Positions 1 through 64,000 of a DNA stretch of 64,000 bases are shown piece after piece (within the stretch, counting starts at the first letter, position 1; each line of letters starts with the position of its first letter). A program made the translations under genes and the position numbers. The DNA lies in contig JAHLJZ010000047.1 in assembly GCA_025602915.1 (NCBI GenBank), forward strand, positions 62,001 to 126,000. The letters are read 5' to 3'. Source of the stretch: Paraphysoderma sedebokerense. Its lineage: Eukaryota; Blastocladiomycota; Physodermatomycetes; Physodermatales; Physodermataceae. The notes beneath the pieces were generated by a model. It saw only the letters and a list, made by a program, of their open reading frames with translations. It was not told where the DNA came from and did not search any database.

Positions 1-888
1 TCAGACGATCGCAACATTGGCGGAAGAAAAAGCCGTAAATTGCCACCCGATTCTCGAGTCCAGTTTCGTGTGGTATAGTATATCATTGTAAGTTTTCTAT
101 GAGGATTTAAAGGGGAAGAGTCCTTGTGCTTTACATACTGAGATCCATTGGGTGGATAAAATGCGAGCTGAACAGCTTTCGGTACAAGTTTTGCTGCAGT
201 TGGGGATGAGGCCGAGGGCGGTTGTGATTCCAGAGTACCGATCGATGGATGAAGAGACGTTGTAGTATCCGACGACTGAAATAACGGATCATGATCAACA
301 CTGGTGCCACTTGCAAATAACAAGTGATTGATAAACCATAGCGATTTCTCCATATGTTTTTTCAACATCTCCATAGTTTGTGCAGCTGTCCTGCGCTGGT
401 CGCCATTAGAACTGTCGCCATCTCCAAATCCGAAGTCAGGCGGATGTTCCAACGGAAACATCTTCATAAGATCACCTCTAATACTGGGATCTTTCTTTCG
501 AGTCATATTTGTACCAATGCCGGCTGGGTGAAGTTGACCCGATGAATTGAAGTACTAGAGATGAAATCAGGTTCGTCGTTCCAACGCGAAATTGAATTGA
601 AACAGCACCAACCACACTTACTTCACACATATCCCACACATCGCTCTCCTTTAACGCTGCATCCTGGGCCTTCAAAAAGGCACAGTCGATAACGCAAAAT
701 CCATACTTGGATAAATCACAGAGCACGTCTACAAAGTCTATGTGAGAGAGTTGAACATCATCGTGGAATCTCGGAAGGTCATTCGTATCGCCTGATTTCT
801 CAGCAGCGGGTTTAGAATCAACATTGGAGAGAATTTGGAGTTGCAAATGGGTAGGGAGGGTTGAAAAGAGAGAGTTGAATGTGGGCAT
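1..888 (-). CDS. EGLN-like prolyl 4-hydroxylase (2OG-Fe(II) oxygenase), 3' part beyond window
   Basis: The gene is read on the minus strand and runs off the left edge. Exon 1 is 888-622 and starts at an ATG (MPTFNSLFSTLP). Exon 2 runs from 554 to the edge; the 67-base intron has a GTAAGT donor and a CTAG acceptor, and joins CE to YFNSSGQLHPAG. The GQL...RGD pattern, followed by FYPPNGSQYVKHKD, the IYYTTRNW stretch and SGGNLRLF, matches the double-stranded beta-helix of HIF-type prolyl hydroxylases. The HKD supplies the first iron-binding His and the Asp; the second His and the 2OG-binding Arg would lie outside the window. Family members hydroxylate proline on HIF in animals and on Skp1 in Dictyostelium; the substrate here is unknown. 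A low-complexity Ser/Thr insert separates the N-terminal part from the iron site. An in-frame ATG further upstream was not found; an extra 5' exon is possible. Confidence 0.8.
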
Positions 889-1191
889 TGGTGTCAAAGT
901 CGAAAGGTTCAAGATGAGTTTCCTCCCCAGATGTATTCAGCCACAAAAACCACCTTTCCAGTAAGTTGATAGCTATTTCCGGGAAATCGTATAGACCACA
1001 ATCGAGCTCAATGTCGGGAATAATTCTCGACACATGTTGGTTTTGCTATTTCCTCCATCGCATCCTACGATATGAAAGGTATCAAGCGTCGCCAAGGCAA
1101 CTTACACGTGACTTTAACAAATGCTGCTGCAGGAACAATCGAATAATGTTAATACTAATCATTCTATATAACCATATCTGATGTATTTCTA
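889..1191. promoter_or_regulatory. Short intergenic stretch between divergent genes
   Basis: About 300 bases separate the start codons of the hydroxylase and COX10, so both promoters probably share this stretch. An open minus-strand frame at 818-1033 overlaps it in part; it could be an upstream hydroxylase exon but I see no convincing splice link. No clear TATA box was found. Confidence 0.4.
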
Positions 1192-2670
1192 ATGTATCAT
1201 AGTCGATTCTTTTGCGCGAATTCTACGCTGACGCAGAATATTTCTATTCCATTAAGTTATTCAACAACTCTCACGTCGAGCTTGAAACGTAAAAATCGAA
1301 GTTTACTAATACACTTCAACCTTCATCGCTTCTCTCGTTCCATATGGACATCGGGCCCATGGAAGGGCGTACCTAATCGAAGTACTATTTTTGAAGGAGC
1401 CGTCAATAATCTAAAGAATGACAATAGTATCTTAAATTGGTTTAAAGTCCGTCGGCGGAGGAGGTTGTTTGGCGGACATCTGGTGTCACCGTGTAAATGG
1501 GTAGGGGAAGAGACATCGAATTTTCGAAGATATCTCAACACAACTTCGGTAATATCAAAAGATTCATCGGTCGTAAATTCAAATCAGACTTCGAATTCAC
1601 ACTCCTCCTCCCGATCCGAACCTTCCTCCCTGATACATCAATCCTCGATTGCATCAGGTCCTCCTACAAATGAATCAAACGACTTACAATACCCTCCAGA
1701 TTTGAAATGGACTGCCCAATCCCCACTTTTCCTTTCCCGTCTTCCACAACTCTATGCTACGCTATCTAAATCCCGCCTCGCGTCCCTCGTCATTTTAACA
1801 ACCATGGTGGGCTACGCAACTTCACCCTTCCCTACGACCCTTTCAACCCTCTTTTTAACGACAGTTGGGACCAGTCTCTGCGTCGTATCCGCAAACACAA
1901 TAAATCAATTCATAGAGTCTCCATACGATGCCCAGATGTCACGAACATTAAATCGACCACTCCCCCGACACCAACTTACTCCGTTTCATGCATTCAACGT
2001 CGGCATATTCTCCGGTATCTCCGGAATCTATTTACTGTACAATTACGTCAACCCATTGACAGCGTTTCTCGGCGGCCTCAACATTTTATTATACACTCTA
2101 GTCTATACCCCCATGAAGCGTCATTCAATCTACAACACCCACGTCGGGGCAGTCGTTGGCGCCATACCACCGTTAATGGGATTCACAGCGACACATCCAA
2201 CCCTCACATCTACCTCTTTGCTAGTCACATATCTTCTCTACGCTTGGCAATTTCCTCATTTTAATTCACTGGCGCATAATTTACGATACGATTACGCAAA
2301 AGGAGGATACGTCATGATGAGTGTTACAGATTCTGATTTAAACGCCAGAGTGTCGCTACGATATGCATTAAGTTTGATACCTGTTAGCTTTCTGATTCCA
2401 TATGTTGGTGGAACCACTTGGTGGTATGCTATTGATAGCGGAGTGGTAAACGCTGCGTTGGCGATCGCAAGTTTTAGGTTTTGGAAGGATAAGAGTGACA
2501 AAACGGCGAGGGAATTATTCTTTGTCAGTTTGATCCATTTACCTGTAGTTTTGGGATTATTAATGGTTCATAAGTCTTGGAAACAGCCGACGGAAACAGT
2601 CTCAGTGGAGGAAGAAAATGCTACTGCTCTGGATGGCGAGTCACAAATGATAAAAACCGCGGCGATTTGA
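1192..2670 (+). CDS. COX10: Protoheme IX farnesyltransferase, mitochondrial (COX10)
   Basis: A single uninterrupted frame of 492 codons encodes a UbiA-superfamily prenyltransferase. It attaches a farnesyl chain to heme B to give heme O, the first step to the heme A of cytochrome oxidase, in the inner mitochondrial membrane. The diagnostic Asp-rich motif is around residues 240-262: N-Q-F-I-E-S-P-Y-D-A-Q-M followed by RTLNRPLPR. A second conserved loop is FNSLAHNLRYDY with GGYVMMSV. Several hydrophobic helices follow from about residue 195 on. The first 150 or so residues are basic, Ser-rich and poor in acids, as expected of a mitochondrial presequence plus linker. Length is close to that of other COX10 proteins (about 440-460) with a longer leader. 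It is one of the few intronless genes here. The start is the first ATG of the frame. Confidence 0.95.
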   Translation: MYHSRFFCANSTLTQNISIPLSYSTTLTSSLKRKNRSLLIHFNLHRFSRSIWTSGPWKGVPNRSTIFEGAVNNLKNDNSILNWFKVRRRRRLFGGHLVSPCKWVGEETSNFRRYLNTTSVISKDSSVVNSNQTSNSHSSSRSEPSSLIHQSSIASGPPTNESNDLQYPPDLKWTAQSPLFLSRLPQLYATLSKSRLASLVILTTMVGYATSPFPTTLSTLFLTTVGTSLCVVSANTINQFIESPYDAQMSRTLNRPLPRHQLTPFHAFNVGIFSGISGIYLLYNYVNPLTAFLGGLNILLYTLVYTPMKRHSIYNTHVGAVVGAIPPLMGFTATHPTLTSTSLLVTYLLYAWQFPHFNSLAHNLRYDYAKGGYVMMSVTDSDLNARVSLRYALSLIPVSFLIPYVGGTTWWYAIDSGVVNAALAIASFRFWKDKSDKTARELFFVSLIHLPVVLGLLMVHKSWKQPTETVSVEEENATALDGESQMIKTAAI

Positions 2671-2818
2671 AATTGGCAATAAATATTAAAATCCAATCTA
2701 TTGGTAACATGAGAATTTGATAGTTTTTGCTCCTTAGATACAATTATTTATCTCTTCGCCGTTTGTTAAACAGTCCAGATATAAGGTTTTCTAGTTAAAT
2801 AATCTTCTGTCAAATTAT

Positions 2819-4934
2819 CTACATCATCTCCAAATAACTCTTTGGGACCAAACCCCTCCTCTTTCCATCCAAACTTCCAGCCATAGTCCACCCCTCACCG
2901 GCATCTAAGGCGAGAATCTGTAAAACTTCGCCGACATTGATTGACATCTCATCGTGATCGTTGGCCTGATACGCATAGATTACCTTTGCTCGTGCTAGAG
3001 TGTTTTTCGGCAAACCACGGAAAGCATCAAAGAGACGTCAGTTTGCAGGTAAGTTCACCCCAATAGTAAATCAACTAAGAACACGTACGTTGAGCGGCTG
3101 GGGGTTGAGGTGGACGTTTACCTCCGCTGATATTCATGTTTGCCATAGGATCAACCAAATTGGTCTGTGTAGTTGGGAAGAAGTCAAATTTGGGTATTTC
3201 AGACGTGCTGGAGGTTGGAGGTGGAACATTGCTAGCCATTCCGAAGGGCGCAGGTGGAAGTAGAATACTCGTGGGAGGTGCTACGCAATTAGAATAGAAA
3301 ATGGATGGGTATTTGAACGTGATTACTTCGGTAGAAGACGAACCACGAGAATCAAGGATCAAATGAATCCAACTTACGAGGCATATTACCAAAATTCATT
3401 GGGGGAGGAGGCATATCGTCAAAGTCCATTGGGGGTGCTATAGTTAAGACGTTTCTATGTCAGTGACCGAGAGCAAACCAATTGCGGGAGTAAAACCAGA
3501 GCAAAATACGTACGAGGAACATCTCCGAAATTCGGTGGGGCTGTGAAAAAGTATTCCGAAAGAAAAAACAGTGAATTAGGAATAACAAGCAGGATTCAGT
3601 TTCCCATACATCTGAGGATTGTGAAAGAGTGGAATACATACGCGGAATGTCGCCGAAATCCATTGGAGGGGCTGGAAGTTGAAAGTTTAGGCATTATCAA
3701 GGTTAGATCAGTCTGTCAGTTATGAACGAATACTTCAAGAACACATGGAAGCAAGGCATACGTGGAATGTCGCCAAAGTCGGATGGGGGCGGAATGTCTC
3801 CATAATTAGAAGGTGGTGGTGGGAAATCAGACATTCCTTCATCTAAATAGCACCGTACGAAAATATGGTCAATTAGCATCAATGAAACTCATGCTTATGA
3901 AAACAATAACTATTTTACCAGGTGGAGGTGGAGGAGGTACATCAACCTCTTCACTGAGTGGGCTAACAATTTCTGGTATTTTGGCAGCCGCAGCGATGGT
4001 GGACGTGAACGATCTCCGCGAAGAATCGTCTGTTCGCGATATGGTTGTAGCCTGGTTGCCAAACATACCGTTAGGGCCGAGGAGAGACTGCGGGAGTTGA
4101 GTGCCGATTGTCGAGAGCGCATCGAGGTTCAGGGAAAGGCTGGACGGTGTGAGAGTTTTAACGGGTTCTAAGAGTATTGCAGAAGAAAAGATTTAGATAT
4201 ATGATAACTTTTAGACAACTTAAAACATTCGCGCAATTTATATGCTAACATACCTGAGAGTTGCTGAATTTTGGGGGGAAGAGGAGTCGATTGTGCAGCA
4301 ATCAAGTCACCGGCTCCTTTCCTTCCGACAATCTCTCGACTTGAGCTTAACCGCTGTACATAGAACGTTGACGTGGTTCAAGAGAGAAAGAAAGATGGGA
4401 ATCCGTTAGATTAAGATATCCTTTGCCTGCATTCCTCATGATTTAACGTCGCAATGTCGTATTCAGTAATGTCGTAAGCCTCGCATTTCCAAGTACCATA
4501 GTCCCAACTAAAATAGGCATAACAGACATATCAAGCAAAGCACAAAATCTCACCTCTGTTATAAACTGCATCTCCTTTGCTTCCCATTCAATTTCGTCGG
4601 AAACCAGTTTGCACCATGCTTCCAGCCCTTCCATACTTTTTTGAATTTGATTTCCAACCACACCGAGTGACTGAATAGCACAATTTTTAACTTGCTCAAT
4701 TAGAGCATTAGACTGACCCTGGTCTTTCATAACTGTCGGAACGGCCTGCTCTTTCGGATTCTTGGACGGAATAACGGTATTTGCTAACGCTGCCTTGCAT
4801 CTCTGGGAGAAAGTGTTGAGGTCGTTTGAACTAGCGAGAAGAGGTTCGATGTATGCTTTAGTGTAGTTATTTGTTGCCAGAGTTTCACCCAGCTGCGACT
4901 GCCTGGCTGTGGAGAGGATTGTTGGATGCGGCAT
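2819..4934 (-). CDS. Abl-interactor (ABI) family protein, SCAR/WAVE complex subunit
   Basis: A multi-exon minus-strand gene. The first exon (from ATG at 4934) encodes an alpha-helical N-terminus with LIEQVKNCAIQSLGVVGNQI and LEAWCKLVSDEIEWEAKEM, like the helical part of Abi that packs into the WAVE complex. Later exons encode RLSSSREIVGRKG (Abi homeo-homology-like), a Ser/Thr linker, a long proline-rich stretch with PPPPPPG and repeated PPMDFGDIP units, and finally an SH3 domain (exon 2994-2819) with ALYDY-like VIYAYQAND, GEGWTMAGS and GLVPKSYLEMM. That order (helical N-terminus, Pro-rich linker, C-terminal SH3) is the Abi layout. The complex activates Arp2/3-driven branched actin at the membrane. 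All downstream exon junctions I could place are phase 1. One small exon between 4560 and 4370 may be missing from my model. Confidence 0.85.
3378..3842 (-). repeat. Tandem mini-exons encoding proline-rich repeats in the ABI gene
   Basis: Four consecutive exons, at 3762-3842 (81 bases), 3642-3671 (30), 3514-3540 (27) and 3378-3437 (60), encode variants of the unit P-P-P-M-D-F-G-D-I-P. Each is flanked by a GTA donor and an AG acceptor, has a length divisible by three, and begins and ends in phase 1, so any one can be skipped or duplicated without changing the frame. The 60-base exon contains two units. Both sequence similarity and shared phase point to exon duplication. Confidence 0.8.
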
Positions 4935-5554
4935 TGGTTTTTTATCTTTGGAGGAGACGGCTTCGGGAGTGCGAGATGACAGTAATTAGATCACGAATAA
5001 GAGGGTCGAGATTCCCGTACACTTATTTAAGAATAGCTACGAAATAAACTTGATTCAATCACCGAATGCGCAATTCGTCGTCCCCTATGTCCGGAATGTC
5101 TAGTATTTTTCAATTGATATTAGACCGTTCGGCATTACAATTTCCAATGTACGCGAATGGGGCATATGTCACTTTCACGGGACACGCAGTCTCGGGGAAC
5201 AAAGGGGAGGGAAGGGAATTGCAAATTGTGGAATGTGGACCATTTGTGATCTTCTGTCCTTGTCCATTGTTGTATGACAAATGTACATATTATTATCTCC
5301 GTCTTCAATGTATACTACTCATGGAGGAAATAAAATGATCAAAGGGGCCCGCAATCCACATTTCTGCGTATGGTTGCCGCAAAGCTTGCTCATGCCACTG
5401 ACAACCTCGCTTTCATACCAGCCCTTGAATATGACTTTTTTTCCTGCCTATTCCAACGAACTTTCCAACGTTTTCCACATTGATATAGGACTGTAATTTC
5501 GAACTACAATTTGCATAGTACAAGATGATTACAGCACTGGTCACTCAGCATCAA
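4935..5554. other. Intergenic, one unsupported short frame
   Basis: Region between the ABI start and the tRNA. It holds an open plus-strand frame at 5066-5338 (90 codons, MRNSSSPMSGMSSIFQ...). Its middle, with GAYVTFTGHAV and RELQIVECGP, is faintly like a small OB-fold, but there is no clear homolog and the codon context is weak. I would not call it a gene on sequence alone. Confidence 0.25.
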
Positions 5555-5637
5555 GCAAGCATGGCCGAGTTGGTCTAAGGCGCCGCACTCAAGTTGCGGT
5601 CTCGTAAGAGGCGTGAGTTCGAATCTCACTGCTTGCA
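5555..5637 (+). tRNA. tRNA-Leu (anticodon CAA)
   Basis: An 83-base tRNA. The acceptor stem GCAAGCA pairs with TGCTTGC, followed by an A discriminator. The A box reads TGGCCGAGTTGG and the B box AGTTCGAATCTC. The anticodon stem CCGCA/TGCGG closes the loop CTCAAGT, giving anticodon CAA (decodes UUG). A long variable arm is typical of leucine tRNAs. There is no intron after the anticodon, unlike the tRNA-Leu(CAA) of budding yeast. CCA is not encoded. Confidence 0.95.
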
Positions 5638-5640
5638 TTC

Positions 5641-5646
5641 TTTTTT
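5641..5646 (+). terminator. RNA polymerase III terminator of tRNA-Leu
   Basis: Run of six T residues four bases after the mature tRNA end, as pol III needs for termination. Confidence 0.8.
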
Positions 5647-8056
5647 CCATCTTTTGTGGTAAATTCACTATATAATAGTCTTACAAATATCTTACCATCA
5701 TCTATTCATGGCTGTTGACAGATTACATCACAATCAGCACCATCCATCGTGATATCGAAATCCGCGGATAATTAAATTTTCCTTTGATTTGCACCGTTGC
5801 ATGATACTCATTCGAAACATATTTGCGAAACATTAAGCGTTTGTAAGCTGATATACGCAACGAAAAGATGGCATTAAAGCACATCAGCACCCAAATAAGA
5901 TGGGTGGCGCGCACCTTTAAGGTGCAACAAGGAACAATCAAGTTTCTGACCAAGCTGCTCGTTTCTATTCAGGTGCTGATTCTATTGTACGATTGCTGAT
6001 TTCTCGACAGTAGCTTGAAAAACGAGCCCCTTGTATTGAAGGGTAGAAGTGGCTGTGTGGAATCTGTGCAAAACACAGTGGAAGGGGTGGATGGAAAGGA
6101 AATAGTAGACTGCAAACTCTGATGTTTGTATTGTGTATAAATCATGTACTGTTTGGATTGAATTCGTAAAATATGAATACTTGAAATCCAATTTATTTTG
6201 ATCAGATACTTGATTATATAAATAAGAATTCGACACAACTTAGGAACATAGCAATGATTCTACAAGCAAAGTAATCCCTTCAAAATTATTGGACATGATA
6301 CATATCAGAATATCAGAAGACTCAAAATTACTAGTTAGATTCTACCATAAGTTTCATCAACAATTGCCATCAAGATTCGAAGAGGGTATTTCAAGTGGAG
6401 TCGATTTCGGCCCGCATCAAAAGCTCTAGTGCTTGGCTCCTCCTACCCCCGGACACATCAAATTCAAGGGCAGCTATGATAGCGACTCACACTTTATTAG
6501 CAACACACTTATTCATCATAAGATCTCTTTCATTTTTGCTCCTCATTATCTGTTTGCAGTCCATCATTTTCTCGCATTGATGAATTTCGGTCAATCTAGA
6601 ATCCCAGACGAAGATTTAGAACACTGGCTTTGTGATGGTACTACTGTATATAACCAATGAAGAACTGATGCAATATCCAATATAAAGTAACTTACCGATG
6701 GCGAGTGCAGAAATTACGAGTACAGTACCGGCATAGGCCTATTAATGGGTTGACTCTATCATGGCCTGATATCAATTGCATTCGGGAAGGGATGTGCGGA
6801 TAAGGAGATGGGTTACAGACAAGGAAAAGATAATTCAAGTGAAAAGTTAAATTTCCATATACTAGCTAGACAAAGTTGTTATAAAACCATAAAATGACTT
6901 ACAGTCTTTTAGGTGACATCGCACTATGGATTTCTTTGAACTCTTCATGATAGGCATAGTTGTGGGGCAAGGAATATAATGAAGATAATATACAGTTTAA
7001 AATATAACAATTATGACTCTACATAAATTGATGTCGTCAGCTATCATAAACGGAAGAGCCAAGGACAGGCAATCTCGAGTGATATGAACTTTGATGCACT
7101 TACCGATTTCTCGAAAGTTTATCGCACGGGGAACTTGTAGAAGCTCAATATTTTTTTGTTCTCGAACTTTGACGAAAAAAATTTAGATGAACAAGATATG
7201 ACGTATGTTTTTAAACTCCCAAAAAGTAACTGCAACGGAGGAAAAGCTGAATGTTCCGGTAGTCAGAGCAACGGGGTTTAATAATCTTGCAACGCAACGG
7301 GCGCAGGGGAGTTTTTATACCGCAATGCTGCACAGTCCTCATTAAGTTCAAAGCATTACGGCTTAAATTTAAATGTAAAAAGGCTCGTGTCCTTGAAAAA
7401 ATGCCGAGACGAAAAATAGATTATCCTGCGGACTAGCATAAAGCCGAAGCCGATTCTTCATGATTTCTGACAACGCACGCTGCGAATCAGGCTTTGCGGT
7501 TTTAACCGAATTGTTGTGTCGGGCATTAAATGCTCGCGTGAACTCTTGGTGTTGCATGTGCTTTGCACTGTTATCTGAATTTTTTTTTCATTATAGCTCC
7601 TCAACCTCATGAAAATAACATTAAGTTGACAAACAAAACCGTTGAAAGTGCAGACTCTTCTGATAAGTTAAATGGTTAATAATTCTCTGATGCTTCTGTC
7701 ACGCATGGAAGGATCATTTCCAATATTTGACAACCTCGATTTTTGTTTCACGCCTAAATATCGATGCTCCATTTATTTTCTTTATTGTACATTATGGCAT
7801 CAATTTGAGGAATAGATTATTCAAACAACAATTTCAACAGTAAATCCAAAGCAATTTCATTTTCGAAATTGCAAGAAATGACATTTTATACAGATTCTGG
7901 AACTCTAACTAAAAATAAATACATTATGGGCTTCAGCTGTTAATAGCACACCCAATCTAGTTTCTACTTGTTCGCTGTATTTTATATGCTGGGCTCTCCC
8001 TCACTTCGGCGGAATTGTGAATGCACCACGTTGAACAAAGTGCGTGTTGAAACGTT
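5647..8056. other. Long intergenic region, no supported gene
   Basis: About 2.4 kb without a gene I can support. Short frames occur: minus 7369-7557 (MQHQEFTRAFNARHNNS...), minus 5723-5953, plus 6395-6660. Splice-like fragments around 6700, 6950 and 7150 on the minus strand look partly coding, but the phases do not fit together. A small intron-rich or decayed gene may hide here. Confidence 0.4.
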
Positions 8057-10042
8057 CTACGATTCCAAGACCCTCAATTCTAGCATAAATATGCCTAATC
8101 TCCCTTTTACACCTCGTACGCTTTCAATCAAAAATGGAATCATTTCCGTTGTCATGACAATTCTTTCATTAGCTTTCGTTTTTTCAAGGTTATGTAAAAC
8201 AGAGAATAGCGATGGGTCAATGGGGGAAGAGGAAGAAAGGATGAGTGATTTTAGAGTTTGGACTTGGCGGAATGTCGATGTATTTGTGTTTAGTGGAGGT
8301 GGTTTATTGTGAGTCGGAGAAGGAGGAAGAGGAGGTAACGATCGTTTCGGAGAAGGAGGTTGAGATCCCGGCCTTGACAGTGAAAGCGCAGATAGTGAAT
8401 CATCAAGATTTATATTTGAGTCGTACTGATTTGCTTTTGGCTTCATTTGTAGAGGCTGAGGACCCGAATCACTATTCTTCAGATTTTCACTACTCTCTAA
8501 CTCATCATCGGTGTCAAAGTTCAATTCTTCACTTTCTCCATCATCGTGCGGGGATGCATGCCTTGGTGGTGCTCCACCAGGGCTGATTTCGTCACAATCA
8601 CTTAATTCAACCAACACTTCGACTTGCTCCATGTCATTTCCGTATATTTTTAACAATTCTGGCAACCTCTGATTTGACGTTATGGCCGGTTTGGAGGAGA
8701 GTGACTTGATTTCGGTGTAGAGAGATTTTAAGTCTGATTTGGATTTGCGTATGGCAACGAAATATAAAAGCGATAGGCGGAAATTCATAATTATAGGAGC
8801 AATAGTGAATAACGAGAGATCCTTTCCAAACAAAAGTTCCAAAAACTTACCTTGCATTAACAGTGCAAATTCCTTCACGTTAACTAGGTCCTGCCGCACC
8901 CCTAGTTGAGACAGTCGTACGTTCTCTGGTATCTGCAATCCTATAGAATAATTGGCGTCCGAATTGCCGTCGGCATCGAAATCGTCATCCCATGTTTCGT
9001 ACGTTGCTATATCATACGTTACAGGAATGGGAACAGTATTAAGATGAAAAATTAATAAAATTAATCAGCATGAATATTTTAGAGATCACCAAATGGTGAA
9101 GAAAACTGAATCAAACATCAAAATTTACCAGATTCAGATATTTTTTGCATTCCTTTCGGTAAACTCTTTGGCGGCGGCGGTCGAACCGGAGCAGAGTATA
9201 TCCGCCTCTTAATATTTTCATTACTCATATTCAATCCACTAGCCATACTTCCCAATGTACTCGTATTTCCTGTCCCTTCGCCATTATCATTTGGCGAGCC
9301 CGTACTCACTCGTACCATGCCCCCTATACTTCCATTTGCCACAGCATTCACCGGACTATTGATAGTTGAATTTTGAGACTCTGTCTCTGAGAATCGAGTG
9401 TTACTGAGAATAGGTTCTGAAGCTTGCTTAACATTGTGATTTGATCTCGCCGTTGACTCCTTCGGAGAAGTACCCTCACTATCGACGATGTTTTCAACTT
9501 CAAGGACTGCAGTTTTTTGTATAAAGGCACTTGCTGTCCTCGCTTGCTTAGTTTTATGACTACTTGAAAATGAACTAAATATTCGTTGTCTAGTCGGTAA
9601 TTTTGGTCCTAAACCCAACGCTTGGATGGGAGATTTAGGGTTTCGATGAGCGACATTTGATGGAGGTTTAGATTTGTTGGGTGACGACGGATTTGAATCT
9701 GAAGGAGAAGATGAACTAAGTTGAGGAGACGAAGAATGTTTCGGGGGTGGTGGATGATTGAGTGGTGGCTTTCTGGAATTGTTTTTACCGGAGGAAGGGA
9801 GATAGAAAAAACCAAATGGAGACGTTGAAGCGACTGTTGCGGAAAATATGAGCTAACGGAATGGTTCCTGTTAATATCTGTTTTAAATTATAACAATAGA
9901 GATATCTTTCATAACAAGATACTACAAATGAAAAGTATAAAATACATACTGAACCAATACAAGATTGCTTTGTCGGTTTCGGTTTCAACTCTACTTTTAT
10001 CGGTTTTGTCTGTCGTCGAGTCTTAACGGCCGAAGTCATCAT
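8057..10042 (-). CDS. Ser/Pro-rich protein with acidic WDDDFD motif, function not recognised
   Basis: A multi-exon gene starting at ATG 10042 (MMTSAVKTRRQTKPIKVE). Clean phase-0 splicing joins CIGS to LIFSATVAST. The next exon, down to about 9125, is a low-complexity Ser/Pro/Asn stretch with basic patches and PPPPK. A following exon (about 9005-8907) encodes TYETWDDDFDADG, then IPENVRLSQLGVRQDLVNVK and EFALLMQ, and the last part (to 8057) has helical segments, an acidic Ser-rich linker and a Pro-rich PPLPPSPTHNKPPP stretch. The WDDDF-acidic motif followed by a short helix with R-x-D-L-x-x-V-x-x-F recalls scaffold-type proteins of the fungal septation/mitotic-exit network, but this is a weak similarity and I would not assign a name. 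It is transcribed in the same direction as the kinase upstream, about 840 bases apart. Confidence 0.7.
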
Positions 10043-10886
10043 TTTGCTGAATACAAAATACCATGTATAATTCCTTTGAAGAGTACGTATCTACGACAGA
10101 TAACTATATTCTTCTTCTCCAATATAAATGATGAAATGTCTTCCTCGGAATTAGGGGCCGTCGTCGCGTCTCGCAAGGAACAAAAAATTTTTGACTCGGG
10201 TCGACATGCCAACTGAAAAATCAGAATTATTGAAATTCATTACATGGAATAGTTGTAAATAAAGTAATAGTATAAATGGGTAGGACGAATTTGGAATGCC
10301 ATATAGCAGATATGAAACTACGGAAACGGTACACATGCACATATATTATATTCATATCTACAGTAAATACAACAGTGATTATCAATGCAGGAAAGACTTG
10401 AAAATCAGAAAATATACAGGCATCGCACAGAGCTGCGCAATCACACTCGACGATTAACTCATCCTTGAATGAAAGAAGAAAAAGACGAGAAGGCGAATAG
10501 CCCCGCAGTTCTATGACGAGACATTCAAGTTTCTAAAACTATCAGAAACAAATAATAAGCGGCAACAATCCCGACGTCCTAACCACATATCTACCAGTAT
10601 CATATACTATCTACTGCGTTTCAACTGTTTTACTCTTAAATATTCGATTGACAAAGTCTGCCCAAAGGTCGATAGAACTAATTTTCTGGACAATTAACCG
10701 AACGAACAGAGAAATCTAGCAATTAAATTAAAAAATATTTCACGTCTCGTTGAGCATATAATCATGGCGGGAACCTACCGGAGGGTAAAGAAGATTAAAA
10801 CAAGATTGTTTAACGCTCAATTAGCTCTTTAATAGTCATGATATTGAGGCGATGACTACTAACCTCCCACCACCTTTTCCTCCTCC
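10043..10886. other. Intergenic, nothing recognised
   Basis: About 840 AT-rich bases between the 3' end of the kinase gene and the start of the Ser/Pro-rich gene. Probably 3' UTR plus promoter. No repeat or RNA seen. Confidence 0.4.
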
Positions 10887-13800
10887 CTAGCCAAGTCTTC
10901 CGAAACCTCCGGTGTTACTAGCTATTTTACTCTTAAAGCCACCGATAACCATTGAGCTGGAGTCCACCGGAATCGCTCGACCACGTTGAAATGGATTTGT
11001 CAGTGAACCCGACTGCCCCGACACCTGGGAAGGAGAACCCGATGTTGCCGCTGAAGGAGACGACGACAGTGTTGGCAGTAAAGAATCGCGATTTCGAATT
11101 CTGAAGTAAATGTCAATTAGATATTATATCTCACCGAGAATGACATTCCAATCGCAAAAGTACGATGAAACTAGCGACAGAAACGGGCATCAACTGCGAA
11201 ATGCGATACCTACCCTTTCATCCTTGCACCACCGCTACCACTGTTTCTTCCTTTCTCTCCCCGATCATCCCCGAATCCAACGCCTACAACCCCTCTTCCA
11301 TACAACCCATTCAATTCTCCATTCGCAGGCGCGTATTCGTCAACTGATTTTTTCGCGTTCGTATAACGAGGGTAATTCCCTTGACCACCGTCACCTCGAT
11401 GCTTGACAAAGGGGTTCGAAGAAGAATAATTCACAAACGAATTCGGATTTGAGCGACTAAAATCGGAAGGTGGATTAAAAGGATGAGAGGGAGACTGTGA
11501 TTTGTTCGGTGAGGTTTTCCGTTTATACGCGTGGGCATAAGAATTTGAATACGGATTTGTGTTACGAGGTGAACTGTATGAATTGTGAGGAGAAAACTGA
11601 GCACCATACGCCGTGGATCCTACAATTGAGAAAAGCGACCCAAAACAAAATTTAGACACTGCAATCCCTAACCAATATACAAAGACGGCAGCCGCCCAAT
11701 ACCTTTCAGATCCAAATTTCCTAGCACAAAGCCCTCATTTTCCGCTCTTCCCATCGTTCCGCTCTTTTTCAAATGTATATTCGAGTACGAATTGCCGCTT
11801 CCAACCCGAACATTTGAGCCTATGCCGGGCCGATTCATCGAAGAATTTACACCATGTAATCCATTGTCACTCACAGGTCCAGAATTAGAGGAGGTAATCC
11901 TATTGATGTTAGATATCGAAGCTTGATTTCTTATGGTATCAAATTGTGTCGGATTGATAGGGGGAATTTGTTTACTACCAATTATATTTCCATTTAGACC
12001 ACTGGGAACTCCCACCATTCCACCATTGGGCTGCACGTAGTTGGGGACATCATTCGTTAAACTCTCAAGTTCATCCAATATATTATCGATTGTTTGGGTC
12101 TCATGTTTGCTCGTTTCATAATTCATTCCGTTTACCAGAACGCCCTTTTGGTCAATATCAGAAGTTTCGTTTAGTTTCGGACGGGCTCCCACATTAAAAT
12201 TCCACTGTTCCTGTTGCAGGTGATGAGACTGCGGATAGTCTGGATTACTACCAAAGTCAGGTCGAATAGAGGAGGAGTTTGCGACAAATGGATTAGATGA
12301 TTTGGAGTTGGTGAGGGTATTGGTGTTCGGACTGGGAGCAAACGATTGAGGAAACGGTCCTGAAGTAGCAGACGACGATTCAGGTAGAGGTATCAATGGC
12401 GGAGGAAGGCTTTGTGGAATTGATGATAGGTGAATGTGGTGCTTTGGCAAATGAGAAGTCGTTGCAATCGTCGCAGGATTAATGGCCGCTGTCGGGTTAG
12501 CTATTGAATCGAAAATTTGTGACTTTTCCTGGAAATGGGTTCCCCGATGAATAGATAGATTAGATGACGACGTTGATTTGGTTTTACCGAGGTTATTGCC
12601 TATGGCAGGTAAATCTATAACAGTTCTAGTGTTACTGATTCCGTCTTTATGTCCTCCCGGCTGCAACCCTCCGTTCAACAGAGTACTTGATCCTTTAAAG
12701 TCGTACTGTTTCAATGTGACTGAAGGCTGGGGTATCTTAGAAAGCGGTAGTTCCGGTAATACATCGGCATTAGAGTTAGGAGTATTGTGAATTGATTTCA
12801 CAGGTTTTGAGTTGGACATTACGGACGAAGATGGACGGTCAGCAACAGTGCGAGCTGAAGAGGGTGTAGCTGGTTTGAGTGGTTTAATAGTGAGGACTAT
12901 ATCGTTGCAAAAGGAGTGAGAAATGAGGTACAAGAGAAAAATGTCAGATGCAACCACGTCTGTAAGTTCATAAAAAGCTGCCGAGAACAACATACGTTTC
13001 CCATCGACTTCAACCGAACCTTTCACTTCATAATTAGAATTCATGACCAAGCCTTTCGTTGAGCTATTACTGCCCTCTTGAACAAAGAGCTTACTGAAGA
13101 ACGGGTATTGTAAAGCCTGTGCGGCCGTAGGTCGTTTCAAGGGATCGTACTGAAGCATATCATTGATAACTTTGATCGCTTCAGGCGGAGCCGTCGGGAT
13201 GAGAGATGATAGAGAGGTAGGCGAAACTGAAGGGAATTTGAATGACATTGTTTGAGCCAGCCGATGTCCTTCTGGCCAATCTCCTCCACCAATTGAAATA
13301 TTCGTTGATGCAGAAGGTGATGTGGAAGCACCTGGAGTACCCTGAACTGCAAAGATTTTGAACAGTTGGTCCAGCTCTGACGAACCAGGAAACAGAGGTT
13401 TAGAAGTGAAGAGTTCCGCCATAATACACCCGACCGCCCAAATATCAATTGGAGATGAGTAACTCGTTGAACGCAGTAAGATTTCTGGAGCTCGATACCA
13501 TCTTGTTGATACATATTCCGTATACGGTGGTCGCGATCGCAATTCTCTGGCAAGCCCGAAATCGGCAATTTTAACGGTAAATCCTGTCATAAGAAGATTC
13601 TCCGGTTTCATGTCCCGATGAAAGTATCCATGCTTGTGCATGTATGCCATCCCAAGGAGAACTTGAAATCTATGTACAAGAGGAAGCGTAACGGAAGGAT
13701 ATCGATATCCCACTTGTGAGTACCCTCTAAAACTGATCGGTATACCCACTGAATAAATGGATAAGAAAAGGAAAAAAAACTCACATAATCCACCTCACTT

Positions 13801-14532
13801 CATCCTCTGAAAACGGTCCCTTGGATTTTCTGCCTTGACTTTCCGATCTTTTCAACCGTGTCTTCAAACTCTGATACAAATTTTCTTCCATAAATTCAAA
13901 TACAAAATACAACTTTTCATTTTCCCGAATTACTTCCTTTAATCGAACAATATTAGGATGAACCAGTTTCCTCAGAGACTATTCAAATCCGTCGGTGAGG
14001 CAAGTTCACAGCAAATCGGAACGAAATAGGCGTATAGTTGGAAGACGGTGTGATACATTCCCCAAAAGTTTACATTAACAATAAGTGTAAGAGATCGAAA
14101 GAAGAAACGAAAACGTTAGAATGGTCGAATTTCGGCATATTTTCAATCCGGCTTAAACTGATTGCCAAGCCGAAGAAATGTAAATCCCGACATACTTTAA
14201 CTTCTCGTAAATTAACACATTCTTCCCATGTCGCAAAAGATTTTTTCATCTTTTTAATGGCAACCTATTGTTTTGAGAACCAAAAACACATCATTTTACC
14301 GTCCAACATATCCGAGGGTTGATTCATCGTTTCATGGTGCGACAAGGTTTCCATTTTTTTGCAAATGCAAGGGGACCCTTGGTTAGTCCAAACTACGTTC
14401 CAATGATCTGAATGTACGAATGTGAGTGGGGGATAGATTATTTACAATTTCTCCAGTCTGTTTATTCTGAGCTTGTAAGACAGATCCAAACGACCCGTCG
14501 CCCAGTTCATGCATGATAGTGTAGCGCTGCAT
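10887..14532 (-). CDS. RCK-family (MAK/ICK/MOK) serine/threonine kinase
   Basis: Starts at ATG 14532. The first exons give [20 protein letters not shown] (glycine loop), [20 protein letters not shown] with the ATP-binding Lys and a following helix, and [13 protein letters not shown] with [12 protein letters not shown] at the hinge. The main exon has [10 protein letters not shown] (catalytic loop), DFGLARE (Mg binding), the activation-loop dual phosphorylation site TEY, and [21 protein letters not shown]-like sequence, EENLYQ and the TEY loop place it with MAK/ICK kinases, which control cilium length and intraflagellar transport; the yeast relative is the meiotic kinase Ime2. After the catalytic domain come about 600 residues of Ser/Asn/Pro-rich linker, as in other RCK kinases, and a last exon ending in [18 protein letters not shown]. 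All catalytic residues are present. It shares orientation with the flanking genes. Confidence 0.92.
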
Positions 14533-14824
14533 ATTGAGCAGATATCGCAAGAATTGTGTGTATAGTTTATAACTGACGATATCTTGAGGACGAGTGGAAG
14601 CATAGTGCCGATCAAGAGATTAGAATCATGGTGATATGATGTCGAAGGAATCAAATCAGCTCGGAAGGGGAATCTGCAACAGCGGATTCAAGAGGGAACA
14701 AAATTCATCGCGTTCAAATCGACTTGAAAATTGGATTGATAAATTTAGGAATTATATACAAAAATGTAATGTACATAATTTACAGTACAGATGATAGATG
14801 TACACAGTATTTTATCAGAATCTC

Positions 14825-17319
14825 TCAGCCGTCATACTCTTCCGCGGGATCGTCGTCTTCCACAGTTTCCTCTTCATCTTCCTCATCTTGATCGTCGTCC
14901 TCAATTGCCTCCGTATCTTCCACCCTTCCCCGCTCAACTACATCAGAATTTTGACTAATGTCTCCATGGCTTGACTCAGTCCCGTCCTCATTCTCGTCAA
15001 ATCGATCATCATCTTCATCGGCAATCCCAGCCACCTTCAGTCTCTTAAAAAATCTCTTTGTTTCTGCTTCCTTCGTGTCTAGAATATACTCATTCTCTTC
15101 CGCTATACTTAAATCCAACGAACTCAGCTCTGCTGAATCTAAGTTGAGGTCTCTACTCAATTTTGACGAATCATTCCGCGGTCGTTTGAGTGATTTCAAA
15201 GAGAATGACGATGAAGCCTCGGCCTGTGCAGCAGTCCCACTAGTGGAGGATGAGGACAAACCGGATGAGAAGCCATCGAGCTCAAAAGATATCCTCGTCA
15301 ATTCTTTTTCCGTTTTTTCTATCAGATCAGCGTAGGCATATCCTGCTAATAATAACCGCTCTAAAATCATGTCTTCTTCCGTGAATGGCAGCTCTGGTTC
15401 TTTCTTGCCTTCCTTCGTCGCTTCATATTGCACTCCACTTTCAACTCTGGTCGTCGTTTGATCCTTTACACAACCTGTTGATCTAACCTTTTCAACAACA
15501 CACTGTGATTGCCCATATCCTTTCTTCCCTTTTGTTTGATCCAATTTCGCAGCACCTTGGAAAGGAGGAATAATCAAGCAAGGTGGAGACAAATGAGGCT
15601 TTAATGAACGAATGGCCCGGGACAGTCGAAGGTGTCTGCGGTACCTGGATTGTAGAGATCTCAAATAGGAAGGGGGCAGATCGACCTGTGTCGCATCGGT
15701 GTTCCAAGAGTTGGTTGTCGGTAAGTTAGGTATCGATTGCTGAGACTGAGTTGATTGCGATGAGGATACGCTAATGGCGGCGGAATTGGCAGAAAAAGCA
15801 AATGGCGGTGGCATATTGATGTTGGTTTGAGTGGTAGCTAGAGGGACTGGCGTTGACGGAGACGACGAACCGGACAGCGAGAGTGGAATCGAAGTTGTCG
15901 CTGAAAGCGATGGATTCGCAGAAGAGTGCAGCGAAAGCTCAGATGGGGCTTGATTTATGCCCGAGTTTTCATATCCCGAGCTTTCTTCCACCAATTCAGC
16001 TCCATCTTGTAACTGCAATTCAGGATCTCTACTCTCTTCAAGTAAATTCCTCCTTCCTTCAGTCTCTGCTTCCAATACTTCCCAGTATTCCAGTACTTCC
16101 TTGACCCATAAGTACTCTTTCCCCCGTTTGACACCTTGCACCCAGGCCAAATTCTTTACCCCCTCTTTAAACCGATCAATCAACTCTCTGTACCGACTCA
16201 GCACTGTTGAAACTGCAAGTCCGCAATGTTGGCAACACTTCTCCATCATTTCTTTACTAATCTTTTCTTTTCGAAAAGACTCGATACTTAATAGTACTAC
16301 GGCCAAAGAGATCGGTTCGACATGACGACCGGTAAGAATGGAACAATCAGCGGATACAAAACGTTTTGTAAGGGACTGAGTCAAAGAAAGTAATGAAGCC
16401 TGAGGTTCAGGTAATAAAGGGAAATAAGGTTGGATCAGAGATAGGAAACGGGGAATGAATAAGGAAACATCTTTCGCTGGCGGGTTTGGAAGTTGTAAAG
16501 TAGATATCACACGGTTGACGTAAGTCCCTAGAACGTAAGGATCTGTAGGTATTGCATTCTTTTGATACAATATAATTGAGAGTTTAGTACATTCTGAAAC
16601 TTGACAATCTGATTACTGCTACTCTGAGCACATACCGCGATTTCCAATAACGACACCGGCTTGCCATCATTTCTTACAACAATGTACAAGCAACCTGCAA
16701 CCATAATTTTTCCCCGATCTCCAAACTGAAATTTTGGGTTAAGTCGTTTGGCATTCTTGAACAATTCGAATGCTTGCGCTTTTACAACTTGTGATAGATT
16801 GAGTGAATTACACAAGAGTGTCAAAAACCTTTTGATTTCTCTCTAATTGTTCATATAAAAGTCAGTTATAAAAACATCCATATGGATCTAGGTCACATTT
16901 GAACTTTCTCGTTCGGAATTGATGATTGTGCTCTAAGAAGTTTCAACTCAACCAAAAAAAAATCTGAAGATGAAAATACTAACCATACAAAACCCAACCC
17001 ATTTTTCTCTTCCCCATTGCCTAACTTTTTGAAACTCACTCCCAATCCGTTCCCTACATTCTCTTCCTTTATCATCTATATGAACATCTTGAGTGCATAA
17101 CGTATCTTCATCGATGATGTTACCACAATTAGTACAAACAGTAGCGGAGATAGATGGGGTGAATTGGAGGGAAAGAGAGTGACAAGCAGGGCAAGACGGT
17201 TGTGTTGATGTGGATGCCGAAGTTGATGGCAAAGCCGATGAAGACGAAGTTGGAAAAGATGGATTGTTGTTGCGGCCCTTGTCGTTGTGGTTAATATTAG
17301 TGCTAGTGCTAGGAATCAT
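14825..17319 (-). CDS. TFIIB-family transcription factor, BRF2-like
   Basis: The N-terminal exon (ATG 17319) holds a zinc ribbon, CPAC followed about 17 residues on by CTNC, within a Ser-rich leader. Next comes a cyclin fold: REIKRFLTLLCNSLNLSQ and FGDRGKIMVAGCLYIVVR. A second cyclin fold follows with SLFIPRFLSLI, SILTGRHVEPISLAVVL and LIDRFKEGVKNLAWVQGVKR. In the second repeat, the TGRH motif, the position of the Leu-Ala-Trp, and the following helix resemble vertebrate BRF2 more than BRF1, which has TGRRPSG at the same place. The C-terminus (about 350 residues) is low complexity and ends in a strongly acidic Asp/Glu tail. BRF-type factors recruit RNA polymerase III with TBP. No BRF1 homology blocks were seen in the tail. 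The call as a TFIIB relative is firm; BRF2 affinity is my reading of the motifs. Confidence 0.82.
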
Positions 17320-17753
17320 TAGATGGCATAATGAAGATACGACGATAGATAATAGACGGCGACACTATGTTATACCCAAAAAAGCTGTATAGACAGATAC
17401 ATCCGAATCAGAATTGGGACGGAGCCAAGTGCTAACTGGACATGGGCCGCATTTGTCCGTGATACAATGCACTCACATATCAAGTCAGTTCCTTAAAATT
17501 ACGTTTACAGAAGAACATGGCAAATATAAATATATCATTTGACGAAAGACTTTATGATCAAAATCTCAAGGCCGGTTGAGAATTGCAATCATCGTTCGAG
17601 AAGCACAGAATCCGATGGCCTGGTCCGTCCAGTACATAGAGCAGTGCATCTCCGCGTAATAAAATGTTTAATAACAAACCAAAGGTACACCAATTTGCCA
17701 TCATCGAACATACTACTTTCCAAACTTACAATATATCACAAATGCGTAAAATT
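17320..17753. other. Intergenic, nothing recognised
   Basis: About 430 bases between the BRF-like start and the 3' end of the membrane protein gene. It must carry the BRF-like promoter; no motif stands out. Confidence 0.4.
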
Positions 17754-18551
17754 TTAAACTGTAGTCGTCTCGCTCCGTATAGATTTAATTGTTGGTATAA
17801 CAAGCGGCCGGCCAGAAAAATATTTATCAAAAGGTTCAGAATCAAGTATTTTCGCCATCACTTCTCCGCCCGTAATAAACCAATTCAACGAAAAGCCTTC
17901 CAAACCGGCGAATAAAACTTCCCCCAATATATTCTGCTGCAGTTGGGCAACGCCATGAAATATACCGACAATAGTGCTAAGTAATGTCGATACTGTAAGA
18001 ATAACCATCTTTGGTCTCACTGAACTATTTCTCGGAAGTCCATAGATACTGAAAGCGTGAAACAATAAACTAACGAAGTCAAACGACCATGTAGAAAAGA
18101 TTTGCATGGCTGTTTCATCAGGCGGTAATAAACAAAAAGTCATCGACGGGGTTTTGAGAAAGTAATTAAAACAGAAGACGTTATGTTGTATCAATAGTAA
18201 ACTGAACATCCCAATGGAAAACCAAAGTAAACAGGTGAATCGTTTCTTTTCGGCAGGCGTGGGAGTAATGACAATCATTCTTCGACAAATGTAAATTCTA
18301 CACAGCCAAAGACTACAATAATAAGAATTACTGGCCAAAAAATAAAACGCTTGTTGTGTTGCCATTTCTGTCGAAAGCGACGATAAATTGAAGTAATTCA
18401 ATGTGAAAATACTGGCAACATTACTCGCGATTAAAAATAACCGGTTAAAGCTGAACCTTCTCCAAATTACCATTAGTTGGTAAAGTAAGGCCATTATCAT
18501 GAAAGCGCTTAAAACATTATTTAGAGTTATCAATTCTTGCAACGTTATCAT
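17754..18551 (-). CDS. Seven-helix membrane protein of unknown function
   Basis: Single exon. I place the start at ATG 18551 (MITLQELITLNNVLSAF); the frame stays open a little further up only through a non-ATG codon. The 265 residues contain about seven hydrophobic segments of 18-22 residues: near residues 9-30, 35-55, 70-92, 105-125, 145-170, 180-205 and 215-235. The loop between helices 3 and 4 is basic (CRRMIVITPTPAEKKR), and the short C-terminal tail after the last helix is polar with FDKYFSGRP. The layout is that of fungal GPCR-like proteins, but no class signature (DRY, NPxxY, DUF-type motif) is visible. No signal peptide. Function and ligand unknown. Confidence 0.65.
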   Translation of the reverse strand: MITLQELITLNNVLSAFMIMALLYQLMVIWRRFSFNRLFLIASNVASIFTLNYFNLSSLSTEMATQQAFYFLASNSYYCSLWLCRIYICRRMIVITPTPAEKKRFTCLLWFSIGMFSLLLIQHNVFCFNYFLKTPSMTFCLLPPDETAMQIFSTWSFDFVSLLFHAFSIYGLPRNSSVRPKMVILTVSTLLSTIVGIFHGVAQLQQNILGEVLFAGLEGFSLNWFITGGEVMAKILDSEPFDKYFSGRPLVIPTIKSIRSETTTV

Positions 18552-19512
18552 CGGAGATACTCGGGAAAAATTCAAGGCAACGGCTCCAATTGAGTTGAGA
18601 TATAATGTGATGCAAAAACGTTTTCGGGAGTGTAAAAGTATGTTGAACTTCCGCGCTACTAGATATTAATCGAAAATAGCCGTAGTCGAAGATATCAAAT
18701 TTTAAGTCTGTTAATTGAAAATTGAATTCCAAAATATGACTGTCTTTATGTCGTCTCTGCCTAAAAATTGTCGGGAGGTACCTGCCCAATGTCTTCAGGT
18801 CTCGGACATTCCCCTGGCTGGGTTTGGGTTCAGGTATGGGCCTAATGGTCTATCAATTGTTACTAACACAAGGAACGCAGTGTTCGGTTTGAACTATAAA
18901 CCCCTCCTTCTTTAACAGATTGAGGTTAGCATTTCGGCAGACATAACCTTGTTACCTCTTAAATTCATTAATTCACTGCATGTAAAAACTCATGTCAAAT
19001 ATTCACGTCAGAATGAAGAACGTAAACTATAGACTGAGATACTAAGAGCGCAAAAAAGCACAAGAGTCACAGATCACTGAAAGGTGACTAAAAGTAGGCC
19101 ATTGATATGGTTCTTCCCGAACTTCAATTCCAAAATGAGGTATGCACTATTTTATCGCTCATGTGCATCCCCACAGTCATTTATGCTGTGAAATACTGTT
19201 GGGGGAAAAAAAATTAGAGCCAGCGATATTCATTTCAACTTTGCCAAATTTATCTACATTTATAGTTCAATTGTGCCATTCACCTCCACAAACAGCTAAT
19301 GCGGTGAACGAACCAAACGTCTGAAACGCGACCTGCACGAAATCCGATATGTCTATAGTCATCATTACACACGTATAATTAAACAAAGCAAGCTTTATAG
19401 AGATTAAATAGTTAAAAATGCTATTCTACCTAGTTTTTCAGTCTTATTTATTGTTCAACCGGAGAGATGAAGAGAGAATAAAAACCAATAGAGTGGACGA
19501 GTTCATTGGTAT
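18552..19512. other. Intergenic, nothing recognised
   Basis: About 960 bases upstream of the membrane protein gene and downstream of the SANT gene. Only short chance frames. Nothing repeated or RNA-like was seen. Confidence 0.4.
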
Positions 19513-22467
19513 TCACTCATCTTCGTCTTCATCTTCATCCATTTCATCAATTCTTCCATCCAATCTGTCTTTATATCGGCTTTCACTTTCTCTTCCTGGA
19601 TCAGGCAGATTGAATCTTCCTCGTATCGTCGACTCAACATCATTTGATACTGACTGACTTGATCTGGAACATGAATAAACAGGCAACCCGGCAGACGGTA
19701 TATTAGAAGAAGCAGATTGTGGAGTAAGAGAATCAAGACCAGGGAACAAGGCTGTAACAGGGGAGACTAGACCAAATGAAGGTACTGAAGGACTAGGGAG
19801 TGGGAGGGTCAATGGTGTGGGAAATCCAGCTGACATTGATTTTCCCATCGTTGATGAATTGCCGAAAGTCGAAAGGTGTTGCGAAGACGTAACTTTTGTC
19901 TGGATTTGAAGTTTAGGTTTTGACAGGGGGACTTTGAATGTTGGTTTTTCATTGTTTTCCTTCAATATCGATATGTCGGATGGGTTGGAAAGAGATAAGT
20001 TTGATGCAGTCTGGATTGCAGTTGAATCAGATTTCGCGTCAATAGAAGAAGATGACAAGGACGGCCCCAGCTGCGGTGATTTTGATGATGATGTCGAAGG
20101 CGAGGCCAATTTCAGCTTTAAACCCTTGAAATTTTTATTCTTTTTGGCTTTTGATATCGAGATCTCCGGATTTGCCATACCAATTGACGTATCTGTCTCG
20201 CCTTGGGTTTCTACGCGTACGCATTGTACGCTCAAACTCTCAACATCGGTCTCAATATGCCGGATCACATTCAATTTCTTTTCAATCTCATTTTGATGAC
20301 CCATGTGTTGCTCAGTAGATCGGTTGATATCCATGATTCGTCGCTGAGATTCCAATTGAGGCTGGTTCTGAGACGCATTTAGGAGTCCAGCTGCATGAAT
20401 TCCGCCGGGAAACGATGACAGCAAGACATCATTTAATGACGGCAGTTTGGTGTCCGGCGGCAGCACTATGAACCCTTGACGCTTTGTTCCATTCCCATTT
20501 TCCGACGGGTGTTCAGTGGTCAAGTGAACGAAACCGGTTCGTCTTCCGTCGCCGCCAGTTTTCATGATTGTTCCTGCAGTCTCAACGGAGGGAGAGAAAC
20601 ACATTTCATTTGGCTTTTCGCCACCTACACAGGATTCAGCATGTCCGGGAGCACAAGAGCCAGATTGACAAAAGGATCCCCATATAGGTGATATCGGAGG
20701 AAGTTCATATTGTTTCCATTCTTGTGCGCCAGCCCCTCTCGTTGCGCTCAAGGACCGTTGATGGATCAAGTGAATTGACCGAGACTTGGTGAGGAAAACG
20801 TCTGCCGAGAGAGATGGTCGAAAAAAGGAGGTATTTGATGTGTTGGTGTCTATGCTATCGGGGGCAGAAAACGTCGTGGAAGAAGAGGATGATGAGCTGT
20901 CGGATTTTGATGATGAGGGAAAAGATGACGGGTCACTAGAAGTAGGATCCAGCGGGGACTTTGAGTTCATGGAGATGCCTAAATCAGTTGATTCCAATTG
21001 TTGAACTGACTGAACATCTTGTTGCTGTGGCTCACGTTTCGGTTTACCAATAGAGTCAATACCATAGGTAACCGGGTTTGGATCTGAACCAGCAAATTTC
21101 ATTCCGAACTCACTTGAAACAGTTACTGTCCGGGGATCAGGTACACCTGATGGACTTTCGTCTGTGTCAGGGGCCGGGCGGTATCCATATCCATCAGTCG
21201 TTCCGGCGTTCACAGAGGTCTGCTTAAAGGGAGTGGTATTATTGTCGTAATTTAGTGGCACGGCGGTCATCACCGATGAATAGCAAGAATTGCGAGGAGC
21301 AGAAACAGCAGGAAGAAGGGATGATACATTGGAAGTTTGTCCTTGCCACTGACTTGGTAAACTAGAATGGTGAGTTGATGGGATGACATCAGAGCAAGCT
21401 GTGGGCTGATAGCTTGTGAATCCTGAATTTGCGCGAAATGTGGATTGCACTGTAAGTGAAAGTAAAATAGAAGGGATTGGTAGTAGAGGAAATAAGGAAC
21501 GTACTGTCTGTGCCGGTATCAATGGAGACTCTTGAAGAATGACTCGATTTGGCGATCGCCAGATTTTTCCGTTCTTCAATCTGTATATCCAGTTTCGTTT
21601 GGGATTCGTCGACCGCATTTGTGTTTTCGACATCTTCATCTTCATTCTGCCTTCTCGATTGAGCTTCAACGCCGCCGACCGCTCGGGATCTAGTTGCCAG
21701 TTTGGCTCTACGACTGGATGAACTCGACTCTGAGGAATCATCATCAATAGTATCTACTTTAGAGAAAGAACGTTTACGGGCATTTGGCTTGAATGCCTTT
21801 GTTGCTTTTGTTGAATTCGCTTTCAAGGAGTTGGGATGCAAGGACGAAATGGTGGATGAGGTTTTTGGTTTCGCCGATGACGAACCTGTGGATAATGAGA
21901 CTTTGAAATCCGAGGTGCCATCGAGTTTAAGATATTTTATTCGTGTTTTTACCTGAAATGTCGATAATGATACGAAAGAGGTAGATTTGATGGAAAAGAA
22001 AAGGAGAAAGGAATGGGAAGGTCAGAACGCGAGAACGAATTGTCATGAAGTCTTTAAAGGAGAAATAGACAGTTTCGGATCAAGGCGAAGCCCTAAATCC
22101 GGTATGTATTCTAGATTATCTTTCCGAGTTCTTCTTTTTCAGGTTTCAAAACTATCCAAAAGACACAAATTCCTGCAGAAATTTTCAGCTCGATACTTAC
22201 TTCAGCCGCCGTTCGACGCCGTTTTGTTCTCAGTAGAGCTCGAACAGAAGACAAGTCTCCGTTGCAACTATACGGAATTATTGGAAAAACGAGTCGAAAT
22301 TGATAGTTATTGTTCGATAGAAGTAATTAGAGTTATAAAAAAGGTCAGAACTCGGATCGCATTGGTGGAGCGTGTGAAATATCATGGCCAAAGATGAGGG
22401 ACATGAAAGCATACCTTTTCATAGCCCGAGTTAAGAGCAGGTCTTCCTCTTCAGTCCAGTCTGCCAT
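19513..22467 (-). CDS. SANT/Myb-domain nuclear protein
   Basis: ATG at 22467 opens an N-terminal exon MADWTEEEDLLLTRAMK. It splices (donor AAAAG/GTATGC, acceptor CGTATAG) to SCNGDLSSVRALLRTKRRR, then TAAE joins VKTRIKYLKLDG. Together these three exons make one SANT/Myb repeat: first Trp, acidic helix 1, and a basic third helix RTAAEVKTRIKYL. The rest, roughly 850 residues in two long exons, is low complexity: Ser-rich blocks, acidic stretches, KAKKNKNFKGLKLKLASPS, a basic bipartite NLS-like patch near the N-terminus (ARKRSFSK) and an Asp/Glu-repeat end (DEMDEDEDEDE). The domain binds DNA or histone tails in relatives; no specific family was recognised. Start codon and splice phases agree with each other. 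Confidence 0.82.
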
Positions 22468-23303
22468 AGTATAAATATGAATCGGTTGGCCGGGAATTCT
22501 GTATCCATGCAATATAAAGATAGCGTAGAATTTAAGACCAGAAGGAGTCTGAACTCGAACGGAGGAACAATCTATTTTTAGATCGGACGCGAGGGCCGGC
22601 CACAGGGAATGTTAGCATTCATTTCAGAGTATATTACAGCACACAATATGATAAAACATTTGTTAATATATACCTCTAATCAACTGATGTTGGACCGATG
22701 CAACAATGAAGGGCCCTTGTCCTCGGGCGGTCGGTAAACTTTGTACGATGAAGGGGCAACTCTAACGGTCCTGATTCTGATATCTCGATAAATTTCAATG
22801 GTCGTGATTAGAATGTGTAGTGACAAGTGTTCTGATTATTATGAAAGTGATATAAATGTTGAGTCAGGGATCTCTAACTCTGTCTAACCCTGGCAGTCTC
22901 AAAGGTCTCGCATTCCCCAGTTCTCATCACTCCCTTTTGTAGTTTGTGCTGTTCATTGTCGGCCTTTTCGATGATACGTCATAGCTCATGCAAACACTAC
23001 ATTCAACAACATCCATGCATCAGTTACATCCAGCATCTATGGGAACTGGGCAGAACTAGACAGGAAACACTCTGTCAAGGCACAAAGACATCCATTATCT
23101 TGCTGCTATACACCCGTAGTGGCAAACCTAAAAAACACATTTGACACTTGCACAACTGTCGCATGCTTTTCGCACTACAGCCACTGCGCAGACTTTGCTC
23201 ATCCGAGATCTTCGTCTCTCGCAACAGAATTGGAAATTTACATCTCTTGTTTGCATTTGAGAGTTGAGATTCATAGTTGTTTTAGTAGTCTAGATTCGCA
23301 CTC
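22468..23303. promoter_or_regulatory. Shared upstream region of divergent SANT and AP-4 genes
   Basis: About 840 bases between two divergent start codons. It must contain both promoters and 5' UTRs. I see no TATA box or repeat that stands out. Confidence 0.4.
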
Positions 23304-26300
23304 ATGTCATTCTCTTCGCCTGTAGAGAGGTATCTCTTCTCGGACAGACTACGCAAACCAAACCTCTCCAGGTCTTTTATTGAATTTATCAAGAAATTAG
23401 TCGTCGCTAAAGTACATATAGATCTCTGACTACTTGATCAACCATGTCACCGGTGGGCTGACGATAATATACTTGCTATGCGTTCCTTAACTCGTCACTA
23501 TTAGGATGAATTCAACGTTATCTCGGCCGAACTACATTCTATTAACGAACGGCTATCAAATCCTAACATTGGCAAGGTAAGACCTCATTCTATCATCCGC
23601 ACTTATCCAGCTTGTCATCGGTATGCGTTCCTTTGACTCGATTCTGCTTACGTAGAATGAACTCCGCTACGTTCTTATCACCATGATTTACTTTGAAATT
23701 TTGGGACACTCTGCCGAATCCTGCGGATACATGAGTGCACTCATGCTTTGTCAAAAATCTGACTCGATACAGGATAAGCGGTTGGGTATGTGTCTTTCCA
23801 TCTTTGCCACGAGTTGGAATTTTGGATCACTAATTTACAGTTACCTCGTATTTCACGTTACAGCGTATCTCGCTCTGACGCTATTCCTCCACCCGCAACA
23901 TGAATTGACAATAATGTTGGTGAATACTATTACAAAGGTGAGATGAAATTTTCAACCGTTTCTCTTTGGCTCAAGCAACTCATTGCTTTTTCCGGATCAA
24001 AATCGGAATGTAAATGTCATTAAAGGATTTGTCCACGGATGATGAGGCCACTATATCTTGTGGCTTACTTTTGGCAAGTCATCTATTGAATCCACAAACA
24101 ATTCCTATCATCTTGCCAAAGATCGAATCTTTATTGCAACATCGAAAGTAAGTCCAAGATGGTTTCAGTTTTTCTCGAGCCATTTCGTCGCTCGCTGTTA
24201 CCATCATCTTTCTTTTACTGCCCTACATACTGCCAGATCATTAATACTGCTTTGATTATGATGTATAGCTCCAAGATTCGAGAACACTCCCTTTCTACCA
24301 TTAACCATATTCTAAAACGCTCTCCTTCTCCCTCCTCCATGAGCGCAATTTTTCGACTCCTTCCAACTTTAAAATTAACTCTCTTCGATCGATCCCCCGT
24401 AGTTGTTCTCTCCACTCTCCACGTATTATCGTCACTACTCTCTTGTATCACCAAGGTTGAATCAAATTCAATTGAAGACGAATTGCCTATGAGCATGACC
24501 ATAGATTTGATTAATGGCGTGAGTAGCATATTGAAATACATCCTCGATACAGGTCTCGACAAAAATTACGAGTATCATGGTGTTTCGGCGCCATGGATAC
24601 AAGTCGAGTGTCTGAAATTTTTGGGGTTGGCAGGACAATATGCTCAACACGAAGAATCGTAAGTTAACTTCGATTCCTTTAGCTGTAGTCGCATTCTGAG
24701 CAAGCGATATTTATTGAATTTCTAACGAATTGTTAACTAACGGCATTGATATATATAGGTAACAAAGCCAGTCGTCGATCTCATTATGCACACTTTAGTG
24801 AGCGCACAAAAAGGGGTAGACATGACATTTGGTTCGTTCCTGAAATCTCCATTATTTTCAATTTCGATGCATCCTCTTATTCCCTTTTTTTTCTTCAAAA
24901 TCGTATTGCAGCCATCACTCTACAATGTTTCCGTTCTCTGTCGTCTTTAATCTCTCGACCTTCCTCTACTTCGCTCAGTTCACCCTCAATTTCTGGTCAA
25001 CCCCAGCTGAACCCCTCGCCCCATCAATATGGAACGATTTCCGACGCTCTTCGGCCTCACTTCACTGCTCTGGCTAATGTTACTAATAGATATATGTTGT
25101 CACCCAACAACAACCTTAAACTCCTCGGATTACAGTTATTTTCCAACATCAGCCGCATATCTGCTCTTCTGTATGCTTCTCTTTCTAGGGACACACTGTC
25201 TGTAGAAGATCGGTCGGCGTTCAGCGAACATTCTGAAGTTTATAGAAAATTGACCAATGATATCCAGAATATGAAGACAAATGACGAGAGCGTTGAATTA
25301 TTTCGATTGGAAGTGATGGAACAGCTACTCAGAAATCAGGCGATGGCAATGAAGTCGCCCGAGAAAGCAGAAACTCTCGATATATTCAATGCCTCTTCTC
25401 CGATTCTTCCCACCGTGTCCGCTTTATCTTCACCGACGCCACCTTCACCTTCAACTGTCTCAACGTTGGACGTTGTACCTGCCCCGTCTTCTGACGAATC
25501 GTCAGATTTACATAAACCGGGGTCATCTCAACCTCGGAAATCTTTATCGTCAATATCAAATGCAGTATCCAAAGAAACTACGAAGCAGATGCTTCAATCA
25601 TACACAGATTTTTTAGTGAATATTTCCACTGATCAATTCGGAATAAAGAAAACGCATTACCTACAGGGCAAAATTACGACCAAAATATCAGAACTATTGA
25701 TTCAACTTTTTCATTTTACTTCTAAAAACCAGTCACGGTCGCGTTTACGGTCTCGGGCGAGGACACGCTCACACTCTGGAAATAAAAGTAAGAAAGGGAA
25801 ACATAGACAGACCGAGATTGAAAAAGTGCAGGAAAAGGAAGAGGAAGATAAAGAGGGGAATAACGAAGAGAGGAGAGAAAGAGGAGAAAAGAGGGAGGAA
25901 AACGACATGACTGTTATTTTACATACCATCACCATTCTTTTCAAATATGTCCCAGAATGGGTGACGTCCAACGTCACGAATTTGTTATTACAACTTTCTG
26001 ACCCCGACTCGGACGAAGACCAGCCATACCAATCTGGGTCAATAGGCGATCTTGAACCACTTCTACATGAATTACTCAATTTGTTCCTTGATGATTCTCG
26101 TATTTTCCCTGCATCATCCACGCACAATCAACCCAACCCTCGATCCACGCCTTCCCAACAACAACTTCCAGCGCAAACCGTTTCGACCATCTTGTATCTT
26201 TTATCACACTACATTCGTCATCTCAATCATGTAGATCAAGATGTTACAGTAAACAGATTAATCCAAATTATCACATCCTCTTCGCCACCATCTAATTATT

Positions 26301-26632
26301 CTTCAGTTTTGTATGCTTCATTACCTGACGTTGAACCAGGACAACAAATTCAACAACCGTTTCTTAAAATTATATCACTTGAAGCATTAATCGTTATTTT
26401 ACGATTCTTTTGTAAAAAATTGGAACACCATGAATTCAAATCTGATATTCATTGGGTAGATGTAAGACAATCATTGATGGGTGTGAAAAAAGTTGTAACT
26501 GGGGAATTAAGTGAACGACTAGTTGAGGCTTTGGAAGTTTTTGATATCTTCTTCGTTGCTCTGAGGCAAGAGGAAGAGGTAAAATCAAAAAACGTGGAGG
26601 AAGACAAGAGAAACAATGAGTTGATAGGATAA
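23304..26632 (+). CDS. AP-4 complex epsilon-type adaptin, divergent C-terminal half
   Basis: Exon 1 is 23304-23411 (MSFSSPVERYLFSD...), exon 2 23505-23576 (DEFNVISAELHSINERL), then further exons with MIYFEILGHSAESCGYMSAL, AYLALTLFLHPQHELTIML, VNTITK/DLSTDDEATISCG, TIPIILPKIESLLQHRK, KIREHSLSTINHILKRS, YEYHGVSAPWIQVECLKFLG and NLKLLGLQLFSNISRI. All are blocks of the HEAT-repeat trunk of large adaptins. HELTIMLVNTITKDL and YHGVSAPWIQ match AP-4 epsilon better than AP-1 gamma or AP-2 alpha. AP-4 forms coat carriers at the trans-Golgi network. The second half is unusual: Ser/Pro linkers and a highly charged Arg/Lys/Glu block around 25730-25910 replace the usual trunk, and no ear domain is recognisable before the stop at 26632. 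Length is about 860 residues versus about 1100 in animals. Confidence 0.85.
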
Positions 26633-26854
26633 TTTGAGAATATGTACGATATTAGCTGTTTATAATATGGATAAAATGTTGGATATAACAAAGTCATAAA
26701 TGATAATAAAAGAACTCGCATATCGTACATCACCCGGTCTGTGACCGATAACCTCCCCATCTGGGCACGAATTCCCGAGCTTACCATTAAATCATTTTTT
26801 GTCAAAAATTACCCAGGAACTCATTTCAAAATTATGTTAACGTTCAAATTCAGA

Positions 26855-27335
26855 CTTACAAATACAATACCGTAATATCTTGAATCCGCTACATTATACA
26901 ACACCCTCGAAAACTTATACCAAGTATCCATCGAACAAATTCGCAGAGAAGCCAACCACAAATTCACTCATCTCAACTGTGCCAATGTCGTTTTGTCGGG
27001 TTTTTGTTGTTGTATAATGTAGCGGGATTCAAGATATTACGGTATTGTATTTGTAAGTCTGTTGGTAAGTGTCGGTTGATGAAAATTAACGTTGCATTAG
27101 CTACACGATGTACTGGGGACTGTGGTGCGTTTGCTGGTAGGGTAAATGCTGGGTCAATGGTATGGTCGATTTTTAGGTGGGTCAATTGTCGTTTTAAGTT
27201 GATAGACCATAACACCCAATTTTTGCCGTTGGAGTCGAGAACGTCGAAGCATCTTCCATCAGGAAGTTTGACTTGGGGATTTTGTGCTTCGGGAGCATCG
27301 ATGGGAGCGGGAGTGGGATTGCGTCTTCGTGGCAT
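26855..27335. mobile_element. Ty1/copia-type gag relic, rearranged
   Basis: A fossil of a copia-family LTR retroelement. The minus strand (27335-26973) carries the N-terminal part of a gag-type protein; the opposite strand, just left of it, carries another gag-type stretch in reverse orientation. Two arms of about 50-60 bases, near 26855-26905 and 27005-27062, form an imperfect inverted repeat that may mark an inversion or a fold-back copy. No protease, integrase, reverse transcriptase or LTR was found nearby. The relic is small, partial and clearly not whole; several breaks. Arm similarity suggests it is not very old. Confidence 0.7.
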
Positions 27336-28230
27336 GGTTAATTTTTGTTTTTATGTTTGAAATTAGGTGAGCGATGGACTGGTAACGTATTTAGATAAGT
27401 ATGGTCCACGGATTAATAGTTATCTATTATGGATGGATAGTTATCACTTGAAAAACCATATGGCATTGTCATTTTGCGATCACCCAGAGGTTTGACCGAG
27501 CTATAGTAAGATCCGAACACTCAGTTGTGCGCAATACTTGAAAACTGGCAACAATTATCGCGCCTATATGCTGGTGTTGCGGCAATTCGATAAATGGGCA
27601 ATTGAAAGCAAACCGACAATCCTTATATTTCGTGCAATATAAGCTAAAGAGACTGTTAGCCACATGAATGAAAATTTAATAAAATTGAACAACGAGGTTG
27701 GAATGACTGAGGTGCGAGGAAAGTTGATGATTGGTATGTTCTATTAATACCTCTCATCAAACCCACAACAGGCTTAATAAGCATTCTGAAGCCTCTGCTA
27801 TTTTTGGAATTTCCGAATTGTTGTCTGTGGTGCAATTGTTCCAATATACTGAACACGCCATGAGCATTTGTTGACAGGAAATCCTCGCGGTTTGGCTTAC
27901 AAACAAGGATTCGCTGTAAGCAGCAATACCATTTCATTTGATCACCAATAAATCGCAGTGGTCTGCGCCGAAACTTGAACTCATGTGATATAATTAAAAA
28001 ATGAAATGGTTGCAAGTTCTTCTTTTCACAAGGTAGAGAAGTCAATGCTATTTTGCTTTATGAAGTTTCTTTCTATTATGTTACAGCAGCCAGCAATAGG
28101 ACAGCAAAGCAACCAACTAAGAGTATCACGGCAAGATGTTAGAAAGGAAATAAAAAAAACTTTTTCAGTTCTATTTAATTTCGATTCTTAAGTCACTCGC
28201 ACTCATGCCATCGACTTTATTTTGAATTGA
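27336..28230. other. Intergenic, nothing recognised
   Basis: About 900 bases between the gag relic and the MON2 3' end. An open minus-strand frame of 129 codons at 27656-28045 shows no family resemblance in any frame. It may be further decayed element sequence, but I cannot show that. Confidence 0.35.
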
Positions 28231-31200
28231 CTACGACGTCCAAACAGTTCCACACTTATTCAAACAATCCACCAACAACTCAACCACTGATTTATCAATG
28301 TTGCTTCCGATTTCGTCATCCTTTCCTTGTTCCCGTTTCTCTTTATTCAATCCACTTGTTAATGGCGACATTGAAGGTTCGTACTGCGTCGGAGGTCCTG
28401 ACATGGATGGTAATATGGATGAACTCGACGAAGGTGATGATGCAGATGCAACGAGGCAGTCACAAATCGACGGGTATAGATAGAAAAGATGAGCATATGG
28501 AGTCTTGGATATAATTTGATGAATTTGATCTTCTATGTTGAGTGGGATTCAGTAATCAATATATTTAGAACACGTGAGGTTAGAAAGAAATATAACATAC
28601 TAGATGATGATTCAAAAGACTTTATTATTCCTGGTAATAGCTTGATCGTTGATAACTTGAATAGAATGCGTTTTAACTCCTCATCACGTAATCTACGAGA
28701 ACGCCAGTCAATATAAAAGTTTCGAACAAAATAAACATTAAAGATGAATATACCTTGAAAATGGTAATTTCCCATTCAGCTGTTTATCAGTAGTATAAGC
28801 TGTGATAACAGTTTTGCACTTCTCTAGTAATATCGTAACGGCTACTTTTGCTACATGTCGTCTAGTTTCCGGGTAATCTACGAATTTATCAATTTATTGA
28901 TTGGTTAAAGAATTAATAATCACCGAAACCACATAATTAGATTTAAAACCATACCCGAGTACTCATTTGAACAGAAACCAAATAACGCATCTAGGCACGT
29001 CATTGCAAATTTCTCCTTGGTAACTGGCACGCCATTTGACACGGTGCTGACGGGCAGATTTAAAGGCTGTTCTTTTTGTGACGTACCCAGATTAATCCCT
29101 GTAGCGGCGTTAGATGCTTCGCCTTGGGCAGTTTCTCTGGTAGACTGGCTCGCACTCGTGCTATTTAGTACTAAGTTGGTAGTCTCATTCAGCGAAGATG
29201 GTTCAATCATCCTAGAACCATAATCGAAGGATAGTATCAGTTTTTCAAGAATTGCATCTGGTACATGCGGTTGACCAAGTTGAATTATGATGTCGGACTG
29301 GATTGATTTAATAAACGAAATATCAAATTGTTCATTTGCATTCAAGTCCTCGAGCGACAGTGCAGTCGAAGGAGAACTTGCAAAATTGGAAAAAGAGGGG
29401 AAATAATGAAGTATCAAATTAGCAAACAGGTCTTGTGTCAATTCGTTAAATGAAGGAAAAGGTTATGATACCTCTTCGACATTACGTATCCTTCAATTCC
29501 TTCGACTATCGCCTCAAATATAGAGTTCGTACGCTCCGGCGGCAAAACTATTAAGATGATAAATGCCGCAAACGTTAATGCTCGTTCATATGACTGGCAT
29601 AGAGCAGAAATTTTTTACCACTCATATTTTTTTCGACCATTTTCAATCCTGCCGCGACAATGTCTAAGAAGGAAGTGGTAGCGGCTTTCCATATGGCTGA
29701 TGCATCCTGTTTCCCACTTGCTGGGCAATTGTATTTCAGCTTCATAGGTTCGGAAAGCGTCTACGAAACATTAAAAAAGCATATTGTTAAAGTTAAATTC
29801 GAACATACACTGAACGGTCGAGATCGCGTACCTTAATAACCTTCTCAAACACGCCATCCTTATAAATCTCCATATTTTCAACAAATCTGTGGAACATCGA
29901 AGTCCCCAGATTCATGGCTCGTTTTGATAAGGCGATATAGCTGGGATAATTAACAAATTTCTTTCCGGTCGCGGAATCATTTGAATTACCGGAAACGTTT
30001 GATCTGAAAGCCAACAACACCAAATCCATCAGTCCATGTAGGATGAGAGATGGAGCCAACGGAACATCTGTATCAAGCTTGATAAGGCATTCCAATACGG
30101 CGTTCTGCAAAGGCACTAACTGATCCGCATCATTCGGATATTCTTTTCCTCTTCCAGCGTAATCCAGAACGGTTTTAAGAGCATCCAATAAACGTTTTAT
30201 GAGTCTGGTATCGAAATTCGGTTTCAAAATGAGATACAAGTCATTGAAAGACGTGACGTAAAGAGTCAATGTTTCATGCGATATTTCGGTTTGAAGTGTG
30301 ACAGATGATATTGGTGTAGGTGGTAGCGTCGGTGATTGAGGTCGAATTTTGGCCATTGACAAGCCGATATGTTCCCAGACTGCCCAAGCCGTGGTCCACA
30401 AGTTCAAATACTTTTGTTGAGTATTCGCAGGAAGGGACGGATATTCTGATGAAAGCGATAACAACATCTTAAACCCCTTCATACTAGCTAGAGACACTTC
30501 TGGTGAACTATAAAGGCCAAATTCTTCGATATAACCCAACAATGTACCCCAAGCTTTCTCAAAGTTATCCATGGTAATCAATGTCGGCAATACATCTTTA
30601 AATATTTTAGTCTCACCAAGTAAGGTTAACACCTTTGTCTCGTCCCATTGCTTCCCTACTGTATTTCTTGAATGATGAACCATCACTAATTTTTCCTTTG
30701 GCTTCTGATTTGAGGGATTTGCAATAGCTTGGGATGACCCGACTTTAATTGTATCGAACAGGGGAAACAGTATTTTCCAGATGCAAGAGTTCCACAGGTC
30801 GATTGTCATTGCGTTAGCATTATTTGTAATCGTACGAAATAAAGTTTGAATTGCGCCGTTGCGAACTTCCGGGCGAGAATCGGAGCAAACTGTCAGAAGT
30901 TGAAGGAGAAGCTCCATCCATAGATCAATAATTGCTGAACTTTGTGCGATCGGGCGACCAGTAGAATCAGTATTATCGACTGAAGCGGATAACTTAATGA
31001 GGTCGTCTTTGTTCGTTTGAACGTGATCCGATATAGTCCATAACAATCCGACAGATGTAAGACTAATATTCAAATCCTCGGTCTGGAGCGCGAACGAAAC
31101 GACGGTTGAAGCACACTGATACAGCGTTTTTGTATCTAGAGCAGATAAATAATCTGTACATATCAATTGTAAACATGGAAAAGCTACTTTGACTAAACCC

Positions 31201-34200
31201 AATGCTTTCGATTGTGTAGGAGATTGTAAAGGTGTCCTCGGTGATGAGGATGATTGGGATTCGATTCCCACAGAGTCGTCATCGGTTATTAAAGCAGGCT
31301 TGTGGTTTGACGAGGGCAATATACAGACGCTTTTTAATATATCGAAAATGGTCGACCAAGTGTGGGTGAATGAGTGACCCGACATTTGCAAAATCTTCGC
31401 CAGAGTATCCAAAGCTTGCTTCGGTACCTCTACCGACACAGTTGTCGTTGAAGCTGAAATGGAACTAGTGATGCGGTTGAGTGGATGTAACAATTTCTTT
31501 TGAAGAACCGGATCAGTTTGTACCGAATTCCGATCAAGCTGTTGCATTGCGTTGGATACTATCTCACAGACGGATTCACAAGCTAGCATTCGCACAGAGA
31601 GAGCGGAGGATGAATTGTTGGCCACATTCACAAGGTTATTTATAATGAGATCCCATGCTTCCGGTAACTGTGTAGCGATTCTGGAAAGGTTATGAGACGA
31701 TATCTGTCGTAACTTATCAATAGCATACTGCTGATCGTCGGTTTTCTAGTTCAACAAACGTTGGATACAAATCAAATAGGCATAGTAGCGAGTAAAGAAT
31801 GTACGTACCGACGTGAACTTAGGTACAATTCCCTTTAGATGCAAGATATTTGACTGTTCGCTATTAAACCCACTTCCGCTCGGCGAATCAGCAGATACAG
31901 GACCTTCGTTCCCAGATTTCTCGCCACTTAGATGACACAATGCCTTAACAAAATTCACAAATGCAGAATCGGAAAAAGTTTTTGACGACTCAAATAACTT
32001 CTTCACATTTTTGAGTAAAATCATCAATTCTGATTCTGCAAAGGAAGTGCTGACGGGAGTTCCTTGAGGCGAAGCGGTTTTTCGATCTGCCTTGACGGGC
32101 GATATTGCCGAACTAAATTGATTTGACATTGCCAACTTCTTTTGTAGTAATGTTGACCCGGCCCTCGTCATTTTGTTATTGAGAATGTATTCCGCTTGCT
32201 GCAATGTTTCCAATATCGCTATCCATGCCGAACCCAACACACTCGAGAGACAGTGTGCAACACTGATGATGGCAGAGATACATATTAGATTTTTATCTGA
32301 CATCGACGGAAGATTGGCACCAGCCGTTGTAGTTGAAGCGACACTGTCATGCAAGGAGCGGTCTGTATATCCAGGCAGCGAATTTTTGCAAAGTGATGTA
32401 AGAAATGCATCTCTTGGCGTCACCAGGTCAAGGAGACCGGCCACATTTGTGAAATTCTGGAAGGAGCGGACAATAACGAGAAGGAATTCGTCGTCAACCG
32501 AAGAAGTGAGAAAAAGAGACAACGACGCCAGAAGTCCCGGCCATGCCACATTAGCCATGTCTTTTGTTGTGAGAATAGCCGGAGTTAGTTCGATTTTGCC
32601 GGGTTCCTCTTTCGACACCGAGCCTTGGTCCTGAGGAATCACGGTTTGAGTGAACCCTTCGATAATCGAGGCCGTACAATTGAGTGATAAATAAGTCAAA
32701 TATAAATCCGGAATTTGCGGGGGGTCCATTTTGTCTAGTTGATCAATGCTAGTGATGATTGCATCGATTAAATATAAATTCACGCATGAGATGAGGATAA
32801 TAGGAGAGAAGAAATACCATGGGATTCTCAAAATGCTGGACGATGTCAGAATAGCCATATCCCCACTAGATCCTCCAGCAATATTACCAGCTGATTCACT
32901 ACCAGAAGATGCCCCCGAGCCTACATGTATTAATGGCTTCTCTGCCCCTAGTTTATTCAAAGAGTTGATGAGATCTTGAAATAAATTCGATGAATGCTTT
33001 TGTTGGTCGTATATTCGAAAAATAACTCTACATATGACGGATTTCGGGGTTAACAACACTTTGCCCATTTCCTTCGATCTAAAAATTCAACCCAATTTTT
33101 TTTACCTTAGAAAAACCGCATCAGAGCATATTGCTTTGAAAACTTCCATTGCCAGGACCCTTTGCCATAACGGGTTGTCTGGTTCTAGAATTTTCAACAA
33201 CATTGAAAGAAATATTTCACATTCTGTTCCCTGTGGAAACAATCAGTACTCAAGTAAAACTAACAAAAGGCAACGATTTTTCGCAAACCATAGCCTCACT
33301 AAAATATTTTATCAAAATTAGCACCACACGCATTAACCGAAGTGTTTGGGCAAAATCTGTCTTTTCAGAAAATGTCTTGATGACAACAGGGCAAACGCGC
33401 TGTTGCACAAGGTAAGAGAATTGCGGGTGCTAGGTTTCCGAAGTTGTCAGTTTGCTGCCTTAATATTGGACGGGATGTCCATTTACCTTCAGAAAAACTT
33501 GGTGATGATTGGTAAGAATGGATTCCATCAATTCCAAGCCGAAAGTTCGAGGCAGATTGGAAACACGAATGAACTGAGGTGGATCTCCGCTGGAAAGTAG
33601 ACACAAATCCTAGAAGGTAGGCATGAATAACTGAGTTTCTGCGACGACAATATACAAATCTGTACCTGAAAAATCAGATAGGCATCTTTTGCACACGGCC
33701 TGAGTGTATCTGTAGCATTTGATGCTGCCGCCATCATTTTGCCCAAATCTGTTGAAACTGTCGCGTTAATCCAATCAGGCTTGCGTGGCAATTAAGAGAG
33801 AGAATTACCATCTGGTTGGTCCTTATGATACATTTGATCTTCTTTCGTTACTTTATCAAACATGTAAATGACCAGCTGTCGTAGAATAGCGGAAGCGGTA
33901 TTGTTTACTACGGCTACTTTTGATTCTTGTAATCGAAAGCACAAGAGAAGCGCCTGCGAATTACAGGCTGTCGTTAACTAATTGTTAACTGAGGTCTTAT
34001 AAGAATACAACATTACCTCTGCAAGCAATTCCCCATGTACTGTATCATAATTTGAGAGTAATGGCAAAATTGTCTGTAGCACTTTGAGTTGGATTTCTGT
34101 TCCTTGATTTAGAATATCAGACAGAGTCCGGACAACTGTTTCAACAGATTTAACATCCTGTTATCAGTCCAAAGAATCATCAGTCTTGAAATCTATAAAT

Positions 34201-34705
34201 CAGTGGACATTTCATGTGACATACTTCTGGAATTGCGTGCTGAGATATCAGTTTTTGTAGACATCCGATGGCCATCGTAATCAATTTGGGTTGCTTTGTT
34301 TCGCAAGCAAGCAGAAAAGGACGTAACGTTTCTTCACTTTTCGCTAAATCTAAACGGCGGTAGATAAGACGAAATAAATGGTCGACAGTTCCATTAGTAA
34401 AGAAAATGAATAAAACTAGATTCATTTGGTGAACTAATAACGGTCCATGTCGAACAGCATCTGTTCATTTGGTCTTACCTGAACATAGCTCCGTTATTGA
34501 TTTATCTTTTCCAGACCGAAGAATTGCAATTAATCTTTCCGAAGACTATATGTTCAAGTTTGAATTGATATCATTTCATATTAGCCACAAAAACCTCGAC
34601 TACGCGAATCGAGAAACCTACATCTTTAATTTCGGGGTGCCGTTTTTTAGCTTCATTTGATAAATTAATAAGTTCAGACTGCAAAAAATGTGCGAGGCCA
34701 GCCAT
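28231..34705 (-). CDS. MON2: MON2-type endosome/Golgi trafficking protein (Sec7/BIG-related)
   Basis: A long gene in many exons. The start at 34705 gives [19 protein letters not shown], as in the MON2 DCB region. The central exon 31631-29793 (612 codons) has [48 protein letters not shown] and [11 protein letters not shown], which are HDS-type blocks of MON2. The C-terminal exons give [35 protein letters not shown] and [17 protein letters not shown], then a Ser-rich tail ending [11 protein letters not shown] before the stop at 28231-28233. There is no Sec7 catalytic domain, as expected of MON2. In yeast the protein works with Neo1 and Dop1 in endosome-to-Golgi recycling. Length would be near 1700 residues. 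Exons in the 31740-34430 segment were followed only through partial frames. Confidence 0.9.
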
Positions 34706-35799
34706 AATTATGTGAACGTTGTTTTGAAATAACTATGGTCAATTGTTCGCTAACGTAGTGTCACGGAAACTTTCCGAGCGAATGCAAGAGCCGAAGACTT
34801 CTGACCTCCTGTGTACCGGAAACTTCTTTAACCGCAGTTCGATGTACTACACGTATATCGGATAACCTGGTCTATAAATTATTTCAAAGTTGGTAGCAGA
34901 AATTTTGGGTATGCATGCAATTTACGTGGTAAACAGTCAAATTGACATGTCATCGTTTGGTGATTTGTTTACGCTTGACTTGTTTGTCACTCGGAATGCA
35001 CAATTGTCACAACTTACACCGCTTCAGACATGGAAGAAGATATATGCAAAGGAATATGTATCATTTGTTCAACTTTAAATTTGCCATCATGGTTGGAGAA
35101 TAAGAAGTGCTCAAATCAACATCGATAGGAAGCAGCATTTTGTCATATTGAAGAGAAAAAGCAATGCAAATTTACCAGTATTTGATATATAATTATGATA
35201 AGGTCGATGCCAGCAAAGCCAGATACTGCTGCCAACTTTAATTGAATGTTGTAGAGGATTCGCGTCATACTTCTTGACCACTCTTTGAACAGTGGATCCA
35301 CTCCGAGTCGCCTGACGATGGGTGGAGTCTGACCCTGGCGAACACTGAATATCGCAAGCTGACTGAGTTACAGCTAGCATGGACAATTGTTGGTCAATAT
35401 TAACACTACTGTGAGCTCTGTGGTAGTCTCGCTGTTGGCGCCAGAAAAATGCCTGGTCATGAAGTGTTGAGAAGCGGGGATAGGGTAATAGGATTATATA
35501 ATTTAGAATCAAGGATAAGTCACTTTTAAAATATTAAAAAACACTTTAAAAAATACAATCAAAGCTATCAATAAATGACACTATATGGCTGTACAGAACT
35601 ACTGCGACTTAAACCTATCGCTTCAAATTTCCAATTGTACTCGAATTCTCTTGACCCTATTTCTGTACAATATATTACAATGTTCCATCTAATTCGGGAA
35701 CACTAAGGTGTGAAGATATGGCAGCAAGAAAATGGCTACCTCCTAGGTCAAGGCTATGTCTTAAGGGCGCTAGGTCTACATAAGGCTACTCTTAGTCGT
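34706..35799. other. Intergenic with an unsupported minus-strand frame
   Basis: About 1.1 kb between MON2 and the Zn2Cys6 gene. A minus-strand frame at 35111-35512 (133 codons, with SVNIDQQLSMLAVTQS and RSGSTVQRVVKKYDANP) looks composition-wise possibly coding but has no partner exon or family. The promoter of MON2 must also be here. Confidence 0.35.
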
Positions 35800-37565
35800 C
35801 TATCGCTTTCTAAATTCATTCCCGAGGTGAAAAGTGGTGCTGAATTGTCCTGAAATCTGAGCATCACTCATCACCTTGCCTGTTGCTACTTTAGCGTTGA
35901 TCAGATTTTCATCTGACACAACAGATTCGCTACCTTGATATTGCAACACACCAATTTCAGCAGAATCTAAATTCATATTGAAATAATCAAGTTCAGCCTG
36001 ACGAGGTTTCATGGACAGTGACTGTTGTCTTAGCTTAGTGGCAGCAGAACCGACGCAAACAGGAGGAGTAGGAACCGGGCTGGGATAGTTTTCGCCCGAA
36101 GTTAGAATCCAATTTTCTCCCATATTGACAGGATTCACTTGGTTATTAAAATTGCATACGGATTGAAGATTTTGAGAGTTGAGTATAAGATCACACGCAT
36201 CCGATAAAACATCAAGATTATTTCGGGGCAATGACTTTGGGGTATACGAAGCCGGTTGAATAATGTTTGAATTGGATTGCATTGAAGATTTCTGGTATCT
36301 CTCATTAACAGATGGCGTCATAATCGAAGAGGATACGGAGCAGTATGATGGCTGCGGGATTTCTGTCACTTCGCAGAACGATACTGCGGTATCGCGACTT
36401 GGGGATATATATTCTTGAAAAGTAGAAGGAGATTTCAAGGTGGGTCTTGGGGATCCGGTTGACCATGCATTTGGTATATAAGAGCAGGATGAAGTCGTAG
36501 GTGTATCGATCTTGAAGGAAGTTTGTTCTTGGTTGCGGTCCATTTCACTGTACCAATCTATGAATGAGTCGGAGGCGGCAGATAACCTATTTAACGAGTC
36601 ACTATCACTTTTTTGCACCTCGTGCTCTGAGTAAGCCATGACATTCCAAGCACCGTCATCTCTGCGACTTAATGTTCGAGCCAAGGAATCATCAAATGGA
36701 TTCTTTTCTAATTGTAAATGCTGACATTTGACTAACCGAACTGGTGAATTGAGGTAGCTAGATGCCCGGTTGATTCGATCGAATTCCTTTTCCTCTTCGA
36801 TTCCATCGGTTATCGGGTTCAAGGTCAACGCGGCTGTTTGTCCAACAATCGGGTGCCCTACGATTTGAAAATTAGACGAGCATCAAAGAAGGATACACAG
36901 AAATAAATAAGCATACCAGAGGTGCCTTGGGCGCTGACATCAAGGAGAGGACGATGGTCTAGTGATGAAAACTGTCAAGCCGGAGAATCTTTGGAGCATA
37001 GCCAGTACGGCGAAGAGACTATAAACGCAACTGCATACCCGAGATTTCAGTCTGACCGCTTTCAGTTTCAGATTGATGTACAGTCCGTCTGTTTTCTGTT
37101 TTTACACTTCGGCTCTGCCGACGTTTTCTTTCGACATCACGACATTCAGATTCCATTCCAAGTTTGACGCAGCGTTCGCATGGTCGCTGGATACTACATT
37201 TCTTGCAGGATTTCTGGCAGTTCTATTGTAGCCAACCAGAACGAGGAATCAAGTTAATCGTCGGAATCCGAAGAGCAAGAAACTTTTAAAACAACACGTA
37301 CCACACATGCACGCGGAACCTGGTGTCTCTTTGGTGTATCTCGAACGGCAGCTGAAGATTTGGATTTCCGCTTTTTCGATGCTGTAGATCTTTGGGTATC
37401 GAAGTTTACAACAGAGTCCGACGTCTGGCAATGGTCTTCGGCGAAATCGCATGGGTCTTCAAATTCTTTGTACGAGATTGATTTACGATTAAGCCTACGA
37501 GGCTTCTCTTGGATGTCATTACGAGGGTAGAGTTTCGACTGAGGTTCTGCAGCGGCGGACATCAC
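35800..37565 (-). CDS. Zn2Cys6 transcription regulator of ERT1/GSM1 type
   Basis: ATG at 37565 opens MSAAAEPQSKLYPRNDIQ. The first exon ends in HQVPRACV and splices to NCQKSCKKCSIQRPC and ERCVKLGMESECRDVERKR. The joined cysteines follow C-x2-C-x6-C-x5-C-x2-C-x8-C, the spacing of ERT1/GSM1-type binuclear clusters, followed by a basic K/R linker. Later exons give HRPLLDVSAQGTSG and the main C-terminal exon (36828-35800), which is Ser/Pro/Gln-rich without a recognisable middle-homology or PAS region. ERT1 and GSM1 act in control of gluconeogenesis and respiration in yeasts; that role should not be assumed here. The cluster also has one extra Cys within the second spacer. Total length about 500 residues. 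Confidence 0.85.
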
Positions 37566-38490
37566 TGAAGGCGGTCCTGTATATCAAACATTTGTCGTTA
37601 GGAGCTAGATTTACAATTTCCGAAACAAATCTCGCAGCAGACTCAACAGAAAGAGTATCAACATATATAATGCGACTTACAAGGTTACAATTGGCTTTTT
37701 AGTGGATAGCAGTAGATAGCAGCTTTGTAAAACAGAGCAAGCATGTTGGCGGTAATTATAAACGACGGCGGGATAATTTGATCGATCTCTTCCTGCAATG
37801 GACTTTACAGAGACAATAGACTTCACATCCATTTGTGAGATTAACGAATGCCGCAGAGCCTCGAGAATGTTTGCAGGGCCTGCGAACATACAAATGAAGA
37901 CCGCAGACCACCACAGACTCTTCTTGTATGTGGTCTGGATTACGTCGATCTGATGGTTGATGAAATCTATGATATCTGGCCATTCTCTGTCCATGGACAG
38001 TTACTGTCCTTGTAAGGCGAATTGCAAGTTCCGTGATTGTTGCCGCGATCAGCGACTCAGAAACGCCCGCCATCGTTACACCACTATTCAAAATAAGTCA
38101 ACATGTCTCCTTCAGCATGTCCGATGGTGCCACATTAACATGCCACAACTATTGATGGCAATGGGCGAACGAAAGTCGAATTGGTTGGGGCTGATCAAGA
38201 AGGACATTGGCCTTTCGTCAAGTGTGGCTGGCTGAAGAGGAAATCCATTCTCAAAGTAAGACTAGTCGCTACGGACAGATGTCTCTATTCAATTAAGTGT
38301 TATGAATACAGGTATAGAAAATAAGCAAAATTAACACTGCACGCCGAAAAAGCGACATATCTAAGACACTCGAGTATATCATTCACAATCGGAATTATGC
38401 TATCTAAGACACTATTAAATAAAGTGGAATGACTTTTTCCTTTCCGCGTCCCGCACACTCATCAATTCCAGATAGCACTCCCACTTCTTA
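37566..38490. other. Intergenic with an unsupported minus-strand frame
   Basis: A minus-strand frame 37677-37994 (105 codons) begins MDREWPDIIDFINHQIDV and has a short hydrophobic stretch SLWWSAVFICMFAG. It stops at a good donor (GTAAGT at the 3' end) but splicing to the Zn2Cys6 exon downstream does not keep that frame. It may be a separate small gene or an alternative 5' exon. Confidence 0.3.
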
Positions 38491-39421
38491 CTATCGACAT
38501 TTGACCCATACTTTATAACTTCCTAACATCGCTGATCCAAATCCAGTGAAGGCTTGAATACCATCCCCACTTTTTAATGGCACCAAATCACAATAACAAA
38601 ATCCAAAATCGAACAGTAACTTTGTGAACGAAACCATCGACATTTTCGCTTTCTCTTTCATGTCCAGCTGCTTGCTCTTCTCAGCCTCATTCTTCTTTGA
38701 AATTTCATAAGACCCCAAGGCTTTTTTCAATGAAAGCCACCCATTCATTAAATCAATACAAATACTGGCCATCCATAATTTAGAACTCCATATCTCACTT
38801 TTTTGCTTGATATTTGCGGATTTGATCACACCAATCTTCGCAAAAGCGTACACATCATCACACAAGTCATTTAGTATACCGATTACCACATTAATATTAT
38901 TCAGATAATCGAGAATACGTTGATGTAAAGGTTGTTGCGATGTAGTATTAAACAAGGAAAGCGGAAGAAACGTCGACGGTTTTAAAGGCAGCTCCAGAAA
39001 GTCATTGACTGGGTCGACCCAGTGACCTAATCGGAGAATTTTGCGGGAAGTACTGAAATTGCTAGCTAGATTCGACAGTCTAGGATGAAGATTCGGGTTC
39101 TTTGTTTTGGTGATATATTTGTAGAGAAGAATTTTCACAAAATATTGGATCAGTTTCAGAGCTGTTTTGATTTTACATTGGAGTTTGCAGTGTTTTCGGT
39201 TGATTAAAATAAGCGAGAGAGTCAGTAAGGATAGGGGCAAAGGAAAACAGAACCCAAATCAATTAATATTGCAAGCAGCAGCAAAGGACACAAGTTAGAT
39301 ATACGTTGAATCTAAATGGAGCAAAGTTTTTCGATAACAAACATTTGTCCTTGCCGTCGGTCAACTGTAGCATCTTCTTCAAGATGACTATCGGCGGCAC
39401 AATCTTCTTATTAGTACTCAT
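38491..39421 (-). CDS. PEX11: Peroxisomal membrane biogenesis protein Pex11 family
   Basis: ATG at 39421 opens MSTNKKIVPPIVILKKMLQ, then LTDGKDK. A donor GTTTGT just after and an acceptor before CTCTGAAACTG join to give GKDKSLKLIQYFVKILLY, the classic Pex11 start. The second exon has SRKILRLGHWVDPVNDFL, then ILNDLCDDVYAFAKIGV (conserved D-x-x-Y), and FDFGFCYCDLVPLKSGDG with a hydrophobic C-terminus YKVWVKCR. Pex11 proteins shape and elongate peroxisome membranes before division through an amphipathic helix near the N-terminus. Length is about 250 residues, typical. The last helix region and the final basic residues fit the C-terminal membrane anchor. Confidence 0.9.
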
Positions 39422-39631
39422 GATGATGAATTCTGCAGCTCTGTAGGTTAGAAGGAATGAGAATTAGATGAATGGTCAGAGTGATGCCGACAAATCTCCG
39501 TTATTCTGATGTAAGGGGTCAGGCCGAGCTTATTGTTGCCGTGGCGGACCGTTAGTGAAGCACAATATAGCCTTTTTTATTACTGAAATATAATTTAACA
39601 GCTTATACATTTCCAATAAGTGCTAACAGCC

Positions 39632-39968
39632 TCATTTCTGAGATTTCTCGTTATTATTCAGCGCATACGGCTTTGACGGATCGAAATCGCTACACATTTT
39701 TATGGACTTAGTCACGGCAAGATCACGGAATATATGTTGTCTCATATGCATATGAGCCATATACAGTAATTCCAACTTCCGAAATCTTTCCTTGACTTTT
39801 TACAAAGAGATCTGTGACGATTTCGACACTTACCAGAGAACTGTCCTTGAACGATGCCGACAACCGTCTCAACACTTCAACGCTACCACGGACTCCCGAA
39901 AGTGATATTCTCAGAAAGGAAAGTGAAGCGTACCTGTGTAGAGCAACAACCAATTCCTTCTGCTCCAT
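39632..39968 (-). CDS. Small two-exon protein, unknown
   Basis: ATG at 39968 opens MEQKELVVALHRYASLSFLR, continuing ISLSGVRGSVEVLRRLSASF and KDSSL before a GTAAGT donor. The acceptor AAG joins ERFRKLELLYMAHMHMRQHI, and the frame continues to CSDFDPSKPYALNNNEKSQK and a stop at 39632. The result is about 97 residues, mostly helical, with a heptad-like hydrophobic pattern and a short acidic-polar tail. The size and helix pattern resemble small coiled-coil subunits of complexes, but I recognise no family. Splice phase is 0 on both sides and both exons are open. Confidence 0.55.
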
Positions 39969-40396
39969 CTCGTGCTGATTTTATCCTTCAATTTTTCGGA
40001 TGATTTTACGGGTTTGTCACATTTCGCAGCAGGGACATTTCACAAATGGGCGCGAGTTTTTCGAGTTGCAAAGTCGTCCCACCACGGTAGACGGCATAAT
40101 TTCTAAATGTGCGGCAAGATATGTATCACAGGTTTTGGTAAAATTAATTATGCTGTATGAAAACTTGCTAATGCTGTTGTCTGATGGGAGGCTTCATACT
40201 TGGTTTGGAATCATATCGTATTTGTCACTCGTGATCGGTTACCAATTTGCCATCGAGATGTACTCAATTAACTAGATAAACTACACACGGATCATAGCTC
40301 ACGCAATAACAAATAACATTCTGTCAAGAAATGTACTATAATTTAGGCTATCGGATAAACAGGGGACTACTATATACATATATTTATTTCTATAAA
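39969..40396. other. Intergenic, nothing recognised
   Basis: About 430 bases. Open plus-strand frames here (40000-40275) look like chance. Confidence 0.4.
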
Positions 40397-42235
40397 TCAC
40401 AGGAGACCATGAGAATTCATTTTGTTATTAATGTGAGCCACCTTCTGCCGATTTCCTCGGACAACACTTTGCTCATTCCTGCTATCTCGCTCGGGAAACA
40501 TTTCTTGATTAATTTTGCGCTTCCCTTTTGATTGACCCCGGCGCCTGCTACCTTCCTGTACACTACTCCCACCTTCACACGCAATTCCGGAACCCACAGA
40601 TTCGACATATTCACCACTATCTACCCTGGACTCTGGTTCACAATTCTCAATCACTTCTTTCATTCTGACGGCCACTGCCATTGTTGAAGTGGCTGCAACA
40701 CTGTCATCAACAATATTTTGTATTTTACTTCCAACGTGCAGTCGTCCCACTTGCCTCATTTCGACATCTCTCTCACTGTCACTACTTCTGCTTTCAGGGT
40801 CGCTTCCATTTTGTGAGTGACTACGAGAAAATCTGTCGTACACATTTTGATAGATTGAGCGATGCTTTGTACGGGATTCATTGGACTGGACACGAATGGT
40901 CGGAGGCTGAGAGTTTTGACTTAACACTTGATTCAAATCTTGCGGTCGATCTCTAACGAGTATGTCAGCTTCTTGGCGACTCGCCTGACCGTCATGCGAC
41001 GATCCATTCCGGTTTACCAATGTGGATGGATGATGGAAAGATGAAACGGCCTCGTCGTCAGCTGTGTGGGTTCTCGCCAATTCGACTTGAGCCGAAATTA
41101 AAGGGGTATCGTCCAAGGAGGTGGAAATGGGATTTGGGGGGCGAACACTTGTGATTAGTTGATTGATTAAACTAGCGTCGTTTTCACGATTCCGGCGAGG
41201 GGAGTGGGTTGTCGGTCGAAATGCTTGGGCAACGGGTATGGTGGTGCCCAGTTGCCTAGTCGAAACGGACGCAGGCTGCAGAGCAGTTTGTAAGGGGACA
41301 ACACCTTCGATTCTCCGACTAAACTCACGAATAGCATCATTATGAGAGGCACTGAGGTATTCTGAAATAGTATTCTTTGGCAAGGGTGCAGCAATTTCGG
41401 ACGGCGAAACGACATTTTCCACTGTAGAAAGACCACTTGAGTTGCAATGAAAAGTGATTAGAGATAGAAGAGAAGACTTACATTTAAAAATAGAATCTGT
41501 CTCATTGCATAGCTTTTCTTTCATTGTGAATATGTGGGCCATGATGTAGTGCGGCGCCAACAAATCGTAATAACTTGTCTGCTTCCATCCAACCGTAAGT
41601 GAGTCCAAATCTCCATACTTAAGACAAGCAATAAGTAAAAGAATTCGTTCCCGTGGGGAGCATCTCTGTAGGCTGTTGTAATGCGGTAGCGGCCATCCCT
41701 GAGGTTTACGACTTGCCTCTCCATAAACACCCCTATTCTTCCATACAAGATCGATCCAGCGGGGCCCAACACTTTTGAGGCAGTCCTGCGTTAAAGTACT
41801 GAAGCAATAGCTCAGCCGGCCCATTATTTCCAAATTCATATAACCCTCAAATTCCCACGGAAAAGTGAATTTTTGCATTCGACGGTTCATGGGCCGTTGA
41901 TCTAAAGTCGGTATATTCGGTATTGACGCAGAGGTAATATCTTGAGCCTCTGATCGTACTCGTTTGTGGAAGCCATTGGTGGAGTTCCGAAAGTTCAATA
42001 TAGTTTGTCGAACGCTGTCAGCAATGAAGACTTGGTTGAAAGGTTGCAAATCGGCACTAGCCGAAACGTGAAAGGCCCCCGTTTCATCAACTAAGATTAA
42101 AATAGAACTAGTGCGAGCAATAGTTTCTAAATCCGAAAGTTTTCTTCTAACACTTTCCAGTTTGTCTTTAAAATATCTGTTCCATTGTTTATATTCAGTT
42201 TCTCTGTTGTACGGTTCCTTCCGTTTATCGAACAT
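40397..42235 (-). CDS. Unrecognised protein with Ser/Arg-rich C-terminus
   Basis: A frame of 612 codons beginning MFDKRKEPYNRETEYKQW. The first 250 residues look folded: KLSDLETIARTSSILILVDE, YMNLEIMGRLSYCFSTLT, then ERILLLIACLKYGDLDSL. The rest is disordered: Ser/Thr/Asn with Arg, and RRRGQSKGKRKINQEMF is a likely nuclear localisation signal. A GTAAGT donor at 41482 and an acceptor at 41427 mark a possible 61-base intron, but the frame is open across it and the reading frame after it would change, so I kept the unspliced frame. Upstream (42430-42240) a different frame has CKLCEKFSHITH, a zinc-finger-like cluster that could be a 5' exon. I recognise no family. Confidence 0.6.
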   Translation of the reverse strand: MFDKRKEPYNRETEYKQWNRYFKDKLESVRRKLSDLETIARTSSILILVDETGAFHVSASADLQPFNQVFIADSVRQTILNFRNSTNGFHKRVRSEAQDITSASIPNIPTLDQRPMNRRMQKFTFPWEFEGYMNLEIMGRLSYCFSTLTQDCLKSVGPRWIDLVWKNRGVYGEASRKPQGWPLPHYNSLQRCSPRERILLLIACLKYGDLDSLTVGWKQTSYYDLLAPHYIMAHIFTMKEKLCNETDSIFKCKSSLLSLITFHCNSSGLSTVENVVSPSEIAAPLPKNTISEYLSASHNDAIREFSRRIEGVVPLQTALQPASVSTRQLGTTIPVAQAFRPTTHSPRRNRENDASLINQLITSVRPPNPISTSLDDTPLISAQVELARTHTADDEAVSSFHHPSTLVNRNGSSHDGQASRQEADILVRDRPQDLNQVLSQNSQPPTIRVQSNESRTKHRSIYQNVYDRFSRSHSQNGSDPESRSSDSERDVEMRQVGRLHVGSKIQNIVDDSVAATSTMAVAVRMKEVIENCEPESRVDSGEYVESVGSGIACEGGSSVQEGSRRRGQSKGKRKINQEMFPERDSRNEQSVVRGNRQKVAHINNKMNSHGLL

Positions 42236-43002
42236 TTGAGCGGAGATGTGAAGGTGTGAAGGTTGATATTGACGTTTAAGAAGTTTGATCTAGTGAATGT
42301 GGGAAGTATGGAGAATGAGTTATGTGTGAGAATTTCTCGCAAAGTTTGCAAATAATTGGACCAGTCTTGTCCATCAATTGAGGACGCATATAGTCTGAAC
42401 CCGTCAATTTCCAACCGATGTCCCTTGGCTCAACCATTGGTTCTGGACATGTTATATAGTGGCTATTTCAAACACACGATTGACACGTCTCATTCCTCGG
42501 TCGCGCTCTTTTGAACTTAAAATCCAGTTTGGTGGTCACATCAATTGGTCAACATCTGCTGCATCCTTGATATGAGATATTTACAGTCTTAAAGTTCAAT
42601 TTACGAAAAGTGAGTTTAATGTCTTTGATCAATATTACCGCTACCTTTCCTGCTTTGGTAAACAGATTTCGTCTGCTGCAACGTCCAGAGGTTCCAACCA
42701 ATATTGTTGTTTCCAAAACGTTGCGCAGTAGGAAAGCCTGTTTGTACACATCTATTTTTTTATGTCTTACTATACTGGATTCATGACGGAAGCTGACCAC
42801 CGCTCCTCACTTGAGCATCTCTGGAACTGCACAGAGCTTATTAGGGACATTCGCAATGCGTTTCAAATTTCGATAATTATACTTAATATTTAATTAGATT
42901 TAATCATCAATATATTATTTGCTTTACTTTACAACGATTTATCAATGTTGAGAGCGCTCAATCGACTTCACCATTCTCGCGCCAGATTGACTGAGGCATT
43001 AG
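42236..43002. other. Intergenic with possible 5' exon
   Basis: Holds the zinc-finger-like stretch described with the preceding gene and a minus-strand frame at 42549-42800 without support. No repeat seen. Confidence 0.35.
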
Positions 43003-45406
43003 CTACGGTTCAGGTAATACTTTATTGCGGGCTTTGTAGCGAGGATTGTCATCAACGGTAATCTTCATATCTCGTAGCATATGATATCGATACGCTTCGA
43101 GAAGCTAAAATATTATATATTGGGTGCATGGATGGTAAGAATGGAAGGTGAGAACAAGTAAACTACGCTCCTGACTATATTTGAGTATACTTACCAGATC
43201 TTTCATGCCAAGGATAGACATAATCTGAATGGACGATAATCATTCAGTGAGATGCAAAAATGTGATCATAAAGAATATAGTAAGCCAAACCATTTCGTTT
43301 TTTTCCACGACGTCAACTAAATATCTTTTATTCATCATCGGAAACCTCACACACTTTAATAAGTCTTGCATTGCCAACCTCCTCTCTTCGAGTAAAGACA
43401 TACTGCAGCCGCTACTATTGACGGTATAATCTTCGGTCAACACCGACAAACCCGCCTCAGTGAGACTTTCACTAACTGTTCTACTGCGCTTTGGTGAAGT
43501 TGTCTTTACTCCGAGACGAATATCCTTTCCTCTTTCACTGTCAATCGAAAGCGCGGGTATTGATATTGATAGATCATCAATAACGGTATCAGGCGTAACT
43601 TTTGATGAAGTGGAGGCAGGGGAGGTTGTATGCTCAACACCACAGGTAACCCATCGGAGCAGAAATTCAAAAATCTTTTCCTCCTCTGAAATATTCAAAT
43701 CGTCAAGTGACAGTACTTGATGTAAAATTTCGGATTCGACAATGACATAGTCATGTGGTTTTCGAGTGAACGCAGACTCTGCAATAAGGTCCTCGAAATT
43801 TTGTTGCACGAACTTCATACAGAGTGTAGTAGTGCGTTCGCAATGAAACTTGACTATCAGACACAAGTTTAACAATTTGAGTTGTCTTACAAACAGCTGA
43901 TTAGCGTGAATAAGAGGGATTTACCTGCGATCGACCATATAGACCATATTGTGTCTGATGAGATCTCCAACCTTAGATATCGTAGACATTCCTCCCGCAT
44001 CGGCAGAATCTAGAAGATATTCATTGATCTGAAAATAGGATGAAATCCAGCAATTAAAGCTATCGACACACCTGAAATCGATCCGCAACCTCTAAGCAGC
44101 TTTGTGCATCCTCGACGTCTTTAAAATCTGCATTCTGTGTGTATATCCACTTAAGCAGTTTTCCAAAAGCGTCAGGATCTGTGTAATACAATGTTATCGT
44201 CTGCTCAAATGATTCTTTGAACGCCGAAGTCAACATAGCGCTGAAGACAGGAGATGAGCTCGCTAAAATGGCCTTATGACAATGGAATTGCGTGAAATCG
44301 GAAGCGCTGTCGTATGGCCTCACAAGAAATGAGACATCTACAACAGAACCGAGGCAAACACATCATTTCATTTGTTGCAACGGTAAGGCTTAAAATCATA
44401 ACATTATAAAATCTTACCTGAGAATTGTGGGTTATTAATTAAGCTTGCAATCGGCGATTCCACCACAACTTGAGCGTCACATTCAGATTGGAGGACTTGA
44501 AATTTGCACACCAGCACTAACGCTACAAAGAGGTGAGCGTCAATACATGTGTTTCTTCTGCAGTCCACTGTACGCGATTTCCGCTACTTACTATCATCTT
44601 TAATGTAAGGCACTAAATCTGACACATTCATCAAGTGTTCATCCCCCCAAGTTGAATGCTCTTAAATTTGATCACGTAAATTTCGGCTGTAAATGCATAA
44701 GGTAACCCAAAATGGCTTACTCTCAGTGAACCAAACCGGTGTTTCCACTATTTCGGATAGATTGAATCAAGAGCGGCACAGTAAGGATAAATTCGCAAAT
44801 AAGAGTCAGTCATGGGGACATCTTGAGGTTTGACACAGAAATTGTTTCCACTGATAATGGGCGTACCTTTAATATAGTCCAAGCCTTTGTTTCTTGCATT
44901 CTGAACGACGAAAGTGATAGCGACTTTTTTCTTCAAACCGCGCAAACATTTGGTTTCCTTGGCGTTGTGGACGCCCAAATACACCGATAATGCCTAAATT
45001 GATATCGTGGCGTAAGAGATAGTCTGCTGTCCATAGTGATTTTAGCCTTCACCTGAGAATTCTTTTGACGCCCCTTATAAAGTTTAAGTATCCATGGCAA
45101 ATTGTCAACCCAAAATACGGGTGACACCGATTCAACAAGTGGTCTTAGTTCCGTCCATTTATGAATTGCCCACCTAAAATCGAGATAATTTGTTCACTGG
45201 GAAAATATAGAGTTCATCAGCCTGTATAGTCACAATACATACGTATAATCATGTTGCAATCTCCCAGGGGACAACGAATCGGCCTTCGATACGATGGAGG
45301 GAGAAGGCAATGCTGGAAGGGTTGCGAAAGTGGAAAGAAGAGACGAGGAGAGAGAACGGATATTAGTCGGGGCTGTTGACGTCGCAGACTGAGAGTTAGC
45401 TGTCAT
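43003..45406 (-). CDS. MATH-BTB-BACK domain protein
   Basis: ATG at 45406 opens MTANSQSATSTAPTNIRSL. The first exons make a MATH-like beta domain: YVWAIHKWTELRPLVESV, LPWILKLYKGRQK, ALSVYLGVHNAKE and VAITFVVQNARNKGLDY. The BTB/POZ core is FHCHKAILASSSPVFSAML with FKESFEQTITLYYTDPDAF and LLKWIYTQNADF. It is followed by a BACK region: NLCLIVKFHCERTTT, IVESEILHQVLSLDDLNI and EKIFEFLLRWV, and a tail LLEAYRYHMLRDMKITVDD before the stop at 43003. Exons are joined through several introns that I located only approximately. MATH-BTB proteins act as substrate adaptors of Cullin-3 ubiquitin ligases (SPOP, MEL-26); MATH reads the substrate and BTB binds Cul3. A phosphosite-rich insert (about 43420-43600) splits BACK. 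Confidence 0.85.
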
Positions 45407-45810
45407 TTTAGAAAGTTTTGGATAAACTGACTATGGCTACTCTCTTGCAGTTTGCATATTATAGAGAAAAGAAACGAGACTTCGTTACCGGACATTTTAA
45501 CAATTGCCGGCTGTGTGATTCAAAAAACCAGAATTCAGGCGGATATGATGATATATGACGCAGATATATCAAATTTCAGTTCTAGTCCCGCTCATTCTGG
45601 CAGAGTCTTTTCCCCTAGATCGCCAGAGAGCATTTAGACGTATGACGTCACAGACATTTTTGAGCGCAACCTGGTCGAAATGGGCCGATGGTCCGCTCCG
45701 TCGGAAATGAAATTAATCAAGCTTCTTGACTAAAGAAGACCGAGATATATTTTAGTGCAACATAAATTCTCCAGAAAGACAAACCAAGCGTACGAAACCA
45801 CCCTATCGAT
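45407..45810. promoter_or_regulatory. Upstream region of divergent MATH-BTB and Lifeguard genes
   Basis: About 400 bases between two divergent start codons. The frame upstream of 45811 stays open to 45755, so translation might start a little earlier. No core promoter motif recognised. Confidence 0.35.
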
Positions 45811-46916
45811 CATGAAACACTCGGAAGAGAAACCTCCGCAGTATACTGCTTTCCCCCCGCCAGAAAATCATTCGGCAACATCAACGCAGACGGCAGTCCA
45901 TCCAGATGCACATGTCATTCCCGTCCTTGGATATTCAGCTTACGCACCAGAACAGGCTAATGATGCACCCCCGCTGTATACTAAACTGGACGAAATGAGC
46001 GTGGACGTCCGGATGAGGTTTATCAGACGGGTTTATGCCATTTTGGGAGCCCAGTTAGCTCTGACAACAGGAATTACGGCATTGTTTTATTTTGAAAATA
46101 CCCTGCATCAATGGGTACTGTCGAAGTAAGTGATTGCACCATCATTTATTTACACTATACAATCCTAACGATGAACTTCATAATTGCAGTTACTGGATAG
46201 TCTTTACCTCATGGATAGTTGGATTAGTTTGTATCATAGCATTGTCCTTTTTGCGCAAAAAGAAACCGTTGAATTGGTTATTGCTGTTCTTGTTCACTCT
46301 TTGTTTTTCGGTTGCAGTGGCCGTTACAGGTTGGAAATTCTTTACATTTTCTGTGATGATGACACTTGAGCTAATCGTTACTTCTTACTTAGTTTCCTTT
46401 TACGATTCGCGAACCGTGTTTCAGGCAGTCATTATAACATTTGCCATTTTTGTGATACTTCAACTGTACACAATACAAAGCAGAGTTGATTTTTCTGGAG
46501 CATGGCCGTTGTAAGTAGCATTTAAGTCAATCGTTTATTCTGCTTCTTAGATAACTAAACTGGAATCATTAATGCTGTCATCCTCTTCAGCTTGTATGCA
46601 GCGACTTGGGCCCTTATTTTTACCGCTATTATCCAAGCCTTCCTTCCGTATTCTTCATTCATTCAAGCTCTCATAGCGTTTGTTGGGGCGGTAGTATTTT
46701 CATTCGTACGTAGTGATTTAATTCTTCAGGGCGAGCAAAAATAAATGTAACTGACAGCGTTTGCCTTATCCTTTGTAGTGGATAATTTTCGACACATACA
46801 GAATATTCAGACGATTGGCCCCAGATGAAGAAATTACTGCGGCGACTAGTTTGTATATAGATGTTGTACTATTATTCCTTTCTATTTTGGGTATAGCGAA
46901 TGGCCTTGGAGATTAA
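45811..46916 (+). CDS. Lifeguard/TMBIM (Bax inhibitor-1) family membrane protein
   Basis: Four exons at 45811-46125, 46190-46510, 46591-46705 and 46779-46916, all with GT-AG borders and matching phases. The cytosolic N-terminus is Pro-rich (SEEKPPQYTAFPPPENHS), as in Lifeguard proteins. Then come seven hydrophobic segments, with VDVRMRFIRRVYAILGAQLA before helix 1, and the motif FDTYRIFR of the TMBIM family ahead of the last helices. The final residues are ILGIANGLGD. TMBIM proteins are Ca-leak channels of ER and Golgi membranes; the two Asp residues of the family sensor lie in FDTYRI and the C-terminal LYIDVVLLFLSILG. I chose ATG 45811; an in-frame ATG at 45755 would add 19 residues. Confidence 0.92.
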
Positions 46917-47145
46917 GTATCGACGGTATAAACTGTGTAATTTTTTGGTGGAAGATTGACGTGCGCGTATTTAAAACTTGAGCCACTTAATATAATTTTG
47001 GCCTATCAAATTCTTTGCCTGGGCCGTGGACGACTCTGGTGTGCATGCATGGGCTTCGATGGAATGATTTTGGCTTGGTCCCTGCCAAATAGATTTGCAC
47101 TCATCTTACATCTTACTCTCTTTCTTTGTATGAGTTCAAAAAAGC

Positions 47146-48456
47146 ATGAAAACCTTGAAAGCCCGAGGAACATCAGGCTTCTCGTTAGATTGCATCCCGC
47201 AAGAAATCCTATTTTGTGTAGCTCAGCAACTTGAACTCGTCTCCGTAGATGCTATCGACTACCAACAAGAAGTATTGAATTTATGCTTGCTTTCGTCGTA
47301 CTATGCTCGTCTGTTTATGCCAAGGCTCTACTTTTGCCCCGTTCTGAAGACCCACAAATCCTGGTTCAGTTTTAGTCGAACGCTAGTTTCACCAAAGATA
47401 AACACCTTTCTCCCTTATGCGACATTCATTCAGCATCTGGATATCTCGAAACTGTACAATATAGAGCGAAACATTATAGAAGATGACATATCCAACAATA
47501 TTATATATCGGATTGTCAATCGATCCCCGAATCTCCAGAGTATTGCTGTCGGCAATTGTAGATTGGTAAATGACGGTTGGATCAGCGCCTTAGATCAACG
47601 TCCCACCTCAAAATCTTCGAAAATGCACACAGGAGTCTGTACACTATTTCTCCCCGGGTGCTTCAACTTGTCGGACGACAAAATGACATACTTTCACAAC
47701 TGCAATGATTGTGCGCACGATAATCGATCGAGATTTGCGTTTTCAATTTCAACAAATCGATTAAGGATATTGCTCGAGTCAGATATCCCGGGATGGAAGC
47801 AAAAAACCATTTACATCAGTCGAAATTCTAAAATTGGAAAGTTGGTAGAGCAGAAGAAGTCTTTCATAGGGTTCTGTTCAGAAAGCACTTGGATAGAAGA
47901 CCAATGGATCGTCAGGACTGTTTTGAAGCGGTGGTTAAACTCCAATTACACATATATCCAGAGAATAGTGGCGGGGTCCGATGCGTATAGGTTGTTCAGG
48001 AAACCACCGTTACTTCTGTCGCACTTAGACTCAGAGGCATCGAACTACCCTTCGCCGGTTTTGCATTCAACATATTTTCGACGACTAGAAGACTTCTCCG
48101 AAAATTTGGTCTATCATTGTCGCAATTACAGCCTACCCATCACATTCGGTTTCGCACTTTGTAGTGTTTCATATGATGGCTTAAGAGACTTCATTTCCCT
48201 TCCGCATGCGGGCTACCGAAAATACCATGGACAGGGGTCGATTGCATCGAACGAAGGTCATCTACTGATGCTGGAAATGGAAATCATTGATAGGAGAATT
48301 AGATTCGTCCCAGGAAAATTCTTAATTGCAAATGTATTCAATGTGAAGAGCCTTTCAAGCGTCTCTGATGTAACTTTCAACAGAGGAAAGACGGAATGGA
48401 GGATCAATCGCAATTTGCGTGATCTGGAAAATACTTTGTTTCCGAATCTCATATGA
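47146..48456 (+). CDS. F-box-like protein
   Basis: A single exon of 436 codons. Near residues 13-60 it has LDCIPQEILFCVAQQLELV, then LNLCLLSSYYARLFMPRLYF, the pattern of a fungal F-box followed by its Leu-rich helix. The rest has irregular leucine-rich repeat-like segments (IYRIVNRSPNLQSIAVGNCR; VCTLFLPGCFNLSDDKM) with a C-terminal half I do not recognise. F-box proteins bring substrates to SCF ubiquitin ligases. Length and intronless structure are common for this class. A possible upstream frame at 46956-47234 overlaps but is not the gene. Confidence 0.65.
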   Translation: MKTLKARGTSGFSLDCIPQEILFCVAQQLELVSVDAIDYQQEVLNLCLLSSYYARLFMPRLYFCPVLKTHKSWFSFSRTLVSPKINTFLPYATFIQHLDISKLYNIERNIIEDDISNNIIYRIVNRSPNLQSIAVGNCRLVNDGWISALDQRPTSKSSKMHTGVCTLFLPGCFNLSDDKMTYFHNCNDCAHDNRSRFAFSISTNRLRILLESDIPGWKQKTIYISRNSKIGKLVEQKKSFIGFCSESTWIEDQWIVRTVLKRWLNSNYTYIQRIVAGSDAYRLFRKPPLLLSHLDSEASNYPSPVLHSTYFRRLEDFSENLVYHCRNYSLPITFGFALCSVSYDGLRDFISLPHAGYRKYHGQGSIASNEGHLLMLEMEIIDRRIRFVPGKFLIANVFNVKSLSSVSDVTFNRGKTEWRINRNLRDLENTLFPNLI

Positions 48457-49020
48457 ATTAATTTTAATAAAAGATTATAATCTTTTCGTATAATCCCCTC
48501 TAAATACTCCACATTGTAGTTAACAAATGCACTTAGTTATTCACTTGATTTGCCGGGTGATAATTGACCATAGCTAAATTTGAGCATTGGGGATGCACTT
48601 TTTTCAGACTTATGTACTGGCAAGCCAGTTCGTATTTACTTCGCTCCAATCTGTTAGTGCAGGCTTCGTCAGCCAAGATTGAGATTCTGCTCCTTCGAGG
48701 TTGATCATCCACGACAGCTTTCGTTCCTGCATATTGGTAGAGCACCGATGTCAAATGAGTAAAGTGCAGTATGAATGGGTAATCTATTTTCAGTTTAAGT
48801 TGTAATGCTTATTTCGTGGGAAAGACGCAATTGGTGTACTATGAGCAACTTAGCTTCAAATCGCAGCCCCTCCGTTGCGGAAGCGTTCAAATGGCTGACA
48901 GCCTTTTATTCCTGATTGGATACACGTATGATAGGGCCGTCCGAAATAAAACTAAAAGGGTGCAGTTACCATTCCTTCATCCGCACACAACAGAAAAGCA
49001 CAGACATTTTCATTCTAACA
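48457..49020. other. Intergenic upstream of the secreted-protein array
   Basis: About 560 bases. Only short unsupported frames. It must hold the promoter of the first array gene; no clean TATA box is seen. Confidence 0.35.
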
Positions 49021-49572
49021 ATGGCAAAACTTACTATCGCTTCGCTATTCGTTATACTCGCTGCTATTATCTCTTCAGACTCTACCGTGTCTGCCAATGT
49101 CGATTGTGCTTGCCCTAACGGTCGTAGTTGGGCAATAGACAGTCGCTGTTACTGCGGACCTGAAGCCGACAAAATTGAAACTTGTGTTCGAGCTATTGCC
49201 CCAAATTGGCCTTTTGCTGGTGACAAACCTAGAGGAACATCCCCTCCAGCAGATACTAGCTCTTGCCCAGATCCAGTACAAGATCCCACTGGGTTTAGCT
49301 CATGTGTATCGAAGAAAGTAAACGACAGTGTCCCAAAGAGTTTAGGCAACGCTGGAAAAATTGCTCAAGATTGTGCCGCCAGCACTAAAGCAGTTCCGCA
49401 GAATGGACAGGTTCAACCTGGAGCAGATGGAAAAAATGGCCAATCTGGAGCGACCGGTCGAAGCGATACCAGCGGGAGTGTTCCAAATAACTCTGCCACC
49501 TCCCGAAGTTCAGCATCCGTTTTATCCTTCACGATAGGGGTTACAGCTGCAATCGCAGCTATCGCTTTGTAG
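49021..49572 (+). CDS. Array gene 1: GPI-anchored cysteine-patterned protein, long form
   Basis: First of six paralogs. Begins MAKLTIASLFVILAAIISSD, a signal peptide ending near SAN-VDC. The mature domain has CACPNGRSWAIDSRCYCG, then EADKIETCVRAIAPNWPFAG and SCPDPVQDPTGFSSC, then CAAS after about 35 residues: eight cysteines in all. A Gly/Ser/Asn-rich stalk follows and the chain ends in a hydrophobic segment SSASVLSFTIGVTAAIAAIAL after a Ser/Asn-rich omega-like site, so a GPI anchor is likely. I recognise no known family (no CFEM spacing, no hydrophobin spacing). No intron. The ATG used is the one directly before the signal peptide; the frame is open upstream. Confidence 0.85.
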   Translation: MAKLTIASLFVILAAIISSDSTVSANVDCACPNGRSWAIDSRCYCGPEADKIETCVRAIAPNWPFAGDKPRGTSPPADTSSCPDPVQDPTGFSSCVSKKVNDSVPKSLGNAGKIAQDCAASTKAVPQNGQVQPGADGKNGQSGATGRSDTSGSVPNNSATSRSSASVLSFTIGVTAAIAAIAL

Positions 49573-50339
49573 AATACCCTGAAGCTATACATAGATATAG
49601 AGCAGCTATATATGTTTGTATTTTGCATATATAATAGTAGTCTCTGAAATTGTATCGGCTGTTGTATTTATATTTGTAATATTTGAAGTGATTCACATAT
49701 CGATAGCCGTAGGGACGATGGAGGATAATAAATCCGATTAATAACTATTTGACTGTGAAATTGAAAGACCATAATAACAAATGGTTGAAACTCGTCATAA
49801 TTTAGCTGCCAATAACAAAGTTGAAGCCGCTATATTGTACAATGCAGTGAACAAAATTCAGTATAGCAGCGAGATTTGTGATCTGTGGCGAAAATAATTA
49901 GCATGTACGATGCTTTTTTCCTGGCCAATTGTGCATAACAACATGATTTCACTTGATTATTTTTTGAAATACGCCTGTCTTATCTATTGAATTCAGCTTA
50001 CGGCCGGAAATGGAGTCAGTCTATGAATGAACTTAAATAATACCCCGGATACGTCATTCAACATGCTGCCCCGATATTGAATAGACAATTGTCGCAGGTA
50101 TAAGTCATAATAAAGAAATGCATAACTTATTTAAACACTGTGCTCAATATTCCATTAGAAATGGCTTATTTCCTCAATAGGATATAATTGGTGTGTTCAA
50201 ACGACAAGCTTGATTGGTAAACTTTCCGTTGCATATACATCTAACACGGAGCGACTAGGCGTGGGCTATAAATCCTGGGCCCAGTATGCAACTACAGGAT
50301 TAGACAACGAAATTACAAACAGTTCCTCAGCGTCAATAA
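49573..50339. other. Intergenic between array genes 1 and 2
   Basis: About 770 bases, AT-rich. 3' UTR of gene 1 and promoter of gene 2. No decayed copy is visible. Confidence 0.35.
50267..50272 (+). promoter_or_regulatory. TATA box of array gene 2
   Basis: TATAAA within GGGCTATAAATCCTG, about 70 bases before the ATG at 50340. Spacing and context fit a core promoter. Confidence 0.5.
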
Positions 50340-50911
50340 TGAGAAAGTTTGCCATCACATCACTCCTCGTTTTCTTCGCCGCCATAGTTTTTTCCGACTC
50401 CACAATAATGGCTGCAGATGTCGGCTGTATCTGCAGTCAAGTCGAACAGCAGAACCTCTGCTTCTGTGGACCTGAAGGTGAAAAAATAAACAGCTGTATT
50501 AAACCTATCGCTCCGAATTGGCCTTTTGAGGAAAAGCCGAATTCCGCCAACACAAACTGCCCAAATCCGGTTGAAGATCCAACCGGATTTAGCTCATGTA
50601 TCGCCGCTAAAGCTCCGAAGCCACTGAGTAATGCCAATCAAATCTTCGAAACGTGTAGAACTCAAACTAAAGCTGTACCGCAAAATGGGCGGCCATCGAA
50701 CGATCCCAACAATAATGGAAATATCTCAAATGTTGGTAATAACAACGGGCGCACGACTGTATCTTCCGGGACCGCGGCAACGACTCCGACCCCTGTTAAT
50801 GATGGAAGCAAAGCTGGTAATCAGAAAACCTCCGGGGGCTTCACGAATGCAAATACTATGATGCCGCTTGGCATTGTCGGAGTCGCTGCTATCGCCGTCA
50901 TCGTGTTGTAG
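50340..50911 (+). CDS. Array gene 2: GPI-anchored cysteine-patterned protein, long form
   Basis: Begins MRKFAITSLLVFFAAIVFSD with a signal peptide cut near TIMA/ADVGC. Core: CICSQVEQQNLCFCGPEGEK, then INSCIKPIAPNWPF, CPNPVEDPTGFSSC and IFETCRTQT; eight cysteines at the family positions. The WAI block between the first two Cys pairs is replaced (SQVEQQNL). A long Asn/Gly/Thr-rich stalk (about 60 residues) leads to MPLGIVGVAAIAVIVL, a GPI-type tail. Paralog of gene 1, with which it shares KAVPQNG before the stalk. No intron. Confidence 0.85.
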
Positions 50912-51650
50912 AAGTATTGATCAGTGGAACCAGTTTTTTTGTAGAAAGTATATAGTTCTGAATTTTGAAACATTTTCAAAGCTGTGCCGCGTACTTCGGG
51001 TATCGGAAGATTATGTAATATTTTATATTTTAACACATACATTCGTAAATTTTGTACCGTTTTTCTGTAGCAATCATGATTCATTGAGATATCTGTCTGA
51101 TAGTTAGTGGAAGAATGTATATCTGCGTTAGAAACTTAAATAATAGGTTGCAAACATACCAACTGCAGGTGAATGGATTGGGTCGATCATACCAGCAACC
51201 TATATATGGGATAAGTACCGGACATTACACATTGCATTTAGGTCCCTATGTTGCAGCTGCTAAATGCTGTTTTGGGACTGTCACTAATGAAGAACACCAA
51301 TATGCAGTGATTGATAGCTCTTATTTATTAGAAAACTCTTAACAACCTTATTAAAGCGATCTGTACCCAGATAACAATCTGTAAATTTGTACTTGTTTTC
51401 TATAAATCGCTATCTTCAAAAGTTTCAGTAGTTTCATTGGCCAAATAGATGTGTGTACACTAGATTTCAGCGCAATTGGGCGAGATTTCAGGCTATCCAG
51501 CTTATTTTCGTCGGTCGCAAGCGGAGCTGACCGAATTGAGGCTTTCGCTAAACCAAAGCGCAGCTTAAGCTTTCATTAAATGCTGCGCAATTAGGGCGAT
51601 CTGGCAACATATATACTCCTAGTTATTCGACATTTTTATTTTCGGTCGCA
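50912..51650. other. Intergenic between array genes 2 and 3
   Basis: About 740 bases. It contains the direct repeat listed next. Open frames here (51115-51342) have no family and a weak composition. Confidence 0.35.
51470..51600 (+). repeat. Direct repeat in the promoter of array gene 3
   Basis: The motif GCGCAATT(A)GGGCGA occurs twice, at 51470-51483 and 51585-51599, about 115 bases apart and 50-180 bases before the start of gene 3. Imperfect by one inserted base. Possible regulatory-site pair or local duplication. Confidence 0.45.
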
Positions 51651-52148
51651 ATGAAATTCGGATTTGTTCTATTTCCTCTTTTGGCGCTGTTCTTTGTTTC
51701 AGGAATGGCAGCAGACTGTAACTGTCCTGGAAATTGGGTAGTTGACAACAAATGCTATTGCGGAATAGAGGCTGAAAAGATAGAAAAATGTGTTCGTTCT
51801 GCGGCTCCAAATTGGCCCTTCTCTGGCGATAAAAGAACAGAACCTCCTTCTTCGACTTCAAACTGCCCAGATCCTGTACAAGATCCAGTAGCCTTCGCCG
51901 CCTGCGTCACCAACAACGTGAACGACAAAATAGTAAAACCTCTTACTGGGGCGGGCGATATCCCTAGAAGCTGTATCTCTTCGACAAATGCGGCTCCAGC
52001 GGATCCTATGGCTGCAATCCCTGGGGTTAGTAGAGGGCCGGGAAGCCCGCAATTTACAAGGAACGGAGGAGAGAGGAATACTGCATTGATGTTTTCTGGA
52101 ATTGCTATTTCATTGACAATTCGATTTGTAACATATATCTTATTTTGA
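51651..52148 (+). CDS. Array gene 3: membrane-anchored cysteine-patterned protein, long form
   Basis: Begins MKFGFVLFPLLALFFVSGMA, a signal peptide ending before ADCNC. Core: CNCPGNWVVDNKCYCG, EAEKIEKCVRSAAPNWPFSG, CPDPVQDPVAFAAC and IPRSCISST; eight cysteines. The stalk is shorter than in genes 1 and 2 and Pro/Gly-rich. The last 24 residues (LMFSGIAISLTIRFVTYILF) are hydrophobic, with one Arg, so this may be a GPI signal or a C-terminal membrane anchor. No intron. Confidence 0.85.
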   Translation: MKFGFVLFPLLALFFVSGMAADCNCPGNWVVDNKCYCGIEAEKIEKCVRSAAPNWPFSGDKRTEPPSSTSNCPDPVQDPVAFAACVTNNVNDKIVKPLTGAGDIPRSCISSTNAAPADPMAAIPGVSRGPGSPQFTRNGGERNTALMFSGIAISLTIRFVTYILF

Positions 52149-52561
52149 GTATAAGCTGTGTGGGAATTAGCATAATCATTTGATAGAATATAAACTGCAT
52201 GAGGAAGATGATTACTATTACTTCGACAATAAATTCTTGCATAAGGCATGTAGATTTCAAGAGTACCGATCTGATATCAGTACGCAAAATGAATATTCAT
52301 TTAATTGTAGCACGGGCTGAGGTCTTAATGATTTCGGACATAGGATTGAGGTAACACTATCAGTGAGTATTGAACAGTGTGAACACTGACAACAGACAAA
52401 GTGACCAGTCTAAATGCGGATTGTTCACTTATGTCACCCGAATTGGTCCCGTCCCTCACTCGGAGTCGAAAATTCGAGATGCCTCTGTAACGCTTCAGTC
52501 AGACCCTTAATGTCAAGGAATATATAATCCTCGCCTTCATTTTTAGAGTTATAGTTCCTAG
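52149..52561. other. Intergenic, nothing recognised
   Basis: About 410 bases before the Patched-related gene. No motif recognised. Confidence 0.35.
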
Positions 52562-55500
52562 ATGTCGCCATGTACGGGAAAACGGTATAATTATTCGGGT
52601 TTGAGTAAACTTGCTCAGTGTCGCGGTTTCTTGTCCAACTTCCTCGTCCGTCAAAATGTGGCCGTAGCTACCTTTGTTGCTCGATATCCTTATTTCATCA
52701 CATTCTTCGGTATTCTTCTTGCGCTCATCGGCTGTATCGGATTGAAGGACATCTATTTAGATACAGATATCACGCAATTATTCAGTTCGCGATCGAACGA
52801 TATTGGGAGAAATGCAAAACTGCACAATGAGATATTTGGAGGGTAGCTTATTTTCAATTATACAAATTAAAAGATATAATATGTTGATATAAACTTGGTA
52901 TTCTAGGCAACGTATCGTAACATTCATCTATGAACCATCGTCAGTGGCGGGTGACATGAACGTATTGCAACCGAAGTATCTCAACGACTACTGGGATTTA
53001 GAGAATCAAGTGATGAGCCTTAAAACAAAAGTAGGAAATCAGTCTTACGAATTATCTGACCTCTGTTATAAGCTGGTGGCGGAAGATAAAACCATGAAAT
53101 GTTTTTACTCAAGGTTGATTATTATTTTGACTGTAGCGGCCTCAGAACGCTATCATGAAATTTGGCAGTTCAACTTATCTATCTTTTCTTGTAGTATTAC
53201 GCAGTTTTGGCCAGCCAAGCAAGTAATGTTGGATGACAACCGGCGATTATCAACCCTTGGAACGTACTCCAAAGGTTTTTGCGGCATGGTTTTGGATGCT
53301 ACTTCGATGATTGGGGGAATGGACACTGTCCCAATTGGTAATGCCGGATCATACACTATAAGAGGCGGGAAAAGTTTACGATTTATGCTGCTCATGAACG
53401 CAAAAGCAAGCTCGGAAGCAGTGAATGCATGGGAGCGAGAATTTGCGAAACTCGTTAATGAATACAGCAGCAGCAATAAGCTGGGACGCGTTTGGTGGTT
53501 GACCCAGGCAAGTGGAAGGAGTTCCCTCGAAATTCCGAATGCGTGTTCTCTCAGGTCTCGCTCATGCTGAACTGCATCTTTGTCCGTTACAGGAAGCACC
53601 CGTACAATCTGCCATAGAGACATACTCAACGATAGGACTCATTTTCGGACTGTCTTTCGCCCTGTCATTTGCAATTGTCGCTGTCGTCTCCTACTCGTCG
53701 CAGAGAAATGACTCGAAAATTGCTATTGGAATATATGGCCTCTTCATTTCCATTCTCGCTTCTTGCTGCGGCATCGGAATAACCGCTTGGTCCGGTATCA
53801 CATTAAATCCGCTAGCTATTCAAATCCTTCCGTTCTTTGTAGTGGGAATCGCGATGGACACTATGTTTATACTGAGTGCTAGTTTTTCGCAATTCGAAGT
53901 AAGGAATCAACGCATCGAACTGTTCACTGAACACATTACTCATAAAATATTACTATTTTAGGGAACCTCGGAACAAAAGCTTCAACGAACAATGGCCACT
54001 TCTGGAACAAACATTGTAATCTCCAGCTTTATCATGACAATCGCGAATTTTCTGTGCACAATCGTCGACATAAACCTAGTGAGGGATTTGTCTATGCAGG
54101 TTCGGGGTGATTTATCGTTAAGTGCTTTATGTGATCACACTTACCAATTGGTTTTTCATTCTCATGCTTCAGCTGGGCACTATTCTTATCGCCAACTGTT
54201 TCCTACAGATGACTGTCTATGCGGCTGGATTAGTTCTGAATGATAGGGCTGTTCGATCCGTCCCGGCTACAGAAGTATGAAATTATGTGTAACAACTTAA
54301 TTACTGTTTGTCTGACTGACCTCTCCCAGACCCCAGCCGACGAGAATTCAGCGAAGCCGAAGGACCGATTCAGTCGAGTTAAGTATGCGTGGTATCGATA
54401 TCACGCATGGCTAGCTCAGATTCCATCCGAGCACCGCATAAAACGTAGAATGGTCCGTATTTTGACATGACGCTCCAAATTATCTACAATTTTTCAACCA
54501 AACTCTTACCTCGTGCAGATGATCGTCTTTGGGTTTATCGCAATTTTACCGATGATTGGAATTCCTTTTAATGTCTTTTCGATCGACACTTTGGACGTTA
54601 TCTCGCCAAAGACCAACGTGGGGCAATTCTTGAGTCTAATGTCAACTGTAAGTGACAGTATCAATTAGTATTGGTTTATGATAAAAGCTAATTTTGGTGA
54701 TTTAGCAATACAATGTGTCCGATCCATTCTTCATAACTCTAAATCATACCAATCAGGATTTCACTGTTTCGCGTCAGGCTGCCCTCACCAAGCTTTATAC
54801 CGATTTGCGGTCTTCTCCATATCTGACAAGCCAACTGTTATCCTGGTTCGAAAATTTGCGATTATGGACTGCTTTTGTTTCGCCTTATGCCTCAACATTT
54901 CTTGAAGACAAATCAACCTTTCGCAACGAGACAATAATGTTAGACTTGGCGCGTACATTTCTAAACGATACGGCTAACAATGGAATCTGTCAAAAAGGAG
55001 ATGTGATTTTTGACGTTGACGGAAAGATTAAGTTCTCGCGCTTTATGGGGTATCTGAAAAAGCAAAAGCACGTTTCCGCATATTGGGATGCGTTAACTGA
55101 TATCACAAGAATAATCGAATCCTCTCAGGTCACAGGAACGGTGAGTTAAAGGTTGCAATATGAATTTCAATATTATTTGAATCTGACGTACGATGATTTA
55201 CAGCCATCTAGCATATTTGATTCATTTTTTGTGCAATTTGATCACCTACTCATCAAATTTCTGCTAATTGTCGGCCTCTTTCTCAGTAAGTACTGTTTCT
55301 TTTGTACCTCTTCAATCTGAGCCCAGCTAAAAAAATATGTTACAGTCACTACAGCAGCCACCATTTATTTGTTTCTATCTTCAATGATGCCATTGGTAGC
55401 CGTCCTCATTACGATCATTCTCATCACCACCACATTATTCGGCCTCTTCCCTTTGTTTTCTCTGCAAATAAACGGAGTGTCCGTGATGAATAGTGTCATC

Positions 55501-55866
55501 GCTATTGGATTAGCAGTCGATTATCTCGTCAATATTCTTGGCTGTTATAAACCTGCTTTACTTAAATCGAACTCACAAACTCGGCCAATTCGAGCAGCTA
55601 ATGCCGCGCAGACAAATCTGAGGTTAACCATGGAGAGTTTAACGAAGTCTACAATTTGCAGTTTATTTTCATTAGCAGTATTGGCGTTTGCGGAGGCGCC
55701 GTTGGTAAAGAAATATTTTTGCGGGATGTATGTCCTGATGTTGGTAATAATTTACGTCTACAGCTTATTCATCTTTCCAACATTGCTGGGGATGTTGAGC
55801 GGTTTTAGTGATCCAAAAAGCAATGACAGCGGTCCGGAAGGCGACACAGGCTATATAGATCAATAA
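52562..55866 (+). CDS. Patched-related RND membrane protein with sterol-sensing-type domain
   Basis: Many-exon gene. Exon 1 from ATG 52562 gives a cytosolic N-terminus and the first helix YPYFITFFGILLALIGCIGL with DIYLDTDITQLFSSRS, as in Patched/NPC1. Extracellular domain 1 follows (WDLENQV..., then YTIRGGKSLRFMLLMNAKAS and NAWEREFAKLVNE). The sterol-sensing-type block has APVQSAIETYSTIGLIFGLS, LASCCGIGITAWSGITLN and QILPFFVVGIAMDTMFI, then NIVISSFIMTIANFLCTIVD and LGTILIANCFLQMTVYAAGL. Domain 2 (NVSDPFFITLNHT to about 55140) precedes the final helices with MPLVAVLITIILITTTLFGL and SVIAIGLAVDYLVNILG. GLAVDY carries the RND-type acidic residue. One intron (53508-53592) appears to be GC-AG. About 900 residues. 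Patched-related proteins move sterols or lipids; cargo here is unknown. It sits inside the secreted-protein array. Confidence 0.9.
53508..53592 (+). other. GC-AG intron in the Patched-related gene
   Basis: Between WWLTQ and EAPVQSAI the exon ends CCCAG and the intron begins GCAAGT, ending in TTACAG. Using the nearest GT instead changes the frame into unrelated sequence, while the GC donor keeps the conserved EAPVQSAIETYS helix in frame. Confidence 0.7.
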
Positions 55867-56164
55867 TTGTAACTGTCTTTCTTCATTGACGGCATTTAGA
55901 ATATAGAAACTATATAATACACATTCGTTTGTCCCTCCTTAACGATACGATCTCTTCTTTGCAAAGAAGACAGTTGGCCATTAGATACGACGACTGTTGT
56001 CACCAACACCATCTTTGTTGACACTCCACTATACAGTAATTTTCGTGAATCAGTGGGAATTGTTGAAAAATAAATGCGGTGATGACAAATACAGGTGTCC
56101 ATGAGTGTTATCATAGCATTTAACGAAACTCTTTCTTCCACATCTGGATGTTTGTGGCGTCTCG

Positions 56165-57138
56165 TCAAAATAATTTGGCCGTTCTTAGCTTACTGTAGTG
56201 TCGTTGGACGCCTTCGGCTATGAGACGGTCTGCTTCGGCAGATTCTGGCGATATGTCCCATTTTTCCGCAAACATTGCATTGAATATTGCTCGGTAAGTG
56301 ACATTGCTTACGATGATGACCGCTTTTGCCGCAGCGATAACATTTGAATTGAGTCCGCAAGGCAACTTCCAATATCAAGACTACAGGAGGAGTTTTTGCC
56401 ACCCATTATTTCAACACCGGAGGGAAGAAATCGAGTTCTTCCGGCATGTAGTGCGGTTGGGTTGGTTGAAGGAAGAATGCCACGGCGGCCTGCCTCGTCT
56501 TCAAGCAATCCTTCTTTGACGTCAAAGTAAGTCTGATTATTAGATTTAGCTGTCCTTGCATATTGCTTGTACTTCTCTCTAAAGTATTGACCCAGGGATC
56601 GCCAGAGGTGCATTATCTTCAGATTATCATCAATGCCGCCACCGTTTGCCTCTATTGTTTGGAAGCACTCCTCCAGTTGACCGAAATGTTCGACCAATGT
56701 GATATGTGGGTGATACAGAATGGTTGATAAACGAATCATCGCTTCGAGCCAAAGCTCCCGACTCGAGGGTTTATATAAACTTTCTAACGTTTCTAGAGCT
56801 AGTTGTGGATCCGTGAGGCGTTCGATTTGTAGCAATATATGCGGACTGACACTATATTCAATATAGGCCATGACACGGTCTCGTTTGATTAACAGATCGT
56901 CATCATCTGCGTCTGAACTAGCGGCGATAGGATCTTGTTCCCTCTGATGACTGCGAGTTGCGGCTGTTGAGGAGGACTTTGAATGTAATATGTGGGCCAG
57001 GCCTTTCTGACGAAGAAAACAAATTAATTCTTCTTTCCAAGGAATGTAATTGTCCAAGCCCCTTAATATCTGTACCATGGGTTTTTGCCGATTGAATGTT
57101 GATGGCGTCCGATGATGATTGATGATATCGACCAGCAA
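56165..57138 (-). mobile_element. Ty1/copia-type gag relic with zinc knuckles, no pol
   Basis: A minus-strand fossil of a copia-family retroelement. The N-terminal part, at 57138 onward, has the UBN2/gag pattern with WKEELICFL, a helical capsid-like middle and LESLYKPSSRELWLEAMI. Further left are two CCHC zinc knuckles (CYRCGKSGHHRKQC and CNVCGKMGHIARIC). No protease, integrase, reverse transcriptase or LTR follows within the window. The gag part is better kept than in the relic at 27 kb, so this one looks younger. It is partial, with about one or two breaks. It lies inside the secreted-protein array, between genes 3 and 4. Confidence 0.8.
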
Positions 57139-57850
57139 TGGTTGAGTTAGGAACAGCTGCCGCTTGATGTACTACTACTTTCCATAAAATCTGCCAACAC
57201 CTTGTTTCTTCTGGAATTTATACTTTTGAAATATATAAATTATACAGCCATGAGAATATGTTTCTATCAGTTTCCATTTCGTTACAATGATGACATGAAT
57301 ACGCCATGAAGCGCAAACTGACGATTTCCGCCATCTGTTCACTATGTTCACCAGGTAAAAGTTGAGATTTGGACAATATTCAGAGCTTAGAAGAGCTTCT
57401 AAATATGTCGCATTCCTGCCAACACTAAAAACTCATTAGGAATAAAATTGTTCCGTATAAAGACAGATTTCGCATCATGGTTAGTTTAAGCTTTTTTGTT
57501 CTAAGGTTTCAGCAATTGCGTTCGCATTTGAAAGTTCCCGTTATGAAGCATTATACTTCCATGCTTGGCCTTTCGTTCTAATCCAGAACGCTGGTGGATT
57601 AAAGAATTGCGATATGCTTTTTTTAACTTTTTACTGATGGAGAAACTGCTACCGAATACCTATATTTATTTTCGTCCTTGGCGGGGTGTCAGCAATGGAT
57701 TTAACCTATCAAACAGGCTGTTCGGAGAAATTGTTACTACTCTTCGTCATTTTCATAAAAAGATATATGTCAAAAGTACATAAATACAAGAGTCTACCTT
57801 GTATAAAAATATACAAATTTACCACTTTCAATCAATCAAATAGAACAATC
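57139..57850. other. Intergenic upstream of array gene 4
   Basis: About 710 bases between the gag relic and array gene 4. No LTR-like direct repeat was found at either flank of the relic. It contains the TATA box of gene 4. Confidence 0.35.
57802..57810 (+). promoter_or_regulatory. TATA box of array gene 4
   Basis: TATAAAAAT, about 45 bases upstream of the ATG at 57851. Confidence 0.45.
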
Positions 57851-58258
57851 ATGACGAAATTCGCTCTTATCGCTGTCCTTGTTGTTTTCTCTACTGCTAT
57901 TCTAAGCGACATCTTTGTATCCGCCAATTGCATTTGTCCCAATGGTCGCACATGGGCTATAAATAATCAGTGTTTCTGTGGAGTTGAAGCCGATAAAATT
58001 GAGAACTGCGTTCGAGGTATTGCTCCCAACTGGCCGTTCGCTGGTGAAAAATCATCAGGAAATGATATACCCAAGCAATTGGACAATCCTGACAGAATTG
58101 CTGAAAATTGTGCCTCTCGAAGCAGAGCCCAATCTGGTAACGGTAATGCACAGAATGGAAATAGTGGGAGCGGGAAAAAACCAAGTAAAAATGTTACAGG
58201 CAATGGCAGAGGAAGTGGCAGCGCGAAACCTGGGGCCAGTGGTGGAAAAAAACCTTAA
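57851..58258 (+). CDS. Array gene 4: secreted cysteine-patterned protein, short form
   Basis: Begins MTKFALIAVLVVFSTAILSD, signal peptide cut near VSAN. Core: CICPNGRTWAINNQCFCG, EADKIENCVRGIAPNWPFAG, then directly KSSGNDIPKQLDNPDR and IAENCASRS. The CPDP...FxxC module of genes 1-3 is absent, leaving six cysteines. The tail is Gly/Asn/Ser/Lys-rich (GNSGSGKKPSKN, GGKKP) without a hydrophobic end, so the protein should be secreted, not anchored. No intron. Confidence 0.85.
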   Translation: MTKFALIAVLVVFSTAILSDIFVSANCICPNGRTWAINNQCFCGVEADKIENCVRGIAPNWPFAGEKSSGNDIPKQLDNPDRIAENCASRSRAQSGNGNAQNGNSGSGKKPSKNVTGNGRGSGSAKPGASGGKKP

Positions 58259-59212
58259 TTAATGATTATGCTATTCTACATTTTACGAGTCCCTTGTAAT
58301 GAAATCCGATGGAGAACCTAGCGGCAGTAATCGCGACCTGTATTATATAATTGGGATCATGTTAGTGTAAAACCATTGTCATGTTTATCTGTGCATTTAT
58401 TATATTAAACAAAGATTAGTCTCTTCAAATCAATACAAGTGCGTCCTTTTAGTCTATTATTGCCAAGGTAGAAAAGCCTCAGATATGCTGAAACCACTGA
58501 ATGACGCTGCTGGAGTTGTTCAAGATCGGATATTTCAACTTGAGAACACACAATGGAATGACGAGAATATGTAAGCGGGCCGAAGAAGACAATTTTTAAA
58601 GCAAAGGAAGTGAGAATGAAAACTTAAACTTAGATGGATTAGTGTTGTTCTATTAAAACTGAAGTCATGCGACAATCTACAACAGTTATTCCCGCGCAAC
58701 AAGGTGTAATGAATACTTAAGTCAAGCTGCACCAAACTCTGTTCCTGATATCGGCTTTGTAAATTTTATAAATTAGTATTTCAACATCAGCATTGGCCAG
58801 GTCAATAAGAACAATTGAGCAGAAACAAGTTACCAGTCAATTTAAGCTTTCCGTTCATATGTGGCTATTTCATCAGCAGTTGCGCTGGTCGCAGTCACCA
58901 TTTGGCTTTTGACGCAGTATATTACATAATCGGCCTTGGCTTGTAATTATACCCTTTAATACAATTTGGTGGCTTCTCACGCTTTGAGCATGCTTTTGAG
59001 AACTTTTTTTTGATGCAATATGAAGAAAATGCACATTTATTCAGCCACGTCTTTGTCGGACGTCTGGTACAAGATTAACGTATAAAACAAGCAGTTCGGC
59101 AAAATAGCTAGCAGCACATCCATTAAACACTAAAAATAAAATTTTGAACTATATAAAGTAGCGGATCCCCAACGCAGTTCTATAATTATCTACTTTCAAC
59201 CAATACCACACA
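58259..59212. other. Intergenic between array genes 4 and 5
   Basis: About 950 bases. No decayed copy seen. Contains the TATA box of gene 5. Confidence 0.35.
59150..59158 (+). promoter_or_regulatory. TATA box of array gene 5
   Basis: TATATAAAG, about 55 bases upstream of the ATG at 59213. Confidence 0.5.
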
Positions 59213-60249
59213 ATGACCAAACTGGTTATTACAACACTACTCGTTCTTTTCTCTGCTGCAATCATCGGGGTCTCAGCGAACTGCAACTGTCCAAGCGGAG
59301 TCCAACCGCTTTTGGCTGTCGCCAACGATCTATGTCTGTGCGGAGCAGAGGCGGAAAGAGTTTTACAATGTGCTAAATCTGTTGCTCCTGTAATGAGCCG
59401 AGTAGGATTTTAGGCGGAAACCACGGAAACAGGAATGTATTTGAACAAAATACAAGATAACTCGACGACCAATTAAGCTAAGACCCAAATCGGCTGTCCT
59501 TTGATTCTGAGTGGTAGAAATCTGAAATATTACATGTATCACATCAAATTAGTATCAATGAACGCTTGTTGATGTGCGATACGAAGGGCTGGCGTAACAA
59601 TAAGAAACCACATATTATTTTTACGCCCGCTCCTGGCTGGCCCACAAGCCTGAGTACAGAAGAAGGCAACAAAATCGCTCGCGACTGCGCATCTAAAAAT
59701 AAAGCGTCCCCTCCAAGTGGGAACCGAAATGACAAAAATGGAACCAAAAAAGAAGGTGGAGGTGGAGGTGGAAAGGCTGGTGGAAGTCAAGGTGGAAATG
59801 GTTGCGGAGACCTCGATGGAAATCCAAGTGGAAATCCAAGCGGAAATCCAGGTGGGAACTTGGGTCGAACCGCAAGCAAAATCCCTGGCGGAAGCGGAAA
59901 CAGAACCGGAATGGGAAATGGAAAGAACAACACAGGCAATGGTAGTGGAAACACCGGCTCCATCAAAACTTCACCGGGGAATTGTTTCTGCCAGGACGGT
60001 AAAACATGGAGTGTGAATGGCCAATGTTTCTGCGGTGCGGAGTACGAAAAGATGCAACAATGCGTTCGATCAATCGCTCCGAATTATCCTTTTGAACCAT
60101 CCAAAGGAGGCGATCCGTCGAATTGTCCTGACCCGGATCAAGATCAGGTCGGCTTCGACAAATGTATCGAAAGTGGTATGCCAAAAGAACTCAAGGATAA
60201 GAGTGAGATCGAGCAAAAGTGCGCATCTCATGTTAAAGGCGGTAAATGA
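59213..60249 (+). CDS. Array gene 5: two-domain secreted cysteine-patterned protein
   Basis: Exon 1 is 59213-59389 and begins MTKLVITTLLVLFSAAIIGV with a signal peptide. It encodes a short-form first domain (CNCPSGV, CLCGAEAERVLQCAKSVAP) with the later NKIARDCASK after the intron (59390-59586, donor GTAATG, acceptor GAAG). Then comes a Gly/Asn-rich linker (about 59740-59960, repeated GNPSGN units). A second, long-form domain follows: CFCQDGKTWSVNGQCFCG, AEYEKMQQCVRSIAPNYPFE, CPDPDQDQVGFDKC and IEQKCASHVKGGK to the stop. The second domain has eight cysteines, the first six. There is no hydrophobic C-terminus, so the protein should be secreted. The junction is inferred: the two frames could also be two genes, but only the second would then lack a signal peptide. 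Confidence 0.65.
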
Positions 60250-61377
60250 ACCGTCAAGTTTGAACCTTGATGAAAATCTGTTGAATGAAACGGGAAATGA
60301 TGAGAACGAAAATGTAAACGATATCGTGTGACGAGTTCTTCATCTTACTGGAGTGTCGGGCTTCCAGCAATGAAGCCGTTGTATTAAATGTAAAATTATA
60401 TATCTGTATATTGCACTTTCAGAAAATGACACTTGTATAATAAAATCTTCACACATACCGCCTGAAGCATAACTCAATTTCCATTGCCCTCAATGGTTCG
60501 GCAATCTGGCACTGTGGCACTTATTTCATAGCAGTGACAATTAAAATATGTTGGTTAAATCATTTTTATTATTCATCCCAGCAGAACTAGCAATTGAACC
60601 GAAATTGCGCGTACGTGTAAGCTTCTCCAATTCAGCGATCAGGCGATATTTCGCATAATAGATCCCGGGTCAATATCATAATTCCATTTCCGGTTGCTCA
60701 GTTGCAGTGGCTGAATACGTTCGATTGCAATTTGTAATTGTAGAATGATTCCATTTAAAAAGCGATGCAACTATATGCTAGTCATTAAATAAAGTGAAAC
60801 CTTTGAAAATATGTTAGGTTGCTCCGGAAGAATATTTCTAAGCGCAAAATTTTAAACAATTCCTTCAAATATTAGCTGCAATCCGATGGTTTAGTATATT
60901 GTGTGAAGTATATTGATTGAGCGGTAGGTTTCAATGGATTGTATAATATTTCACAATGCTCCGTTCAATGAGTTCCGCAGACACTGACTTTCGGATGAAC
61001 CTACTTCAATTTGGCTGTGTCGAGGCATCAGCAGTTCCATCGAGGGCAACCTCAGTTGGCGATGCTGGAGATGATCATTATACATGCAGTAGGCTTGTTA
61101 TAATGTCTCGGCATCAGGTCCGGTGGCAAAAAATATTTAAAAATAGTTTCTTGCAATTTTCAAATGATAGAATAAGTGTCGCCATTCAAGTATACCTATT
61201 TACAACCTTGCGTAGTAGTGTCGGCAATAGAATGATCCAGGGAACAGGCAGGCCGGTAAAATTGCTACTACGCACAGTCTAGAACCATAAATAGAATATG
61301 GAAGTACATAAATAGATAAAAAGAACTTAAATGCTGTTCAAATATCTACCCCTCCTAATACAAGCATCACCAAAAAA
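60250..61377. other. Intergenic between array genes 5 and 6
   Basis: About 1.1 kb. Nothing gene-like apart from an open plus-strand frame at 60956-61282 that lacks any resemblance to the array or to other proteins. Confidence 0.35.
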
Positions 61378-61807
61378 ATGGCTAAAATTGCTGTGATCAC
61401 CATTGTAGTTCTCTTCTCTACTGCCATTCTTAGGGACTCCTTTGTGTCCGCCACTTGCATCTGTCCGAATGGTCGCACTTGGGTTTTGAATGAGCAATGT
61501 TATTGTGGTGCTGAAGCCGATAAAATCGAAAGCACCCAACTGGCCTTTCGCCGGTGAGAAATCAGCTGGAAATAATCCTTCAGCTGGTTTTCCGAAAGAA
61601 CTAAGCAACGCCAGTCAAATTGCCGAGGATTGTGCATCGCAAGTTAAGGGCCAGCCAGGGAATGACAAAGGAAATGGAGGCGGGAAAACGGGAGGGGGCA
61701 ATGGCGGTAACCCCAGCAGCGGTGGAGGTGGAGATGGAAATGGTAATAGTGGTGGGAAAGATGGAGCGGCGGATAAGCCGGCAATCCCACCAAAATCCAA
61801 CTGTTAA
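61378..61807 (+). pseudogene. Array gene 6: secreted cysteine-patterned protein, short form, probably broken
   Basis: Begins MAKIAVITIVVLFSTAILRD, a signal peptide, then ATCICPNGRTWVLNEQCYCG and AEADKIES, all like gene 4. Compared with gene 4 about 17 bases are missing around 61530, between the KIE block and APNWPFAGEKSAG, which removes a Cys codon and shifts the frame. The distal part, with APNWPFAG, IAEDCASQ and a Gly/Lys tail, continues in another frame to 61807. The best reading is a recent loss-of-function copy of the short form; an unrecognised splice or sequencing error is the alternative. The host gene has kept both halves nearly intact, so the event is recent. Confidence 0.6.
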
Positions 61808-62210
61808 ATATCATCGAAGAACTGCGTTATACGAAAGAAACTGATCAAAATGGGCAGACAAACTGAAAATCCCGGATACCACTGATTCGATTTCGCGTTC
61901 GCTGGTGAAATGAGTGTATACTTGTAAATATAAACTTGGAAATAATCAACGTTGAAACTAAATATGAGTTGTTCGTGAATTTAACAAATGTAAATTGTTT
62001 TACGTTGATGATAAACAATGAGGTAATTTCTAATCCATGAGATTTAATGCAGCTATCCTGTAAAAAAAAACTCCTTTCATGTCATTCGAATTTTAATTCT
62101 CTTGTCGCTTTTGCACATCATCAAATTACTCGATGGAAACCTGACTGATGACATTGGAACTGAAACTATTGTGAATCTTTTCAATTGATTTCGAAAAGTC
62201 TATTTTAAGT
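61808..62210. other. Intergenic, nothing recognised
   Basis: About 400 bases between convergent gene ends: array gene 6 and the Prp24-type gene. Confidence 0.35.
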
Positions 62211-64000
62211 TTATTTTCCACCTAAAAACAGATTTTTGAAATAATCATTATTTTTCGATTTGGACGCAATTTCTTGCTTGGCTTTATCCTCCATCTTCGG
62301 CTCATCTACATCCATATCTTCCGTCCCTTTCTTTGCCTCAGTAAAGCCTAAACCAGGCCGGCGTTTTGGGACATTTTTAACTCTAGGATGCCTTGCTTGC
62401 CGAGGTTTCAATGACGCAGAAATTGATGAGCCGGTTGCTGTCACTTCGATTACTTTATCGTGAAGTTGAGTCCCGCTAAGGTCAAGACACAATCGACTTG
62501 CAGACTACCCAAAGATTGTTATTCCATCGGTTCATATTAGAGAAACCGCAAATTCGAGAATCAACTTACCCCTTCATCTTTAACTTTGACAAAAGCGTGT
62601 CCAGATTGGTCAGTTCTTCGCAATTTTACGGATAACACTTCGCCGGCCTAAATAATTATGTGAGTGACATTTTCACTGCTTCATATAGTATTAACAATAT
62701 AAACTTTGGAGAACAAATCTTTCAACTCTGTTTCAGTTATCGCCTCTGGTAAATTTGTGACATGAACCTCAAAAGATTGTTTGGGTTGTTGAATTTGCCG
62801 TGTATTCCGATGCTCAGGACGGTGATGCTGGCGTACTCGTCCATTTCTATCGGTAGATTGCTGACCTTGAGATGTACCTTTTTCCTCATAAGTCGCTTTA
62901 TCACTCGGCAATTGTCTATTATTCATTTTAATAGTATTAGTTGATCGAATAAATCGAAAGCATGTTCGTCTTAAAGAGAGTGGTTACCGTCTTTCGTCCC
63001 CTTTGTTGACTCTGTCTTTCCTGTTTGGTGGTTCTGCCTTCCCTGTGGGTTCAGATATCTTCACTTTCACTGGTCTCCCATATATAATTGTTTCATTCAA
63101 GGATAAAGCCGCTTGTGCACTTTCTTCCTTCAAATATTCCACGAAGGCGATTCCTTTGGGCCGTCCATTCTGCATCGGAAGTCGAACTTCTTTGATATCT
63201 CCAAACTAGACCGCAATGAGAGCCAAGTTAATACAACCTCAATTAAACTCTCGCACTATGGTCAACCAATATACCTTCCCAAATGCCTTCCTAACTTTTT
63301 CTTCGTTTATATTGAACGGTAAATTTACCGCATAAAGTAAACACGGATTGAAATCTCGCACTCTTGTTCCTTTCAACTTGTAATGTTGGTCTTCGGTCTT
63401 TCTTAAGGCAGGGTTGGAAATGGCCAATGTTATGGCCCGCCCTTTCACTGTAGATCCAGATAATTTGGCAACACTGATGGCGTGCTCGGCTTTATCAAAT
63501 GTGATGAATCCGTATCCTTTTGATTCTCCGGTTTTAGTGGTCATAATTCGAATTTCAATAGGTTGGTTGACCTACAACTCAGTAAGCACAATGAAATATA
63601 ACGAAGTCGAAATGATGACTCACAGTTTTTACTAAATGTTTTATATCTTCTTCCGTAATGGAACCACCCAAATTTGCGGCGAATACAACACGTCCTTCCT
63701 GTTCTGCTTCCGAATATATCTTCTTCTTTTCCTCTTTTTCCTTACGGAATGTCTCCAAATGCGCTTCCCATTCTTCTTCAGTCAACGAATTACCATTGTT
63801 TGGAAGGTTTGACCCTTTTGGACGACACAAAAACATCGGTTTATCGCGGAACTCCACCGACTGTTTATTCTGAAGAAGGTTGAACGTCGGTTCCTGCATG
63901 GAAATTCAGTTAGAGTGATAGAAGTTCGACAGGGAAGAACATAAATTAAGTATTTACCACTGACGAAAACTCAACGAAGCCGTATTTCTTACAAACGCCT
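62211..64000 (-). CDS. Prp24/SART3-type U4/U6 snRNP assembly factor, 5' part beyond window
   Basis: Read on the minus strand in many short exons and cut by the right edge. In order from the N-terminal side: KKYGFVEFSSV (end of one RRM), a linker EEEWEAHLETFRKEKEEKK, GRVVFAANLGGSITEEDI with SKGYGFITFDKAEHAIS (RRM), LLYAVNLPFNINEEKVRK with RPKGIAFVEYLKEESAQ (RRM), and SFEVHVTNLPEAITETELK with SGHAFVKVKDEG (RRM). The C-terminus has HPRVKNVPKRRPGLGF and ends YFKNLFLGGK, the Lsm2-8-binding motif (N-D-x-F-x-K-x-F-L) of Prp24 and SART3. The protein anneals U4 and U6 snRNAs. SART3 has two RRMs, budding-yeast Prp24 four; here at least four are visible. Any HAT-repeat part would lie outside the window. 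Confidence 0.88.

Follow-up and report, generated by a model that had tools for sequence, protein, structure and literature searches.

The locus described here raises the question of whether a row of genes for small cysteine-patterned proteins, each opening with a hydrophobic leader, represents a known fungal family or an unfamiliar one, and what such proteins might do for the organism that carries them. The window (the whole stretch of 64,000 nucleotides that was analysed) comes from Paraphysoderma sedebokerense, a blastoclad parasite of green algae, in agreement with the fungal origin proposed in a first-pass annotation of the DNA. Between positions 49021 and 61807 lie six family loci, all on the plus strand and each beginning with an ATG and a hydrophobic leader (see the table). 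Five of the six starts had been placed exactly by that annotation, and the second lies at 50339 rather than 50340. Its proposal of a tandem array of paralogues was upheld: the annotated g1 protein, used as a query, matched the other loci of the same genome with E values from 3.7e-35 to 2.8e-4, and a regular expression for the family found five matches in the window, all inside the array, and none in 20 mononucleotide-shuffled windows.

Two further, near-identical copies are found outside the window on contig C38, and protein searches of the organism's own genome give a total of at least eight loci and at least nine domains. Those searches returned no members beyond the eight loci except weak single matches on contigs C30 (E 0.8) and C14 (E 0.9), both taken as chance. 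The count of six genes is thus correct for loci, overstated for the intact set in the window, where just g1 to g4 are single open frames (g5 is interrupted and g6 frameshifted), and understated for the genome. The second gene corresponds to database protein P0003, and g1 is 92% identical to a relative, P0001.

Table. Features of the array in window coordinates.
Feature	Position (strand)	Length	Composition
g1	49021..49572 (+)	183 aa	Leader; 8-Cys core 49096-49407; Ser/Ala/Gly stalk; hydrophobic GPI-type C-terminus
g2	50339..50911 (+)	190 aa	Leader; 8-Cys core 50414-50689; Asn/Gly/Thr stalk; hydrophobic GPI-type C-terminus
g3	51651..52148 (+)	165 aa	Leader; 8-Cys core 51711-52004; hydrophobic C-terminus with one Arg
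g4	57851..58258 (+)	135 aa	Leader; 6-Cys core 57926-58144 without C6-C7 segment; Gly/Ser/Lys tail without hydrophobic C-terminus
g5, two-domain locus	59213..60249 (+)		g5a, 6-Cys; g5b, 8-Cys
Dispersed repeat with one GCTCCT hexamer of the pair	59390..59634 (+)		Inside g5a
g5b	59980..60246 (+)		Complete 8-Cys domain without own leader
g6, first piece	61378..61530 (+)		Leader; C1-C4 region
g6, second piece (listed ORF)	61490..61807 (+)		Other frame; APNWPF motif, C8 region, Gly-rich tail

The feature that defines the family is a core of eight cysteines with the spacing C-x-C-x(8-11)-C-x-C-x9-C-x(20-26)-C-x12-C-x(18-22)-C, in which the spacings of 1, 1, 9 and 12 residues are fixed and the other loops vary. 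The sixth and seventh cysteines are jointly absent from g4 and, by reading of the sequences, from g5a and g6 as well; because these three domains lack the whole C6-C7 segment, it is probably a removable loop, which would be closed by a disulfide. From first to last cysteine the head spans 77 to 90 residues in its 8-Cys form and 61 in g4. Four motifs that had been assigned to all six genes are each found literally in a subset of them: CxCPNGRxW in g1, g4 and g6; CxCGxEA(D/E)KIExC in g1, g3 and g4; APNWPFxGxK in g1, g3 and g4, and in g6 in another frame; and IAxxCAS in g4, g5a and g6.

The N-terminal domain of g5 (g5a) is interrupted at 59390-59634 by a dispersed repeat of about 0.24 kb that lies between GCTCCT hexamers at 59384-59389 and 59629-59634, while the domain on its C-terminal side (g5b) retains all eight cysteines; the locus is read as a two-domain fusion. 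Database protein P0005 (283 aa) corresponds to g5 joined from 59213-59401 and 59587-60249, a predicted splice worked out from the protein and the DNA. The insert has 16 matching pieces in the organism's own genome (itself included, many of them partial); a copy on C30 is identical save for one internal block, and the ends vary between copies. An introner was considered as one possible identity of the insert. In g6 the frame shifts after the sequence ADKIE, a stop follows in frame at 61555 and the C5 region is missing, features attributed to gene decay, which perhaps extends to g5.

Searches for relatives of known identity agreed with the description of the family as unrecognised. Among 5.8 billion proteins there were five credible matches, all of them family members. 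None of five proteins scored above the cut-off in Pfam-A or NCBIfam, and no PDB sequence matched g1 at E<=1. Sub-threshold Pfam matches of g2 (E 0.035 and 0.41) and a PDB match of the family profile (E 0.64) were taken as chance; one member of an eight-sequence set (A2) matched Herpes_capsid in Pfam at E 6.1. An EGF-like reading of the CxCPNG...CxC part, prompted by its CxC spacing, received no support from Pfam, and pattern scans for viral or prokaryotic relatives gave 18 and 16 stretches, of which none proved to be a relative by tblastn. The locus-tag prefix was not found in the open-licence PMC literature. The family is apparently an orphan and specific to its lineage.

Two well-known groups of extracellular fungal proteins with eight cysteines invite comparison. 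Hydrophobins, which are likewise small and secreted, carry adjacent Cys-Cys pairs among their eight cysteines, a general pattern that differs from the family's: none of 11 entries (g1-g4, g5b, one C38 copy and P0001-P0005, with some proteins present twice) contains such a pair. The CFEM domain folds as a helical basket with an axial aspartate as ligand for heme, and it shares with the family a C-x-C-x9-C segment. That segment fits the CxCx9-14C stretch of the CFEM consensus, PxC[A/G]x2Cx8-12Cx1-3[x/T]Dx2-5CxCx9-14Cx3-4Cx15-16C, as it appears in the excerpt consulted (PMC4530338). Elsewhere the two patterns part: the family opens with C1-x-C2 where CFEM has C-x3-C, it has no spacer from C3 to an aspartate, and its C5-C6 distance is 20-26 residues as opposed to 3-4. 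Against the consensus, strict or loosened, 0 of the same 11 ungapped entries matched, and the Pfam profile (PF05730) found none of the eight A2 sequences at E<=10, subject to the HMMER filters; on these failures, which accord with the earlier statement that CFEM does not match, membership was rejected. A very divergent CFEM-like module for binding heme or iron is a most improbable explanation, since the best PF05730 match in the organism's own genome reached 17.4 bits (cut-off 22) on a different contig, C139, and the same excerpt reports that CFEM does not occur in 36 species chosen to represent Zygomycota, Chytridiomycota and Microsporidia (PMC4530338).

Comparison of family members indicated where they change. 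Differences in the core number 881 at third codon positions versus 532 at first and 494 at second (1497 codons, from paralogue pairs that are not independent). Between g1 and P0001 there are 4 changes in 97 core positions versus 10 in 86 of leader and tail (p 0.09); between P0004 and the C38 copy at the contig end, 15 in 88 versus 24 in 91 of the rest (p 0.15); and between P0004 and the other C38 copy, trimmed, 15 in 88 versus 23 in 79 (p 0.07). The core thus changes less than leader and tail as a trend, no single pair being significant. Database protein P0002 terminates in a different frame from the second C38 copy. Upstream, a TATA-like box at -90 to -35, an interval picked after looking, is present in five of seven regions, a set in which C38 is represented by a single copy, versus 9.7% of random places.

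Hydropathy provides the remaining clues. The signal peptides assigned to all six genes correspond, by this measure, to hydrophobic leaders in g1 to g6. The hydrophobic C-termini of g1 and g2 are uncharged and plausible GPI signals; that of g3 is weaker, contains an arginine and is doubtful as such a signal. No hydrophobic C-terminal signal was detected in g4 or g5, and the C38 copy whose end is known lacks one by its terminal sequence (the other runs off its contig); these proteins would therefore be released or held in the wall. A conserved core with varying stalks and anchoring, as first described, is supported; disulfide pairing, GPI attachment, location and the binding of a ligand are inferred.

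The explanation preferred here, at a probability of roughly 0.48, is that of an orphan secreted or GPI-anchored family whose disulfide head is displayed on a variable stalk for attachment or encystment. Intact members would consist of a leader, a disulfide-rich head (with or without the C6-C7 loop) and a low-complexity stalk, ending in g1 to g3 in a putative anchor; the head may be exposed on the surface of the cell or the cyst and bind a wall or host-surface ligand, variation in stalk and anchor may set reach and release, and the array would have been shaped by local duplication, fusion and decay. The arginine in the g3 tail, which may make a poor GPI signal, and the unanchored g4, g5 and readable C38 copy count against this explanation, as does the size of the array, whose eight loci are few beside large adhesin families. 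To its credit are the reports, in the sections consulted, that swarmers attach to the alga and start encysting at about 30 min (PMC7912770), and that a sticky zone forms at the contact point and host recognition sites are heat-stable (PMC6446968). The leaders and hydrophobic C-termini, the fixed cysteine spacings with joint loss of C6 and C7, the excess of third-position differences, the trend towards a less changed core and the TATA-like boxes also count in its favour. The broader surface or host-facing interpretation draws on the leaders, on hydrophobic C-termini confined to g1-g3 and on the organism's biology.

The same unanchored members, together with leaders, small size, cysteine richness, the lack of known relatives and the parasitic habit, would suit soluble host-facing effectors that pass into the alga or coat it and upset its wall or defence, in which case the anchored forms would be side branches; this is unlikely, given that g1-g3, three of the window's four intact genes, have hydrophobic C-termini and that transfer into the host is hypothetical. 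Somewhat less likely again, the proteins could be structural components from which the wall of the cyst or sporangium is built, joined to one another by disulfides and Gly-rich tails and binding no specific ligand: such tails or linkers do occur in g4, g5 and g6, and thin-walled vegetative and thick-walled resting cysts are described in one account (PMC7912770), whereas conservation of APNWPF and CxCGxEA amid variable sequence suggests more than scaffolding.

The lineage-specific cysteine-rich proteins that fungal parasites secrete typically combine a leader, a cysteine-rich core, a low-complexity linker, tandem copies and no relatives found outside the lineage. The present family resembles them in every one of these respects, and differs in its own fixed cysteine code, its probably removable C6-C7 loop and its mixture of anchored and unanchored members. 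A bolder and rather improbable proposal is that the heads represent a new disulfide fold, with C6-C7 as a plug-in loop, and act as the attachment or recognition device with which swarmers hold on to algal cells, so that the array would be the parasite's recognition repertoire. Recognition of Haematococcus by Paraphysoderma swarmers has been described by microscopy and host-cell treatment, with no fungal protein named in the portion of that study consulted (PMC6446968). An orphan family with leaders and partly anchor-like tails offers a concrete set of candidates for host recognition in a parasite that infests commercial astaxanthin cultures, and its cysteine signature can be used to seek relatives in other zoosporic fungi.

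The array that the first-pass annotation had described proved real: six plus-strand loci were recovered from the DNA (see table), and their homology is clear from sequence comparison, in that a query with the first gene (g1) against the organism's own genome returned the remaining family domains at E 3.7e-35 to 2.8e-4. Its description as six genes holds for the number of loci and must be amended for their condition, with intact single open frames only in g1 to g4 and g5 and g6 broken. A regular expression for the core matched five places in the window, every one within the array, and none in 20 mononucleotide-shuffled windows; third codon positions displayed 881 differences versus 532 and 494 at first and second positions (1497 codons compared, in pairs that are not independent).

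Loci of the family and of the repeat within gene 5 (window positions unless a contig is named)
Feature	Position	Strand	Description	Basis
g1	49021-49572	+	intact single open frame	read from DNA
g2	50339-50911	+	intact single open frame	read from DNA
g3	51651-52148	+	intact single open frame	read from DNA
g4	57851-58258	+	intact single open frame	read from DNA
g5	start 59213	+	not an intact single open frame	read from DNA
g6	start 61378	+	not an intact single open frame	read from DNA
Dispersed repeat, ~0.24 kb	59390-59634		between GCTCCT hexamers in g5	own-genome sequence matches
Family copy	C38:203-556			own-genome protein searches
Family copy	C38:7382-7735			own-genome protein searches

Genome-wide, the family comprises at least eight loci and at least nine domains (g1, g2, g3, g4, the N- and C-terminal domains of g5, termed g5a and g5b, g6, and two copies on contig C38); queries with g1, g3, the C38 protein, g4, g5b and g2 gave concordant results, and these counts are lower bounds because the search scores best candidates only. 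A family profile search of the database returned the hypothetical Paraphysoderma sedebokerense proteins BKA69DRAFT_1039411 and BKA69DRAFT_1176538, on contigs C38 and C47; g3, g4 and g6 were not among the proteins returned, and may therefore be unannotated. The C38 copies lie in two blocks of 1246 bases, 99.7% identical and each with one family gene, separated by subtilase-like exons at the very end of the contig (C38:1-10000). Of the two gene copies, one runs off the contig without meeting a stop codon, and its counterpart terminates at 179 residues in another frame; the pair may represent a true duplication or an assembly artefact. The interval between g3 and g4 contains reading frames, apparently several exons, of a membrane protein of Patched/sterol-sensing type (52562-55866), and a copia-type gag fragment (Retrotran_gag_2) lies on the minus strand inside the array (56311-57171).

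The eight-cysteine form of the core, found in g1, g2, g3, g5b and C38 and read also in the database relatives P0001, P0002 and P0004, has spacings of 1, 8-11, 1, 9, 20-26, 12 and 18-22, and spans 77-90 residues from first to last cysteine, versus 61 in g4. Across the eight-row family alignment the invariant columns are C1-C5, C8, the glycine after C4, A-P-N-x-P-F, and a leucine and an isoleucine before C8. Within that alignment C6 and C7 are absent from g4 only; g5a and g6, which are not among its rows, also lack both when read directly. Because the two are missing together in three domains, as pairing predicts, C6 probably pairs with C7; the losses are not fully independent, since g4 is closely related to g6 (80% identity over 25 codons).

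This spacing, as had been claimed, is not that of CFEM, the fungal eight-cysteine extracellular domain (PF05730): relative to the consensus published in PMC4530338, as excerpted, CxCx9C is the sole common part. None of 11 family entries (ungapped sequences) matched the CFEM cysteine pattern, strict or loosened, and CFEM membership was rejected; no CFEM match reached cut-off in the organism's own genome. Nor did any of five family proteins score above cut-off in Pfam or NCBIfam, two sub-threshold Pfam hits for g2 being taken as chance, and the eight aligned sequences (six cores, two whole proteins) yielded a single Pfam hit, Herpes_capsid at E 6.1. As a control, the same Pfam scan matched six of seven neighbouring frames (including UbiA, sterol-sensing/Patched, copia gag and subtilase), with none for frame 47134-48453. 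Among PDB sequences g1 had no relative at E<=1, and the single hit of the family profile, at E 0.64, is not counted as one. The profile search that had been proposed, extended to 5.8 billion proteins (shared 5-residue words required; proteins 0.55-1.75 of query length), returned only family members: one hit in a single-sequence search, and five and two in two profile searches, the five-hit search having no match between E 1.6e-50 and 1. The view that the family fits none of the families named at first pass is upheld, with no match above cut-off in Pfam or NCBIfam and no PDB relative by sequence. P0001, which is 92% identical to g1, and P0004 may belong to a close relative or a different strain, or may stem from a transcript assembly.

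Comparisons with these two proteins indicate a trend towards better conservation of the core than of the remainder, significant in no single pair: g1 and P0001 differ at 4/97 core versus 10/86 leader and tail positions (p 0.09), the contig-end C38 copy and P0004 at 15/88 versus 24/91 (p 0.15), and the other C38 copy (trimmed to 167 residues) and P0004 at 15/88 versus 23/79 (p 0.07). The conserved core with varying stalk and anchoring noted earlier was likewise recovered among paralogues, in which cores can be aligned and stalks cannot. Judged by hydropathy, all six window genes carry hydrophobic leaders; the C-termini of g1 and g2 are hydrophobic and uncharged across the last 15 residues, that of g3 is hydrophobic with one arginine, and g4 and g5 have no hydrophobic C-terminus. 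In the C38 copy whose end can be read, the C-terminal residues are polar.

In g5, identical hexamers (GCTCCT) at 59384 and 59629 flank a segment with 16 matching pieces in the genome, counting itself, many of them partial. The insertion looks recent, because the copy on contig C30 is identical across the aligned segment save one internal block. The insert introduces an in-frame stop, and the hexamer-to-hexamer step of 245 bases is not a multiple of three; once that step is discounted, the flanking frames agree. The g5 gene model (P0005), compared with the DNA, excludes 59402-59586 as a predicted intron, and the repeat could be an intron of transposon origin or else an insertion that disrupts the gene. 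One further copy apparently lies, by eye, inside an integrase-like sequence on contig C18 (about 1001-1250). In g6 the C5 region is lost, with a frame shift and a stop at 61555.

The organism is a blastoclad of the Physodermataceae and a facultative parasite of microalgae. A 2011 paper reportedly deals with surface carbohydrates in recognition. The family is homologous, coding-constrained, equipped with leaders and without described relatives, and we infer that its proteins are displayed at the surface. Excerpts of PMC7912770 place attachment, starting encystment, at 30 min and germ tube penetration at one hour, and excerpts of PMC6446968 describe sticky material at the contact zone and heat-stable host recognition sites; recognition and attachment terms were not found in the text of PMC11797010. 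RNA-seq for P. sedebokerense is cited in excerpts of PMC10276916 (PRJNA822859). Lineage-specific secreted cysteine-rich proteins are common, and this array is an orphan instance of them.
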